This document shows, one piece after another, positions 1 through 64,000 of a stretch of DNA of 64,000 nucleotides. The first letter of the stretch is position 1. Each line of letters starts with the position of its first letter. Under the pieces are notes generated by a model. That model saw only the letters and a program-made list of their open reading frames with translations. It did no database searches and had not been told where the DNA came from. Made by a program: the position numbers and the translations under genes. The DNA lies in NCBI GenBank assembly GCA_016935555.1, contig JAFGQR010000050.1, positions 1 to 64,000 of the forward strand, in the 5' to 3' direction. The stretch is from Verrucomicrobiota bacterium. Its GTDB lineage: Bacteria > Verrucomicrobiota > Verrucomicrobiia > Limisphaerales > JAFGQR01.

Positions 1-3
1 AGC

Positions 4-115
4 GTTGAACGTTGAGCGTTGAGCGTTGGACGTTGGACGTTCGCCCCCCCATCTCCGATCTCCCATCTCCGATCTCCGACATTCGGCGTTCGGTGTTCGG
101 TGTTCGGTGTTGAAC
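4..115. repeat. Degenerate heptanucleotide tandem repeat array in three blocks: GTTGAAC/GTTGAGC/GTTGGAC, ATCTCCG/ATCTCCC, GTTCGGT
   Basis: Read directly: gttgaac gttgagc gttgagc gttggac gttggac gttcgcc; atctccg atctccc atctccg atctccg; attcggc gttcggt gttcggt gttcggt gttgaac. Confidence 0.9.
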
Positions 116-245
116 ACTCGAAATTCCATGGCTCTGATCATCAGCCACTTAACCCTCGAGTTTCTGGAGAGGCATTCCCCCACGCCGCTCGAGAGCCAAA
201 AAAAATGGCTTAACAGGCTGCCTGCCGGCTGCTACACCGTATCCC

Positions 246-1034
246 ATGAAACGCGTTCTTGTCGCAGGAGTGGCCAGTGTGCTCATGGTGTTGCCTGCCG
301 CCGCCCAGACCCTGGAACCCACCGCACCCCCCGAGCCGCCCGGCATGAAGCCGCTGTGCAACGGCCGCGACCTGGCGGGTTGGGAGGGCGATCCGCGGTT
401 GTGGTCGGTGAAGGACGGTGCCATCCGCGGTGAAACCACCTTGGAAAACCCCACCTACGGCAACACCTTTCTTCTCTACGTCGGCGATCAGGGCAAACCG
501 GTTGTCTTCAAGGATTTTGAGTTGCGTCTCTCGTGCCGCATCGAGACCGGCAACGCCGGCGTGCAATATCGCTCCACCCACAAACCCTTCAAAGACACCG
601 ACAGGAATAAATGGGTCGTCGCCGGTTACCAGGCGGAAGTGGCAAACGCCCCGGGCACCGCCGGTTTCCTCTACCACGAGTCCGGCCGGGGCGGGCTGGT
701 GAATGTGGGCGACAAGGTGGAGATCGGCGAGGACGGCAAGCCGCGGGTGGTGGGCAAGCTTGGGGACCGGCAGGCGATTGCGAGCACGTATCGCAGATCC
801 GGCTGGAACGATTACGTCATCCGCTGCGAAGGCAACCACGTCCGGCATTGGCTCAACGGAATCCAGGTCATCGAGTTGATCGACAACGACACCGAGCCTG
901 CCGTGGGCCCGAACGGCCGGCCCCGACCCTATTCGAATCGCTGCATGGAAGGCATTCTCGCGCTCCAGATCCACGCCGGGCCTCCCATGTGGGTCGAATA
1001 CAAAAACACCCGGATCAAAGAACTCCACCCATAA
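246..1034 (+). CDS. Secreted DUF1080 (3-keto-disaccharide hydrolase-like) protein
   Basis: Signal peptide MKRVLVAGVASVLMVLPAAAQ; motifs PLCNGRDLAGWEGDPRLWSVKDGAIRGE, FKDFELRLSCRIETGNAGVQYRS and WNDYVIRCEGNHVRHWLNGIQVIELID typical of DUF1080. Confidence 0.9.
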   Translation: MKRVLVAGVASVLMVLPAAAQTLEPTAPPEPPGMKPLCNGRDLAGWEGDPRLWSVKDGAIRGETTLENPTYGNTFLLYVGDQGKPVVFKDFELRLSCRIETGNAGVQYRSTHKPFKDTDRNKWVVAGYQAEVANAPGTAGFLYHESGRGGLVNVGDKVEIGEDGKPRVVGKLGDRQAIASTYRRSGWNDYVIRCEGNHVRHWLNGIQVIELIDNDTEPAVGPNGRPRPYSNRCMEGILALQIHAGPPMWVEYKNTRIKELHP

Positions 1035-1038
1035 CACC

Positions 1039-2409
1039 ATGAACCCCCATCCATCCCTGACCCGCCGTCGTTTCCTCCAACATGCCGCCACCGTCGCCGG
1101 AGCCGCCGTCGGCGCCCGGTTTCTCAGCATGCCCGCGTTGTTGTCGGCCGCCGCGCCCAACACGAAGCTGGGTGTTGCGGTGATCGGCGTCGGCGGCATG
1201 GGCGGCTACAGTTTCGACGCGGGCATGCGGGAGCGGCTGGTGGCGATTTGCGACGTCGACGACAACATCCTGGCCGGCGCGCTGAAGAAATTTGGGGAGA
1301 AGAAGAAGGGCGAGCCGGCGCCGAAGGTGTATGTGGATTACCGGCGGATGCTGGACGAATGCCACAAAGACATCGATGCGGTGCTGATTGCGACGCCGGA
1401 TCATCATCATGCGCCTGCGGCGATCCGGGCGATCCACCTGGGCAAGGCGGCCTTTTGCCAGAAACCGCTCGCGCATAACATCCACGAGTGCCGCGCGCTG
1501 GCCACGGCCGCCCGCGAAAAGAACGTGCCCACCCAGATGGGCAACCAGGGCCATTGCAGCGAAACCATCCGCCGCGCCTGCGAATACCTCTGGGCCGGCG
1601 CCATCGGCAACGTCACCGAAACCCACTCAATCCTCGGACGCAACTTCGGCGGCACCGGCGGTCGGCCCGCCAGCAAACCCGTCCCGGCGCACCTTCACTG
1701 GGACGAATGGCTCGGCCCGGCGCCGTTCCGCGAATACCACGACGGCCTGCACACGTTCAGCTGGCGGTCCTGGCGGCATTTCGGCACCGGGACCATCGGC
1801 GACATGGCCTGCCACAACCTGGACATTTTGTTCTGGGCGCTCAGGATTGCCGACGCCAAAACGTTCACCGTCGAATGCCTCAACACCAACGGCGGCAGCG
1901 AGGAAATGTGGGCGCAGAACAACATCGTTCGGTACGACGTGCCCGCGCGCGGCAACCTCGGCCCCGTCAAGGTCCACGTCTACGACCACGGCGACCTCAA
2001 ATCCGAACTCATGAAGGAGACGGAAAAGAAATACGACATCAAGTTCGGCGAGTGCACCCTGTTCGTCGGCGACAAGGGCCTTTACCGCACCACGGGCACC
2101 TCCGGCTCCGGCGAGTTCCTCCCCAAGGAACGCAAAAACGAGGTCCCTTCGCCGTGGCGGACGCTGCCGCGCGCACACGGTGGCCCCATCGAAGACCTGT
2201 TCCACGCCATCAAGAACGGCGGCACCCCATGCTCGAACTTCCCGGATTCGGCGGGACCGCTGACGGCGTTTGCGCTGGCAGGGCATCTGGCGCAAGCGGC
2301 GGGTGTGGGCAAGAAGGTCGAGTGGGATGTCGAGAAGATGCAGTGCACCAACCTGCCCGAAATCAACCGGCTTGTGCGCCGCAGCTACCGGGTCGGCTGG
2401 GAGGTGTGA
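1039..2409 (+). CDS. Gfo/Idh/MocA family oxidoreductase with Tat signal
   Basis: TRRRFLQHAATVAGAAVG Tat signal; NAD-binding VAVIGVGGMGGYS; ATPDHHHAPAAIRAIHLGKAAFCQKPLAHNIHECR. Confidence 0.93.
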   Translation: MNPHPSLTRRRFLQHAATVAGAAVGARFLSMPALLSAAAPNTKLGVAVIGVGGMGGYSFDAGMRERLVAICDVDDNILAGALKKFGEKKKGEPAPKVYVDYRRMLDECHKDIDAVLIATPDHHHAPAAIRAIHLGKAAFCQKPLAHNIHECRALATAAREKNVPTQMGNQGHCSETIRRACEYLWAGAIGNVTETHSILGRNFGGTGGRPASKPVPAHLHWDEWLGPAPFREYHDGLHTFSWRSWRHFGTGTIGDMACHNLDILFWALRIADAKTFTVECLNTNGGSEEMWAQNNIVRYDVPARGNLGPVKVHVYDHGDLKSELMKETEKKYDIKFGECTLFVGDKGLYRTTGTSGSGEFLPKERKNEVPSPWRTLPRAHGGPIEDLFHAIKNGGTPCSNFPDSAGPLTAFALAGHLAQAAGVGKKVEWDVEKMQCTNLPEINRLVRRSYRVGWEV

Positions 2410-2477
2410 ACTGCGCCGCGCCGACCCCCAAGGCCTGATCGCGAGGCCGCCGCCTTGGGCCGCAGGTCAGCGATCCT

Positions 2478-2504
2478 GGTAGGGACGCGTTCCACCGCGT
2501 CCCT
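2478..2504 (+). repeat. REP-like hairpin unit R1 (GGTAGGGACGCGTTCCACCGCGTCCCT), copy 1
   Basis: Internal palindrome AGGGACGCG/CGCGTCCCT; identical 27-mer at 54053-54079. Confidence 0.85.
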
Positions 2505-2614
2505 GACTTTTCCTGCAGGCATCGCCAGCCCAGGAGCGTGATCGCGGGCGGCCCGGAGGCGTCGGAGGTTTCCTTCGGATGGTCTCGAATCCGCGATTGC
2601 CCTGAGGATAAAAT

Positions 2615-2640
2615 GGGACGCGCTGGAACGCGTCCCTACC
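2615..2640 (-). repeat. REP-like hairpin unit R1, copy 2, inverted relative to copy 1
   Basis: GGGACGCGCTGGAACGCGTCCCTACC is the reverse complement of R1 with one mismatch. Confidence 0.85.
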
Positions 2641-2644
2641 ATCG

Positions 2645-3091
2645 TCAGGCCGGCCCCGTGACGGGCGGCGCCGGCACCGGCGCCGGCGCGGGCATGGGTG
2701 TCGAGGGGGATTCCCACCAGTGCCAGAGACGGGCGGCGCACTGTTCGGCGGTGGAGGCGGCGGCTCGCGCGCCGTGCCGCAGGCCTTCCTTCATCGGCAC
2801 CGGGCAGAGTTCCTTCAGCAGGGTGTAGTGAAACACCCCCGCGAAGGAAATCCCGTACGCCACCTCGTACGCCGCTCGGGCGGCGGCCGACTTCAGCTTG
2901 GGCGCCGCTTCCTGCGCCGCCCGCCGGGCGTCGTCGGCACCCTGCCGGAACGCGCGGATGATGGGCGGGACCGCGGGGGAAGCGGCTGGGGTTGGCGGCG
3001 GTGTGCCGGGCTGGGGTTGAGTGTTCGGGGCGGGCTCAGCCGGACCCGGGATGGGATCGGCCGGCGGGGCGGGTGGGTTCGTGTCATTCAT
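2645..3091 (-). CDS. Hypothetical proline/alanine-rich protein
   Basis: ORF with Pro-rich N-terminus then AFRQGADDARRAAQEAAPKLKSAAARAAYEVAYGISFAGVFHYTLLKELCPVPMKEGLRHGARAAASTAEQCAARLWHWW; start trimmed to MNDTNPP. Confidence 0.6.
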   Translation of the reverse strand: MNDTNPPAPPADPIPGPAEPAPNTQPQPGTPPPTPAASPAVPPIIRAFRQGADDARRAAQEAAPKLKSAAARAAYEVAYGISFAGVFHYTLLKELCPVPMKEGLRHGARAAASTAEQCAARLWHWWESPSTPMPAPAPVPAPPVTGPA

Positions 3092-3244
3092 AAGCCATGT
3101 CATTGATGGTTGCACTTCGCGACGGAGTATCCGGCGCGGGCACGGGTCTGGCCACTACAACGTGTTCCCGAAAATGTAAATCCTGGTGAGCCATTCCTTG
3201 CCTTGCCGGAAGGGGACGGGATTGGCAGAATTCGGGGGCGACCG

Positions 3245-4420
3245 ATGCGCGAGACGATTCGAGCATGGACTGAGACGGTGGAAACGTTTGTCCTGGAAGT
3301 GATCCAGGGCGAGCGGCGGGGCAAGCTGGCGGCGGTGTCGCGTTTTGCGTTGTTGGCGCTCTCGAGAGGCTTTCAAGTGGCCGTCGAGATCCGCCGGCGG
3401 CTTTACGACTGGCGGATCATTCGCGATTACACGCTGGGCGTGCAGGTCATTGCCATCGGCAACCTCACCGTCGGCGGCACCGGCAAAACGCCCGTGGTGG
3501 AAAAGTTCGCCCGCGAACTCAAAAACGAGGGCCGCGAGGTCGCCATTCTGTCGCGCGGCTACCGGTCCAAGCCGGCGCCCTTGCATCGCCGTCTCTGGAA
3601 CAAAATCCTGCTCCGCGAGGATCGGACGCCGCCGCGGGTGGTGTCGGACGGCAAGTCGCTGCTGCTCGACTCCGAGACGGCCGGCGACGAGCCCTACATG
3701 CTGGCGTCGAACCTGAAAGATGTCATCGTGCTGGTCGACAAGGACCGCGTGAAGGCCGGGCGCTATGCGATCGAGAAGTTCGGCTGCGACACGTTGCTGC
3801 TCGACGACGGGTTCCAATACTGGCGGCTGGCGGGGCGGCGGCGCGACATTTTGTTGATCGACGGCCAGGAGCCCTTCGGCAACGAGCGGCTCCTGCCGCG
3901 CGGAATCCTGCGCGAGCCCCCCTCCCACATGGGGCGGGCGAGCACCATTTTCATCACCAAAAGCGACGGCAACTCCGCGGTGTTGCGCCGCCGCATCGCG
4001 CGCTACAACAGCCGCGCCGGCATCATCGAGTGCGTGCATGATCCGCTCTATTTCGAGGACGTCTTCACCGGGGAACGCCACAAGCTGAACCTGATTCAGG
4101 GGCTGAAGATCGCCTCGTTCAGCGGCATCGCCCAGCCCGAGAGCTTCGAGCGCAGCCTGATCGCCCTGGGCGCCGAGCTGGTTTACTCCAAACGCTTCGC
4201 CGACCACCACCGGTTCACCCAGCAGGAAGTCATCAACGCCGTCAACCGCAGCAAAAAACGCCAGGCCGTCGCCATCCTCACCACCCAAAAAGACGCCGTC
4301 CGCTTCCCAAAAATCGACCGGCGCGACCTCCCCATCTACTTCATGCGCGTCGAAATCAAAATCATCAGCGGCGCCAAAGACTTCCAGGACTGCGTGCGCC
4401 ACATCTGCTTCCGCTACTGA
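3245..4420 (+). CDS. lpxK: Tetraacyldisaccharide 4'-kinase
   Basis: LpxK P-loop VIAIGNLTVGGTGKTPVVEKFA, AILSRGYRSK, DDGFQYWRLAGRRDILLID, KDAVRFP; start trimmed to MRETIRAW. Confidence 0.9.
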   Translation: MRETIRAWTETVETFVLEVIQGERRGKLAAVSRFALLALSRGFQVAVEIRRRLYDWRIIRDYTLGVQVIAIGNLTVGGTGKTPVVEKFARELKNEGREVAILSRGYRSKPAPLHRRLWNKILLREDRTPPRVVSDGKSLLLDSETAGDEPYMLASNLKDVIVLVDKDRVKAGRYAIEKFGCDTLLLDDGFQYWRLAGRRRDILLIDGQEPFGNERLLPRGILREPPSHMGRASTIFITKSDGNSAVLRRRIARYNSRAGIIECVHDPLYFEDVFTGERHKLNLIQGLKIASFSGIAQPESFERSLIALGAELVYSKRFADHHRFTQQEVINAVNRSKKRQAVAILTTQKDAVRFPKIDRRDLPIYFMRVEIKIISGAKDFQDCVRHICFRY

Positions 4421-4635
4421 ACCGCCCCGCACCCCGGTCCGCCGCAACTCCCCGCCCCAACGCCGCGTGCCGCGCCCCCTGAAACCCATTTCCCTTCCTT
4501 GCCGGGCGCGGCCCGGCCTGTCACACTGCCGCCGCAACCGATGGTCGGATGCGGGCGGGCACGCCCGGCGCCGCGCGCTGCCGTGCCCACAAGGGCTTGC
4601 CCGACGGCCCGCGCCTCGCCGGTTGCCGCCACACC

Positions 4636-5565
4636 ATGGAACGTCTGCTCTGCGGGATCGCGCGCGGCGTGCTTGGCCTCGTGCAACGCCTGCCGCTCGG
4701 CGTCGTCGCGCGCCTCGGGCGCGCCGCCGGCGGCTTGGCCTACCGGCTCGACGCCCGCCACCGCCGCGTCGCGCTCGAGAATCTCACGCGCTGGCTCGGG
4801 GCCGAACGGTCGCCCCCGGAAATCGCCGCGCTGGCTCGGGAGAACTTCCGTCGAATCGGCGAGAACTTCGCGTGCGGGGTGCGGACGTCCGGGATGAGCG
4901 CGGCCGAGGTGCGGGAGGTTCTGGAGGTGCGCGGCGTGGAGAAGCTGCGCGGCGACGGCGCGGGGGGGTCCTGCGTGGTGGCGATTGGGCATTTTGGGAA
5001 CTTCGAATTGTATGCGCACGGGCGTCATTTTGTGACGGGTTACCAATTTGCCACCACCTACCGGGCCCTGCGTCAGCCGGCGCTCAATCGCCTGCTCCAG
5101 GACATCCGCCGGCAATCCGGCTGCCTTTACTTCGAGCGCCGCACCGAGGCGGCCGCCCTGCGGGCGGCCCTCCAGAAAGAACGGCTGATGCTCGGCTTCC
5201 TGGCCGACCAGCATGCCGGCGACCGGGGTCTGCGCCTGCCGTTTCTCGGGCGCGACTGCTCCACCAGCGCCGCCCCCGCCCTCTTCGCCCTGCGCTACGC
5301 CCTGCCGCTCCACACCGCCATCGTCTACCGCACCGGCCCGGGCCGCTGGCGCATCGAAGTCGGCGACGCCATCCCCACCCGGGAACACGGACGCCCCCGC
5401 CGCGCCGAAGCCATCGCCCTGGACATGAACCGCGCGTTCGAAGCCGCCGTCCGCCGCGACCCCGCCAACTGGTTCTGGGTCCACCGGCGCTGGAAGCCGG
5501 GCAAATACCGCGGCGCCCGCCAACCCGCGGCAGGGGCGGAAGCCCGGGAAGCGCGCGTCCCGTGA
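4636..5565 (+). CDS. Lysophospholipid/lipid A acyltransferase (LpxL/HtrB family)
   Basis: VVAIGHFGNFELYAHG (HX4-5E-like), ADQHAGDRGLRLPFLGRDCSTSAAPALFALRYALPL, NWFWVHRRWK; start trimmed to MERLLCG. Confidence 0.85.
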   Translation: MERLLCGIARGVLGLVQRLPLGVVARLGRAAGGLAYRLDARHRRVALENLTRWLGAERSPPEIAALARENFRRIGENFACGVRTSGMSAAEVREVLEVRGVEKLRGDGAGGSCVVAIGHFGNFELYAHGRHFVTGYQFATTYRALRQPALNRLLQDIRRQSGCLYFERRTEAAALRAALQKERLMLGFLADQHAGDRGLRLPFLGRDCSTSAAPALFALRYALPLHTAIVYRTGPGRWRIEVGDAIPTREHGRPRRAEAIALDMNRAFEAAVRRDPANWFWVHRRWKPGKYRGARQPAAGAEAREARVP

Positions 5566-5585
5566 CTGCCCCGCCGCCACCCGCC

Positions 5586-6737
5586 ATGTCTGACTCAAGC
5601 GTCATGGGCTCGCTGGCGGCCAGCCCGGCGCCCCGCCTCGTGGTGCGGAGCGTCAACTGGCTCGGCGACGCGGTCATGACCATCCCGGCCCTCCTGCGCC
5701 TGCGCGAGGCGTTTCCCAAGGCCCATGTCGTCCTGGTCGCCCCAGGCAACCTGGAAACCCTCTGGCGGCACCACGGCGCGGTGGACGCCGTCCTGGGCAT
5801 TCCGCCGCGCGCCGGCGTGTGGCGCGTCGCCCGCATGATCCGGCGCGGCGCGTTCGACCTGGCGCTGGTCCTGCCCAACTCGCCCCGCGCCGCGCTGGAA
5901 GTGTTCCTCGCCGGTGTTCCCCGGCGCGTCGGCTACGCCCGCCCCTGGCGCACCTGGCTGCTCACCCATCCGGTCCCGCCGCGCCCGGGCGAGAGGATCA
6001 TGCGGAAGCGGACCGCTGCGGAAGTGCGGCGCCGGGTGCGGATGGTCTCTGTGGAGTCGGCGCTGATGCCGGCCACGGCGCATCACATGCACCAATACCT
6101 GCATCTGGCAGGAGCACTTGGCGCCAGCGCGGAACCCCTCGTGCCGCAGCTCGCGCTCACCGACGCGGAACGAACCTCGGCGCTCGAAGCGCTCGCGGCG
6201 GCCGGCGGCATGCCGCCCTTCTGGCTCGGACTGAACGCCGGAGCCCAATACGGCCCGGCCAAGCGCTGGCCGGCAGACCGGTTCGCCGCCGCCGCGATCG
6301 CGGTGCACCGTCGCACGCGGTGCGGCTGGCTCCTGGTGGGGGGCGAGCGGGACGTGGCCACCGCCACGCACATCGCCCGGCAGCTTCACGAGGCCGGAGT
6401 GCAGCCCGTTGCCAACCTGGCCGGCCGGACCTCGCTGCGCGAACTCTGCGCCCTCCTCGCGGCGTGTCGCGTGGTCCTGACCAACGACTCCGGCCCCATG
6501 CACGTGGCCGCGGCGGTCGGCACGCCGGTGGTCGTCCCCTTCGGCAGCACCTCGCCCGAACTGACCGGCCCCGGCCTGCCGGGCAGCCCGGGCCACGTGT
6601 TGGTGTCGGCGCACGTTTGCTGCGCACCCTGCTTCCGCTCCGAGTGCCCCGTCGACTTGCGCTGCATGCAACGCATTTCCGCCCCCCAAATCGCCGACGC
6701 CGTGGTGCATCTGCTCGCGAGAATGCCGGATTCCTGA
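5586..6737 (+). CDS. waaF: Lipopolysaccharide heptosyltransferase II-like glycosyltransferase (GT9)
   Basis: VVRSVNWLGDAVMTIPALLRLREAFP; LNAGAQYGPAKRWPADRFA; NDSGPMHVAAAVGTPVVVPFGSTSPELTGP; start trimmed from the longer ORF 4467-6737. Confidence 0.85.
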   Translation: MSDSSVMGSLAASPAPRLVVRSVNWLGDAVMTIPALLRLREAFPKAHVVLVAPGNLETLWRHHGAVDAVLGIPPRAGVWRVARMIRRGAFDLALVLPNSPRAALEVFLAGVPRRVGYARPWRTWLLTHPVPPRPGERIMRKRTAAEVRRRVRMVSVESALMPATAHHMHQYLHLAGALGASAEPLVPQLALTDAERTSALEALAAAGGMPPFWLGLNAGAQYGPAKRWPADRFAAAAIAVHRRTRCGWLLVGGERDVATATHIARQLHEAGVQPVANLAGRTSLRELCALLAACRVVLTNDSGPMHVAAAVGTPVVVPFGSTSPELTGPGLPGSPGHVLVSAHVCCAPCFRSECPVDLRCMQRISAPQIADAVVHLLARMPDS

Positions 6738-6899
6738 AACCGGTTGCGGGGCGGCCGGCCCCGCGCGGCGGGATGCTGCGGCGCGGGAGGGCAGGGGGGG
6801 CTGGGGGGCCGGGGGGTGCACGATGTGGCAGCCTGGGCCGCCCTGGCGCGGCGAGGGCCATGCTTCGGGGGCGGGAAGGCCGCCCCGCAGCGGGGGCAA

Positions 6900-6986
6900 A
6901 GAGTTCTTGACGACCGCCCCGCACCTTGCGCGTTGCAGCGCACAAACTTGATCTGCGAGCAACGTCTTTTACGGGTCAAGAACTCT
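6900..6986. repeat. 12-bp perfect inverted repeat (AGAGTTCTTGAC / GTCAAGAACTCT) flanking 63 nt
   Basis: Arms at 6900-6911 and 6975-6986, between convergent genes. Confidence 0.8.
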
Positions 6987-8043
6987 AGAAGCGGATGACG
7001 GCGCCGACGCTGGCGGCGAAGAGCGTGTCCAAGTCGAGGGTGACTTCGCGGCCGGCATCGCGGTAGCGGTGGGAGTTGTGCGTTTCGAAGTCGCCGGCCG
7101 CGTAGACGCCCAGCCATGACTTCAGATCATAGCTGAACCGCGCCTGCGCGTAGGCGCCCGCCTTCCATTTCCGGTCCCCGATGGTTCGGGGCCCGGTCTG
7201 GAGCGGCAGGATGCCGGGGTTGGCGAAGGTGATGTTTTCGGTGAAGGCGAGCTGGCTGTCGACGAACATGGAAGCGTAGCCAACGCTCAGGCCGGCCCGG
7301 AGTTGGCGGGCGAGGGGATATTCGAGCCAGAGGCCGAGCTTGAACGTGTGCAGGGTGTTGTCCAGTTCTCCGCGGAACGTGGCGGTGCTTGGGCTGGACA
7401 GCGTGCCGGAGAGGGAGGGCTCCAGGTCGATTTCCGGTCCCGGTCCCGCATAGGAGCCGGCATAGGGCGCCGGCGGGGCGAAGGTGGTGCCGAGGTTGTA
7501 GGCGGCGAGGTCGAGGGTGGAGTGGGCCTGGGCCGTTGAGTGCTCATCGGCGCTGAAGGCATGGTAGGCGTAGCCGATCTCGAATCCGAGACGCGCCTCG
7601 CGGCGTCCGATGAAGAACCGCGCCAGTTCGGCACCGGTGAAGATCTCGCCGCCGAAGATTGCGTCTTCGCCGCGGTTGTCGTAGAGGCCGGCCATGGGGA
7701 GGTCGGTGAAGCGCTGGAGGTTGAGCTGGTTGCCGGCCACCTGCGCCGCGTCGGTGTATCCCCAGTTCCACGTGCGACCCGTTCCCGTGCCGCGGATGTC
7801 GGGCAGGACATAACCGTTGTCGAACATGCCGCGCGAGGGGGCGCTGGCGGGCAGGCGCCGGACGCTGGATTTCACGCCGAACAGGGCGCGTCCGCCGGCC
7901 CGGACGAACCAGCCGTAGCCTTCGGTGGGGGCGTCTTCGAAAGTGGCGGGGGCGGCGATGGCGCACGGGGCCAGGGCCAGGAGGATGCCGGCGCAGCCCC
8001 GGAGGATTCGGCGGCGGCGGGTGGGCGAGGGGGAACTTTTCAT
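6985..8043 (-). CDS. Putative outer-membrane beta-barrel protein
   Basis: Signal peptide; alternating hydrophobic/aromatic strands; C-terminus GREVTLDLDTLFAASVGAVIRF ending in Phe. Confidence 0.65.
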   Translation of the reverse strand: MKSSPSPTRRRRILRGCAGILLALAPCAIAAPATFEDAPTEGYGWFVRAGGRALFGVKSSVRRLPASAPSRGMFDNGYVLPDIRGTGTGRTWNWGYTDAAQVAGNQLNLQRFTDLPMAGLYDNRGEDAIFGGEIFTGAELARFFIGRREARLGFEIGYAYHAFSADEHSTAQAHSTLDLAAYNLGTTFAPPAPYAGSYAGPGPEIDLEPSLSGTLSSPSTATFRGELDNTLHTFKLGLWLEYPLARQLRAGLSVGYASMFVDSQLAFTENITFANPGILPLQTGPRTIGDRKWKAGAYAQARFSYDLKSWLGVYAAGDFETHNSHRYRDAGREVTLDLDTLFAASVGAVIRF

Positions 8044-8069
8044 GGTGAATGCGCTCGACGGGGGCGGGC

Positions 8070-11000
8070 TCAGGGAATCTGGATGACCTGGTAGAACCGC
8101 ATGCCGGGCGCCGCCGGCGGCGGCTCGGTTTTGGGCAGTCCGTAATCGACCCAGCGGACCCAGCCGCCGGTGCCCGGCAGGGCGGGTTTGGCGGTTTTGA
8201 CGGCTGCCGGGTTGAGCAGGTCTTCGAGTTGGTCGGCGTAACGCACGCAGTAGTTGAACCCGGTCTGGGTGAGAAAATCGAAGGCAAATCGCCCGTAGCG
8301 CGGCGGGAGGTGCACTTCGCTGATGGCGACCGGGGTGCCGGTCGAGGGGGGGGTCCAGTCCAGCGAGGTGTCGAGGACGAAGAAGTAATCCGGCTGGGGG
8401 GCCTCGAGCGGGTGGGGGATGTAGAACTCGAACGTGACGAGCGTGCCGGCGCCGGGCCCCAGCCCATCGATCTGGACATAGGCGGCGTCGGTGTCGCCCA
8501 CGCCGTCGCTGTCGGTGTCGGCGATGCCCGTCTGCTGGGCGTACCAGAGGACGGCCCGGTTGGTCGGGTCCACGCCGGCCGGGCTCGAGACGCCGACGAG
8601 GAAATGGGTGAGCGTTTCGGTTCCGGGATTGCGGAGTTGGAACTGGTCGAGCGCGAGGCCGGACTGGGGATCCGTGCAGAGACCGCAGGCGGTGGGCACG
8701 AGGCTTGGGTACACCCGGGTATGGAGGGACAGCATGTCTCCGCAGTCGCTGGTCGCGGCGATGGCGACCGGGTCGTTGGTGAACGCCAGCCCGCCGCGGA
8801 ACGGATCGCCTGTCACCGTCTCCAGGGTGAGCCAGCCCAGCAGCTGGCGGGCCGGCGGCAGGGGCCTCTCGAACACCTGCTGGGGGGGCATCTGCACCGT
8901 CACCCCCACGCGGCCGGGGTCGCTGAGGCGGACTTCGGTGATGAACCGGGGGTCGGCGCCGATGAAGTCCGGGGTGTCGAGCACGGCGGTGTCATAGGCC
9001 ATGGAGAACGCCACGGTGTTTTCGGTGCCGTTGCCCTCGAGCAGCAGCGGAATGATCATCGAGTTTTGGTCCACGCGCGCGTTGCCGGTGTGGAGCAGGC
9101 GCGGGGTGTTGGTGGTGACCATGAGCGTGGCGTTGCTGCTGGTCAGCGTGCCCGCCGCGTTGCGCACGCGGACCGCGTAGGTGCCGGCGGCGGACGCGAG
9201 CAGCGTGGGCCGGACTTCGCCGGCCAGGGCCGAGCCGTTGTAATACCACTGGTAGACGATGGGTTCAGTGCCGGCCGCCGTCACCTCGAACGGGAAGCGC
9301 TCGTTCTCCGCGCACACCCCCCCGCGCGGCTGCCGGCGAATCACCGGGTCGCCCACCGTCAGCACGGCGGCATCGCTTCGGTTTGTGGCGGTGGCATGGG
9401 ACACCTGGACGTCGTACGTGCCGCGGTTGGTCTGCGTCACGGCGGGCAGCGTCAGGCCATGGACGGACTGGGTGGTGGTTTCCGGGGGGCCGAGGCTGCG
9501 GCCGTTGACACGCCACTGATAGGTGAATGGCGGCGTGCCGTCCACGACCACCCTGAACGTCACGGTCTCGCCGGCCGCCGCGTCGGTGCTCTGCGGGTGG
9601 GTGAGGATGACGAGGTCGCGCGCGGTCAGTTGGGCGGTGGCGCTCATGATGGTGCCTGCCGGGTTGCTTACCTGGACGGAGTAGCCCCCGTTGTGGGCGC
9701 TGGTCACGTTGGTCAGTTCGAGCGTGTCGGCCGTGGCGTCCCCAATCGGACGCCGGACGGCGTCGGCGCCCGTGAAGTGCCACTGGTAGGCGAGCGGCGG
9801 CGTGCCGCCCGCGAGCACGCTGAACACGACGTTGGTTCCCGAAACAACCTCGGCACTGCGCGGTTGCGCGCGAATCACGGGATCGGCCACGATCAGGGCT
9901 GCGGGACTGCTGGTGAGGCTGTTGAACCCGCTGGTCACCCGGACCGTGTAGGCGCCCATGTTTGCGCTCGCGACGTTGTCCAGCCGCAGCGTGGGGCCGG
10001 TCTGCCCCGCCAGCGGGGTGTCCCCGAGCGCGTTGCGGAAATGCCACTGGTAAGTGATCGGCTGCGAACCAACCGCCTCGACGGCGAACTCGGCGCTTCC
10101 TCCGGATTCCTGCCAGACGCTCTGCGGCTGCCTGAGGATGGCCAGGTCATGCACGGTCAGCACGGCCTGGGCGTTGGATGCGCTGCCCAAGGCATTGATC
10201 ACGGCCACGGAATAACTGCCGCTGTGGGCCGGGGTCACGTCGGCGAGGCTCAGGTCCCGGTTGGTCTGGCCGGCCAGGGCGCGTCCGTCGCGGAACCACT
10301 GGTAGCTCAGCGGTTCCGTGCCGGCCGCCACGACGGAAAAGGTGTGGCTGTCCCCCGTGCCCACCGTGGCGTTCTCGGGCACGGTTGTGATGACCGGGTC
10401 CAGCACGGTGAGGGTCACCGCGAGGCTTTTCACCGTGCCGGCCGCGTTGGAGACCGTGACGTCGTAGGTTCCGGAGTCGGGACCTGCGAGCGGGGACAGA
10501 TCGATGCGGTTGCTGGATTCGGAGGTGTGGGTGGCCTGGATCTGGGTCCTGTTGAAATACCAACGGTAGGTGAACGGCCGAACGCCCGCCACCGCCACCT
10601 CGAGCGCATGCGTGTCGTTCCACCGGAAACCGCCCCCCGCGGGCTGCCGGAGAATGCGCGGGTCGTGGTTGACCTTGAGCGTTGCCGGCGCGCTCATCAC
10701 CTCCGCGCCGGCGCCGTTGCGGACCGCCACCCGGTAGTTGCCGCGGTCCGCGCTGGTGACGGAGGCCAGCGTGAGCACGTGGCTGGTGGCGCCGGGGATG
10801 GGGTGGGGGACGCCGCTCGGATCTTCGAGGTGCCACTGGTAGGTCAACGGTTGCCACCCATACGCCTCAACGGCGAACACCACGTCCGCCCCGGCTTCGG
10901 CCGTCTGGCCTGCCGGCTGTTTGAGAATGGCCAGCTCGTGGACCGTGATGGAAGCCTGGCTGCTCGTCCGCGTCCCGAAGGCGTTGCTCACGGCAACGTG

Positions 11001-11696
11001 GTAGGTGGCGCTCTCGGGGGCGTTGGTCACGGCAAGCTCGTGGAATTTGGCGCTCGTGGTCACGGGCTCCTGGAACTTCACGCCGTTCCGATACCACTGG
11101 TAGGTGAACGGCGGCGTGCCCCTCACCGCCACCCCAAGCCGGGTGCTCCCCGCATCCCAAACCCCTCCCGCCGGGTGCGCGGCAATCGCCGGGTCCGTGA
11201 CCGTGATCTTCGTTTCCGCGCGGTTTGTGCCGGCCGCGTTGGTGACCACCACCCGGTAAGTGCCGGAATGGGCGCCCAGGAGGTTCGTCAGCGTCTGAAC
11301 CAGGTCGGTCCCCAGCGGAGTCGCCACCCCCGCCGCGCTGATGAACGACCACTGGTATCCGAACGGCGGCGTGCCCCCCGCCAGCACGTCGAGCCCAAAG
11401 TCGTCTTCGGCATTCACGGTGCCCCCGCGGGGCGGCGCCAGGATTGTGGGCGGCTGGCTGGCCGCCCCCGCCAGGGGAACCGCACCGGCCAGCGCCAGCA
11501 GCACCGCCAACCCCCACCCCAGCCCCGCCCCGTCTCCGCGCCCGGCCGGCGCGGAGGGTGGCGTCTGTGGGCCCGCCCCGGCGCGTGTTGCGAGGGCGGC
11601 GTGCAGCCGGCCTGCTGCCGCGGGGATCGGGCGGTGCCAGCCTGGAATCTCACGCTGCAAAGCGTTCCCGCACAGCCAAGTGTCCGTAGTCTTCAC
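8070..11696 (-). CDS. Large secreted protein with about nine tandem Ig-like domains plus a cohesin-like module
   Basis: Repeated pattern DPVIxxxP..PLSYQWYFNG..SGTYxVxVSNAAGT; late segment NARVDQNSMIIPLLLEGNGTENTVAFSMAYDTAVLDTPDF resembles a cohesin-type fold; C-terminus MRFYQVIQIP. Confidence 0.85.
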   Translation of the reverse strand: MKTTDTWLCGNALQREIPGWHRPIPAAAGRLHAALATRAGAGPQTPPSAPAGRGDGAGLGWGLAVLLALAGAVPLAGAASQPPTILAPPRGGTVNAEDDFGLDVLAGGTPPFGYQWSFISAAGVATPLGTDLVQTLTNLLGAHSGTYRVVVTNAAGTNRAETKITVTDPAIAAHPAGGVWDAGSTRLGVAVRGTPPFTYQWYRNGVKFQEPVTTSAKFHELAVTNAPESATYHVAVSNAFGTRTSSQASITVHELAILKQPAGQTAEAGADVVFAVEAYGWQPLTYQWHLEDPSGVPHPIPGATSHVLTLASVTSADRGNYRVAVRNGAGAEVMSAPATLKVNHDPRILRQPAGGGFRWNDTHALEVAVAGVRPFTYRWYFNRTQIQATHTSESSNRIDLSPLAGPDSGTYDVTVSNAAGTVKSLAVTLTVLDPVITTVPENATVGTGDSHTFSVVAAGTEPLSYQWFRDGRALAGQTNRDLSLADVTPAHSGSYSVAVINALGSASNAQAVLTVHDLAILRQPQSVWQESGGSAEFAVEAVGSQPITYQWHFRNALGDTPLAGQTGPTLRLDNVASANMGAYTVRVTSGFNSLTSSPAALIVADPVIRAQPRSAEVVSGTNVVFSVLAGGTPPLAYQWHFTGADAVRRPIGDATADTLELTNVTSAHNGGYSVQVSNPAGTIMSATAQLTARDLVILTHPQSTDAAAGETVTFRVVVDGTPPFTYQWRVNGRSLGPPETTTQSVHGLTLPAVTQTNRGTYDVQVSHATATNRSDAAVLTVGDPVIRRQPRGGVCAENERFPFEVTAAGTEPIVYQWYYNGSALAGEVRPTLLASAAGTYAVRVRNAAGTLTSSNATLMVTTNTPRLLHTGNARVDQNSMIIPLLLEGNGTENTVAFSMAYDTAVLDTPDFIGADPRFITEVRLSDPGRVGVTVQMPPQQVFERPLPPARQLLGWLTLETVTGDPFRGGLAFTNDPVAIAATSDCGDMLSLHTRVYPSLVPTACGLCTDPQSGLALDQFQLRNPGTETLTHFLVGVSSPAGVDPTNRAVLWYAQQTGIADTDSDGVGDTDAAYVQIDGLGPGAGTLVTFEFYIPHPLEAPQPDYFFVLDTSLDWTPPSTGTPVAISEVHLPPRYGRFAFDFLTQTGFNYCVRYADQLEDLLNPAAVKTAKPALPGTGGWVRWVDYGLPKTEPPPAAPGMRFYQVIQIP

Positions 11697-12062
11697 GCGG
11701 GGTCATGATTGGTTTCGGGCGAAGTCGAACACAAGGAAAAACAGCTTCCCGCTTTGCGGCGCGTCTCCGGGTCTGTCGGGCCCGGCGCGCGCTCCTGCAG
11801 TGGGGCGGGACCGATTCGCGACCCGGGCGGCGCAGCCGCGCTGCTTGCCCTTCTTCGTGCGGAAATTCGTTGTTGTCTTTCGGGGTGTGATCTGCTATGA
11901 GCGTGCCCAAGTCAGAATCAGAAAGCCGTGGCCGCAGGGGGCCAGGGCGGACCATGGCGTGCGTCCGGTTCCGCCGGGCGGCGCGGCGGGTCATCAAAGG
12001 GGGCCTGGTGTGCTGGCGAGCGCGGCTCGGCGTTCCCGGCGTAAAATCAAACAGGATAGACT

Positions 12063-15000
12063 ATGAAACCGACGAATCAAACATGGAGTATTTGCTGGGT
12101 TGTGGCGTGGCTGAGCGCGGCGGCCCTTGCCTGGGGCCAGGACAGGGCAGATGGGGCGACGACGGACGAGGGCAGCCTGCCCGAGAGCGCCCACGCGGCT
12201 GCCCTGGGCTCCGGACATGGGCAGGACAAGGTGCCGCCCGTGCTGGAGTGCGCGGCCGACCGGACGGTGGAATGCGGTGAGGCTTGGTCGTTCGATGCGC
12301 CGACGGCCACCGACAACAGTGGCGATGAGAACGTCGTCGTGACCATTCTCAACACCGTGACCAACGCCGGGTGCGGGGACAGCCTGGTGGCCCAGCGCAC
12401 CTGGCAGGCCGAGGACCGTGCCGGCAACGTCTCCGACCCTTGCACTCAAACGGTGACTGTCAGCGACACCACACCCCCCGTGCTGACGTGCGCCCCGGCC
12501 AAGACCGTCGAGTGCGGCCAGCCATGGGCATTCGATGTGCCGGTGGCGAGCGACGCGTGCGTGTTCAATTCCATGATTTACAACAACGCGACCAACGACC
12601 TGAACAACCGCTTCGAACCGGGCCCGACGGAGGTCGGCGACGAAATCGTCCTCGAGGGCACCGCGCGGCACCTCACCCAGTTCGTCTTCGAATACTGGGG
12701 CGTCAACAACACCCAGCCGGAATTCGCCGGCGCCGTCCAGGCCCGCGTCCGGTTCTATGCCAACGACGGCCCCCCGTTCAACGGGTATCCGACCCCGGGC
12801 ACGCTGCTCTACGACAGCGGCGCCTTTGCGGTCAGCGCCACGGCGCGCGCGACGCTGATCATTGAGGATTTCGTGTTGGAGGCGGCGGTGCCGCTGACCG
12901 GGCCGGTGCCGGACACGTTCACGTGGACGGTGCAATTTGGCGGGCTGGAGGCCGGCGACGCGGCGGGGCTGGATCTTTTCTCGCCGCCGGTGGTGGGGAC
13001 GAGCTATCCGGACTACTGGGAGCGCGCGGGCGAGGACTGGATGCTGAAGACCAACGCGGCGGTGACGGTGAATTTTGCGGCGCTGGCGCTGGCGTCCGAG
13101 GAACCGCTGCTTCTCACGGTTCTCAACACGGTCACCAACGCCGCCTGCGGCGCGACCTTTGAGGCCATTCGCACATGGGAGGCCACCGATCCCTGCGGCC
13201 GCACCGCCACCTGCAGCCAGACCGTCACGGTCGTCGACACCACGCCGCCAACCCTCGCCTGCGCCCCGGACAAAACCGTCGAGTGCGGCCAGCCGTGGGC
13301 CTTTGATGTGCCGGTGGCGGGCGACGCGTGCGTGTTCAATTCCCTGATCTACGACAACGCGACCAACGATCTGAGCTACTGCTTCAATCCCGGCACGACG
13401 GAAGTCGGCGACGAAATCGTCCTCGAGGGCGCCGCGCGGCATCTCACCCAGTTCGTGTTCGAATATTGGGGCGTCAACACCACCCAGCCCGAATTCGCCG
13501 GCGCCGTCCAGGCCCGCGTCCGGTTCTATGCCAACGACGGCCCCCCGTTCAACGGGTACCCGACCCCGGGCACGGTGCTCTACGACAGCGGCGCCTTCGG
13601 CCTCGGCGCCACGCCGCGCGCGACGCTGATCATTGAGGATTTCGTGTTCGAGGCGGCGGTGCCGCTAACCGGGCCGGTGCCGGACGCGTTCACGTGGACG
13701 GTGCAATTCAGCGGGCTGGAGGTCGGCGACGCGGCCGGGCTGGATATCTATTCGCCGCCGGTGGTGGGGGGGAGTTATCCCGATTACTGGGAGCGCGCCG
13801 GCGGCGGCTGGCTGCTGAAGACCAATGCGGCGGCGGCGGTGGATTTCGCCGCGCTGGCGCTGGCGTCCGAGGAACCGCTGCTGCTGAGGGTGGCCAACAC
13901 GGTCACCAACGCCGCCTGCGGCGCCACCCTCGAAGCCACCCGCACGTGGGAGGTCACCGATCCCTGCAACCACACCGCCACCTGCAGCCAGACCGTCACG
14001 GTGGTGGACACCACACCCCCCGCGCTGGTCTGCGCCCTGGACAAGACCGTCGAGTGCGGTCAGCCGTGGGCGTTCGACGCGCCGGCGGCCAGCGACGCGT
14101 GCGGGCCCGAGGTGCTGGTCGGCGTGCTGGACATCGTGACCAACGCCTCACCCGCCGGCACGCTGGTGGCAGCGTGCACCTGGGTGGCGACCGATTCGTG
14201 CGGCCTGACGGCGACCTGCAGCCAGGAGGTCACAGTCAGCGACACCACCCCTCCGACCCTGGTCTGCCCTGCCAACCTGACGGTAAATTGCGACGTGGCA
14301 CTGCCACCCGCCGATCCCGAAAGCGTCGTCGCGGCCGACAACTGCGTTGTTCCGCCAGTGGTGACGCATGGGGGCGATGTCGAGTCCGGCACCCTGCCGC
14401 GTGTGGTTACGCGCACGTATCGCGCAACCGACGGGAGCGGCAACGCGGCCACGTGCGACCAGACCATCACCTTCCGCGATGTCGCGTCGGCGCCGCCGGC
14501 CATCACCGAGCAGCCCCGCAGCCGCACCAACAACGTCGGCACCCTGGCCACGTTCACCCTGGGCGCCGCCTCCTGCGAGGCGCCGACGTTCCAATGGTAC
14601 TTCAATGACGCGCTTCTTGCCGGCGAGACCGGGGCCACGCTGGCGCTGGACAGCGTCACGCTGGCCCAGGCCGGCGATTATTATGCCGTCGCGCTGAACA
14701 CCGCCGGCGCCTCCACCAGCCAGCTCGCGCGCCTGACGGTCAACCGCCCGCCGGTCGCGGCAGCCGATGCTTTCAGCGCGACGACCGACGCGGCGCTGGT
14801 CATTCCCGGCGCCGCCCTGCTTGCCAACGACACCGATGCCGACGGCGATCTCCTGCGGGTTCTGGCGGTCAGCAGCCCCAGCGACCAGGGCGGCACGGTG
14901 GTCCTCAACGGCACCGACCTCACCTACACGCCCCCACGGCTCTACGCCGGGCCGGACTTTTTCTTCTACACCGTCGCCGACGGCCGCGGCGGATTCGACA

Positions 15001-15266
15001 CCACCCAGGTCGATGTCTCCGTGGCCAGTCCCCGCGTGCTGGAGCCGGGTCAGCTGGAAATCCTCAACACGGTCGACGGCCAATACCTGTTGCGGTTCAA
15101 GGGCGATCCGTCGCGCGACTACGAAGTCCGCATGACCCGCCACCTGAACGACCCCATTCCCTGGGAGACCGTCGGCACCGTCACCACGGACGCCAACGGC
15201 GACGCCCAGTTCGTGGTTGCCGACCCGCCCTGGCCCATGGCGTTCTTCCGATGCCGCGCGCCGTAG
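12063..15266 (+). CDS. Large secreted HYR-like/Ig-like/cadherin-like repeat protein
   Basis: Signal peptide; repeated PxLxCAPDKTVECGQPWAFD...RTWEATDPCGRTATCSQTVTVVDTTPP; Ig-like TFQWYFNDALLAGETGATL; LLANDTDADGDLLRVL; C-terminus AFFRCRAP. Confidence 0.9.
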   Translation: MKPTNQTWSICWVVAWLSAAALAWGQDRADGATTDEGSLPESAHAAALGSGHGQDKVPPVLECAADRTVECGEAWSFDAPTATDNSGDENVVVTILNTVTNAGCGDSLVAQRTWQAEDRAGNVSDPCTQTVTVSDTTPPVLTCAPAKTVECGQPWAFDVPVASDACVFNSMIYNNATNDLNNRFEPGPTEVGDEIVLEGTARHLTQFVFEYWGVNNTQPEFAGAVQARVRFYANDGPPFNGYPTPGTLLYDSGAFAVSATARATLIIEDFVLEAAVPLTGPVPDTFTWTVQFGGLEAGDAAGLDLFSPPVVGTSYPDYWERAGEDWMLKTNAAVTVNFAALALASEEPLLLTVLNTVTNAACGATFEAIRTWEATDPCGRTATCSQTVTVVDTTPPTLACAPDKTVECGQPWAFDVPVAGDACVFNSLIYDNATNDLSYCFNPGTTEVGDEIVLEGAARHLTQFVFEYWGVNTTQPEFAGAVQARVRFYANDGPPFNGYPTPGTVLYDSGAFGLGATPRATLIIEDFVFEAAVPLTGPVPDAFTWTVQFSGLEVGDAAGLDIYSPPVVGGSYPDYWERAGGGWLLKTNAAAAVDFAALALASEEPLLLRVANTVTNAACGATLEATRTWEVTDPCNHTATCSQTVTVVDTTPPALVCALDKTVECGQPWAFDAPAASDACGPEVLVGVLDIVTNASPAGTLVAACTWVATDSCGLTATCSQEVTVSDTTPPTLVCPANLTVNCDVALPPADPESVVAADNCVVPPVVTHGGDVESGTLPRVVTRTYRATDGSGNAATCDQTITFRDVASAPPAITEQPRSRTNNVGTLATFTLGAASCEAPTFQWYFNDALLAGETGATLALDSVTLAQAGDYYAVALNTAGASTSQLARLTVNRPPVAAADAFSATTDAALVIPGAALLANDTDADGDLLRVLAVSSPSDQGGTVVLNGTDLTYTPPRLYAGPDFFFYTVADGRGGFDTTQVDVSVASPRVLEPGQLEILNTVDGQYLLRFKGDPSRDYEVRMTRHLNDPIPWETVGTVTTDANGDAQFVVADPPWPMAFFRCRAP
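12480..14021 (+). repeat. In-frame tandem duplication with 771-nt (257-codon) period inside the 12063-15266 CDS
   Basis: Start of the GTGTTCAATTCC segment at 12561 recurs at 13332; long near-identical stretches such as GAATTCGCCGGCGCCGTCCAGGCCCGCGTCCGGTTCTATGCCAACGACGGCCCCCCGTTCAACGGGTA; outer boundaries approximate. Confidence 0.9.
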
Positions 15267-15338
15267 CGGGGCGCCCAAGATTTGGCTTTTCAACGCGGGG
15301 GGCAGTGCGTAGCGTGCCGTGCGGAACACAGCAACGTT

Positions 15339-16379
15339 ATGGCACTCAAACACCACTACAAATTCTGTTTCGGCCCCTGGAACCTCAGCGAGGGTCAGGA
15401 TCCATACGGGCCCCCGGTGCGCCCGCCGCAGGCCTTCGACTGGAAGCTGGAGCAGCTCAAAAAGCATGGCTTCGACGCGATGATGTTTCACGACGACGAC
15501 GCCGTGCCGGAGCTGGACACCAAGACCGAGCCGCAGATTCGGAAGGAGGCCAAGGCCCTCAAACGGCGGCTTGACGACGCGGGCATCTGGCCCGAGATCG
15601 TCGCGCCGCGCCTGTGGTTCAGCCCGATGACGATTGACGGCGCCTACACGAGCAACGATCCGAAGTGCCGCAAGTATGCAATCGAGCGCAGCTTCAAGTG
15701 CATCGACATCGCCCGCCACCTCGGCACCGATCTCATTGTGCTCTGGCTGGCCCGGGAAGGCACCTACCTCCGCGAAGCCAAGAGCGGACGCCGCAGCACC
15801 GAACTCCTCGTCGAGGCCCTCGACCGAATGCTTGCCTACGACAAGACGGTCCGCTTCGCCATCGAACCCAAACCCAACGAGCCGATGGATCACGCCTACG
15901 TCCCCACCATCGGCCACGCGCTGGCGCTCGCCCAGTTGACCTCCCAACCCCGGCGCGTCGGGTGCCTCATCGAATCCGCACACGCCATCCTGGCGGGGCT
16001 GGATCCTGCCGACGAAATCGATTTCGCGTGTGCGTTTGGGAAGCTGTGGTCGATCCACCTCAACGACCAGAACGGCCTGAAATTCGACCAGGACAAGCCC
16101 TTCGGCAGCAACAACCTCCGGGTCGCCTTCAACCAGGTCTGCGCCCTCGAGCGCAACGGCTACGGCAAACAAGGCGAATACGTCGCGCTCGACGTCCATC
16201 CCTTCCGCACCACCAGGGTCGAGCATTGGATGGCCCACCTCGTCAACAGCCGGCGCACCTTCCTGCGCCTCGTCGAAAAGGCGCGCGCGTTCGACAAGGC
16301 CAAGGCCCGCCAGCTCGTTGCCAACCGCGATTACCAGGCGCTCGATCAGCTCGTGCTCGAACACCTCATGGGCCGGTAA
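15339..16379 (+). CDS. Xylose isomerase-like TIM-barrel protein
   Basis: YKFCFGPWNLSEGQDPYGPPVRPPQ, FDAMMFHDDDAVP, IEPKPNEPMDHAYVPTIGHALALA, WSIHLNDQNGLKFDQD, EYVALDVHPFRTT. Confidence 0.85.
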   Translation: MALKHHYKFCFGPWNLSEGQDPYGPPVRPPQAFDWKLEQLKKHGFDAMMFHDDDAVPELDTKTEPQIRKEAKALKRRLDDAGIWPEIVAPRLWFSPMTIDGAYTSNDPKCRKYAIERSFKCIDIARHLGTDLIVLWLAREGTYLREAKSGRRSTELLVEALDRMLAYDKTVRFAIEPKPNEPMDHAYVPTIGHALALAQLTSQPRRVGCLIESAHAILAGLDPADEIDFACAFGKLWSIHLNDQNGLKFDQDKPFGSNNLRVAFNQVCALERNGYGKQGEYVALDVHPFRTTRVEHWMAHLVNSRRTFLRLVEKARAFDKAKARQLVANRDYQALDQLVLEHLMGR

Positions 16380-16457
16380 GCCCCAGCCCCCGACCCGCCC
16401 TCGGCCCCGCAGCCCCACCGCCCGCAACCCCCTCCCCGGGCGCGGCTGCGTTGCGTC

Positions 16458-17786
16458 TCACGACGCCGACCCGCGGCCGCCGGGGCGTGCGGGCATCACG
16501 AACACCTTGTCGACGCGGTAGCGGTCCATGTCGAGAACCTCGAACACGTAGCCTTGCGCCTCGAAGGTCTCACCCTCCTTCGGCACATGGCCCAGCTGTT
16601 TCACGACAAAACCCGCGATTGTCTGATACTCCTGGTTGCCGGGGTCGGGCGAACGGAACCCGGGCAGGGCGGCTTCGAGCTTGTCGATCTCGAACATCCC
16701 GTCGATCAGCCAGGAGCCGTCGTCGCGACGTTTCGCGGCGGGCTGGAGGCGTTCGTGTTGGGTGGGGAAATCGCCCACGATGGCCTCCATGACGTCGTTG
16801 AGCGTGACGAGGCCCACGATGCTGCCGAACTCGTCGGCGGCCAGCGCGACGTGGGTGCGCGAATGTTTGAAGGTCTCGAGCAGCTGGGTGACCGTCTGCA
16901 CCGCCGGCACGATCAGCGGTGGCGTCATCAGGTCGGCCACGCGCACCCCGACGCCCGCGGCGAGGTTGGCGTAAACAGCTTTCACCGACACCAGCCCGAT
17001 CACGTTGTCCCGGTGCCCCGTGTAGACCGGGTAATGCGAATGGCCGCTCACCACGATCTTGTGCCAGATCGCGTCGTGCGAATCGTCGCGGTTGATCCAG
17101 ATGATTTTCGGCCTCGGCGTCATGATCTCCCGCACCGGCAGGCGGTCCAGCGCCAGGACGCTCTCCACCATCTCGGATTCGGTCTTCAGGAACACGCCCG
17201 ATTCCAGCCCCTCCTGGAGCAGCACCTTGAGTTCCTCCTCCGATACCAGCGGGCGGGATGCGGGATTCACGCCCAGCCCCCGCAGCACCCAGTCCGTGGA
17301 AACGCTGAGTAATTTGACCGCCGGGCTGGCCAGCCTGGACAGCCGGTTCATGATGCCCGCCATGGCGCGCGCGATGCCTTCGGGATTGCCCAGCGCGAGC
17401 CGCTTGGGCACCAGCTCGCCGATCACCAGCGAGCCATAGGTGATTCCCAGCACCACCACGGCAATGCCCAGCCCGTGCGCGTAAGGCGCCACCACCGGAA
17501 ACTGGGTCAGCCACTGGCGGAGCTGATCGGCAACGGTCGCCCCCCCGAAGGCCCCCGCCATCACCCCCACCAGCGTGATCCCAATCTGCACCGTCGACAA
17601 AAAACGGTTCGGCGATTCCACCAGCTCCAGCGCCATCCGCGCCCGCGTGTCTCCGGCCTTCGCCAGCCGCCGTAGCCGCGCCTTCCGGGAGGCGATCACG
17701 GCCATCTCGGTCATGGCGAAGACGCCGTTGGCCACCAGCAGCAGCCCGATGATGACAATCTCGGTGATCGCGTGGCTCATGAACAC
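16458..17786 (-). CDS. Hemolysin-family (TlyC/CorC-like) DUF21-CBS-CorC membrane protein
   Basis: N-terminal TM DUF21 (ANGVFAMTEMAVIASRKARLRRLA), VREIMTPRPKIIWIN and CBS repeats, CorC/HlyC C-terminus. Confidence 0.9.
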   Translation of the reverse strand: MFMSHAITEIVIIGLLLVANGVFAMTEMAVIASRKARLRRLAKAGDTRARMALELVESPNRFLSTVQIGITLVGVMAGAFGGATVADQLRQWLTQFPVVAPYAHGLGIAVVVLGITYGSLVIGELVPKRLALGNPEGIARAMAGIMNRLSRLASPAVKLLSVSTDWVLRGLGVNPASRPLVSEEELKVLLQEGLESGVFLKTESEMVESVLALDRLPVREIMTPRPKIIWINRDDSHDAIWHKIVVSGHSHYPVYTGHRDNVIGLVSVKAVYANLAAGVGVRVADLMTPPLIVPAVQTVTQLLETFKHSRTHVALAADEFGSIVGLVTLNDVMEAIVGDFPTQHERLQPAAKRRDDGSWLIDGMFEIDKLEAALPGFRSPDPGNQEYQTIAGFVVKQLGHVPKEGETFEAQGYVFEVLDMDRYRVDKVFVMPARPGGRGSAS

Positions 17787-17852
17787 AAAGCGGAACGTTG
17801 CCGCATCGGAATTCTCCGCGGGGCGGGAATCCTGCGACGCGCCGGGCGCGTC

Positions 17853-18428
17853 CTAGTGGATTTCGCCCAGGGCGGGATTCTCCATGAACGCGTAGCAGAG
17901 CATGTGGCAGATTCCCATCTGGGCGTCCTCGACGCGGCCGTAGTGGGTGGCGTTGATGACGAGGACCTCGCGGGCCAGTTCGGCCACCCTGCCGCGCTTG
18001 CCGCCCACCAGCGCGATCGTGTGCAGCCCGTGCGCGTTGGCCCATTCCACCGCGCGCACTAGGTTCGGCGAACTCCCGCTCACGCTGAGCGTCAGCAGCA
18101 GGTCCCCCCCCCGGCCGTAGTTCATCAGCTGCCGCACATACACCTCCTCGTAGCTGTAATCGTTGCCCAGCGCCGTGATCCAGCTCACGTTGTCGTTCAA
18201 CGACAACACCCGAAACCGCGCGCCCGCCTTGTCCGACGATCCCTTGCCGAGGTCGGTGGCGAAGTGCGACGCGTTGGCGGCGCTGCCCCCATTGCCCGCG
18301 ACGAAAACCTGGCGGTCCTCTTTCAACGCGGCGCGCAGGGTCTCGATCAAGCGCGCCACCAGCGCGATCGGGATCGAGTCGAGCGCGGCTTTCTGCGCCT
18401 CGATGTAGTCCGTGATCCATGCGTTCAT
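17853..18428 (-). CDS. SIS-domain phosphoheptose isomerase-like protein (GmhA family)
   Basis: VFVAGNGGSAANASHFATDLGKG, LLTLSVSGSSPNLVRAVEWANAHGLHTIALVGGKRG; start trimmed to MNAWITDYIE. Confidence 0.85.
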   Translation of the reverse strand: MNAWITDYIEAQKAALDSIPIALVARLIETLRAALKEDRQVFVAGNGGSAANASHFATDLGKGSSDKAGARFRVLSLNDNVSWITALGNDYSYEEVYVRQLMNYGRGGDLLLTLSVSGSSPNLVRAVEWANAHGLHTIALVGGKRGRVAELAREVLVINATHYGRVEDAQMGICHMLCYAFMENPALGEIH

Positions 18429-18496
18429 GCCACCACTATGCCACCGCGCGGATGCCAGGGACAGCTTGAAATGAGCGGACGCGGCTCGGACTGCCG

Positions 18497-20773
18497 CTAC
18501 GGTTGGAGGGCTTGCTCGACCAGGGCCAGTTCCTCGGGCAGCAGCTTGCCCTTTCGGGCGAGCTCCAGGTATTTCCTGGCCTTGTCGGCCTGGCCGTTGG
18601 CGGCGAGCAGCACGCCGTAATAGGCGGCCACTGCGGGGACGTCGAGCATTTCGGGTTTGAGGGTTTCCAGGGCTTGAATGCCCTCGGCGGTGTTGCCCTG
18701 GAGATGAACCGAATAGGCGTAGGTGGCGGCAAACGCCGCGTTGTCGGGCTTGACCTGATACACGTCCCGGGCCAGTTCGTGCGCGCGCGGCAGCTGCTGC
18801 TTGAGCAGCAGCAGGGTCGACGCAAGATTGTTTTTGGCGACGACGAATTTGAGGCTTTCGCTGACTTCCTTGAGGCTGGAGGAGACGAGGTGGGCATAGA
18901 GCCGGTTCAAGCCGCGGGTGTTGCCCCGCTGTGCATACCAGTCCTCGAGGGCCTGGAGCGCGCGCCCTTCGCTGGGAAACCGCTCCGCAATGAGCCACAG
19001 CAGGTCTTCGCGTTCCTGGTGCCACCGCCACGCCTGCGCCATCCGCACCAGCGTCTGCAGCGCCCGCAGGCTCTCGGTGGCCTCGGCCACCGCGGATTGC
19101 CACAGGCTCTTGGCCTGGGCCGCGTCGTTTTGTTTCGCGGCGGCGCCGGCCAGCACCGCCAGGCGCAGGAACTCCTGGTATTCCCAGTCCTTCCCCTTGA
19201 GGTATTCCTCCAGCTTCGCCCAATCCTGCAGGCCGATGTAACAGTCGCTGATCGCCATCGTCACCGGCTGTTGCTGGCGCCTTTCTTCCGGCAGCGCCAG
19301 CAGCCATTCCAACGCGCCGCCGGCGCGCTCGTGCCGGATCATCCAGTTGGCCAACGCGTGAATCCGCTCCGGACGCTCTTCCGCCTCCCGGCGGAGCGTC
19401 TCCAGGGATTGCTCCAGCGTGGCGGCCTTGGCCTCGTGAAGAATGGACAGGCGCAGCATCCGGTCCTCGAACGTGGTCTGCGGGTCGGCGACCAGCTCGT
19501 CGGAGAGCTGCAGGGCGCGCGCGAGGTCCTTTTTCTGGACGGCAAACTGGATGAGGTGTTGCAGGGCGCTGCGGCGGGTTTTGGGCTCCTTGGCCAGGGC
19601 GGCCAGCTTGGCCTGGGCGTCATCGACCACCGCGGCGTCCTCGGATTGCAGGTGCAACACCGCCAGGTTCAGCTGCAGCAGCGGATTGTCCGGGTCGATT
19701 CGGGACGCTTCGGCCAGATGATGTTCCGCTTGCGCGAGCCTGCCTTTGGTCATTTCGAGCATGGCGGCCACCTGGTGGTACTCCGAGGTGTTCCGGTCCG
19801 CCTCGGGAATGTTCTGGAGGGACATCTGGGCCACAAACGGGTTCTGCAGCATCAGCGCGGTGCGCGCCAAGTCCAGTTTGTTGCTGGCGGCCGCCGGCTC
19901 CAAATCCACCAGCCGCTGGCGCCACTTGATCGCGTCGGGCAGCCCGGACAGTTCGGCCAGACGCGCCATGATGCGGGTTGCCTCGACGCGGGTGGGGCGC
20001 ATCGAGAGGGCTTTGCGCGCCGCCAAGCTGGCCTTGCGATAATCGCCGGCCGCCATGAACGCCGTTGCCTGAGCCTCGGAACGTTTTGCACCCCATGTCT
20101 TGTAGGCCCGATACGCGGGCCGGGCGACGGCCAGACCGCACGCGAGCACCAGGAGCACCGCAGCCACGCGCACCAGGACTTTGCCCAGCGGCATTGTGCG
20201 CTTGCCGCCGGATCCGGCCAGGGGTCTGGTGGCGCGGTAGGCGGTCTGCCGCAGGTCCACCTTGCGGGCCACGCTCCGGAGTTCCGCCGGAAACGCGTCC
20301 CCGAGGAGCAGCCGGTTCAAACGCGCCAACCGCTCCCCGCGGGGCCGCTGCGTGAGCAGGATGCGGGTGTCCTTGCAGAAGGTGACGGCGGCAAACCGCT
20401 GCCGCTCGTAGATCAGATCGCCCTGGGCGATCGCGTTGAGTTCGTCCAGCAGCCGTTGCTCAACGGCGCGCGCGTCTCCGCCCGACGGCTTGAAACTCGC
20501 CAGCGCTTGCCGCATGGGTTCGGAGAACCGGCTCTGGAGAAATTCCGCGACCGGCTCGGTCGGCGTGGCGAGTTTCGCCACCAGGGACGGCAGGTCCAGA
20601 ATGTCATGGGGCCCAAACGGCGGCGCCCCGCGGCGGGCGGCCTGCCGCTCCCGTGTCGCCGCGCGCGACACCGCCGTCCCCTGGGGACGCCCGGGGCGGC
20701 GCGGGGGACGGTTTCTGTCGAATCGCCGGGGAGGCCGCTGTCCGTCTCGTCTTTGCACGACCCATCCTCGCAT
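18497..20773 (-). CDS. Membrane-anchored TPR-repeat protein
   Basis: TM helix VLVRVAAVLLVLACGLAVA followed by helical TPR-like repeats; N-terminal LIYERQRFAAVTFCKDTRILLTQRPRGERLARLNRLLLGDAFPAEL region; true start uncertain. Confidence 0.7.
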   Translation of the reverse strand: MRGWVVQRRDGQRPPRRFDRNRPPRRPGRPQGTAVSRAATRERQAARRGAPPFGPHDILDLPSLVAKLATPTEPVAEFLQSRFSEPMRQALASFKPSGGDARAVEQRLLDELNAIAQGDLIYERQRFAAVTFCKDTRILLTQRPRGERLARLNRLLLGDAFPAELRSVARKVDLRQTAYRATRPLAGSGGKRTMPLGKVLVRVAAVLLVLACGLAVARPAYRAYKTWGAKRSEAQATAFMAAGDYRKASLAARKALSMRPTRVEATRIMARLAELSGLPDAIKWRQRLVDLEPAAASNKLDLARTALMLQNPFVAQMSLQNIPEADRNTSEYHQVAAMLEMTKGRLAQAEHHLAEASRIDPDNPLLQLNLAVLHLQSEDAAVVDDAQAKLAALAKEPKTRRSALQHLIQFAVQKKDLARALQLSDELVADPQTTFEDRMLRLSILHEAKAATLEQSLETLRREAEERPERIHALANWMIRHERAGGALEWLLALPEERRQQQPVTMAISDCYIGLQDWAKLEEYLKGKDWEYQEFLRLAVLAGAAAKQNDAAQAKSLWQSAVAEATESLRALQTLVRMAQAWRWHQEREDLLWLIAERFPSEGRALQALEDWYAQRGNTRGLNRLYAHLVSSSLKEVSESLKFVVAKNNLASTLLLLKQQLPRAHELARDVYQVKPDNAAFAATYAYSVHLQGNTAEGIQALETLKPEMLDVPAVAAYYGVLLAANGQADKARKYLELARKGKLLPEELALVEQALQP

Positions 20774-21031
20774 GTCCCACCGGCGCGGGTCAATCGCCGT
20801 CCTGCGGCGCTGCGGGGGGCAAGGCCGCGTCTGCCTGGAGTTTCCCCTTGATTTAGGGGTATATTGCTGTTACTTGTTTAATCACTCGAACACACCCAAC
20901 CATGTCCTGCTGTTAAGGATGGCAGCCTGCCGCTTTCGAGATGGTGCCAGGGACGAGCCGTTTTCGCGCGGGTTCTGCTTGAGGACGCGGGGAGGGGGCG
21001 AATGGTGTTGTTTAACCATGGTGTCGCGTCT

Positions 21032-24000
21032 ATGAATAACGTGTTGTGTCCCGCGAAAGCTCGGCGTTCGCCGAAGAAGGCGGCTGCGTGCGTCTCGTGG
21101 CGGCTTTTCCCGGTTTTCCTGGCGGCCTGGGCTCTCCCGGAGCTGCTTCTGGCGGTTCCTCCCTGTTCGCCCGACCTTCAGCCTCCCGCAATCGTCTTTT
21201 GCCCGCCCGATGGGGGGGTCGAATGCGGCACGCCGCTGACCCCTCCGAACACGGGCGGCACGGCGCTGGCGGTGGATGCGTGCGATCCGGCGCCGCTGGT
21301 CACCTACGCCGACCGCGGGCCGCTGACCGTGATGCCGGCGGATCTTGACGGGTGGGTTTTTGCCGTGCAGGGGCTTCCGTTGACGGCCGTGGCGGAAATG
21401 ACCGCGGGGCCGGGCACGCCACCGCTGGGTTCGGGCAGCTTCCATGTCTCCATCGGCGCCAACGGCGAGAACCTCACCGAACTGCGCAACTTCGGCTTCG
21501 ACCAGGTGCCGCTGGCGAAAGTCACCGAACTGTCCTACCGGACCTATCGCACGATGGACGGCGCCGGGCTCAACCGGAGCATTTACCTGATGCTGAATGT
21601 GGACACTGACGGAAACGGGGCCGGCGACGACGTGATTTATTTCGAGCCGCGCTTCCAGAGCGGCAGCAACCCCGCCCTGCCCGACCAGGGGCCGACCGTC
21701 ACGGGCGTCTGGCAGAAGTGGGATGCGCATCATGGCGGCTGGTGGTCCATCAACCATCCCGAGGTCATGACCCCGGGCCCCGGCGTCCAATCCCTGGCCA
21801 CCTACCTCGCCGCCTTCCCGGGCGCGCGCATCGTCAACAGCGTCAGCGGCGGCGGCGTCCGGTTGTCCGCCGGCGGGGGCGCGGGCGCGTGGGATTTCTT
21901 TGACGGCCACGCCGATTACCTGGTGCTGGGCACCAACGGCGTCTCGCAAGCCTACGACTTCGACGTCGCCCCTGCCACCGTTTGCCCGACCGTCATCATC
22001 CGCACCTGGACGGCCGCCGACCAGAGCGGCAACGCTGTGTCATGTTCCCAGAAACTGACCGTCGCCGACACGACGGCTCCCGTGCTGAGCTGCGGCTCGG
22101 ACCGCACGGTGGCATGTCACGAGGCCTGGGATTTTGACGAGCCGACGGCAACCGACGCGTGCGGCGCGGTCACGCTCACCCTCGTGAGCGCCGTCACCAA
22201 CACCACCTGCCCCTTCAGCTTCGTCGCCACCCGCACCTGGCGCGCCATCGACCCGTGCGGCAATGTCGCCGAATGCACCCAGACGGTCAGTTCGGCGGAC
22301 ACGCAGCCCCCGGTGGTGGCGGGTCCGGCGGACGTGACCGTGGAGTGCACCGAGAGCGTCGCGCCGGCCGCCACCGGCACTGCCACGGCCTCCGACAACT
22401 GCGATCCCCAGCCCACCGTCACCTGGAGCGACACCGAGACGCCCGGCGCCTGCCCGCAAGAGCGCGTCATCACGCGGACATGGACCGCCACCGACGCGTG
22501 CGGCAACGCCGCGAGCGTCGACCAAACCATCACCGTGGCCGACCGCACGCCTCCGGTGGTTACTTGCCCGCCGTCCGAGACCGTCGAGTGCGGCACGCCG
22601 TGGAGTTTCGACCTGCCCGCCGGCACGGATGCCTGCGGCCCCGTGACCGTCACCGAGGTGAGCACCGTCACCAACTCGGCCTGCGGCGACACCATGACCG
22701 TGTCCCGGACCTGGCTGGTGGCGGATGCCTGCGGCCTCGGGGTGCCCTGCGTCCAGACCATCACCGTGCAGGACACCCTTGCCCCGATCGTGACGTGCGT
22801 TCCCGACAAGACCGTCGAGTGCGGCCTGCCGTGGGCGTTCGACGTGCCGAGCTACAGCGACGAATGCGTCTTCGAGTCGCTCGTGTTCGACAATTCCGTC
22901 AACGACGCCCAGTGGCGGTTCAGCAGCGGCACCACCGAGGTCGGCGATGAAATCGTGCTCGCCGGCGCCGCGCGTCAGATCACTCGGTTCGCCTTCGAAT
23001 ACTTCGGCGTCAACCGGAACACCCAGGCCGAGGAGTTCGAGGGCAGCGTCACCGCCCGCGTCCGGTTCTATGCCAACGACGGCCCGGGCGAATACCCCTC
23101 CCCCCAGACGGTGCTGTACGACAGCGGCGAGTTCGCGGTGCCGGCCACGGTGCGATCGGTGGTGACCATCGAGGATTTCCAGCTCGAAGCCGTGGTCCCC
23201 CTGGCGGGCAACGTGCCAGACTCGTTCACGTGGACCGTCCAATTCGGCGGGCTCGGCCCGAATGACGACGTCGGCCTGGACATTTACAACCCGATCGTCC
23301 TGGGGCTCAGCTACCCGGATTACTGGGAACGCACCCCGCAGGGCTGGCAATTGAAAGCCCATCCCGACGTCAAGATCGACTTTGCCGCGCGGATCGAGGC
23401 GGCCCGGGAGAACGTGCAGGCCAGGGTGCTCAGCACCGTCACCAACACCCTCGACGGCCAGACCATCGTCGCGACGCGCACCTGGGAGGTCGTGGACCCG
23501 TGCGACAACCGCAGCGAGTGCTCCCAAAATGTCACCGTTCTCGACTCCATACCCCCGGTTGTGACATGCCCCGGCATCATCACCACCAACATCGTCTACG
23601 GCCCCTGCGAACAGGTGGTCGCATTCACCACAACGGCCACCGACGCCGGCATCCCCGTCCCGGTGGTGTGCGTTCCGTCGAGCGGATCCGCGTTTCCGAA
23701 AGGCACCACCACGGTCACCTGCACCGCCACTGACGCCCGCGGCAACCAGGGATCGTGCAGTTTCCCCGTCGTCGTGGTCCCGCCGACCTTCACCCAGACC
23801 GTCAACCGCCTGATTCCCGACGGCGACCCCGGCGGATTGACCAACCGTCTCACGGTGACCACGCCGATCACGTTCCTGACCGACGTCGAGGTCACCCTCA
23901 ACCTCGCCCACAGCTGGAACGGCGACCTCCATGCCTTCCTCGTCCACAACACCGGCCGGGCCGTTCTCCTCAACCGGGTCGGCCGCCGCGCCGGGGACTT

Positions 24001-26038
24001 GCTCGGCTACAGCGACGACGGCTTCAGCGTCACCCTGGACGACGAAGCCGCCGGCGGAGACATCCACGTCTACCGGATGCAGTTGTTCGGCAACCCCACC
24101 ACGCCTCTCGTCGGACCGCTCACCGGCCTCTGGGCGCCCGACGGACGCGACACGCCCCCGGCCCAGGCCCTCGAGTCCGACCCGCGCACCGCCCTGCTGA
24201 GCGCCTTCCGGGGCATGGACCCGAACGGCGTCTGGACGCTGGTGGTGGCGGACCTGCAGCCGGGCGATGCCGGCTTGCTGCAGAGCTGGGGCGTGCAGTT
24301 CTGCGGCGAACTGGGCGTCCCCCCGACCATCACCGCGCCGCCGGTGTCCGTCACCGTCGAATGCGGCACCGACGCGACCTTCAGCGTCACCGCCATCGGC
24401 TCGCCGCCGCTGTCGTATCAGTGGTATTTCGGATCCGCTCCCATCGCCGGAGCGACGGCGGCCACCTTGACCGTGCCGGGTGTGCGCTACGAGGATTTGG
24501 GGGATTACTCGGTGGTGGTCCGCAACGACCACGGCCAGGCCACCAGCACCGCGGCCACCTTGAGCCTCGTGGATACCCGGCTCCCGGAAATCACCTGCCC
24601 GCCCGCGATCACCGTGCCCATCCCGCCCGGCCAATGCTCCGTCGTCGTCCCCAATTACGGGGTTTCCGCCAGCGACGCCTGCGGACCCGTCACGGTTGTG
24701 TGCGTGCCGCCCGCAGGCCAGCCTCTGAGCGCGGGAACCACCCCGGTCCATTGCATTGCCACCGATGCGGCTCTCAACACGGCCGAGTGCAGCTTCGTCG
24801 TCACGGCGCAGGACACGGAAGCCCCCATGCTGGCGGCCTGCCCCGCCGACATCACCGTCGGCACGCAGCAGGGCCAGTGCGCCGCCGCGGTTCCGTTCAC
24901 GCCTCCGGCGCCCACCGACAACTGCCCCGGCACGGCGGTGACCTGCGTCCCGCCCCCGGGAGCAATCTTTCCCGCCGGCGTCACCACCGTGGTCTGCACC
25001 GCTGTCGACGTCGGCGGCAACCAGGCCGCCTGCACCTTCACCGTCACCGTCCTCGACACCGAAGCGCCCGAAGTCTGCATGGACCCGCCCGTCCTCCGCT
25101 CCGCCGGGAGCGAGGACGATTTTGCCGGGCCGGAGCCGGCTTTGGCCAGCGCCACGTTGCAGGAGTACGTTGCCGCGCAGGCGCTGGCGCTGCGCCATTT
25201 CGATTCGCCGGACCCGGATCGCTGGCTGGCGCACTCCTTCGGCGGCCTGCCGGCAAACCTGTCCAGCGCGCGCTTGCGCATTCACGTCCGGGCGCTCGGC
25301 ACCGCGTCGGCCGAAGACACCCTCCAACTCGCCTTCAGCCAGCCGGGCGGATCCCTGCGCGCCGAACAATGGACCCGCCGCTTCGGGTTGTTCGAGGCGG
25401 TGCCGGGACTGCTCCCGGCCACCTGGAGCTCGGGAACCGAAGCCGAATTCGAGCTGGATCTCGCCCGCCTGCCCAACGCCGACGGCACCTTTGCGAATCT
25501 GATGGGTGCGGCGCGGGACGCGGGGGCGTTGGACGTGCTGGCCGGCAACGACACGGATGTCGACTATGTCGTTCTCGAGGTGGAGACCTGCCTTTGCAGC
25601 ACGGACCTCGTCGTGGACAGCGACCCCGCCTTGTGCGGCGCCCGTGTCCCGTTCCCGCCGCCACTCTTCTTTGACAACTGCGATCCGAATCCGGGGGTGG
25701 TCTGCACGCCGCCGTCGGGGAGCGTGTTTGCGCCGGGCGTCACCCGGGTGGATTGCCACGCCATCGACGCCGGCGGCAACATCGGGCGATGCAGTTTCAA
25801 CGTGATCGTGAACGACATCGGCCCCAAGCTGAGCTTCTTCCGGTCGGGGGCGGACCTGGTGCTGAGCTGGCCCGTGGGGTGCGGCGCCTGGCAGCTCGTC
25901 GAAGCCGCCGACCTGGCCAACCCCGTGTCCTGGGTCCCCTCCTCAGCCCCCGTCTCCATCGTGGGATCCGTCTATCGCGCAACCGTTCCCGTCAGCACGC
26001 CGCTCAAGTTCTTTGCCCTCCGCAGCCCTGTGCCTTAG
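21032..26038 (+). CDS. Giant secreted HYR-like repeat protein with P-domain-like and Ig-like modules
   Basis: Many HYR-like repeats (ECG..D.C...TATDACGNAASVDQTITVADRTPP); P-domain-like LNLAHSWNGDLHAFLVHNTGRAVLLNRVG...GVWTLVVADLQPGDAGLLQSWGVQFCG; C-terminus KFFALRSPVP. Confidence 0.9.
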   Translation: MNNVLCPAKARRSPKKAAACVSWRLFPVFLAAWALPELLLAVPPCSPDLQPPAIVFCPPDGGVECGTPLTPPNTGGTALAVDACDPAPLVTYADRGPLTVMPADLDGWVFAVQGLPLTAVAEMTAGPGTPPLGSGSFHVSIGANGENLTELRNFGFDQVPLAKVTELSYRTYRTMDGAGLNRSIYLMLNVDTDGNGAGDDVIYFEPRFQSGSNPALPDQGPTVTGVWQKWDAHHGGWWSINHPEVMTPGPGVQSLATYLAAFPGARIVNSVSGGGVRLSAGGGAGAWDFFDGHADYLVLGTNGVSQAYDFDVAPATVCPTVIIRTWTAADQSGNAVSCSQKLTVADTTAPVLSCGSDRTVACHEAWDFDEPTATDACGAVTLTLVSAVTNTTCPFSFVATRTWRAIDPCGNVAECTQTVSSADTQPPVVAGPADVTVECTESVAPAATGTATASDNCDPQPTVTWSDTETPGACPQERVITRTWTATDACGNAASVDQTITVADRTPPVVTCPPSETVECGTPWSFDLPAGTDACGPVTVTEVSTVTNSACGDTMTVSRTWLVADACGLGVPCVQTITVQDTLAPIVTCVPDKTVECGLPWAFDVPSYSDECVFESLVFDNSVNDAQWRFSSGTTEVGDEIVLAGAARQITRFAFEYFGVNRNTQAEEFEGSVTARVRFYANDGPGEYPSPQTVLYDSGEFAVPATVRSVVTIEDFQLEAVVPLAGNVPDSFTWTVQFGGLGPNDDVGLDIYNPIVLGLSYPDYWERTPQGWQLKAHPDVKIDFAARIEAARENVQARVLSTVTNTLDGQTIVATRTWEVVDPCDNRSECSQNVTVLDSIPPVVTCPGIITTNIVYGPCEQVVAFTTTATDAGIPVPVVCVPSSGSAFPKGTTTVTCTATDARGNQGSCSFPVVVVPPTFTQTVNRLIPDGDPGGLTNRLTVTTPITFLTDVEVTLNLAHSWNGDLHAFLVHNTGRAVLLNRVGRRAGDLLGYSDDGFSVTLDDEAAGGDIHVYRMQLFGNPTTPLVGPLTGLWAPDGRDTPPAQALESDPRTALLSAFRGMDPNGVWTLVVADLQPGDAGLLQSWGVQFCGELGVPPTITAPPVSVTVECGTDATFSVTAIGSPPLSYQWYFGSAPIAGATAATLTVPGVRYEDLGDYSVVVRNDHGQATSTAATLSLVDTRLPEITCPPAITVPIPPGQCSVVVPNYGVSASDACGPVTVVCVPPAGQPLSAGTTPVHCIATDAALNTAECSFVVTAQDTEAPMLAACPADITVGTQQGQCAAAVPFTPPAPTDNCPGTAVTCVPPPGAIFPAGVTTVVCTAVDVGGNQAACTFTVTVLDTEAPEVCMDPPVLRSAGSEDDFAGPEPALASATLQEYVAAQALALRHFDSPDPDRWLAHSFGGLPANLSSARLRIHVRALGTASAEDTLQLAFSQPGGSLRAEQWTRRFGLFEAVPGLLPATWSSGTEAEFELDLARLPNADGTFANLMGAARDAGALDVLAGNDTDVDYVVLEVETCLCSTDLVVDSDPALCGARVPFPPPLFFDNCDPNPGVVCTPPSGSVFAPGVTRVDCHAIDAGGNIGRCSFNVIVNDIGPKLSFFRSGADLVLSWPVGCGAWQLVEAADLANPVSWVPSSAPVSIVGSVYRATVPVSTPLKFFALRSPVP

Positions 26039-26042
26039 CCCC

Positions 26043-26068
26043 CCTTTCCCGCCGCCCGGTGGGAAAGG
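26043..26068. terminator. Possible bidirectional terminator hairpin between convergent genes
   Basis: CCTTTCCC(26043-26050) / GGGAAAGG(26061-26068), just downstream of the giant-protein stop; no clear T-tract. Confidence 0.35.
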
Positions 26069-26125
26069 CACGAGACCGCCGCTCCGCGGGCGCCCCTCCG
26101 GGCGGCACCTTGCCCAACGGCGCGC

Positions 26126-26857
26126 CTATCGGCCCGCGGCGCGATGGCGCTCGGCCACAAAGTCCCAGTCGACCACATGGAACCATGCGGCGACGTAGTC
26201 GGCGCGTCTATTCTGGTATTTGAGGTAATAGGCGTGCTCCCACACGTCCACGCCCAGCAACGGCACCCGGCCTTCGGACAGGGGCGAGTCCTGGTTTGGG
26301 GTGGCTTCGATGGCGAGTTTGCCGCGGGCGAAGGTCAGCCAGGCCCAGCCGCTGCCGAACTGGCCCAGGGCGGCCCGGGTGAATGCGGCTTGAAAGGCTT
26401 CAAACGCGCCAAATGCGCGGTCCATTGCCGCCGCAAGCTCGCCCCGGGGGCGGCCGCCGCCGCCGCGCTTCATCATTTGCCAGAAAAGCATGTGATTGAG
26501 GTGGCCGCCGCCGTTGTTGCGGACGGCGGTGCGGATCTCCTGGGGAACAGTTGCGAGGTGGCGCAGGAGGTCTTCAATGGATTTGCCGGCCAGAGCGGGC
26601 TGGGAGGCGAGGGCTTTGTTCAGGTTGGCAACGTATGCGGCGTGATGCCGGCCGTGGTGGATCTCCATCGTGCGCGCGTCCACGTGCGGCTCCAGCGCGT
26701 CGAACGCGTAAGGCAGCGGCGGCAGCACAAACGGCGCCCCGGCGCTGCCGGCGGGCTGCGCGCCGGCGCAAGGCAGACGGGGTGCGGCCACGACGACGGC
26801 GGCGGCGGCCAGGGCGGTTTTTTTGAGGGCGTCTCGGCGGGGGATGCGGGCGGTCAT
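26126..26857 (-). CDS. Fe/Mn superoxide dismutase with Tat signal
   Basis: RRDALKKTALAAAAVVVAAP; LPPLPYAFDALEPHVDARTMEIHHGRHHAAYVANLNKAL; GSGWAWLTF; LLGVDVWEHAYYLKYQNRRADYVAAW. Confidence 0.92.
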   Translation of the reverse strand: MTARIPRRDALKKTALAAAAVVVAAPRLPCAGAQPAGSAGAPFVLPPLPYAFDALEPHVDARTMEIHHGRHHAAYVANLNKALASQPALAGKSIEDLLRHLATVPQEIRTAVRNNGGGHLNHMLFWQMMKRGGGGRPRGELAAAMDRAFGAFEAFQAAFTRAALGQFGSGWAWLTFARGKLAIEATPNQDSPLSEGRVPLLGVDVWEHAYYLKYQNRRADYVAAWFHVVDWDFVAERHRAAGR

Positions 26858-27006
26858 AGGTTCTCTCGATATCGCGGTTTGTTTGCGGATAAACTGAACA
26901 ATCCCCTCCCCCAATTCAACCGCAAAATGACGCGCTCCGTCCCACGCGCGCGGTCGTGTCGGGACGCCCGTTGACAATCGCGTGGGGGGGGGCATGATCC
27001 TGTCCC

Positions 27007-28236
27007 ATGACAATCCCCCTGGGAAAAGCGGGCATAAGTGGCGCGTTGTGGTTGGCAGCGGCGATGGCGGGCTGGCCATCGGGCCGTGAGGCCCCATCCC
27101 CAGCCGGCGCCACGAACACGGTGTCCGCCCCGGCGCCGCTGGCGATTGTGCACGGGCCGCTGCTGCAGGCGCCTTCGGAGACGGGGATGACGGTATCGTG
27201 GGCGACCAGCCGGCGGTGCGTGTCGTGGGTGGAGTATCGGGCGGAGGGGGCATCGTCCTGGCGGACGCATCGGCCGGCGCACCACGGGCTGGTGGATGCG
27301 GATGTGACGCATCACAACGTGGTGTTGACGGGGTTGAAGGCGGGCGAGGGTTACGTTTACCGTGCGGTCTCGCGGGAGATCGTCGAGTTCAAGCCTTACC
27401 AGGTGACGTTTGGGGAGACCGTGACGAGCGCGGAGCACCGGTTTAGGACGCTGGATCCGGCCAAGGCGACTTTGAGGTTCGTGGTGCTCAACGACCGCCA
27501 CGAGAAGGTCGAGGCGCTGGCGGCGTCGCTGGCCTCGGTGGCATGGAGCCGTGTGGACGTGGTGTTCTTGAACGGCGACATGGTCAACGACGCGAAGGAC
27601 GAGCATCAGCTCTACCGCTGCGTGGTCGATCCGTGCGTCGACCATTTCGCCGCGCAGATCCCGCTGGTGTATGTCCGCGGCAACCACGACGCCCGGGGCA
27701 GCTTTGCGCGCCGTCTGCTGGACTATTTTCCCACCGAATCCGGCCGTTATTATTACACCCTCCGTCACGGGCCCGTGGCGTTTCTGGTGCTGGACAGCGG
27801 GGAGGACAAGACGGACCAGTCCGCCGAGTATAGCGGGCTGGTGGCGTTTGAGCCGTATTTGGAGGCCCAGGTTCGGTGGCTGGCCCGCCAGGTTGAAGCG
27901 ACCGACTTCCAACGCGCCCCGTTCCGCGTGTGCTTCCTGCATATCCCCCCCCTCCCGCGTCCGGACCCCAAATTCGTGCGTCCGCAATGGCTGGTGGACC
28001 ATGTCGTGCCGCTGTTGAACCGGGGGCGGGTGGACCTGTTGATTTGCGCCCACACCCACCGCTACGCCGTCCAGCAGGCCGGCCGGAACGGCCTCAACTT
28101 CCCGATGATCATCGGCGGGACCGAGACGGTGCTGGAGTGCGACGCGACGGCCGGCGAGTTGCGCGTGCGCGCGGTCGATTTGTCGGGCAAACCCCTGCGA
28201 CAGCTCGAGCCGATCCGGCGGCGGACCGGGGGGTGA
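27007..28236 (+). CDS. Metallophosphoesterase with N-terminal Fn3-like purple-acid-phosphatase domain
   Basis: GPLLQAPSETGMTVSWATSRRCVSWVEY; VVLNDRH, VVFLNGDMVND, VYVRGNHDARG, LLICAHTHRY. Confidence 0.88.
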   Translation: MTIPLGKAGISGALWLAAAMAGWPSGREAPSPAGATNTVSAPAPLAIVHGPLLQAPSETGMTVSWATSRRCVSWVEYRAEGASSWRTHRPAHHGLVDADVTHHNVVLTGLKAGEGYVYRAVSREIVEFKPYQVTFGETVTSAEHRFRTLDPAKATLRFVVLNDRHEKVEALAASLASVAWSRVDVVFLNGDMVNDAKDEHQLYRCVVDPCVDHFAAQIPLVYVRGNHDARGSFARRLLDYFPTESGRYYYTLRHGPVAFLVLDSGEDKTDQSAEYSGLVAFEPYLEAQVRWLARQVEATDFQRAPFRVCFLHIPPLPRPDPKFVRPQWLVDHVVPLLNRGRVDLLICAHTHRYAVQQAGRNGLNFPMIIGGTETVLECDATAGELRVRAVDLSGKPLRQLEPIRRRTGG

Positions 28237-28294
28237 CGTTTCCCCAAGCCAAAATGGCTTCTCCAACCGGCGGGCGCCGCATAGTCTGCCGGGC

Positions 28295-28432
28295 ATGAAA
28301 ACCGTTTGCTGCGTTGCCGCATTGTTGCTGCCGGCCCTCCTGGCGCTGCCAGCCCGAGCCCACGAACCCGTCACCCGCGCGCGCGCGCCGATCCGGCTTC
28401 CGGACGTGCCGGGGTATGTGACCTTGAAATGT
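28295..28432 (+). pseudogene. 5' fragment resembling a PHP-domain (Sb-PDE-like) phosphodiesterase gene, truncated
   Basis: MKTVCCVAALLLPALLALPARAHEPVTRARAPIRLPDVPGYVTLKC: signal peptide then a PDVPGYVTLKC motif that normally continues DFHxHTVFSDG; the reading then runs antisense into the dps 3' end. Confidence 0.55.
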
Positions 28433-28437
28433 GGAAA

Positions 28438-28908
28438 TCAGCTTTTGAGGAAGCTCTTGAGCATCCAAACGGTTTTTTGGTGCAGCGTGATGCGTCCGAT
28501 CATCAGGTCCTGGCTCTCGGGATCGTTGGCGTCCCCGGCAAGGTCGCGCGCGCGGGCGGCGTCGGCGATCAACTTGTCGTTGGCGGTGATGAGGGCGCGC
28601 ACATAGCCTTCCTGGGAAATCGGCGCGGCGAATTCCTTCATTTGGGCGATTTGGGCGAACCGGGTGAGACCGCCGATGGCGTAGGCGCCGAGGGCGCGGA
28701 CGCGCTCGGCGATTTCGTCGATGGCGGTGAAGAGCTCTTCGTATTGCGTTTGGAAGGCGGTATGGAGGGCGAAGAAGCCCTGGCCTTCAACGTTCCAGTG
28801 CGCCAGGTGGGTTAACGCCATCAGGGCGTAGGAATCGGCGAGCACTTGGTTGAGGCTTTGGCTCAGGCTGGATCGGGGTTCGGCGGAGGCGGTTTTTGCG
28901 GTTTTCAT
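28438..28908 (-). CDS. Dps-like ferritin-family protein
   Basis: LNQVLADSYALMALTHLAHWNVEGQGFFALHTAFQTQYEELFTAIDEIAERVRALG; start trimmed to MKTAKTAS. Confidence 0.85.
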   Translation of the reverse strand: MKTAKTASAEPRSSLSQSLNQVLADSYALMALTHLAHWNVEGQGFFALHTAFQTQYEELFTAIDEIAERVRALGAYAIGGLTRFAQIAQMKEFAAPISQEGYVRALITANDKLIADAARARDLAGDANDPESQDLMIGRITLHQKTVWMLKSFLKS

Positions 28909-28964
28909 GATCAATGGTCTCGTCACGTTTTGGAGGCGTATCTAAGCGGAGCGGAGGCGGCGCG

Positions 28965-29519
28965 TCAATGCTGTCGGATGTCGCGTTTCAACCAGGCGCG
29001 GGCGTAGGTCCAGAGGCTTTCGGCGGTGCGTTTGGCCAGTCCCAGGGCGGAGGCGGCTTCGTCCATGGTCATGCCGACGAAGTAGCGCAGTTTGACCAGT
29101 TCGGCGGCGGAGGGATCGTGATGGGCGAGGCGGTCGAGGGCTTCATGCACGGCAAGCAGTTCGTCGGGCGGCGCGGTGAGCACAATGGCGCATTCATCAA
29201 GCGGATGGTGGGAAGTGCCGCCGCCGCGTTTGAGGCTTTGTTTGCGGCGGGCGTGTTCGACGAGGATGCGCCGCATCGCTTCGGCGGCGGCCCCGAAGAA
29301 ATGGGCGCGGCTGGTCCAGTTTGGCTGGTTGGGGGCTGCGAGGCGCAGCCAGGCCTCGTGGACGAGCGCGGTCGGCTGGAGGGTGTGGCCGGCGGCTTCG
29401 CCGGCCATCTTGTGCATCGCCAGACGGCGCAGCTCATCGTAGAGCACCGGCAACAATTCGTCGGCGGCTCCGGCGTCCCCGTGCTGGATCGCATTCAGAA
29501 TGCGCGTCACGTCGGTCAT
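28965..29519 (-). CDS. ECF-type RNA polymerase sigma factor
   Basis: AADELLPVLYDELRRLAMHKMAGEAAGHTLQPTALVHEAWLRLAAP...FFGAAAEAMRRILVEHARRK...LVKLRYFVGMTMDEAASALGLAKRTAESLWTYARAWL. Confidence 0.9.
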   Translation of the reverse strand: MTDVTRILNAIQHGDAGAADELLPVLYDELRRLAMHKMAGEAAGHTLQPTALVHEAWLRLAAPNQPNWTSRAHFFGAAAEAMRRILVEHARRKQSLKRGGGTSHHPLDECAIVLTAPPDELLAVHEALDRLAHHDPSAAELVKLRYFVGMTMDEAASALGLAKRTAESLWTYARAWLKRDIRQH

Positions 29520-29695
29520 TGCGGGCAGGTGAAGACCAGTTCACGGTCCGAGTGCCGGCCCATGAAAAAGCGCGCGGTCCGGCCGGCGAGCTCGTATTGT
29601 CCAAGGTGATACCAACCATGCAGGGTGCCGTCCTCGGTGCGCCAAGCGGCTTCGATCCAGCGGCCGCCATTGACTTTGCGCGTGATATCGTACAC
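29516..29695 (-). CDS. Small 59-aa ORF (GTG start) overlapping the sigma-factor start
   Basis: Manual translation (V/M)YDITRKVNGGRWIEAAWRTEDGTLHGWYHLGQYELAGRTARFFMGRHSDRELVFTCPQ*; stop overlaps the sigma ATG as ATGA; missing from the supplied ORF track; no clear Shine-Dalgarno. Confidence 0.5.
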   Translation of the reverse strand: MYDITRKVNGGRWIEAAWRTEDGTLHGWYHLGQYELAGRTARFFMGRHSDRELVFTCPQ

Positions 29696-29706
29696 AGGAG
29701 GGCAGT

Positions 29707-30324
29707 CTACTCGCTGGACACCCGCGTGTCTCGCACGGAATCTGGAGTCCGACGGAGAAAGACCACCAGGGCCACAACATCATACAGCGCATGGCTCACG
29801 ATCGGCGCCAGCAGGTTCCCCGTCAGCCCATACACGATCCCGAGATACCCGCCCATCAGCGCCGCCATCGCCGCGTAGGTCCGGGTGACCGCGTGGCACA
29901 ACCCAAACAGCAGACTCGCCGCCAGCCACGCGCCCATCGCCGTCAAGCGGGGGCCGAGTCCATCCTGCAGCACCGCGCGAAACAGGCTTTCCTCGGCCAC
30001 GCCCGCGATGCATGAAATCGCCAGCAACTGCCCGACGGACCATGACCCCATGAAAGGGCGGACGTGCGTTTCCAGAAATTCGCGCAAGGCCGCCAGGGGC
30101 CGCCATCGGGAGCGCAGCATCCATCCGAACGCGGCGAGCATGGGAACCGCGGCCGCCGCTCCGTATGCAGCGTCCCGCGCCTCCCAGCGCAGCGTGCCCC
30201 AAACGGGCTGGCCGAGGCACCAGCCCAGCGCGACGGCGACGGCGAGCAGCGACAATTCCACCAGGCAACCGAGCAGGAACCCGCGCGGGCCTGGGGCGCG
30301 TGGTCGGGTTAGAGCGTCTCGCAA
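29707..30324 (-). CDS. CPBP (CAAX-like) family intramembrane metalloprotease
   Basis: GVAEESLFRAVLQDGLGP, LLFGLCHAVTRTYAAMAALMGGYLGIVYGLTGNLLAPIVSHALYD; multiple TM segments. Confidence 0.9.
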   Translation of the reverse strand: MRDALTRPRAPGPRGFLLGCLVELSLLAVAVALGWCLGQPVWGTLRWEARDAAYGAAAAVPMLAAFGWMLRSRWRPLAALREFLETHVRPFMGSWSVGQLLAISCIAGVAEESLFRAVLQDGLGPRLTAMGAWLAASLLFGLCHAVTRTYAAMAALMGGYLGIVYGLTGNLLAPIVSHALYDVVALVVFLRRTPDSVRDTRVSSE

Positions 30325-30394
30325 AGGGTTTCGAGCCGGCGGCGGGCGCGGCGCGAAGGCCGCGCGGGGCCGCTGGATTCAACCGTGATCGATC

Positions 30395-31693
30395 CTATCC
30401 TTGCCATGGCGCCCGCCCTTCGCGCGTGAGCCACGTGTTGGCTTCGTCGTCGCCAACAAACCTTTCCCGGGCCGGGTCCCATTTCAGGGCGCGCTTGTTC
30501 CAATAGGCGAGGTTGCCCAAGTGGCACACCGTCACCGACCGGGCGCCGATTTCGACGTCGCAGATGGGGCGCTGGCGGCTGCGGACGCACTGGAGAAAGT
30601 CCTGGAGGTGGCTGGTGCTGGAGTAGAGCTTGACCCGACCCGAGTTCGGCTTGTAATCCGCCGCCAGTTCCTCAGGCTCGGCTTTGAACCGGCCCCGGTC
30701 GACGCAGATTTTGCCATGCTCGCCCACGAACACGACGCCGAAGCCGTAGCCTTGGAGGCCGCCGTGATGCATGATGACGCCATTGGCGTATTTGTAAGTC
30801 AGCCGTTTGATCTCCTTGCCGTCCGGCGGCGTGATTTCCACGGGGCCGCTCTCGTCCATGCCCAGCCCCCACTGGGCGATGTCGAAATGGTGCGCGCCCC
30901 AGTCGGTCATGCCGCCACCCGAATACTCGCGGTAGTTGCGCCAGTTCGGAAAGTGGTTGTGCACGCCCCGGGGGCTGAGCACGGAGTTGTAAGGGCGCAT
31001 CGGCGCGGGGCCCAGCCAGAAATTCCAGTCCAGCCCGGGCTCGGCGGGTTCCTCGGGCAGGTCGCACCATTTGCTGGGGCCGCCCACGGATACATAGACG
31101 TCGCGGACCTTGCCGATGCGTCCGTTGCGGACCAGTTCGCAGGCCTTGAGAAACTCGCGGGAGGACCGCTGCATGCTGCCGGTTTGGAACACCCGCTCAT
31201 GGCGCCGCACGGCGTTGACCATCGCGCGCGCTTCGCCGATGGTGAGCGAAAGCGGTTTTTCGCAATAAATGTCCTTTTTGGCGGCGCAGGCTTGGATGAC
31301 CGGGATGGCGTGCCAGTGGTCGGGAGTGGCGATGCAGACGGCGTCGATGTCCTTGCGGGCCAGCAAGTCGCGGAAATCGTCGTAGGCGGAGCATGCCCCG
31401 GACCCGGACGCATTCCGTTTGGCGTAATGGTCATCAATGCGTTTCTTGCTCGCGTTGCGGCGGTTGGTGTCAACGTCGCAGACCGCGAGCACCTGCACCT
31501 GCTGGTTGCCCAGGAAGCCGCCCAGCAGACCGCGCCCCTGGGTGCCCACGCCGATAAACCCCATCGCGATCCGGTCGTTAACCGCGGTCTCGGCCCCCCA
31601 GACTGCGGAGGGGAGGATCAGGGGGGCGGCGGCGCCGAGGGCGCCTGTGGTTTTCAGGAAGGAGCGGCGGGTGGTGTGGATGGAGTAGTTCAT
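30395..31693 (-). CDS. Gfo/Idh/MocA family oxidoreductase with Tat signal
   Basis: TTRRSFLKTTGALGAAAP; IAMGFIGVGTQGRG; CIATPDHWHAIPVIQACAAKKDIYCEKPLSLTIGEAR; start trimmed to MNYSIHTT. Confidence 0.93.
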   Translation of the reverse strand: MNYSIHTTRRSFLKTTGALGAAAPLILPSAVWGAETAVNDRIAMGFIGVGTQGRGLLGGFLGNQQVQVLAVCDVDTNRRNASKKRIDDHYAKRNASGSGACSAYDDFRDLLARKDIDAVCIATPDHWHAIPVIQACAAKKDIYCEKPLSLTIGEARAMVNAVRRHERVFQTGSMQRSSREFLKACELVRNGRIGKVRDVYVSVGGPSKWCDLPEEPAEPGLDWNFWLGPAPMRPYNSVLSPRGVHNHFPNWRNYREYSGGGMTDWGAHHFDIAQWGLGMDESGPVEITPPDGKEIKRLTYKYANGVIMHHGGLQGYGFGVVFVGEHGKICVDRGRFKAEPEELAADYKPNSGRVKLYSSTSHLQDFLQCVRSRQRPICDVEIGARSVTVCHLGNLAYWNKRALKWDPARERFVGDDEANTWLTREGRAPWQG

Positions 31694-31915
31694 AGTGGGA
31701 TTGGTTCGGTTCGGCACAATTCAAGTTTTAGATGGATTCGGAACGGAATTATTCAGCGGACACGGGACGTCGCCCGCCCGCCGCGTTGAGGGGCGGTTTG
31801 GACTGGGGTAGGGCTGGCGTTGGCCTTCGCAGCCGCCCATACTCCGGGCGTGAACCTAACCTTTCAGAACCTGCCATGTCACCTCGGCGTCCTGCGGGCG
31901 CGGATGCTGAATCCG

Positions 31916-34195
31916 ATGCGTGCTCTGTTCGCCGTCGTCACCCTCGCCTTGACCGCTGCGAGCTCCGCCGCCAACCAGCCCCTGGTCCCGCGCTTGGTCG
32001 GCCCGTGGTGGACGATCGCCGGCGATCCCGATCTCGGCGTGTTGACCACGCCCCAACAGCAGCCGGTGGATTTTGGCATCTGGCAGGCCGCCGACGGCAC
32101 GTGGCAACTGTGGTCCTGCATTCGCGGCACGAAAGAACCAGGCAACACCCGGCTGTTCCACCGCTGGGAGGGCGCCCGGCTCACGGACCGGGACTGGACA
32201 CCGCGAGGCATTGCGCTCCAGGCCGATCCGGCCCTTGGGGAAACCCGAGGCGGTTTGCAGGCGCCGTATGTGCTCCGGCACGACGGGACGTTTTGGATGT
32301 TCTACGGCGACTGGGTGAACATCTGCCTTGCCACCAGCGCCGACGGAAAGACCTTCACCCGCCACCGCAATTCGGAAGGCAAGCCCCAGCTCGATTTCCC
32401 CGGCCCGGTGGACCGAACCCGCAACGGGCGCGATCCCATGGTGCTGCGCGCCGGCGGCCGATGGCACCTCTACCACACCGCTCACCCGGACAACCACGGC
32501 GCCGACTATGCCCGCACCTCGGACGACCTCCTTCACTGGAGCCATGAACGCCTCGTCGCCGCCGGCGGACGCGCCGGCACCGGCCCGTATTCCGCCGAGT
32601 GCCCCTTCGTCGCCGAGCCTCAGCCGGGGCATTTCTACCTGTTCCGCACCCAGCGTTACGGGAAGGCCGCGCAGACCAGGGTCTATCACTCCCGCGACCC
32701 GCTCGATTTCGGGGTTGGCCACGACGCCGGGCATTACGTGACGACGCTGCCGGTGGCGGCGCCGGAGGTGTTCCAGCACGAGGGCGCGTGGTATCTGGCG
32801 GCGCTCCTCCCGACCCTCAAAGGGATCCAGCTCACCCGCCTCGAATGGACGCACGCCCCGTCACAGGCTGCGGAGCCGTGCCGCATCGACGTGGTCGAGC
32901 AGGACAGCGGCTGGCCGGTGCCGCTGGTGGAACTGCGCACCACCCATCTGGCGCGCCTTGTGACCGACAACGCCGGCGTGATCGCCCTGGATCTGCCGGA
33001 AGTCATGGGACGCGACACGTGGTTCGACGTCGTCGGCCACGGCTATGAGGTGCCCAAGGATGGTTTTGGATTTCGCGGCGTGCGCTTGAAGCCCCAGCCG
33101 GGCCAAACCCTGCGCGTCACCGTGCGCCGCACCATCATCGCCAAGCGCCTCGGGCGCCTCACCGGCGCCGGCCTTTTTGCCGAAAGCCAAAAGCTCGGCC
33201 AGGACCTGGACTGGACCGAATCGGGCGTGTTCGGATGCGACAGCGTGCAGAACGCGGTGCATCGGGGGAAGCTGTATTGGGCGTGGGGCGACACCACGCT
33301 GCCGCACTATCCGCTGGGCATCTTCGACATGAGCAGCGCCACCACCGCCCCGCAGCCCCTCGAGTCGTTCAAACCCCCCGTGCGCCTGGTGTTCCATTAC
33401 TTCACCCTCCCCGGCGGCCGCCCGCGCGGCGTCGCCAAAATGCCCGGGACGGGTCCGACGTGGCTGAGCGGCTACGTGAGCCTGCCCACCGGCACCGGCG
33501 CGCCGCGGCTGGTCGCCACCTATGCGAAAATCAAGCCGCCCCTCGACGCCTATGAAACCGGCTTGTGCGCCTGGAATGACGACACCTCGCAGTTCGAGCC
33601 CCTCCGCGTGCTTTGGACCAAGTCCGACTCCGCCCCCAAGCCGCCGCCCGCTCCCGACGGGCATCCCTGCGTGGTGAAAGATCCGCAGGGCAAGACGTGG
33701 GTGTATTTCGGCAATCCGCTGCCGACGCTGCGCTGCCCCGCCACGTTCGAAGCCTGGCAGGACGCGTCGACCTGGGAAATCCTGCAGCCGCCCTCAGCGC
33801 TGGTTTCGGCGGCCGATGGCCAGGCGGTCAAACCCCACAGCGGTTCGCTGGCCTGGAATGCGTTCCGGCGGCGTTATGTGACGGTGTTTATGGAGGCGTT
33901 TGGCAAGCCCTCAACGTTTGGCGAACTGTGGTATGCCGAAGCCCCCGCACCCACCGGCCCGTGGGGCAGGGCGGTGAAAATCCTCAGCCACGACAACTAC
34001 ACGTTCTACAATCCGCGGCTGCACCCCGAGTTCACTCCGCCCGAGTCCCCCATGCTGCTGTTCGAGGGCACGTTCACGCAGCAGTTTGCCAACCGGCCGC
34101 CGCCGACCTCGCGCTACGACTATAACCAGGTGCTCTACCGCCTGGACCTGGACGATCCGGCGCTCGCGCCGGCGCAACGGCCGGCGGGCGGTTGA
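31916..34195 (+). CDS. Secreted protein with two five-bladed-propeller-like (GH43/GH32-type fold) regions and an intervening Ig-like segment
   Basis: LWSCIRGTKEPGNTRLFHRWEGARLTDRDW...PYVLRHDGTFWMFYGDW...DPMVLRAGGRWHLYHTAHPDN; second region ALVSAADGQAVKPHSGSLAWNAFRRRYVTVFMEAFGKPSTFGELWYAEAPAPTGPWG; start trimmed to MRALFAVV. Confidence 0.7.
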   Translation: MRALFAVVTLALTAASSAANQPLVPRLVGPWWTIAGDPDLGVLTTPQQQPVDFGIWQAADGTWQLWSCIRGTKEPGNTRLFHRWEGARLTDRDWTPRGIALQADPALGETRGGLQAPYVLRHDGTFWMFYGDWVNICLATSADGKTFTRHRNSEGKPQLDFPGPVDRTRNGRDPMVLRAGGRWHLYHTAHPDNHGADYARTSDDLLHWSHERLVAAGGRAGTGPYSAECPFVAEPQPGHFYLFRTQRYGKAAQTRVYHSRDPLDFGVGHDAGHYVTTLPVAAPEVFQHEGAWYLAALLPTLKGIQLTRLEWTHAPSQAAEPCRIDVVEQDSGWPVPLVELRTTHLARLVTDNAGVIALDLPEVMGRDTWFDVVGHGYEVPKDGFGFRGVRLKPQPGQTLRVTVRRTIIAKRLGRLTGAGLFAESQKLGQDLDWTESGVFGCDSVQNAVHRGKLYWAWGDTTLPHYPLGIFDMSSATTAPQPLESFKPPVRLVFHYFTLPGGRPRGVAKMPGTGPTWLSGYVSLPTGTGAPRLVATYAKIKPPLDAYETGLCAWNDDTSQFEPLRVLWTKSDSAPKPPPAPDGHPCVVKDPQGKTWVYFGNPLPTLRCPATFEAWQDASTWEILQPPSALVSAADGQAVKPHSGSLAWNAFRRRYVTVFMEAFGKPSTFGELWYAEAPAPTGPWGRAVKILSHDNYTFYNPRLHPEFTPPESPMLLFEGTFTQQFANRPPPTSRYDYNQVLYRLDLDDPALAPAQRPAGG

Positions 34196-34283
34196 AGTCG
34201 AGGCTCAAGGGACCGAAAGGACCCAAAGTGATCAGGCCAAACTTCCTCTTCACTCGCCGCCCCGATCGTGGCACGCTCAACCC

Positions 34284-36491
34284 ATGATCTTGAGCTTCCG
34301 CCCTTCGATGCTCTGTCTCCCACTCGCGCTGTCCCTTCTCACGGCCGTGTCCGCAGGCGCCTCGGGGCCGCGCGTGCTGCCCGAGGGCAAACTGCCCGAC
34401 GACGCGCGCCTCCAGCCCCTCAAGGATCTCGATGGCTATTTCCCCTTCACCCCCCCGAAAACCAGGGCCGACTGGGAACGCCGCGCCGGGCGCGTGCGCC
34501 GGCAGATTCTGGCATCGCAAGGGCTGTGGCCCATGCCGACGCGGACTCCTTTGAACGCGGTGATCCACGGCCGGGTGGACCGGGGCGATTACACCGTGGA
34601 AAAGGTCTATTTCGAGAGCCTCCCCGGGTTTTTCGTGACGGGCAATCTGTATCGCCCCGGGAAGGTGGCGGGTCGGGTTCCGGGCGTGCTGTTTGCCCAC
34701 GGCCACTGGAGCGACGCGCGTCTCTCGGAATCCAGCCCGGCGGAGCTGCGGCGTGAGATTGCCGACGGGGCGGAGCGGTTTGAGCAGGGGGGGCGGAGCA
34801 AGTTCCAGTCGATGTGCGTGCAGCTGGCGCGGATGGGGTGCGTGGTATGGCAATGGGACATGCTGGGCAATTCGGACGCGCTCCAACTGTCCGCAAAGCT
34901 CGTGCACGGTTTTGCCAAGCAACGCCCCGAGATGAACACCCTCGAACACTGGGGATTCTTCAGCCCCCAGGCCGAGGCCCATCTCCAAAGCGTCATGGGC
35001 CTGCAGACGTGGAACTCGATCCGCTCGCTGGATTTCCTGCTCAGCCTGCCCGAAGTCGACCCGGCCCGGGTGGCGATGACGGGCGCCAGCGGCGGCGGGA
35101 CGCAGACCATGTTGCTGGCGGCGGTGGACCCGCGGTTGGCGCTGTCGTTCCCGGCGGTGATGGTGAGCACCGCGATGCAGGGCGGTTGCACGTGCGAAAA
35201 CGCCTGCCTGCTGCGCGTCGATACCGGCAACATCGAGTTCGCCGCCCTCTTCGCGCCCAAGCCGCAGGGCATGACCACCGCGAACGACTGGACAAAGGAA
35301 ATGTCGACCAAGGGTTTCCCGGAACTGAAGCAGCTCTACACCCTGCTCGGCGCGCCGAACCACGTGATGCTCAAACGCGGCGAACACTTCCCGCATAACT
35401 ACAACGCCGTGTCGCGCTCGGCCTTTTACACCTGGCTCAACCAGCACTTCCGCCTGGGCCAGCCCGCCCCCGTCATCGAACGTGATTACGAACCGCTGCC
35501 GCGCGCGCAGTTGACCGTCTGGAACGACCAGCACCCGGCCCCCGAAGCCGCCGACCCGGATTTCGAGCGGCAGCTGTGCCGCTGGCTGCACGAGGATGCC
35601 CAAAAACAGCTTGCGGCTGCGCAGGCAACGCCCCAGCGCTTCCGCGAAGCCTGCGGCGGCGCCCTTGAAATCGTCTTCGGCGCCCGGCATCTCGAAGCGA
35701 GCGATGTGCGGTGGGAGGCGACGCACCGGACTGATGCGGGCACTTGGACCCAAACCCTCGGCCTGATCCGCAATGCGCGTCACCACGAGGCGTTGCCAGC
35801 CGTCGTGTGCGCGCCCAAACAGGGCCGCAGCCACGCCGTCCTCTGGCTGAGCGGCGCCGGGAAATCCGCGTTATTTGCGCATGACGGTTCCCTGGTGGCC
35901 GAGGCGCAAGCGCTGGTGGACGCGGGGATGACCGTGGTGGGTGTGGACCTGCTTTACCAGGGCGAGTTTCTGCCGGACGGGCGCCCGCTGACGCATACGC
36001 CGCGCGTGAAGAACCCCCGCGAAGCGGCCGCCTACACGTTTGGCTACAACTACGCGGTGTTTGTCCAGCGGGTGCGGGACGTGCTGACCGCCGTGCATGC
36101 GGTGCGTCGCATGGAACCGTCGCCGCGGCGGGTGACCGTGGCGGGTCTGGAGGGCGCGGGCCCATGGGTGGCGGCGGCGCGCGCGGTGGCGGGCGTGGCC
36201 ATCGACCAGGCGGTCATTGACACCGGCGGATTTCGATTTGGTGCGGTGCGGGATCTGCACGATCCGGGCTTTGTGCCGGGCGGCGCCAAGTATGGCGACC
36301 TGCCCGCACTGCTGGCCCTGGGTGCCCCGGGCCGCCTCTGGGTGGCCGGCGAAACCGATGCCTCGCTCGCCCTGGCCCACGCACACTACCACGCCCTCAA
36401 CGCCGCCACCCGCCTCACCCGCTTTGCCGGCGACCCGCACCGCGTCCGCGCCGCCGCGGCAGAGTGGTTGCGGACGGAAGGCCAGCCGTGA
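34284..36491 (+). CDS. Tandem alpha/beta-hydrolase (acetylxylan-esterase-like) protein
   Basis: FFVTGNLYRPGKVAGRVPGVLFAHGHW, MTGASGGGTQTMLLAAVDPRL, HFPHNYNAVSRSAFYTWLNQHF; second hydrolase-like half follows; start trimmed to MILSFRPS. Confidence 0.75.
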   Translation: MILSFRPSMLCLPLALSLLTAVSAGASGPRVLPEGKLPDDARLQPLKDLDGYFPFTPPKTRADWERRAGRVRRQILASQGLWPMPTRTPLNAVIHGRVDRGDYTVEKVYFESLPGFFVTGNLYRPGKVAGRVPGVLFAHGHWSDARLSESSPAELRREIADGAERFEQGGRSKFQSMCVQLARMGCVVWQWDMLGNSDALQLSAKLVHGFAKQRPEMNTLEHWGFFSPQAEAHLQSVMGLQTWNSIRSLDFLLSLPEVDPARVAMTGASGGGTQTMLLAAVDPRLALSFPAVMVSTAMQGGCTCENACLLRVDTGNIEFAALFAPKPQGMTTANDWTKEMSTKGFPELKQLYTLLGAPNHVMLKRGEHFPHNYNAVSRSAFYTWLNQHFRLGQPAPVIERDYEPLPRAQLTVWNDQHPAPEAADPDFERQLCRWLHEDAQKQLAAAQATPQRFREACGGALEIVFGARHLEASDVRWEATHRTDAGTWTQTLGLIRNARHHEALPAVVCAPKQGRSHAVLWLSGAGKSALFAHDGSLVAEAQALVDAGMTVVGVDLLYQGEFLPDGRPLTHTPRVKNPREAAAYTFGYNYAVFVQRVRDVLTAVHAVRRMEPSPRRVTVAGLEGAGPWVAAARAVAGVAIDQAVIDTGGFRFGAVRDLHDPGFVPGGAKYGDLPALLALGAPGRLWVAGETDASLALAHAHYHALNAATRLTRFAGDPHRVRAAAAEWLRTEGQP

Positions 36492-36525
36492 CCGGGATCG
36501 CAGGGTCGCCCGGAAAGCCGTCTCC

Positions 36526-37458
36526 TCAGACGTATTCGACTGTGCCGGGCGGTTTGGGGGTGAGGTCGTAGAGACAGCGGTTGACGCCGGGGATGGCAGT
36601 GATGCGTTTGGAAAGCCGGTGGAGCGTTTTCCACGGCAGTTCGCGCACGGTCGCCACCCGGGCATCGGCACTGTCGATGCAGCGCACCACGACAATCTGT
36701 CCGAACTCGCGCCGCCCCGCCCGGATGCCGGTGGCGCGGTCGTTCATGAGGACGGCCAGGTATTGGAAGGCCCCGGTGCGTTGGAGTTCCTCTTCCACGA
36801 TACCCGTGGCCGCGCGCACGGTGTCCAGGCGGGCTTCGGTAACTTCGCCAATGATGCGGGCGGCCAGGGCGGGTCCAGGAAAAGGGATGCGGTGGGTGAT
36901 GCTCCGGGGCAGCCCGAGCGCGCCTGCAATGGCGCGGACGCCGTCTTTGCGCAGGGTTTTGAGCGGTTCGAGGACGCGGTATCCGTAGGCCTTCTGGGGG
37001 TTGATGCCGAGTTGTTCGAGGATGTTGTGCTGGCGCTTGATCCCAGCGACGGTTTCCTCGATGTCGGTCAGGATGGTGCCGTGCAGAAGAAAGGTGGCCT
37101 TCGAGCGTCGGACTGTCTTGGCGAACACGTCCTTGTAAAACGTGTCGGTGATGGCCTGCCGCTTCTCCTCGGGGTCCGTGAGCCCGCGCAGGGCCTTCAG
37201 AAACAGGGAACGGGCGTCGATCAGCTCGACCGGAATGCCCAGCTGCGCAAACGCCTTCACGACGCGGGTCGGCTCGCCCTCGCGCATGAGGGCGTTATCG
37301 ACGAAGATGGTCTTCAACTGGCTGCCCAGCGCGCGGTGCGCCAGGACCGTGACGGCCGAGCTGTCGACCCCCCCGCTCAGCGCATTGATGGCGATGCCGT
37401 CGCCCACGGTCCGCTGGAGTTCCGCCACTTGTTTTCGAATGAAGGCTTGACAGTTCAT
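36526..37458 (-). CDS. Stand-alone GMP-synthase-like ATP pyrophosphatase (GuaA C-terminal type), divergent
   Basis: PP-loop INALSGGVDSSAVTVLAHRALG; HRIPFPGPALAARIIGEV; GMPS C-terminal-like IPGVNRCLYDLTPKPPGTVEYV; no glutaminase domain. Confidence 0.8.
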   Translation of the reverse strand: MNCQAFIRKQVAELQRTVGDGIAINALSGGVDSSAVTVLAHRALGSQLKTIFVDNALMREGEPTRVVKAFAQLGIPVELIDARSLFLKALRGLTDPEEKRQAITDTFYKDVFAKTVRRSKATFLLHGTILTDIEETVAGIKRQHNILEQLGINPQKAYGYRVLEPLKTLRKDGVRAIAGALGLPRSITHRIPFPGPALAARIIGEVTEARLDTVRAATGIVEEELQRTGAFQYLAVLMNDRATGIRAGRREFGQIVVVRCIDSADARVATVRELPWKTLHRLSKRITAIPGVNRCLYDLTPKPPGTVEYV

Positions 37459-37543
37459 GATGCGTTAATCGTTTCCTTCCGCTGAAAAAAAACAGTGTTG
37501 CGCGCGCGGTATAGTGAACCCGCGCGGCCTTGGCAAGTGCGAT

Positions 37544-37972
37544 TCAGAGGCGGTTCACGCGCCGGGGGGGGAGCGCGTGCGGCGGGTTGGTGATGCTGCA
37601 CGTGGGGTTCTCATTCACGGCGCCCAGCCGGTAGACGCCGCCCGCGGGGCAGACCGGCTTCGTCGCAATGTACTTACCCGGCCCGAACAGGTCGGTGTCC
37701 TGCGGAATATCGGTAGGCGCCTTGTTCAGCGCGGCTGCCCAGGCCTGTTTGGCGCCTTGGATTTGCGCCAGGTTGGCCCGGCAAACGCCCGCCGCAGTAT
37801 GGCGCCCCCCCCAGTCCACGTCCGGAAGGACCGTGCCCGCGACAAACAGTGCGGCCAGCAGCAGGCAGAAGCCGCCTGCGACCTTGTGGCGGCGGCCCAG
37901 GAGCAGGCCGCCGACACCGACCAGCAGGCCGACGATCACACACCAGGCAACATCGGGAACAAACGCCAGCAT
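37544..37972 (-). CDS. Two-TM protein with pseudopilin-like C-terminal domain
   Basis: VAWCVIVGLLVGVGGLLLG and FCLLLAALFVAGTVLPDV TMs; CRANLAQIQGAKQAWAAALNKAPTDIPQDTDLFGPGKYIATKPVCPAGGVYRLGAVNENPTCSI; start trimmed to MLAFVPDV. Confidence 0.7.
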   Translation of the reverse strand: MLAFVPDVAWCVIVGLLVGVGGLLLGRRHKVAGGFCLLLAALFVAGTVLPDVDWGGRHTAAGVCRANLAQIQGAKQAWAAALNKAPTDIPQDTDLFGPGKYIATKPVCPAGGVYRLGAVNENPTCSITNPPHALPPRRVNRL

Positions 37973-37977
37973 GCGGT

Positions 37978-39387
37978 TCAAATCTCGGTCCAGTTTCCCG
38001 GCACGGGGACGGGGTAGCGTCCCTGGGCGTCGGCCTGGAGCGGGGGTGCGCTGGAGGCGGTGAGTTGATCGATGCCGGGGCAGAACTGGAAGTTCGAGGC
38101 CATGGCTTCGTCCCACGTGATGACGCGTCCCATATGCACGGCGGCACGGCCCATGATGTCGGCCAGGTTCGACAAGGCGGCGCGTTTGGCTTCGTTGTGC
38201 GGCCGGTCATGGCGGATCGCGGCGAGGAGCGCCTCCCACTCGGCCTGCCAGGGGGTGAGAACTTCCTTGGGGGCGCGCCAGCGGATGTTGTCGCGCTCGC
38301 AGCGCTGGTCGTTGTAGAGATGAACGGTGCCTTGGTGAATGGGGCCGGAGAATTGCGCGGCGCACTTGGTGCCGTGGACGTACGTGGCAAAGTCGGTGTG
38401 GCACCGCGGCAGCCAGCGCGCCACGTCGGTCGCCTTGGTGCCGTCGGCGAACGTCCATTCGATCGAGAGCGAGTCGAGGTTCTGGCCGCAATCGGTGTTA
38501 TGGACGGCGCGTCCGCCGATGCCGTGGGCGGTGACAGGCCAGGCGTCCTTGAGCCAGCAGATCTCGTCGATCTGGTGGATGTGCATCTCCGCAAACAGCC
38601 CGCCCGACACCCACAGGAAATGGGTGAAGTGCCGGATCTGCCAGGCCAGCTCCGGCTCGGACATAGGGCGAACCCCCAGCCAGCCGCACGGTTCCATCCG
38701 GCAGGCGCGGATGAGCTGGATCTGGCCCATCTCACCATCCCGAATCCGCTGGATCAGCTGCTGCCGGTTCGGCGAGTGGCGACACTGCAGACCCGCTGCG
38801 ATCTTCAGGTTCTTGCGCTCAGCCGCCTCACCCGCGCGCAGGATGCGGCGCACGCCCGGCGGATCCGTGGCGAAGGATTTCTCCATGAACACGTTGACGC
38901 CGCGTTCGACGGCGTATTCCAACTGGCCGGGGCGGAAGCCGGCATAACCGCACAGCATGGCCACGTCGCCCGAACCCGGTCGCAGGGAATCGATCGCCCG
39001 ACGCCAGGCGTCGAACCCCACAAACCGGCGGTCCGGCGGCACGTCCACGCGGCCGGCGAATTTTTGCGAGAGCGCCTGGTGGGAACCGGCCAGCCGGTTG
39101 CCAAACAAGTCCGCCATGGCCGTCAGCTTCACCGGGCCGTAGGACGACGCAAACGCGTCCGCCACCGCGCCGCTGCCGCGTCCGCCGCAGCCGATCAGCG
39201 CCAGGCGCAGCGTGTTGTCCTCGGCGGCGTGCACGGGCGGCAGCGCGACGCCGGCGAGGGCGGAGGCGGCGACGAGTCGGCCGCTACGTTCGAGGAAGCC
39301 GCGGCGCGAGGTGCGGGCGGGGGGAAGCGGGTGGGAGGAGGCAGCGGGGTTCAGGGTTGTGGGATGCAACGATTGGCGGCTTTTCAT
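37978..39387 (-). CDS. Gfo/Idh/MocA family oxidoreductase with Tat signal
   Basis: SRRGFLERSGRLVAASALAGVALP; LRLALIGCGGRGSGAVADAF; GVNVFMEKSFATDPPGVRRILRAGEAAERK. Confidence 0.92.
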   Translation of the reverse strand: MKSRQSLHPTTLNPAASSHPLPPARTSRRGFLERSGRLVAASALAGVALPPVHAAEDNTLRLALIGCGGRGSGAVADAFASSYGPVKLTAMADLFGNRLAGSHQALSQKFAGRVDVPPDRRFVGFDAWRRAIDSLRPGSGDVAMLCGYAGFRPGQLEYAVERGVNVFMEKSFATDPPGVRRILRAGEAAERKNLKIAAGLQCRHSPNRQQLIQRIRDGEMGQIQLIRACRMEPCGWLGVRPMSEPELAWQIRHFTHFLWVSGGLFAEMHIHQIDEICWLKDAWPVTAHGIGGRAVHNTDCGQNLDSLSIEWTFADGTKATDVARWLPRCHTDFATYVHGTKCAAQFSGPIHQGTVHLYNDQRCERDNIRWRAPKEVLTPWQAEWEALLAAIRHDRPHNEAKRAALSNLADIMGRAAVHMGRVITWDEAMASNFQFCPGIDQLTASSAPPLQADAQGRYPVPVPGNWTEI

Positions 39388-39586
39388 AATCTGTGGTTCA
39401 GCAGACGCCGATGGCGCGGCAATTGCAATCGTTAAAGGTCCGGCATGCCTTCGCCCGATGCTTTTGCCCCTATCATGCCGAGCTGAGACGGCGGCTCAAA
39501 GTTCCACGGCCAGTTCGCCGACCAGCGCTTCGCGCGGGTCTGAGGCGCGCCTTGCTGGCGAACATGTGAACAAGTTGTCTCTCAGA

Positions 39587-39621
39587 AATTGAGAATTAAG
39601 AATTGAGAATTCAAAATTTCA
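39587..39621. repeat. Heptanucleotide array, AATTNNN units (5 copies)
   Basis: aattgag aattaag aattgag aattcaa aatttca. Confidence 0.8.
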
Positions 39622-39677
39622 ACGATCTTTGGCCAGGTCTGTACACATCCGCCCTTGACTCAGGGGTCCACTGCAGA

Positions 39678-39745
39678 GGGGTCACGTCTGGACAATGGAC
39701 AAATGGCGGTCCCCAAAATAATGTCTATTGTCCAGACGTGACCCC
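39678..39745. repeat. 23-bp near-perfect inverted repeat
   Basis: ggggtcacgtctggacaatggac (39678-39700) vs gtctattgtccagacgtgacccc (39723-39745), one mismatch, 22-nt spacer. Confidence 0.88.
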
Positions 39746-39792
39746 AAATCCCGGGGCGGAGCGCGTGACCCCAAATCCCGGGGCGGAGCGCG
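39739..39792. repeat. Perfect 27-bp tandem duplication
   Basis: tgaccccaaatcccggggcggagcgcg at 39739-39765 and 39766-39792. Confidence 0.92.
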
Positions 39793-39809
39793 GGCTTCAG
39801 CCCGCTTCA
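39788..39809. repeat. REP-like unit R3 (GCGCGGGCTTCAGCCCGCTTCA), copy 1
   Basis: Identical 22-mer at 49134-49155; internal palindrome GCGGGCT/AGCCCGC. Confidence 0.85.
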
Positions 39810-40124
39810 CGCCACGAATGGTCGTCGGTCTGGCGAGGAATTGCGGCAGCCCCATACCCACCCGGAGCGTGAAGCGACATGAATGCCACGCTCCGCACCG
39901 GCAACCGCGCTGCCATTCCGGCCGTTCGCCAAACCCGCGCCCGTAAGGCGAGGATCCGGGGCGCACATCTGCCCTTGACTCTGAGTGATGGGGTCGCACT
40001 CTGTGCGCCGACCATGAATGAGACAACGCATTGCACTGCCCGGTGGACGGCGTCACGCCTTCAAGAACCTCCCCAAATCCAACGCCCGGTCCCGCCGGGC
40101 CGGCCGGCGCGCCGATTGCCGCGG

Positions 40125-42110
40125 ATGGCGAGCGTCCTGGCGCCGGTCCTGGCCGCGCTGGCGATCGCCCCGGGCAACACCGCCTCCGCCGCCAGCCCCG
40201 TCGTCACCACCGCCACCCTGATGCGGGAGATGACCCACCTGGCCGGCATGGCCGAGTTCCCGGACCCGGCTTACACCTGCAAACAGTTCTCATCCTATGA
40301 TCGAAAGGCCAAGTCGCCGACCGAAGACTGGTTCGCCAACGGCGACCGCGGCCATTACCTGCGGGTCGAGGAGCGGGCGGGCCGCAAGGAGTGGGTGATG
40401 ATGGACGCGGCGGGACCGGGGGCGATCGTTCGGATCTGGTCGGCGAACCCCGAGGGGACGCTGCGGATTTACCTGGACGGAGCGGAGACGCCGGTGCTGG
40501 AAGCGCCGATGACGGATGTGCTGGGGGGGAAGTTTCCCGGGTGGCCGCGGCCCATTGCGGGCGAATACAGCAAGGGCTGGAACCTCTATTTTCCGATCCC
40601 GTATGCGAGACACTGCAAGGTCACCAGTGACAAGGGGAATTTTTATTACCATGTGAATTATCGCACCTACGCCAGCGATGCGCGCGTCGAATCGTTCCGG
40701 CTGGAGCAGCTCCGGACGCTGGCGGCACCCATCGCCGCGCTGGGCGCGCTGCTGGCCGAGCCGCGGCGGGTCCAAACCTCGCTGGGCGGATACGCGGAGC
40801 CGTTTGACATCGAACTTCCGCCGGGGCAGACCATTTCCCAGGATTTCTACGGCCCGATGGCCATCACCCGCGCCATGGTCCGACTCGGCGCCCGGGACCG
40901 GGAGGCGGCCCTGCGCGGGGTGACGGTGAAGATGCGGTTCGACGGCGAGCTGACGGTTGAGGCGCCCCTGGGCGACTGCTTCGGCAGCGCGCCGGGGCTC
41001 AATCCCTTTGCGGCGCTTCCGCTGGGAATGACGGCGGGCGGGGAGATGTATTGCCACTGGTTCATGCCCTTCAAGGAGTCCGCCGTGATCGAATTGGTCA
41101 ACCACACCGACGACACCGTCACGCTCGCGGGCGAGCTGGCGACGCAGGATTACGCCTGGACCGACCGCTCGATGCACTTCCACGCCCGATGGCGCGCCGC
41201 GTTCGACGTGCCCACCCGCCCCATGATCGACTGGAATTACCTCGCCGCCCGCGGCCGCGGCGTCTTCGCCGGCGTCGCGTTCGCCATCGACAACCCCGTC
41301 AAGGATTGGTGGGGCGAAGGCGACGAGAAGATCTACGTGGACGGCGAGACGTTCCCGAGCCATTTCGGGACGGGCACCGAAGACTACTACGGCTATGCCT
41401 GGTGCTGGCCCGGGCTCTTCACCCACGCCTACCACGCCCAGCCGCGCTGCGACGGCCCCGGCAATTACGGCCGCACCAGCGTCAACCGCTTCCATATCCT
41501 CGACCGCATCCCGTTCACCCGGGATTTCAAGTTCGACATGGAACTCTGGCACTGGCACGCCACCTGCAAAGTCAACATGGCCGTCACCGCTTTTTGGTAC
41601 GCCCGCCCGGGCGCCACCGACGCCTTCCGCCCCATCCGCCCCCAAGACCTCGTCCTCCGCCCCATGCCCGAGTGGGTCGTGCCGCGCGTCCAGGGGGCGC
41701 TCGAGGGCGAAAAACTCCGCATCGTCAAGGTCACCGGCACCGCCGACCCGCAGGATTGGAATGGCGTGAGCGCCGGCAGGCATCTCTGGTGGCATGAAGG
41801 CATGAAACCCGGCGACACCTTGACCGTCGCCTTCCCCGCACCCAAGGCGGGCCGCTACCAGGTCCTCGGCCGTTTCCTCACCGCGCGCGATTACGGCATC
41901 CACCAGCTCGCCATCAACGGACAACCTACCGGCGCCCCCATCGACTTCTACCACCCCGACGTCCGCCCCACGAAGGAAACCGACCTGGGCGCCTGGGAAC
42001 TGAACGCGGGCGACAACGAGCTGCGCGTCACCGTGACCGGCGCCAACCCCAAGGCGATCCGAAGCTACATGTTCGGCCTCGATTACGTGCGACTCAAACC
42101 CGTCGAGTAA
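40125..42110 (+). CDS. Secreted DUF2961 protein (inverting-type glycoside hydrolase-like)
   Basis: TCKQFSSYDRKAKSPTEDWFANGDRGHYLRVEERAGRKEWVMMDAAGPGAIVRIWSANPEGTLRIYLDGAETPVLEAPM; GTGTEDYYGYAWCWPGLFTHAYH; start trimmed to MASVLAPV. Confidence 0.88.
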   Translation: MASVLAPVLAALAIAPGNTASAASPVVTTATLMREMTHLAGMAEFPDPAYTCKQFSSYDRKAKSPTEDWFANGDRGHYLRVEERAGRKEWVMMDAAGPGAIVRIWSANPEGTLRIYLDGAETPVLEAPMTDVLGGKFPGWPRPIAGEYSKGWNLYFPIPYARHCKVTSDKGNFYYHVNYRTYASDARVESFRLEQLRTLAAPIAALGALLAEPRRVQTSLGGYAEPFDIELPPGQTISQDFYGPMAITRAMVRLGARDREAALRGVTVKMRFDGELTVEAPLGDCFGSAPGLNPFAALPLGMTAGGEMYCHWFMPFKESAVIELVNHTDDTVTLAGELATQDYAWTDRSMHFHARWRAAFDVPTRPMIDWNYLAARGRGVFAGVAFAIDNPVKDWWGEGDEKIYVDGETFPSHFGTGTEDYYGYAWCWPGLFTHAYHAQPRCDGPGNYGRTSVNRFHILDRIPFTRDFKFDMELWHWHATCKVNMAVTAFWYARPGATDAFRPIRPQDLVLRPMPEWVVPRVQGALEGEKLRIVKVTGTADPQDWNGVSAGRHLWWHEGMKPGDTLTVAFPAPKAGRYQVLGRFLTARDYGIHQLAINGQPTGAPIDFYHPDVRPTKETDLGAWELNAGDNELRVTVTGANPKAIRSYMFGLDYVRLKPVE

Positions 42111-42119
42111 TCCGCCCCC

Positions 42120-45100
42120 ATGACCTTGACCCCTCCCACCCCGCAGACCTCGAGACTCGTGTCCGCGCTGGCAGCACTGGCCATCGCCAGCCTCCTCACC
42201 GCCCCCGATGCCCGCGCCGCCTGGCAGCCCGCCCAAGGCCCCCTCGCCACCCGCTGGGCCAAGGACGTCCGGCCGGACCGCGCCCTCCCCGAATACCCGC
42301 GCCCCCAGATGGTGCGCGCGCGGTGGCAGAACCTCAACGGCCTGTGGGAGTACGCCATCGCCGCGAAAGATGCGCCACGCCCGGCCCAGTGGGATGGCCA
42401 GATCCTGGTGCCGTTCCCGGTCGAGTCGGCGCTTTCCGGGGTGATGAAGCGCGTCAGCGAGACTCAGCGCCTCTGGTACCGCCGCACCTTCGACGTGCCC
42501 GCCGCATGGAATGGCCAGCGCCTGCTGCTCCACTTCGGCGCCGTGGACTGGGAGGCCACCGTCTGGGTTAACGGCCGCGAGATCGGCGCGCATCGCGGCG
42601 GCTACGACGCCTTCAGCTTCGACATCACCGACGCCTTGCGATCCGCCGGCGAGCAGGAGCTCGTCGTGGCCGCGTTCGATCCCACCGACGCCGGCTACCA
42701 GCCGCGCGGCAAACAGGTCCGCAACCCGCACGGCATCTGGTACACCCCGGCCAGCGGCATCTGGCAAACCGTCTGGCTCGAGCCGGTCCCGCCGTCGCAC
42801 CTGCGCGCGATCCGCATCACGCCGGACGTGGATGAGGGCTCGGTGCTGGTGCAGGCCAGCGCTCTGAACACAGGCGGCACCCCGGCGTTCAAGATGGAAG
42901 TGCTCGACGGCACCCGCGTCGTCCAGGAGGGCAGCCTTGACAGAATGATCGCCACCCGCTCCATCCCGCCCCAGGTCGCCCCCGCCCTCAAACTCGCCGT
43001 CCCCAACGCCAAGCTGTGGTCGCCCGACTCGCCCTTCCTCTACGGGCTGCGGCTGACCCTGCTCGAAGACGGCAAGCCGGTCGACACCGTCCAGTCCTAC
43101 TTCGGCATGCGCAAGATCTCCATGGCCAAGGACGCCGACGGCATCCTGCGGCTCATGCTGAACAACCAGCCGCTGTTCCAATACGGCCCGCTGGACCAGG
43201 GGTTCTGGCCCGACGGCATCTACACGGCGCCCACCGACGAGGCACTGCGCTACGACATCGAGATGACCAAGGCGTTCGGCATGAACATGGCCCGCAAACA
43301 CGTCAAGATCGAGCCCGACCGCTGGTACTACTGGTGCGACACGCTCGGCCTGCTCGTCTGGCAGGACATGCCCAGCGGCAACTTCGGCGCCAAGAACGAC
43401 CAGCGCCGCTCCGACGAAGCCTCCGCCAACTACGAGCGCGAACTCAAGGCGCTCATCGACGGCCGCTATAACCACCCCTGCATCGTCATGTGGGTCCCCT
43501 TCAACGAAGGCTGGGGCCAGCACGAAACCCCCCGCTACGCCGCCCTCGTCAAACAGCTCGACCCCACCCGCCTCGTCAACGAAGCCAGCGGCTGGACCGA
43601 CCGCGGCTCCGGCGACGTCAAGGACATCCACAGCTACCCCGGCCCCGCCGCGCCCAAGCTCGAAGCCAAACGCGCCGCGGTGCTCGGCGAGTTTGGCGGC
43701 CTGGGCCTGCCCGTCAAGGGACACACCTGGCAGGACGAAAAGAACTGGGGCTACCGCAGTTTCACCAGCGCCTCCGAACTCACCGACGCCTGCGTCAACC
43801 TCCTCAAACGCCTCCACCCCATGACCGCCGACGGCGGCCTCTGCGCGGCGGTCTATACCCAGACCACCGACGTCGAAATCGAAGTCAACGGCCTGATGAC
43901 CTACGACCGCGCCCTGGCCAAGATGGACCAGGCCGCCATCGCCGCCGCCGCCAGAAAACTCTACACGCCGCCGCCCAAACGCGTGTCGCAGGGCACCCGA
44001 CTGGTCCCGCCCGCGACGCCCCTCGTCGCGTGCGACCCCTATTTCAGCATTTGGTCCCAGGCCGATCACCTGGCCGACGCGGACACGACCCATTGGACTG
44101 GCAAACCGCATCGGCTCACCAGCATGGTGCGCCTTGACGGCAAAGTGTATCGCGTCATGGGCTCCAGCCCGGCCAGCGTGCCGGCGCTGCCCCAGACAAG
44201 CGTCACCGTGCTGCCAACGCGGACGATCTGCACTTTTGAAGGCGGTGGCGTGGCGCTGACACTCACCTTCATGACGCCCGCGTTGCCCGAGGATATCGAC
44301 CTGCTATCCCGGCCCGTGACATACGTGACTTACGAGTTCCGCGCGCTGGACGGCAAGGACCACCGGGCGGAGATCCACTTCGACGCCAGCGGCGAAATCG
44401 CCGTCAACACCCCAAACCAGCAGGTCACGGGCGCCCAAGTGCCGGACGCCGACGGCATGCAGGTCGTGCGCCTGGGTTCGAAAGACCAGCCGGTGCTGGC
44501 CAAGAAAGGCGACGACCTGCGGATCGACTGGGGTTACCTCTATGTCGCCGCGCCGTCCTCGGAGGCCTTCATGGCGAGCCCCGTGGCGCACACCCAACTG
44601 CGACATGCGTTCCGGGACACCGCGCCCCCGCCAAGCACCACCCAGGTCGATCAGTATCCCGTCGGCATCCCGGACCCGGTCGCCGCCGAGTCGGCCCTGG
44701 CCACGCTGCGCCTCCATGCCGTCCGGTTTTCCAGCCAGCCGGCGTCGCGCTGGCTGATGCTGGCCTACGACGATCTCTACTCGATCCAATACATGCGCAA
44801 GAACCTGCGCCCCTACTGGCGCCGCAACGGCTGGGAAGCCGCCGACCTGCTCCGGGCCGCCGCGCGCGATTACGCATCGCTCCAGCAACGCTGCGCCGCC
44901 TTCGACGCCGAACTCATGGCCGACCTCACCCGCGCCGGGGGTGAGAAGTACGCCAAGCTGTGCGCGTTGGCCTATCGCCAGTGCTTCGCCGCGGGCAAGT
45001 TTGTCGCCGACGCCAACGGCCAGCCGCTGCAGTTCAGCAAAGAGAACCACTCCAATGGCTGCATCGGCACCTCGGACGTCTTCTATCCCATGGCCCCGCA

Positions 45101-46520
45101 GTTCCTGCTGTTCGGGCCGTCCCTGGCCAAGTCCTTCCTGGTGCCCTTCATGAACTACGCCGCCAGCGACCGCTGGAAGTTCCCCTTCGCCCCGCACGAC
45201 CTCGGCACCTACCCGAAAGCCAACGGCCAGGTCTACGGCGGTGGCGAACGCACCGAGGCCAACCAGATGCCCGTCGAGGAATCGGGCAACCTGCTGCTGC
45301 TCTTCGGCGCGGTCGCCCAGATGGAAGGCCACGCGGACTTTGCCGGCCTTTACTGGAAACAGCTCGAACAGTGGGCCGCCTATCTGAAGGACAAGGGCTT
45401 CGACCCCGAAAACCAACTCTGCACCGACGACTTCGCCGGCCACCTCGCCCATAACGTCAACCTCAGCGCCAAAGCCATCTGCGGCCTCGGCGCCTTCGCC
45501 AAACTCTGCGCCCTCCGAGGCGACCAGGCCCGGTCCGGCGAGTATTTCAAGCTGGCGCGCGAGTTCGCCGCCAAATGGGTGAAGGAAGCCGACGACGGCG
45601 AGAAGTTCCGGCTCGCCTTCGACCGCCCCGACACCTGGAGCCAGAAATACAACCTCATGTGGGACCGCATCCTGGGGTTGAACCTGTTCCCGGCGTCGGT
45701 GCTGCGGAAGGAAATGGACTTTTACAGGAAAATCCAAAACAAATACGGCCTGCCCCTGGACAACCGCAAGGACTACACCAAGCTCGACTGGATCACCTGG
45801 ACCGCCACCCTCACCCAAAACCGCGCCGACTTCGAAGCCCTCATCGATCCCGTCTTCCGCTTCATGAACGAAACCCCCGACCGCTCCCCCCTGACCGACT
45901 GGTACCAGACCAAGACCGCCCGCAAAGTCGGCTTCACCGCGCGCCCCGTCATCGGGGGCGTGTTCGCCCAGATGCTCTACGACCAGGCCGCGTGGAAGAA
46001 ATACGCCGGCCGCGACCGGACCAAGGCCGCCCATTGGGCGCCGATGCCCAAGCCGCCCGTGCTGATGAACGTGCTTGCGACCGCCGAGGACGACCGCCGT
46101 GCCCAGTGGCGCTACACGACGCAAAAACCCGCCGGCCACTGGTTCAAGCCGGGCTTCGACGCCGGCGCCTGGAAGCAGGGCAATGCCGGGTTCGGCACCC
46201 GCGGCACGCCGGGCGCCATCGTGCGCACCGAGTGGGCCACGCCGGCCATCTGGCTGCGACGCGAGTTCACCATGCCCGAAGGCAAGTGGACCGACCTGCA
46301 CCTGCGCATTCACCACGACGAGGACGTCGAGGTCTACCTCAACGGCGTCCTGGCCGCCACCGCCTCGGGTTACACAACCCAATACGAGGAACTCCCCATC
46401 CACCCCGACGCCAAAGCCGCGCTCAAGCCCGGCCCCAACCTCCTGGCCGTCCACTGCCGCCAAACCGGTGGCGGACAATACATCGACGTCGGCTTCGCGG
46501 ACGTCAGCGAAGCGAAGTGA
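42120..46520 (+). CDS. GH2-family glycosidase fused to GtaA-like glutaminase (DUF4965/DUF5127-like) with C-terminal jelly-roll-like domain
   Basis: GH2: LWYRRTFDVPAAWNGQRLLLHFGAVDWEATVWVNGREIGAHRGGYDAFSFDIT and CIVMWVPFNEGWGQ; glutaminase-like from about aa 620: TPLVACDPYFSIWSQADHLADADTTHWTGKPH, KENHSNGCIGTSDVFYPMAPQFLLFGPSLAKSFLVPFMNYA; jelly-roll-like end LHLRIHHDEDVEVYLNGVLAA. Confidence 0.88.
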   Translation: MTLTPPTPQTSRLVSALAALAIASLLTAPDARAAWQPAQGPLATRWAKDVRPDRALPEYPRPQMVRARWQNLNGLWEYAIAAKDAPRPAQWDGQILVPFPVESALSGVMKRVSETQRLWYRRTFDVPAAWNGQRLLLHFGAVDWEATVWVNGREIGAHRGGYDAFSFDITDALRSAGEQELVVAAFDPTDAGYQPRGKQVRNPHGIWYTPASGIWQTVWLEPVPPSHLRAIRITPDVDEGSVLVQASALNTGGTPAFKMEVLDGTRVVQEGSLDRMIATRSIPPQVAPALKLAVPNAKLWSPDSPFLYGLRLTLLEDGKPVDTVQSYFGMRKISMAKDADGILRLMLNNQPLFQYGPLDQGFWPDGIYTAPTDEALRYDIEMTKAFGMNMARKHVKIEPDRWYYWCDTLGLLVWQDMPSGNFGAKNDQRRSDEASANYERELKALIDGRYNHPCIVMWVPFNEGWGQHETPRYAALVKQLDPTRLVNEASGWTDRGSGDVKDIHSYPGPAAPKLEAKRAAVLGEFGGLGLPVKGHTWQDEKNWGYRSFTSASELTDACVNLLKRLHPMTADGGLCAAVYTQTTDVEIEVNGLMTYDRALAKMDQAAIAAAARKLYTPPPKRVSQGTRLVPPATPLVACDPYFSIWSQADHLADADTTHWTGKPHRLTSMVRLDGKVYRVMGSSPASVPALPQTSVTVLPTRTICTFEGGGVALTLTFMTPALPEDIDLLSRPVTYVTYEFRALDGKDHRAEIHFDASGEIAVNTPNQQVTGAQVPDADGMQVVRLGSKDQPVLAKKGDDLRIDWGYLYVAAPSSEAFMASPVAHTQLRHAFRDTAPPPSTTQVDQYPVGIPDPVAAESALATLRLHAVRFSSQPASRWLMLAYDDLYSIQYMRKNLRPYWRRNGWEAADLLRAAARDYASLQQRCAAFDAELMADLTRAGGEKYAKLCALAYRQCFAAGKFVADANGQPLQFSKENHSNGCIGTSDVFYPMAPQFLLFGPSLAKSFLVPFMNYAASDRWKFPFAPHDLGTYPKANGQVYGGGERTEANQMPVEESGNLLLLFGAVAQMEGHADFAGLYWKQLEQWAAYLKDKGFDPENQLCTDDFAGHLAHNVNLSAKAICGLGAFAKLCALRGDQARSGEYFKLAREFAAKWVKEADDGEKFRLAFDRPDTWSQKYNLMWDRILGLNLFPASVLRKEMDFYRKIQNKYGLPLDNRKDYTKLDWITWTATLTQNRADFEALIDPVFRFMNETPDRSPLTDWYQTKTARKVGFTARPVIGGVFAQMLYDQAAWKKYAGRDRTKAAHWAPMPKPPVLMNVLATAEDDRRAQWRYTTQKPAGHWFKPGFDAGAWKQGNAGFGTRGTPGAIVRTEWATPAIWLRREFTMPEGKWTDLHLRIHHDEDVEVYLNGVLAATASGYTTQYEELPIHPDAKAALKPGPNLLAVHCRQTGGGQYIDVGFADVSEAK

Positions 46521-46666
46521 ACAGTAGTCCGTAAACTCAAGAGCGGCCGGCTGAAGGGCCTTGACGACGTCCGCCGGCTCAGGTGATGGATGCCGACGCA
46601 ACCGGTGTGGCGTCAGCGCTCATTTTCCGGCTGGCTTTGGCCAAGGCCCGGATTACCCTGGTTCGC

Positions 46667-49057
46667 ATGAAAACCACCCCGGCTCTGCCCGCAGTGCTTC
46701 TGGCCGGCGCACTGTGTTGCCCGTTCGCAGCCCCGGCCACCGCACCTTTGGACCGTGTGCAGCCCGTGATTGTCCTCAAGGCAGTCCCCTTCTCCCTGAC
46801 TGAGGTTCGGCTCTTGGAGGGCCCGTTTCGGGACGCGATGCAGCGGGACCGGGACTACCTGCTGAGCGTGGATCCGGACCGCCTGTTGCACACGTTCCGC
46901 GTCAATGCGGGGCTGCCTTCGACGGCGGAGCCGCTCGGCGGCTGGGAAGCGCCGAAGGTCGAGCTGCGCGGGCACAGCCTCGGGCATTATCTTTCGGCGT
47001 GCGCGCTGATGTATGCCAGCACTGGCGAGCCGAAACTCAAGGCCAGGACGGACTCTCTGGTTGCCGAGCTGGCCAAGTGCCAGGCCGCGTTGGCGGCGGG
47101 CGGCAGCCACGCGGGCTATCTTTCGGCGTTCCCGGAAACGTTTTTGGACCGGGTGGATGCGCGCCAGCCGGTGTGGGCGCCCTGGTACACGCTGCACAAG
47201 ATTCTGGCGGGGCTGCTCGACGTCCACCGCCATGGCGCCAACCCGCAGGCCCTCGACGTCCTCGTCAAGATGACCGATTGGGTCAAAACCCGCGTCGACC
47301 GCCTCACCCCGGAGCAGATGCAGCGCTCGCTCGAAACCGAGTTTGGCGGCATGAACGAGGTGCTCGCCAACATCTACGCCGTCACCGGCAACCCCGAGCA
47401 CCTGCGCATCGCCCGCGCGTTCGACCACAAGGCCGTGTTCGATCCCCTGGCCCGCCATGAAGACCGGCTCAACGGCCTGCACGCCAACACCCAAATCCCG
47501 AAATTCATCGGCGCCGCCCGCGAGTACGAGCTGACCGGCGAACCGGCGTATCGCGAGATCGCGCGGTTTGCCTGGGAACGCGTGGCCCTGGCGCGCTCCT
47601 ACGTGATCGGGGGCCACAGCGATCACGAGCATTTCTTTCCCGTCGAACGGTTCTCGAAGCAGCTGAGCCCCGCCACCTGCGAAACCTGCAACACCTACAA
47701 CATGCTCAAGCTGACCCGCCACCTCTTCGCCTGGGAGCCGTCCGCGACGCTGATGGACTTCTACGAACGCGCCCTGTACAACCACATCCTGGCCTCCCAG
47801 GATCCCAGGACGGGGATGTTCATGTATTTCGCCTCGTTGAAACCGGGCCACTTCAAGACCTACTCGAAGCCATTCGACTCGTTCTGGTGCTGCGTCGGCA
47901 CCGGCATGGAAAACCACGCCAAATACGCCGACTCCATCTATCACCACGACGCCGACTCCCTCTACGTGAACCTGTTCATCCCGTCCGAACTGACCTGGAA
48001 GGACAAGGGCCTGGCGCTGCGCCTGGAAACCCGGTTCCCGGAGGAGGACATCGTCCGGCTGCGGGTGCTGACGCCGCCCGCCTCGCGGCTGGGCGCCATC
48101 CGGGTCCGTTGTCCGGCGTGGGCTGGGGACGGCGTCCGTTTCCGTGTGAACGGCGCGTCCCTTCCGCTCGCCACCACCGCCGGCCAGTACGCCGCGCTCG
48201 ATCGCGCGTGGAAGCGGGGCGACACCGTTGAAATCCGCCTGCCGATGCGCTTGCGGGTGGTGTCGATGCCGGATGATCCCGATGTGGTGGCGTTGGCTTA
48301 CGGGCCCATCGTGCTGGCGGGCGAACTGGGCCGGGAGGGACTCGACCGCATCGAGCCTTATGCCAGGAGCCAGCTCGACCTGGCCCACGTGCCCGCCGTC
48401 ACCGTTCCCGCCTTCGTCGGCGACCGGGCCACCCTCCTCGACCGCGTGCACCCCGTCCCCGGCCAGCCCCTGACCTTCCAAACCCGCGGCCTCGGGCGCC
48501 CGGGCGATGTCACCCTGATCCCCTATTACCGGCTCCATCACCAACGCTTTTCCGTGTACTGGAATGTCATGTCCGAAGACGCCTGGAGAAAGCGCCAGGC
48601 GGGCCTCGCCGTTCAGGAAGCCGAGCGCCGCGCCCTGGACCGCCGCACCGTCGATGCGGTCAGCCCTGGGGAGCCGCAACCCGAGACTGACCACCAGTTC
48701 CAAGGTGAAAACACGCAGGCCGGCACCCACATGAACCGCCGCTGGCGGCATGCGGCGGACGGCGGCTGGTTCAGCTACGAGATCAAGGTGGCGCCGGACC
48801 AGGCGATGACCCTGCGCTGCACCTATTGGGGCGAGGACGCCGGCGCCCGCACCTTCGAGGTGCTGGTCGACGGCCGCAGGATCGCCACCCAAACCCTGGA
48901 CCGCAACCGCCCCGGCGAATTCTACGACGAGGAATACCCCGTCCCCACCGCGCTCACGCGCGGGAAGTCGCGCGTCTCCGTCAGGTTCCAGGCGCACCCG
49001 GGCAACATTGCCGGCGGTTTGTTCGGCCTGCGCATGCTGCGCCCGGCGACGCCCTGA
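46667..49057 (+). CDS. GH127/GH146-like beta-L-arabinofuranosidase family (DUF1680)
   Basis: GHSLGHYLSACALMYASTGEP; PVWAPWYTLHKILAGLLD; CETCNTYNMLKLTRHLFAWEP; FWCCVGTGMENHAKYADSIYHH; start trimmed to MKTTPALP. Confidence 0.92.
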   Translation: MKTTPALPAVLLAGALCCPFAAPATAPLDRVQPVIVLKAVPFSLTEVRLLEGPFRDAMQRDRDYLLSVDPDRLLHTFRVNAGLPSTAEPLGGWEAPKVELRGHSLGHYLSACALMYASTGEPKLKARTDSLVAELAKCQAALAAGGSHAGYLSAFPETFLDRVDARQPVWAPWYTLHKILAGLLDVHRHGANPQALDVLVKMTDWVKTRVDRLTPEQMQRSLETEFGGMNEVLANIYAVTGNPEHLRIARAFDHKAVFDPLARHEDRLNGLHANTQIPKFIGAAREYELTGEPAYREIARFAWERVALARSYVIGGHSDHEHFFPVERFSKQLSPATCETCNTYNMLKLTRHLFAWEPSATLMDFYERALYNHILASQDPRTGMFMYFASLKPGHFKTYSKPFDSFWCCVGTGMENHAKYADSIYHHDADSLYVNLFIPSELTWKDKGLALRLETRFPEEDIVRLRVLTPPASRLGAIRVRCPAWAGDGVRFRVNGASLPLATTAGQYAALDRAWKRGDTVEIRLPMRLRVVSMPDDPDVVALAYGPIVLAGELGREGLDRIEPYARSQLDLAHVPAVTVPAFVGDRATLLDRVHPVPGQPLTFQTRGLGRPGDVTLIPYYRLHHQRFSVYWNVMSEDAWRKRQAGLAVQEAERRALDRRTVDAVSPGEPQPETDHQFQGENTQAGTHMNRRWRHAADGGWFSYEIKVAPDQAMTLRCTYWGEDAGARTFEVLVDGRRIATQTLDRNRPGEFYDEEYPVPTALTRGKSRVSVRFQAHPGNIAGGLFGLRMLRPATP

Positions 49058-49133
49058 GGCATCGGTCCTCCTCCTGAACCGCAAGACCCTTCCGGCCTGC
49101 GCGCGTCGACGGGGCGTGAAACGGTCCCGCATC

Positions 49134-49155
49134 GCGCGGGCTTCAGCCCGCTTCA
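49134..49155. repeat. REP-like unit R3, copy 2
   Basis: Identical to 39788-39809. Confidence 0.85.
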
Positions 49156-49187
49156 AGCCGGCAAGGTTCACAGCCGCGCGGGTGGAG

Positions 49188-49229
49188 ACGCCGAATGCAG
49201 AACGCCGGAGACTGGAGATCGGGGGAGGC
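49188..49229. repeat. Degenerate heptamer array resembling the reverse complement of the array at 4-115
   Basis: acgccga atgcaga acgccgg agactgg agatcgg gggaggc; reverse complement of window start reads acaccga acgccga atgtcgg agatcgg agatggg. Confidence 0.6.
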
Positions 49230-49590
49230 GTCCCCGGCTTCAGGGAACGCTTCGTAAGAATGGGTGCAAAATTATCTTCTCGACATGGGCGGGGATTTTA
49301 GTAAAACACACCCACTATCACTCGGTTGGGTTGCAGCGGGCCGTTCGGCTGTCAACGGCAGGCGGCTCTGTGACAAGCCGGTCGGGCTGAAGAAGAACGC
49401 GCCGGGTGCCGGCCGTTGGAGCGGCATGCGGGCGGGTTCTCTTGTGCGAACAACAATGGCAAGCATGGGTGACAAGCGGGAGTTCGACGGGGACAGGCCT
49501 GAGGAAGGCGCCTGCCGGATCTCTCCTCCCCGTGCGAGGTGATTGCAGCAACACAACGATCGTCTTGACTTCCAAGCGAACTTCCCACGT

Positions 49591-51072
49591 ATGAAACGAA
49601 CATCTGTCCTTCTCCGTCTGCTGGCGCTGAGCACCGCGTCGGCTGTGGTCCTCAGCCAGGGCGCGGTCATGGCCGCCCAAGCCGCCAGCGCCCCGGCGCC
49701 GGCGCCTTCCGGCATCGAGGAGTTCATCAAGAAATCCAAACAACCCTTGCCGTGGCTCAGCTGGGGAGGCGACCTGCGGATTCGCACCGAGTATTTTGAC
49801 ACCACCGTCAGCCTTAATGAGCACGATCCCAACTCCGAGTTCAACGTGATCCGCACACGCGGCCGCATCTGGACCTCGATCACGCCCATCACCAACCTCA
49901 GCTTCAATGCCCGCATGGCGGCGGAGCCGCGGACTTTCACCGCGGACGGCGGTTTTGGCATTTACAAGGGGAAGCAGGGCACCGAGTGGCGCTATGGCAT
50001 CCTGGACAATGCCAACGTGAAATGGAACAACATCCTCGACCAGCCTCTCTCGCTGACGGCGGGCCGGCAGGACATCGTGTTTGGCGATTTCTGGAACTGG
50101 TGGCTGGTGGCGGACGGCACGCCGGGCGACGGTTCGTGGACCTACTTCCTGGACAGCATTCGCCTGACCTATGACGTGGCGCCGCTCAAGACCAAGTTGG
50201 ACCTGATCTACATCTACCAGAACGCCAGGGCGGACGATTGGATCCCCACGATCCACCGGCCGACCTACAGGGGCACGGACTATCCTCTCACCGAACAGAA
50301 CGAGCAGGGCGTCATTGCCTACGCCTCGAACAAGTCCATCAAAAACACCACCCTCGACGGCTACTTCATCTACAAACGCGACACCCAGGAGACCTTCGCC
50401 CGCGCTTATGCCCCGTATCGCTCCGGCGACAATGCCAACATCTACACGTTCGGCGCCCGATTCATCGGCACCTACGCCGACCATTGGCAGCCCTACCTCG
50501 AAGGCGCCTACCAGTTCGGCAACAAGGAAGACAGGATCATGGGGGTGTTCGACAACCGCGACCTGCGCGCCTGGGGCGTCAACGCCAGACTCATCTACCT
50601 GTTCAAGGACCGCTACAATAACCAGCTCCAGCTCATCGCCGAACACCTCAGCGGCGACGACGACGACACCTCATGCAAGGACGAAATGTTCGACGTCCTG
50701 TGGGGCCGCTGGCCCCGGTGGAGCGAACTCTACATCTATTCCTACGGCGGCGAGACCAGCGGCAAAATCGCCCAGCTCAACAACATCACCCGCGTCGGCG
50801 CCGGCTGGAGCATGAGCCCCGTCAAGGGCATGACCGTCAGTGCCATCTACAACGCCTTGTTCGCCCCGCAAAAAGTCGCCACCCGGGCGGTTGCCCCGAC
50901 TTTTAGCAGTGACGGCAACTTCCGCGGCCATTACATGCAGGCCTACCTGAAGCACACGTTCAACAAACACATCAACGGTCATCTCTGGGCGGAAGCGGTC
51001 TGGCAAGGGGATTACTACAAAGAGCGCGACCTCATGCTGTTCCTGCGCCCGGAAATCATGTTCGTCTACTGA
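49591..51072 (+). CDS. Alginate-export-type porin (outer-membrane beta-barrel)
   Basis: Signal peptide; WLSWGGDLRIRTEYFDTTVSLNEHDPNSEFNVIRTRGRIWTSITPITNLSFNARMAAEPRTF; LTAGRQDIVFGDFWNWW; C-terminal RPEIMFVY; start trimmed to MKRTSVLL. Confidence 0.85.
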   Translation: MKRTSVLLRLLALSTASAVVLSQGAVMAAQAASAPAPAPSGIEEFIKKSKQPLPWLSWGGDLRIRTEYFDTTVSLNEHDPNSEFNVIRTRGRIWTSITPITNLSFNARMAAEPRTFTADGGFGIYKGKQGTEWRYGILDNANVKWNNILDQPLSLTAGRQDIVFGDFWNWWLVADGTPGDGSWTYFLDSIRLTYDVAPLKTKLDLIYIYQNARADDWIPTIHRPTYRGTDYPLTEQNEQGVIAYASNKSIKNTTLDGYFIYKRDTQETFARAYAPYRSGDNANIYTFGARFIGTYADHWQPYLEGAYQFGNKEDRIMGVFDNRDLRAWGVNARLIYLFKDRYNNQLQLIAEHLSGDDDDTSCKDEMFDVLWGRWPRWSELYIYSYGGETSGKIAQLNNITRVGAGWSMSPVKGMTVSAIYNALFAPQKVATRAVAPTFSSDGNFRGHYMQAYLKHTFNKHINGHLWAEAVWQGDYYKERDLMLFLRPEIMFVY

Positions 51073-51322
51073 TGCCGTTTTCTGTGTGCGGCTGTTTGCG
51101 GGCGGCATGGAGTGAGCCCTGCGCAAGGGAGCGTCGCGCCAGGATGAACGGGTCTTGGGCTCGCATGGCAGTGGGTGCTGACCCACCAGCCGGGAGGACC
51201 ACCCCCGTGGCCTTCCGCGGCCGCCCCCCTTCACCCGGCACGACAATGTCCAGTTCCTGGGAAGGGAACACCTCCAACATTCGGACGTGAATCGAGGCCA
51301 TGAAGCGCCGCCGATATGGCGC

Positions 51323-51364
51323 AATTGATAATTGAAAATTAGGAATTGAGAATTTTCAATTGGG
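51323..51364. repeat. Heptanucleotide array, AATTNNN units (6 copies)
   Basis: aattgat aattgaa aattagg aattgag aattttc aattggg. Confidence 0.82.
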
Positions 51365-51380
51365 TCTTTCGGCAGCCCAT

Positions 51381-51603
51381 GCGCGGTTCATGGGAAGGCG
51401 CGGACCCGCCTTCATGGCAGGCGCCACTGCGGTGTGGCAAGCCCGGTAGGGCGAGACTCCGTCGAGCCCTGGCTTCCCCTCGTGGCATGCCGGCTCGCCA
51501 CGGCGCCGCACCGAGGCGGCCAACGATGGGCGGTGCGGACGCGGGGGAGTTTGGGCTCGACGGAGTGTCGCCCTGCCATCGGCGTGTGGAAGCGCGGTTC
51601 ATG
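51381..51603. repeat. Intergenic REP-pair element (R2) bounded by 13-bp direct repeats GCGCGGTTCATGG
   Basis: Direct repeats at 51381-51393 and 51591-51603; inside, AGGGCGAGACTCCGTCGAGCCCT (51448-51470) and inverted GGGCTCGACGGAGTGTCGCCCTGCC (51552-51576). Confidence 0.75.
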
Positions 51604-51622
51604 GCAGGAATGAAGTTCTTTT

Positions 51623-52915
51623 ATGTATTGGAATCGTGAGATCGAAACGATGGAGCGCGCCGCCCTGGAGACGCTCCAGCTGCAGCGCCTGCAGGACACC
51701 GTCCTCCGGGTGGCGCAGCGGGTGCCGTTTTACCAGGAGCGCTTCGCCGCCGCCGGCTTCACCCCCGACGACCTGCGATCGCTGGCCGACGTGCGGCGCC
51801 TGCCGTTCACGACGGGGGCGGACCTGCGGGCGACGTATCCGGCCGGGCTGCTGGCAGTGCCGCTGGACGACGCGGTGCGGCTGCACACGTCGAGCGGGAC
51901 GACCGGCAAACCCAAGGCGCTGTATTTCTCGCGGCAGGACGTCGACCACGCCGCCGAACTCATCGCGCGCTGCCTGGTCATGTCCGGCATGCACGCCGGG
52001 GACGTCCTCCAGAACATCATGACCTACGGGCTGTTCACCGGCGCGCTGGTCATGCATTACGGCGCCGAAAAAGTCGGCTGCCTCGTCATCCCCGCCGGCC
52101 CGGGCAACTCCGAACGGCAGCTCATGCTGATGCAGGATTTCCGGACGACGGCGATTCACGCGACGCCGAGCTATGCGCTTTACTTTGCGGATTTTCTGGA
52201 GAAGAAGGGCGTGGACCCGCGCAAGGAGCTGAGCCTGCGCCGGGCGTTTGTGGGCGCCGAGCCCTACACGGAGGAGACCCGCCGCAAGATCGAGGCGGCG
52301 CTGGGCCTGCAGGTGTTCAACTCCTATGGCCTGTCCGAAATGAACGGCCCCGGCGTGGCGTTCGAATGCCCCCAGCAGCACGGCATGCACCTCTGGGAAG
52401 ACCATTTCCTCTTGGAAATCATCCATCCCGAGACGGGTGACCCGGTGCCGGACGGCGAGCAGGGGGAGCTGGTGCTGACCACCCTGTGCCGCGAGGCCAT
52501 GCCGCTGCTGCGATACCGCACCCGGGACATCACGACGGTCCTCCCGGAGCCGTGCGCGTGCGGGCGCACCCACCGCCGGATCCAGCGCATCGCGGGACGC
52601 TCGGACGACATGCTGATCGCGCGGGGCGTCAACTTCTATCCGCAGCAGATCGAGAGCATTCTCATGGGCATGCCCGCCCTGGGCCGCAATTACCTGATCG
52701 TGCTCGAAGGCCTCGACGAGCTGACCGTCAAGGTCGAACTGGCCGAGGCCGGCTTCGACGGCCAGGTCGAGCACCTGGCCCGGCTCCAGTCCCGCATCGC
52801 CGACAGCATCCGCGCCGAACTGCTGGTCAAACCCAAGGTGGACCTCGTGCCGCCAGGCACCCTGCCCGTCAGCGAGGGCAAGGCCAAGCGTGTTCTCGAC
52901 AAACGTTCGCTGTGA
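51623..52915 (+). CDS. Phenylacetate-CoA ligase family (PaaK-like) adenylate-forming enzyme
   Basis: RLHTSSGTTGKPKALYFSRQD; FNSYGLSEMNGPGVAFECPQQHGMHLWED; LLRYRTRDIT; GRSDDMLIARGVNFYPQQIESIL. Confidence 0.93.
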   Translation: MYWNREIETMERAALETLQLQRLQDTVLRVAQRVPFYQERFAAAGFTPDDLRSLADVRRLPFTTGADLRATYPAGLLAVPLDDAVRLHTSSGTTGKPKALYFSRQDVDHAAELIARCLVMSGMHAGDVLQNIMTYGLFTGALVMHYGAEKVGCLVIPAGPGNSERQLMLMQDFRTTAIHATPSYALYFADFLEKKGVDPRKELSLRRAFVGAEPYTEETRRKIEAALGLQVFNSYGLSEMNGPGVAFECPQQHGMHLWEDHFLLEIIHPETGDPVPDGEQGELVLTTLCREAMPLLRYRTRDITTVLPEPCACGRTHRRIQRIAGRSDDMLIARGVNFYPQQIESILMGMPALGRNYLIVLEGLDELTVKVELAEAGFDGQVEHLARLQSRIADSIRAELLVKPKVDLVPPGTLPVSEGKAKRVLDKRSL

Positions 52916-52935
52916 ACCCTTCCGCCCCATCCCCC

Positions 52936-53367
52936 ATGAACGCCGTCCGTCTGATCGCCGTTTTCGCCGAAAACAAGCCCGGCCAAACCGCCCGCATCAC
53001 CCGCCTGCTCGCCGAGGCGAACATCAATATCCGATGGGCAACCATCGCCAATAACGGCGCGTTCGGCGTCTTGAAATTCCTCGTGGACAAGCCGGACGCG
53101 GCCTTTCACCAGCTGAAGCAGAACGGGGTGATGGTGACGTTTCTCGAAGCCCTGGCGGTCGAAGTCCAGGACCGCCCCGGCGCCCTGCACACCGTCGCCG
53201 AAGCGCTGGCGCATCACCAGATCAACCTCGACAACACCTCCGGCTACGTCGCCGACCGCAACCGCGCCATCCTGATCGTCGAAGTGCAGGACGTCGCCCG
53301 CGCCGCCACCGTGCTCGAGCAGCACAAGCTTCACCTGTTGTCCCAGGCCGAAATGCTCCAGGCGTGA
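52936..53367 (+). CDS. Tandem ACT-domain protein
   Basis: RLIAVFAENKPGQTARITRLLAEANINIRWATIANNGAFGVLKFLVDKPDAA and VEVQDRPGALHTVAEALAHHQINLDNTSGYV. Confidence 0.88.
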   Translation: MNAVRLIAVFAENKPGQTARITRLLAEANINIRWATIANNGAFGVLKFLVDKPDAAFHQLKQNGVMVTFLEALAVEVQDRPGALHTVAEALAHHQINLDNTSGYVADRNRAILIVEVQDVARAATVLEQHKLHLLSQAEMLQA

Positions 53368-53376
53368 CCGCGGCCT

Positions 53377-53976
53377 TTACGCCGCCGCACCGGTCCCGGG
53401 CCGTTCCCCGCCGGTCAGCGGAACGCATGCCAGCACCGCATGCTCCGCCCCGCCGGGACGCAGCGTGCTCCGCATCAACGCCACCTCCTCCACCCGCCAA
53501 CAGGCCGACGGCCGGGCCGCGTCCAATCCCAACGATTCGACCAGCCGACTCGCGCGCCGGGCTTCGTCGAGTTTGACGCGGCCCACGGTCAGGTGCGGCG
53601 TGAACCGGCGATCCTCAAGCTTTCCCCACGGGCGCGTTCGGTCCGCCACCGCCGCCTGCAGGCGCCCGAGCACCTCCAAGGCCCCTTCGAGGCCAATCCA
53701 ATAAACGCACGGCCGGCCGGTGCCCGGAAAACAGCCCCACCCCGCCAGGCGCAACTCGAACGGCGCCACCCCGGCAACGGCCTTCCGCAGCGCCGCCTCG
53801 ATTTCCGGCGTGGCCTCGCACGGCACGTCGCCCAGGAAACGAAGCGTCAGATGGGCCTGGGCGTCGCCGATCCACCGCACCGCCTGGCCGCCAGGCGCCG
53901 CCGCCAGCACCCGCTGCCGCCGCGCAATCTCCGCCTTCACCCGCTCGGGCAGGTTGATCGCGACAAACGTTCGCAT
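53377..53976 (-). CDS. thpR: RNA 2',3'-cyclic phosphodiesterase (LigT/ThpR family)
   Basis: MRTFVAINLPERVKAEI; two HxTx motifs (AHLTLRFLGDV and PHLTVGRVK). Confidence 0.9.
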   Translation of the reverse strand: MRTFVAINLPERVKAEIARRQRVLAAAPGGQAVRWIGDAQAHLTLRFLGDVPCEATPEIEAALRKAVAGVAPFELRLAGWGCFPGTGRPCVYWIGLEGALEVLGRLQAAVADRTRPWGKLEDRRFTPHLTVGRVKLDEARRASRLVESLGLDAARPSACWRVEEVALMRSTLRPGGAEHAVLACVPLTGGERPGTGAAA

Positions 53977-54052
53977 GCTCGCGTTCACGGCGCCGATGCT
54001 GAAACGAAGCCAGCGCGCCGTCAATGGGGCGCCGTCCCCGCGCGACGCGCCC

Positions 54053-54220
54053 GGTAGGGACGCGTTCCACCGCGTCCCTCTTGTCTCTTTGGCGGCGGCG
54101 AGCGTCGGGAACTGACTCGGAGGGACACCATCAGGCGGCTGGGCCCCCCGGGGTCCAGCCGCCTGGGCCAACGCACGCCTCCAAGGAGACGTCAGGGACG
54201 CGGTGGAACGCGTCCCTACC
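54053..54220. repeat. Paired inverted REP-like R1 units (BIME-like element) with internal 11-bp stem
   Basis: R1 at 54053-54079 and its exact reverse complement at 54194-54220; core hairpin CAGGCGGCTGG (54132-54142)/CCAGCCGCCTG (54155-54165). Confidence 0.88.
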
Positions 54221-54306
54221 TCCCGGCCTCGCTTCGCGCTTGAGTTGGCGGGGGACAACCGCTAGGCTGTGTGCGTTTCAATGGCGGCAGAAACCGAAAC
54301 GGAGTT

Positions 54307-55707
54307 ATGGGCGGCTATTTTGGTGTGGTTTCAAGAGACGACTGCGTGGCGGACCTGTTTTACGGGACCGACTACCACTCCCATCTCGGGACGCATCGCG
54401 GCGGCCTGGCGGTGCACAACGGCGCGGGCTGCGAGCGTTACATTCACGACATCACCAACGCGCAGTTCCGCACGAAGTTCGAGCAGGACGTTCTGAAGCT
54501 CAAGGGCCGGATGGGCATCGGCGTGATCAGCGACACGGACGACCAGCCGCTGACCATCGGATCGCACCTGGGCCATTATGCGATCGTCACCGTCGGGCGC
54601 ATTGGGAACATGAGCGAGCTGGTCAGGCAGGCCTACGGCTTGCGCTCGGCGCATTTCTCGGAAATGAGCGGCGGCGGGATCAACCCCACCGAGTTGGTGG
54701 CGCTCTTCATCAACCAGGGGGCCACCTTCGCCGAGGGGATCGAGATCGCGCAGAACGCCATCTCCGGATCCTGCTCCCTGCTGCTGCTGTCCGACAAGGG
54801 CGTCTACGCCGCCCGCGACAAGCTCGGCCGCACCCCGATTGTTCTCGGCCGGAAAGACGGCGCCTACGCGGCGACGATGGAGAGCGCCGCGTTTCCGAAC
54901 CTCGGGTATGAGACGCTGCGCGAGCTGGGCCCGGGCGAGGTGGTGCGGCTGACGCCCGAAGGGGTGGAAACGCTGGCATTGCCGCAGTCGCGCTGCCAGA
55001 TGTGCGCGTTTTTCTGGGTGTATTACGGCTACCCGGCTTCCACCTACGAGGGCGTTAACACCGAGGAAAGCCGCTACCGCAGCGGTGCCGCCCTGGCCCG
55101 GCGGGACACCACGCCCGTGGATGTGGTCGCCGGCATTCCCGATTCGGGCACCGGCCACGCGATGGGCTACGCGAGGCAGAGAGGAGTTCCCTTCGAGCGG
55201 CCTTTCGTGAAATACACGCCCACCTGGTCGCGCAGTTTCATGCCCCAGGACCAGCCCACCCGCGACCTGATCGCCCGCATGAAAATCATCCCCATCAAGG
55301 AACTCATCCAGGGCCGCCGCCTCCTGTTCTGCGAGGACTCCATCGTCCGCGGCACCCAGCTCCGCGACACGGTCCGCCGGCTGTTCGATTACGGCGCAAA
55401 GGAGGTCCACATGCGGCCGGCCTGCCCGCCGCTCATCCATGGCTGCAAGTTCCTCAACTTCTCGCGCTCGAAATCCGAGCTCGACCTCGCCGGGCGGCGG
55501 GCGATCAGGGAAATGGAAGGCCAGGACGGCCCGCCGCCGCCGGAATACGCGGAGCCGGGCTCGGAGCAGCACCGGGCCATGGTGGAGCGGATTCGGCACC
55601 GGCTGGGCCTGACGACGCTGTTGTATCAGCGGCTCGACGACCTGGTCCGGGCGATCGGCCTGCCCAAGGAACGGCTCTGCACCTACTGCTGGGACGGCCA
55701 AGAATAA
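54307..55707 (+). CDS. Amidophosphoribosyltransferase-like (PurF family) protein lacking the N-terminal Cys
   Basis: MGGYFGVVSRDDCVADLFYGTDYHSHLGTHRGGLAVHN; FINQGATFAEGIEIAQNAISGSCSLLLL; PRPP motif LLFCEDSIVRGTQLRDTVRRLFDYGAKEVHMR. Confidence 0.88.
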   Translation: MGGYFGVVSRDDCVADLFYGTDYHSHLGTHRGGLAVHNGAGCERYIHDITNAQFRTKFEQDVLKLKGRMGIGVISDTDDQPLTIGSHLGHYAIVTVGRIGNMSELVRQAYGLRSAHFSEMSGGGINPTELVALFINQGATFAEGIEIAQNAISGSCSLLLLSDKGVYAARDKLGRTPIVLGRKDGAYAATMESAAFPNLGYETLRELGPGEVVRLTPEGVETLALPQSRCQMCAFFWVYYGYPASTYEGVNTEESRYRSGAALARRDTTPVDVVAGIPDSGTGHAMGYARQRGVPFERPFVKYTPTWSRSFMPQDQPTRDLIARMKIIPIKELIQGRRLLFCEDSIVRGTQLRDTVRRLFDYGAKEVHMRPACPPLIHGCKFLNFSRSKSELDLAGRRAIREMEGQDGPPPPEYAEPGSEQHRAMVERIRHRLGLTTLLYQRLDDLVRAIGLPKERLCTYCWDGQE

Positions 55708-55710
55708 TCC

Positions 55711-56478
55711 ATGACCACCCCATCCCCCCTTCGAATCATGCCCTGCCTCGACATGCGCCAGGGGCGCGTCGTCAAAGGCGTGCACTTTGTCGACATCCAG
55801 GATGCCGGCGACCCCGTGGCCTGCGCCCGGGCTTACTGCGAGGCCGGCGCCGACGAACTGGCCATGCTGGACATCACCGCCACCGTCGAACACCGCGCCA
55901 CCCTGCTCGACGTCGTCCGCCGCGTCGCCGCCGTGACCACCATCCCCTTCACCGTGGGCGGCGGCATCCAGGATGTGGCGTCGGCACAGGCGGTCCTCGC
56001 CGCCGGCGCCAACAAGGTGTCCACCAGCAGCGCCGCGTTTCGCCAACCCCAAGTCATCGCCAACATGATCCGCGACCTCGGCCCGGACAAGGTCACCGTC
56101 GCCATCGATGTCGACCGCAACCCCGCCCTGCCCTCGGGGTACGAAGTCTTCATCGACGGCGGCCGCACCGCCACCGGTGCTGACGCCCTCGAATGGGCGC
56201 GGCAAGTGGCCGGGTATGGTGTGCGCTGCATTCTGCCCACCAGCAAGGCTACCGACGGCGCCCGCACCGGGTTCGATCTGCCGCTGATCCGCATGATCGC
56301 CGCCGCCACCCGCGCCGAAATCGTCGCGTCCGGCGGCGCCGGCACCCTCGAGCACTTTCGCCAGGCTGCCGAGGCGGGCGCAACCGTCCTGCTGGCGGCG
56401 TCCGTGTTCCACTTCGGGCTCATCGCCATCCCCGACCTCAAACAGTATCTCCGGGCCAACGGCTTCCGCGTCCATTGA
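55711..56478 (+). CDS. Imidazole glycerol phosphate synthase subunit HisF-like
   Basis: RIMPCLDMRQGRVVKGVHFVDIQDAGDPVACARAYCEAGADELAMLDITA; IPFTVGGGIQ; KVTVAIDVDRN; EIVASGGAGTLEHF. Confidence 0.9.
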   Translation: MTTPSPLRIMPCLDMRQGRVVKGVHFVDIQDAGDPVACARAYCEAGADELAMLDITATVEHRATLLDVVRRVAAVTTIPFTVGGGIQDVASAQAVLAAGANKVSTSSAAFRQPQVIANMIRDLGPDKVTVAIDVDRNPALPSGYEVFIDGGRTATGADALEWARQVAGYGVRCILPTSKATDGARTGFDLPLIRMIAAATRAEIVASGGAGTLEHFRQAAEAGATVLLAASVFHFGLIAIPDLKQYLRANGFRVH

Positions 56479-56534
56479 CCCCCGCCCGACGGGCCGGAAC
56501 GCCCCGGCACGCAGCGTCGCCTGCGCCGGCAAGC

Positions 56535-59399
56535 TCAATTTCTGTTGGCGGCGAGATTGCGTTGGAGGGCCTCGAGGAACTGGCCGGTGGTGAAGGGCTT
56601 GGCCAGGAACTCGACGTTGGGGAATTGGGCTTTGACCTTCTCGGCCTGTTGCAGGCCGCTGATGGCCAGGCACCGGATATGGGCGTGCTGGCGGCGAATC
56701 AGCTTGAGGGCCGTCATCCCGCTCATCACAGGCATCATCATGTCCATGACCACCAACGCAACCGGCTCGCGCCCGTCGGCGCAGACATCCAGCGCCTCGG
56801 CGCCGTTCGCGGCGGTCAGCGGCCGATACCCGTTTTGCGCCAGCGCGCTCTTCAGGAGGTCGCGGATGGCGGGTTCGTCATCGACGGCCAGGATGACCTC
56901 GCCGTGGCCCTGGAGCTTGGCGCGATCGGGGGGGGGCGCGGCGGTGACGTTGACGTTGCGGTCGGCGGGGAGGTGGATCTTGAAGGTGGTGCCCTGGCCG
57001 GGGACGCTGGCGACGTCCAGCACGCCGCCATGGTGTTTGACGATGGTCAGCGTGGTCGACAGGCCCAGGCCGGTGCCCTTGCCAACCTCCTTCGTGGTGA
57101 AAAAAGGCTCGAAAATCTTCTCCAGCACCTCGGGCGGCATCCCGGTGCCGGTGTCGGTCACCGAAACCAGAATGTAATCGCCCGGGGTGGCGCCGTGGAG
57201 CTGGCGGGCGGCGCCGGCGTCGAGGGTGGTGTTTTGGGCGTCGATGTGGATTTCGCCGCCCTCGGGCATGGCGTCGCGCGCGTTGACGCACAGGTTGAGG
57301 AGGACTTGGTGGAGCTGGGTGGCGTCGGCGAAGATCGGCCACAAGCCGGGGTCGAGGGTGACGCGGGTTCGAACGGTCTTGGGAAAAGTCTCGCGCATGA
57401 TCTTCTCCATCTCCTTGACGAGGTGGCTGAGCTGCAGGACGGACTTTTCCCCGGCCTGGCCGCGGGCGAACGTGAGCACCTGCTTGACCATGTCGCGGCC
57501 GCGCAGGGCGCTGGACTCGATCGTGCCGAGGAGCTTGCCGGCGAGCGGATCCAGCGGTTTGGCGCGAAGCAGCTCGGCACCCATCAGGATCGGCGCCAGA
57601 ACGTTGTTCAGATCGTGCGCAATGCCGCCCGCCAGCGTCCCAATGCATTCCATGCGCTGCGAACGCAGGAATTGCGCCTCGATCTTCTTCTGCTCGGTCA
57701 CGTCCGTGTTGATGCACAGAATGTCGCGCGTCACCCCGTCCTCCGCGTTCACGAGCGTCCAGCGGCTGTCCACGATGATCTCCTTGCCCGCCTTGGTCTT
57801 CTGCGTCAGTTCGCCGATCCACTCCCCCTTTTTCAGGACGGCCTCGCGGGCTTTGGCGACGGCGGAGTCCTTGGGCGGGAAGAGGCGGGCGGCGAGGCCG
57901 GGGCTGGCCATTTCGGCGGCTGTCCAGCCGTAGAGGCGATTGGCGCTTTGGTTCCAATAGACGATGCGGCCGTCGGGGCTCTGAAGCAGAATGGCGTCCT
58001 GCGCCATGTCGAGCAGCGCCGCCTGGTGCCGGATCTTCTGTTCGGCTTTGCGGCGGTCGCATTCCATGTGGCGCTTTTGGACCCACCACTCGACGGATCT
58101 GAAAATCACCGACCAGGACAGCGCCGCCGGGATCTGAACGGCCGCAACCACCATCCACGGAAACCAAAGCCGACAGGCGCTGAACAGCGCCAGCGCCGCC
58201 AACGTCACCGTCCCCACCCCCGCCAGCGACAACAGCAGCGCGTAGGGCGGACGCAACCGCGTCAGCCCGGCGCCGAACCCAAGGGCGACGAGCAGGGAGA
58301 TGCCCCATTCCACAATGGGCGGCGTGCGGCGCAGCCAGTCCTGTCGCAACAGATTGAGCAGCATCGTCGCGTGAATCTCCACCGCCGGCATGAACACAAA
58401 CCGATCGCTCCAGGTCGAATACGAACTGCGCAACTCGTCGCGCCGCTCGATGAAGCTGCCGCTGATCGGCCGCGCCCCCACCAGCACATGCTTGCCCCGA
58501 AAAAAGCCCGGAGGCACCCCGTCGGGATACAGCACCTGGCTGTAGCTGACGCTCGGCACGGCCTCCGGACCGCCGTAATAGTTGATCCAACGCTCCCGCA
58601 GGCGCGCCGCCCGAGGCCGCGTCACGGGCAGACCGGCCACGCACGCCGCCTGCCACGTCAGGCTGGGATAATCCTCCAGAGGCGGCCCGTGGTAATGCTG
58701 GCGGACGATGAAATCCGGGTCCGGCTGCAATTGGGCCAGCCCCCAGCCGGCGGCGACCCGCCGGAAGGGTTCCCGGGGAAGGGAAAGGGTGGTCAGCTCG
58801 GTCAGTTGTCCTCCCGTGAACGACTGGCCCGCCGGCGCGTAATCCGCGGCGAGCACCACGCTGCCGTGATCGCGAATCGCGTCGGCCAACGCGCGGTCGG
58901 CGGCGGGATCGGGGCCGGGATCCGTGAAGAGGATGTCGAACAGCACCAGCCTGGCGCCCTCCTGCTTGAGACGCTGCAGGAGGCGGGCATGGATGCGGCG
59001 GTCCCAGGGGCGGTTGAAGGGCTGATCGAGATCCTTGTGGGACTTCTCGTCGACGTAGACAATCACCACGCCGCTGGTCTGGATGTTGGGGCGGGAAAAC
59101 AGGGCAAGGTCAAAACACCAGTCGTAGCTGGCGCGCGTGATGGTTTTGCCAAGGTGGAAGTTGAGATGCGGCACAAAAAGCCCCAGCGCCAGCACGAGGA
59201 CAAAACCCAGGCTGCCGGCAATCCAGGACGCAGTGCGTATGCGCTTGGCGATCGCCACTGGATTGTTTATCGAACCAAACGGCGCCAGACTGGAGGGCGT
59301 GGCGCAACCAAACCGCCCCCCGGCGCGGGGCAGGAGCGGGAACAAACCTTTGGGGTCACGGACCTTCCGACACAAAGCTACGCGGCCTCGTGCCGGCAA
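56535..59399 (-). CDS. CHASE2-TM-PAS hybrid sensor histidine kinase with C-terminal receiver domain
   Basis: CHASE2-like VVIVYVDEKSHKDLDQPFNRPWDRRIHARLLQRLKQEGARLVLFDILFTDP; three TMs; PAS IVYWNQSANRLYGW; HisKA LAGGIAHDLNNVLAPI; HATPase VTDTGTGMPPEVLEKIFEPFFTTKEVGKGTGLGLSTTL; REC LVVMDMMMPVMSG. N-terminal start uncertain. Confidence 0.9.
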   Translation of the reverse strand: MPARGRVALCRKVRDPKGLFPLLPRAGGRFGCATPSSLAPFGSINNPVAIAKRIRTASWIAGSLGFVLVLALGLFVPHLNFHLGKTITRASYDWCFDLALFSRPNIQTSGVVIVYVDEKSHKDLDQPFNRPWDRRIHARLLQRLKQEGARLVLFDILFTDPGPDPAADRALADAIRDHGSVVLAADYAPAGQSFTGGQLTELTTLSLPREPFRRVAAGWGLAQLQPDPDFIVRQHYHGPPLEDYPSLTWQAACVAGLPVTRPRAARLRERWINYYGGPEAVPSVSYSQVLYPDGVPPGFFRGKHVLVGARPISGSFIERRDELRSSYSTWSDRFVFMPAVEIHATMLLNLLRQDWLRRTPPIVEWGISLLVALGFGAGLTRLRPPYALLLSLAGVGTVTLAALALFSACRLWFPWMVVAAVQIPAALSWSVIFRSVEWWVQKRHMECDRRKAEQKIRHQAALLDMAQDAILLQSPDGRIVYWNQSANRLYGWTAAEMASPGLAARLFPPKDSAVAKAREAVLKKGEWIGELTQKTKAGKEIIVDSRWTLVNAEDGVTRDILCINTDVTEQKKIEAQFLRSQRMECIGTLAGGIAHDLNNVLAPILMGAELLRAKPLDPLAGKLLGTIESSALRGRDMVKQVLTFARGQAGEKSVLQLSHLVKEMEKIMRETFPKTVRTRVTLDPGLWPIFADATQLHQVLLNLCVNARDAMPEGGEIHIDAQNTTLDAGAARQLHGATPGDYILVSVTDTGTGMPPEVLEKIFEPFFTTKEVGKGTGLGLSTTLTIVKHHGGVLDVASVPGQGTTFKIHLPADRNVNVTAAPPPDRAKLQGHGEVILAVDDEPAIRDLLKSALAQNGYRPLTAANGAEALDVCADGREPVALVVMDMMMPVMSGMTALKLIRRQHAHIRCLAISGLQQAEKVKAQFPNVEFLAKPFTTGQFLEALQRNLAANRN

Positions 59400-60739
59400 A
59401 GCAGGTAGGTCCGGAAGGCCGCGTAGTCCATGGGCAGACGATCGTAATCCTCGGCCAGGTGATCCAGCTCCGCCAGCGCAGGCGGCGCTTCCGGGGCGAG
59501 CCCCAAAATGCGCTCGATCTCCTCGGGAAACTTGGCCGGATGGGCGGTTTCAAGCACAACCGCCGGAGAACCGTCGAGCGGTTCCGCCGCCAGGTAATCG
59601 AGAAAACCGCGCCAGGCCACGGCGCCGTGCGGTTCGAGCAGCAGCTTGTGGCCCGTCCACGCCTCCCGGATGGTCGTCCGGGTCTGCGCGTCCGAAACGG
59701 ACGACGAGAAAAGGTCGCGGCGCAGGGCGTCGAGGTCGGGAGCGCATTGGAGCGCGCCGTGTTCATCCATTTGTCCGCCATAGACGGCGACAAGGCGCGC
59801 CAGGTTGCTGGGGTGGCCGACGTTCATGGCGTTCGAAAGACAGTTGCGCGAGGGCTCGATCTTGGCATAGCGGCCGGTCTGCAGAAAACGCGGGAACTCG
59901 TCGTTGCCGTTGACGGGCACGACGAGGCGCTTGAGGGGCAGCCCCATCCGGCCGGCGATCACGGCGCCCATCATGTTGCCGAAATTGCCGGAAGGCACGC
60001 TGATCACCATCGGTTCGCCGGGGCGCGCGAGCCGGGAGGCGGCGTAGAAGTAATACACGGTTTGGGGCAGCAGCCGGCCGATGTTGATGGAGTTGGCGGA
60101 CGAAAGGGGAAGGAAGCGCAGGTCGGGATCGGCAAACGCGCGCTTCACGAGCGCCTGGCAATCGTCGAACTTCCCCTCCAGCGCGATCGTGCGAATGTTG
60201 TCGCGGAGCGTGGTCATTTGTTTGCGCTGGCGGTCGCTGACCTCCCCGATGGGAAACAGCACCCACACCCGAATGCCCTCCACGCCGTGAAACGCGCTGG
60301 CCACCGCCGACCCCGTGTCGCCGCTGGTGGCGGTGAGAATGGTCAGCGACTGCCGCCGTTCCCGCAGAAAGTGTCCAATCCAGCGCGCCATCATCCGGGC
60401 GGCGAAATCCTTGAACGAGGCGGTCGGCCCCCGGTCAAGCCGCAGGACGTGAACGCGGCCGTGGACGGGCTGGATCGGCACGTCGAAGGTGTAGGCATCG
60501 CGGCACAACTGGGCCAGCATCGCCGGCTCGAGCACGCCCTCGGCATAGGGGCGCAGCACGCGGAACGCGACTTCGGGGTAGGGGAGGCGCGCGAAGGCGG
60601 CGAGTTCGGAGGGCGCCAGGCGCGGAAACGCTTCGGGCAGATATAAGCCGCAATCAGGCGCCTGGCCGGTCAGCAGCGCCTCGCGCAGGTCGACGGCCCG
60701 GGCTCGTCGGTTGGTGCTGTGGAAACGCAGCGGGACCAT
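59378..60739 (-). CDS. thrC: Threonine synthase
   Basis: LRLDRGPTASFKDFAARMMARW (PLP Lys); TILTATSGDTGSAVASAFHGVEGIRVWVLFPIGEVSDRQRKQMTTL; SSANSINIGRLLPQTVYYFYA. Confidence 0.93.
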   Translation of the reverse strand: MVPLRFHSTNRRARAVDLREALLTGQAPDCGLYLPEAFPRLAPSELAAFARLPYPEVAFRVLRPYAEGVLEPAMLAQLCRDAYTFDVPIQPVHGRVHVLRLDRGPTASFKDFAARMMARWIGHFLRERRQSLTILTATSGDTGSAVASAFHGVEGIRVWVLFPIGEVSDRQRKQMTTLRDNIRTIALEGKFDDCQALVKRAFADPDLRFLPLSSANSINIGRLLPQTVYYFYAASRLARPGEPMVISVPSGNFGNMMGAVIAGRMGLPLKRLVVPVNGNDEFPRFLQTGRYAKIEPSRNCLSNAMNVGHPSNLARLVAVYGGQMDEHGALQCAPDLDALRRDLFSSSVSDAQTRTTIREAWTGHKLLLEPHGAVAWRGFLDYLAAEPLDGSPAVVLETAHPAKFPEEIERILGLAPEAPPALAELDHLAEDYDRLPMDYAAFRTYLLCRHEAA

Positions 60740-60747
60740 GCGGACCG

Positions 60748-62070
60748 TCAGTTGAAATTCTCCACCCGCACCATGACCGGCGACGCCTTGACCGCCGCAA
60801 GACGCCCGATCCGCGCCAGCGCGCGCCGCATGGCGTCGTCGGTGGCGTCGTGGGTCATCAGAATCAGCGGCACGCTCCGGCCCTCATGCCCCTCCGGCTG
60901 GATGACGGAGGAGATGCCGATGCGGGTCCGGCCGAGGATGGCGGCGATCTGGGCCAGCACCCCGGGGCGGTCGATCACATCCAGACGCAGATAGTAGGGC
61001 GAAACCGCCTCGCCGATCGGCAGCACCGCGCCGCCCGGAGCATGACACACAAACGGCGGCACGCGCCTCTGGCTCTGGTGCGCCAAATCCAGCGCCGCAT
61101 CCGCCATGTCGCTCAACACCGCGCTGGCCGTCGCGTCCTTCCCCGCCCCGCGCCCGTAAAACAGGGTGTCGCCCACCACGTCGCCCCGGGCGAACACGGC
61201 GTTGAAGACGCCATGGACGTTTGCCAGCACATGGGTGTTGGGAATCAACGCCGGATACACCGACACCTGGATGCGTGCAGCCGGCCGCGCGGCTCTGGGG
61301 GGAGGCGCCTGTTTGACGATGCCGAGGAGTTTGATGGTGTAGCCCAGCTGCCCCGCATACTGCATGTCCAGCCGGGTGATGGCGCGAATGCCCTCGACAT
61401 GGATGTGTTTCGGGTTCACCCAGAACCCGTGCGCCAGCGACGCGAGGATGCCCGTCTTGTGCTGGCTGTCGCAGCCGTCGATGTCCAGCGACGGCTCGGC
61501 TTCGGCATAACCCAGGCGCTGCGCCTCCGCCAGGACCTCGCCGAACTCGGCCCCCTCGAGTTTCATCCGGCTCAGGATGTAGTTGCAGGTGCCGTTGACG
61601 ATGCCGTAAAGATGCGTGATCCGGTTGCCCACAAAGCCTTCGCGCAGCGACTTGATGATCGGAATGCCCCCCGCCACGCTCGCCTCGTAATACAGGTTCG
61701 CCCCATGCCGGCCCGCCGCGGCAAACAACTCCTCGCCATGCGCCGACAGCAACGCCTTGTTCGCCGTCACCACCGGTTTGCCCAGCCTCAGCGCCGCCAG
61801 CACCATGGAGCGCGCCACGGTCGTGCCCCCCACCAGCTCGATCACCATCTCCACCTTCGAATCCTCAACAACCGAACGCCAGTCCGTCGTCAGCAGCGAC
61901 CGATCGATGGCGTAGGGCCGAGGCTCGTCATACGCCTTGACCGCAATGCTCCGAAACCGCAGACGCAGCCCCAGCCGCGAGGCCATCAGCGCGCCGTTGC
62001 GCCGCCAGGCGTGAAATACCCCGCTGCCCACCGTGCCCCCGCCTATCATCCCAACATTGATCTGCCGCAT
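60748..62070 (-). CDS. hom: Homoserine dehydrogenase
   Basis: QINVGMIGGGTVGSGVFHAW; VTANKALLSAHGEELFAAA; YEASVAGGIPIIKSLREGFVGNRITHLYGIVNGTCNYILSRM; C-terminal ACT; start trimmed to MRQINVG. Confidence 0.94.
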   Translation of the reverse strand: MRQINVGMIGGGTVGSGVFHAWRRNGALMASRLGLRLRFRSIAVKAYDEPRPYAIDRSLLTTDWRSVVEDSKVEMVIELVGGTTVARSMVLAALRLGKPVVTANKALLSAHGEELFAAAGRHGANLYYEASVAGGIPIIKSLREGFVGNRITHLYGIVNGTCNYILSRMKLEGAEFGEVLAEAQRLGYAEAEPSLDIDGCDSQHKTGILASLAHGFWVNPKHIHVEGIRAITRLDMQYAGQLGYTIKLLGIVKQAPPPRAARPAARIQVSVYPALIPNTHVLANVHGVFNAVFARGDVVGDTLFYGRGAGKDATASAVLSDMADAALDLAHQSQRRVPPFVCHAPGGAVLPIGEAVSPYYLRLDVIDRPGVLAQIAAILGRTRIGISSVIQPEGHEGRSVPLILMTHDATDDAMRRALARIGRLAAVKASPVMVRVENFN

Positions 62071-62260
62071 AGAATGGCGAAAGCTTGTCTCATGCCGCCT
62101 GCCGCGACAAATCAAATCAACCCGGGGCCGCCCCCGCCCGGATCACCGAAACCGCCTGCGCCCCAGCGGGCCCTTCCGCCCGAAACCGTCCTCCGCAACC
62201 CACGCACGCCCGGCACCGCTCCTGGTCCCCCGCCGCCTCCCCTTCCCGGCAATGCCCGCC

Positions 62261-63619
62261 TTATTCCAGACGCTCGATTTCCCTCAGCTCGCTCAACGGC
62301 AGCCGCCAGGGGCCCAGGGCGGGCTCGTCCAGCTCCACTTCGTTCCAGCCCAGCGACACCCCGCGGCCGAGCAGGACGGAGCCCCCCACGGTGCGGACCC
62401 GGTATTGCGGGCGCATGGGGCGGACCTTGCGCAGCACGACCGTAATGATCTCCTGGTTCACATCGTAGGAACGCAGCCCGTACAGCACGGAACTGATCGT
62501 CACCCGATCGTTCCGAAGGCCGCGGAACTCCCCGTCGACAAGATCGCCGGAAGTCAGCAACACCCCCGCCCGACCCGTGGCGACCTTCGACGCCAGGGCC
62601 GGCGGCAACCAGCGGAACAGGAGAAACGCCACCTTCGACATGCCAATCACCGGATGACGCAGCGTGCCCGCCATCGTCAGGCGCGCTTCGTCGGCGCTGT
62701 GAATGCGCCCCACCACCGTCGAACCGCTCGCCAGCCCGATGCGGGGTTCAAAGGCGCTCAGCCGCACCGACGGCGCCTCCCGGATGTGCCCGAACACGGC
62801 CACCCCGGCACGGCCCGGCACGTCGCCCGCTGCCGCCACCCCCACCTGGAGCGTGTCACTCATGGCCAGCGTCACCTCTCCCTCCGAATGCCATTGAATC
62901 CCGCCGCGCGAGTGCAGCGCCGTGAACGTGTTCCCCAGCCGCTTCAACTTGAACCACCCCGGCACACGCGCCTTCGCCGGATCCACCCGCGACGTGCCCC
63001 CACCCCGCACCCGACGCGCCTGAAACACACCGCCCGGCCGGCTCACCCCCCAATACACATTCGGCGCGCCCGCATCCAAACCGTCCCGCATCATCACCCC
63101 CGCCTGCGCCGCCCCCGTCCGCCGCCCCGTCGCATGAAGCCGCGCCACGATTTCACTGTCGCCACGGACCGTTTTATACAGGAAATGACACGCGTCCTCC
63201 CCGCCGCGCATTCCCCCACCCGAACTCCACAGCCGAAATCCGTGGCGCTCCCGGACCGCCCCGCCCGGTGGCGCGGTCTGGCCGACGTCCTGGCTGCGCC
63301 AGGGCCAAGGCAATGCCAGACCCGCCGGCTCCGCCCCGCCAGCCGCACCTGCGGAGGCCGGCGCGCTGTCGTGGAACTGCATGCCGCGCCAGTTCGTCGA
63401 AGCCACCTGAACAATCCGTCCCGCGTCCGCATCGATGATCCGGATCGCACCGGCGGCCAGCCGGACATGGCCCCGATGCACCCCTCCCTCGAGGGTGGTC
63501 ACCTCGCCCAGCCGGGCCGTCAACGCGGTCGCCCCCGCCAGACACAACCCGACTCCCAGCCACGCGCACCGCGTCGCGGGCAGCCCACGGGGTCCCCGTT
63601 GATGTCGCTGGCCAGTCAA
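62261..63619 (-). CDS. Secreted protein with concanavalin-like beta-sandwich (DUF1349-like) region
   Basis: Hydrophobic signal GVGLCLAGATALTARLG; ACHFLYKTVRGDSEIVARLHATGRRTGAAQAGVMMRDGLDAGAPNVYWGVS...GWFKLKRLGNTFTALHSRGGIQW. Confidence 0.65.
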   Translation of the reverse strand: MTGQRHQRGPRGLPATRCAWLGVGLCLAGATALTARLGEVTTLEGGVHRGHVRLAAGAIRIIDADAGRIVQVASTNWRGMQFHDSAPASAGAAGGAEPAGLALPWPWRSQDVGQTAPPGGAVRERHGFRLWSSGGGMRGGEDACHFLYKTVRGDSEIVARLHATGRRTGAAQAGVMMRDGLDAGAPNVYWGVSRPGGVFQARRVRGGGTSRVDPAKARVPGWFKLKRLGNTFTALHSRGGIQWHSEGEVTLAMSDTLQVGVAAAGDVPGRAGVAVFGHIREAPSVRLSAFEPRIGLASGSTVVGRIHSADEARLTMAGTLRHPVIGMSKVAFLLFRWLPPALASKVATGRAGVLLTSGDLVDGEFRGLRNDRVTISSVLYGLRSYDVNQEIITVVLRKVRPMRPQYRVRTVGGSVLLGRGVSLGWNEVELDEPALGPWRLPLSELREIERLE

Positions 63620-63724
63620 TGCCGGTGGTTAGACACGAGCAAACACCCGGGATCACGCCCGTTCACACGGCGCGACCGCCGAGTTTGACAGTCGCGGAGG
63701 CCCTTGCCTACCCTGCGCGGCGTC

Positions 63725-64000
63725 ATGCACCGGCCACAGCCGACTCACTCCCCGCCCCGGACACGGCCCAGCGCCCCGGGCGGTGCGCGGCCGTGGCACG
63801 GCGGGCGGCAGGGGCGCTGGGCCGGCGCTTTGGCGGCCGCGGCGTGCCTGCTGGCCGGCGCAAGCCTGCCGGCCGCCACACCTGCCGGCAAGTCGCGCAC
63901 GGTGGAGCAACTGCAGAATGCCGGGGTCTGGGCCGAACCGCGCGCGTTCGTGCGCGGCAACAATGTGCGGATCTATTACGCGCTGGACGGGCGGCCGACG
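63725..64000 (+). CDS. 5'-partial secreted protein running off the window end
   Basis: Open frame to the last base: MHRPQPTHSPPRTRPSAPGGARPWHGGRQGRWAGALAAAACLLAGASLPAATPAGKSRTVEQLQNAGVWAEPRAFVRGNNVRIYYALDGRPT. Confidence 0.6.
   Translation, partial: MHRPQPTHSPPRTRPSAPGGARPWHGGRQGRWAGALAAAACLLAGASLPAATPAGKSRTVEQLQNAGVWAEPRAFVRGNNVRIYYALDGRPT

Follow-up and report, generated by a model that had tools for sequence, protein, structure and literature searches.

Several described systems present functional domains outside the cell or nest one domain within another. In HycP of Clostridium cellulolyticum, a CBM3 accompanies 23 HYR modules (PMC3723904), and in modular type IV pilins (PilB, for example) a small structural module presents a bulky functional module, with payloads that are numerous and vary from species to species (PMC8179133). 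Insertions of the A1-B-A2 type, in which one domain interrupts another, are represented by 48,551 events in a 2026 survey. In 77% of these the host is the larger partner (median, 199 aa, against 115 aa for the insert); the termini lie close together, and positions of insertion are uniform (PMC13114784). Small PEP-CTERM proteins, which are exosortase substrates, are a further point of comparison.

The protein described here, P0001, is encoded in a window of 64,000 nucleotides of a Verrucomicrobiota genome and has features in common with each of these. Like HycP, it has a stalk of HYR Ig-like units with additional modules, but the CBM of HycP is C-terminal, whereas the P0001 payloads lie inside single HYR units. 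It resembles the PilB-type pilins in that a small module would present varied bulky payloads, although the pilins have no HYR host and use a different export machinery. As in the surveyed A1-B-A2 proteins, one domain interrupts another and the insert is itself an independent domain; in contrast to that survey, the host is only ∼78 aa, the payloads are 157 to 445 aa, and a few loops recur as sites. Domain insertion is a known kind of arrangement, and it is cargo larger than its ∼78-aa host that reverses the usual size rule. The similarity to small PEP-CTERM proteins is that a domain of the type of two of the payloads (INS1 and INS2) can form the whole mature protein and that the source genome has an exosortase, but P0001 lacks a PEP-CTERM match and has its payloads inside HYR units. 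In the literature searched, which was largely open-access, HYR units were not found described as hosts for inserted domains, in Verrucomicrobiota or elsewhere. We favor, with a probability of about 0.6, the reading that HYR_4C units are loop carriers that would display inserted domains outside the cell, the display role being suggested by the architecture.

The P0001 gene spans positions 21032 to 26038 and, like all features of the window described here, is on the forward strand; a further in-frame ATG is at 21002. The first-pass annotation called the product a giant surface protein, and at 1,668 aa "giant" is generous. The N-terminus is signal-peptide-like, and Pfam profiles match six HYR stretches together with HYR_4C, Ig, and P_proprotein domains. 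P0001 belongs to both the HYR family (PF02494, 153.5 bits against a curated cutoff of 21.7) and the HYR_4C family (PF23237, 34.3 bits against a cutoff of 27), but not to the PEP-CTERM family, with no PF07589 match at E values up to 1. Three intact HYR_4C units (22070-22300, 22301-22543, and 22547-22774) stand in a row at 22070 to 22774; the P_proprotein-containing stretch (23777 to 24313) sits between units and inside none of them, and the Ig domain is likewise in series with other domains. The source genome is a 5.3-Mb draft in 200 contigs, one of which supplies the window, and it has two exosortase matches and seven PEP-CTERM tails. Relatives detected by sequence are nearly all from Verrucomicrobiota metagenome-assembled genomes, several of them labelled subdivision 3 or Limisphaerales.

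Three modules interrupt the repeats at coordinates that agree within a few bases with those first proposed: INS1 at ∼21320 to 21961, INS2 at 22868 to 23404, and INS3 at 25076 to 25591. In the INS1-carrying HYR_4C unit, the first half (21179 to 21319) matches positions 3 to 42 of the 78-position HMM and the second half (21962 to 22069) matches positions 45 to 78, with the payload in the hairpin between host strands 4 and 5 (the gamma site). INS2 occupies the loop between host strands 3 and 4 (the beta site); its upstream flank (22775 to 22867) matches HMM positions 1 to 42, and its downstream flank (23405 to 23545) matches positions 25 to 78, the overlap being a spurious match into the payload. 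The two halves of each host were joined and scored with a model built from intact units only, with payload borders taken from homologues. The INS1 halves score 54.3 bits joined versus 22 and 36 separately, the INS2 halves score 87.3 bits joined versus 35 and 52 separately, and the joined hosts of two INS2 units in the neighboring gene (12063 to 15266) score 108 and 101 bits; the median of 193 intact units is 76 bits (5 to 95%, 33 to 111). Because the joined halves score like intact units and match complementary HMM positions, the flanks of INS1 and of INS2 are, at the level of sequence, complementary halves of one domain, more than would be expected by chance. The second half of the unit thus resumes after both inserts, as the first-pass annotation had proposed for all three, and, by sequence, INS1 has the A1-B-A2 arrangement of a nested insertion. 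The same annotation had put INS1 and INS2 in one shared loop, which alignment to intact units rules out. INS2 follows "DEC", with "SYSDEC" upstream and "(R)ENVQARVLSTVTN" downstream, the latter equivalent to "GPVTVTEVSTVTN" in the alignment, and INS1 lies one strand later in the next hairpin, between "PLVTYADRG" and "VCPTVIIRTW".

Structure prediction places INS2 within its host in the same way. An AlphaFold model of 22544 to 23545, covering the third intact unit and the INS2 unit, was built from 22 aligned rows drawn from the window or from loci on genome contigs and has a mean pLDDT of 92.5. The intact unit has strands at 5-7, 12-15, 26-28, 35-45, 50-60, and 66-76, and the split unit has the same six at an offset of 77 and then 257, with 82-84, 89-92, and 103-105 in the upstream flank and 292-302, 307-317, and 323-333 in the downstream flank. 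INS2 strands form a separate all-beta block at 111 to 287 between host strands 3 and 4, and it is from this strand pattern that the beta site is assigned to the 3/4 loop and the gamma site to the 4/5 hairpin. As modeled, INS2 is nested in one host fold whose full strand set is built from both flanks, judging from strand pattern and confidence; two complete and independent flanking domains, the outcome that would have spoken against nesting, were not predicted for this unit. INS2 is therefore a nested A1-B-A2 insertion by both sequence and model, and the insert also exists alone elsewhere. Foldseek matches the INS2-unit model to the Big_3 Ig-like domain 2kpn (probability, 1.00), which is also found by a profile search with the host (E = 0.016), and together with the six-strand pattern at high pLDDT this identifies the HYR_4C/HYR host as an Ig-like beta-sandwich. 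The payload has a weak match to the PHR domain 3gbw (probability, 0.98; TM-score over the target, 0.38; E = 0.005). The INS1 unit, aligned in four rows, gave an unusable model (pLDDT, 33).

The host cysteines suggest how such a fold may be closed. The first Cys of a unit and the last co-occur strongly (phi = 0.87; 178 different intact units), and the other four correlate weakly (second with fourth, 0.34; third with fifth, 0.30). Of the split beta and gamma units read, nearly all retain this pair, so that the payload has one Cys of the pair before it and the other after it; an NHL-carrying host (L109) lacks the first. A disulfide between these two residues would lock the fold around the payload.

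INS3 is at the first strand of its HYR unit, consistent with the first-pass view that the third module is nearer the start of its unit and that the sites are not all identical. The only host residues before the payload are "TEAPEV" (25058 to 25075), extending to "TEAPEVC" with the Cys that follows, and the HYR unit after it (25592 to 25810) matches HYR model positions 4 to 75. As only this short stretch precedes the payload, insertion and placement between domains are inseparable by sequence, and the proposal that a unit is interrupted and then resumes is carried by INS1 and INS2. The alpha position, around the first strand "TTPPV..C", has the same character throughout, with only a strand or linker ahead of the payload. 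INS3 is its cargo in the window and in genome G072; a second contig of the source genome (C90) has an orphan module there, G037 has two modules, and G088 (twice) and G091 have "NLVPNPxFE"-like modules. INS3 relatives at loci L069 to L073 are downstream of HYR units and not within one. Of the eight alpha cases, six have a Cys flanking the payload at each end (the window, L068, L083, two in L105, and L114) and two do not (both in L085); such pairs might staple the base of the payload. The orphan module on C90 (L083, bases 791 to 1372) is 193 aa long, occupies the alpha position in its HYR_4C unit, and has one weak relative among 195 genomes of the phylum.

The three P0001 payloads match no named family. 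The HMM search proposed by the first-pass annotation finds no Pfam family with a credible match to the INS1, INS2, or INS3 region, and credible NCBIfam or PDB sequence matches are similarly absent where searched. INS2 is widespread: among 97 genomes of the order, 45 contain it, and many copies are solitary in a small secreted protein composed of a signal peptide, INS2, and either "VPEP..." with PEP-CTERM or another C-terminal tail. The borders of the solitary and embedded forms agree, reading "AQAE/LVYDNS...FAARINA/VPEP" in the former and "DECVFES/LVFDNS...FAARIEA/ARENV" in the host. INS1 has a relative that is a 285-aa PEP-CTERM protein in another genome and a second copy, 55% identical and at the same host position, in G021; viral contigs contain no INS1 relative. 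By alignment, the borders of the embedded payloads are those of whole mature small secreted proteins found elsewhere between a signal peptide and a PEP-CTERM anchor.

A survey of HYR_4C units in these 97 genomes (at least 40 positives, with chosen loci read) shows that other cargo occupies the same loops. The gamma site holds INS1 (the window and G021) or a 250-aa module (G039 and G021); its occupant in VER1 (L049/L125) is a four-domain block, Big_9-fn3-malectin-Big_9. At the beta site there is INS2 in the window, in the neighboring gene (twice), in VER1 (twice), in KTt_bin-1485, in GL140, and in G008, and an NHL propeller in G040. Reuse of one small host domain is therefore seen for two payloads in P0001, for INS2 twice more in the neighboring gene at 12063 to 15266, and for the same or other payloads in several further genomes, in agreement with the original proposal of a common carrier; such carriage is a genuine and repeated feature of this verrucomicrobial order. 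A single HYR_4C unit of the VER1 protein holds two payloads, INS2 at beta and the Big_9-fn3-malectin-Big_9 block at gamma, and in a paralogous unit of the same protein INS2 is present and the gamma loop is empty, reading "TVTNPPVANTLAIQRTW". These units are at aa 1102 to 1804 and 2049 to 2305 of the VER1 reading frame. The flanks of the VER1 gamma block were read for target duplication; a PPVA(N)-like stretch is on both sides, maybe as the native start of Big_9, and nothing is claimed from it. INS2 in G021 and on contig C149 of the source genome is in an earlier loop, before "DNC". The C149 copy (L050, aa 1270 to 1530) is in a mixed host with a HYR_4C-like front and a classical HYR sequence behind, as if recombinant. 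At L048/L129, the contig ends within the final HYR_4C unit, after "VSYLDSTPLQVTGTNL"; this sequence is similar to the start of the INS1 junction, and the unit probably carries another gamma payload.

The neighboring gene indicates how composites multiply. It contains two tandem host-plus-INS2 units (12468 to 14009, 771 bp each, with INS2 at 12561 to 13085 and 13332 to 13856) with 88.7% DNA identity, which are a tandem duplication of host and payload as one block. A tree of 59 INS2 sequences places eight of the nine embedded copies, all but that of G021, in one group (support, 87/66, which is not strong), and a single clade of all nine is not rejected (AU test, P = 0.24). The tree makes one or two original insertions of INS2 into HYR units probable, with later copying as host-plus-payload blocks. 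It does not support INS2 having been inserted into one loop several times over, and reuse of the sites is shown by unrelated payloads.

Other readings of these proteins are less probable. An ordinary string of independent domains, in which each payload simply sits between two HYR units that are truncated or have degenerated, accurately describes the P_proprotein and Ig domains of P0001 and may apply to INS3 and other alpha modules, where only a strand or linker is in front and where relatives at L069 to L073 follow HYR units from outside. Applied to INS1 and INS2 it is improbable, as each flank alone would be without half of its fold, the halves are complementary, and for INS2 the model builds the full strand set. 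Misassembly or faulty binning that joined payloads into the gene might be considered for a draft in 200 contigs, but the reading frame is uninterrupted, composites of the same kind are present in the independent assemblies VER1, KTt_bin-1485, RH-23may17-789, and GL140, and another is on C149 of the source genome, such that an artefact is very improbable.

A more serious alternative, though still an unlikely one, is that nesting is real but neutral, a by-product of recombination in repeat-rich genes with tolerant loops and no display role. Repeats favor recombination, payload sets vary among genomes, and the INS2 composites probably spread by duplication. Against neutrality, unrelated payloads return to the same few loops, the payloads are intact with key residues conserved, and composites are kept in several genera. 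We prefer loop carriage with display, in which HYR_4C units would serve as small, loop-tolerant Ig-like carriers in a secreted protein; each would take up, at one of a few loops, a domain that is bigger than itself and folds independently, and would close round it, gripping both ends. The malectin domain in the VER1 payload points to a binding role, and the payloads would be binding domains, probably glycan- or matrix-binding, displayed sideways from an Ig-like stalk outside the cell; from the architecture, such display would be the most likely purpose. A stronger version is tentative, namely that HYR_4C is a dedicated, reused cargo holder, a disulfide-closed clasp of ∼78 residues whose loops Verrucomicrobiota repeatedly load with whole small secreted proteins (all-beta modules, beta-propellers, and multidomain blocks), turning a PEP-CTERM-type repertoire into repeat-protein cargo.

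If loop carriage is correct, a very small natural domain takes cargo two to six times its own size in several loops, and even two payloads together, providing natural templates for loop-display scaffolds. It would also make testable the limits on domain insertion in Ig folds and the idea that large repeat proteins draw on the same pool of binding domains as small PEP-CTERM proteins. The poor annotation of proteins of this kind would be explained as well, with split host halves lost to profile searches and payloads in unnamed families.

P0001 ends in a tail of ∼75 aa (25811 to 26035) with "FYRL/YRV"-like terminal motifs. The same tail is at the C-terminus of L082, L083, and L125 and of small INS2 proteins such as L020, L027, L028, L036, and L040, and is thus common to unrelated secreted proteins of the lineage, including INS2 proteins that lack PEP-CTERM; it is possibly an alternative sorting or anchoring domain.
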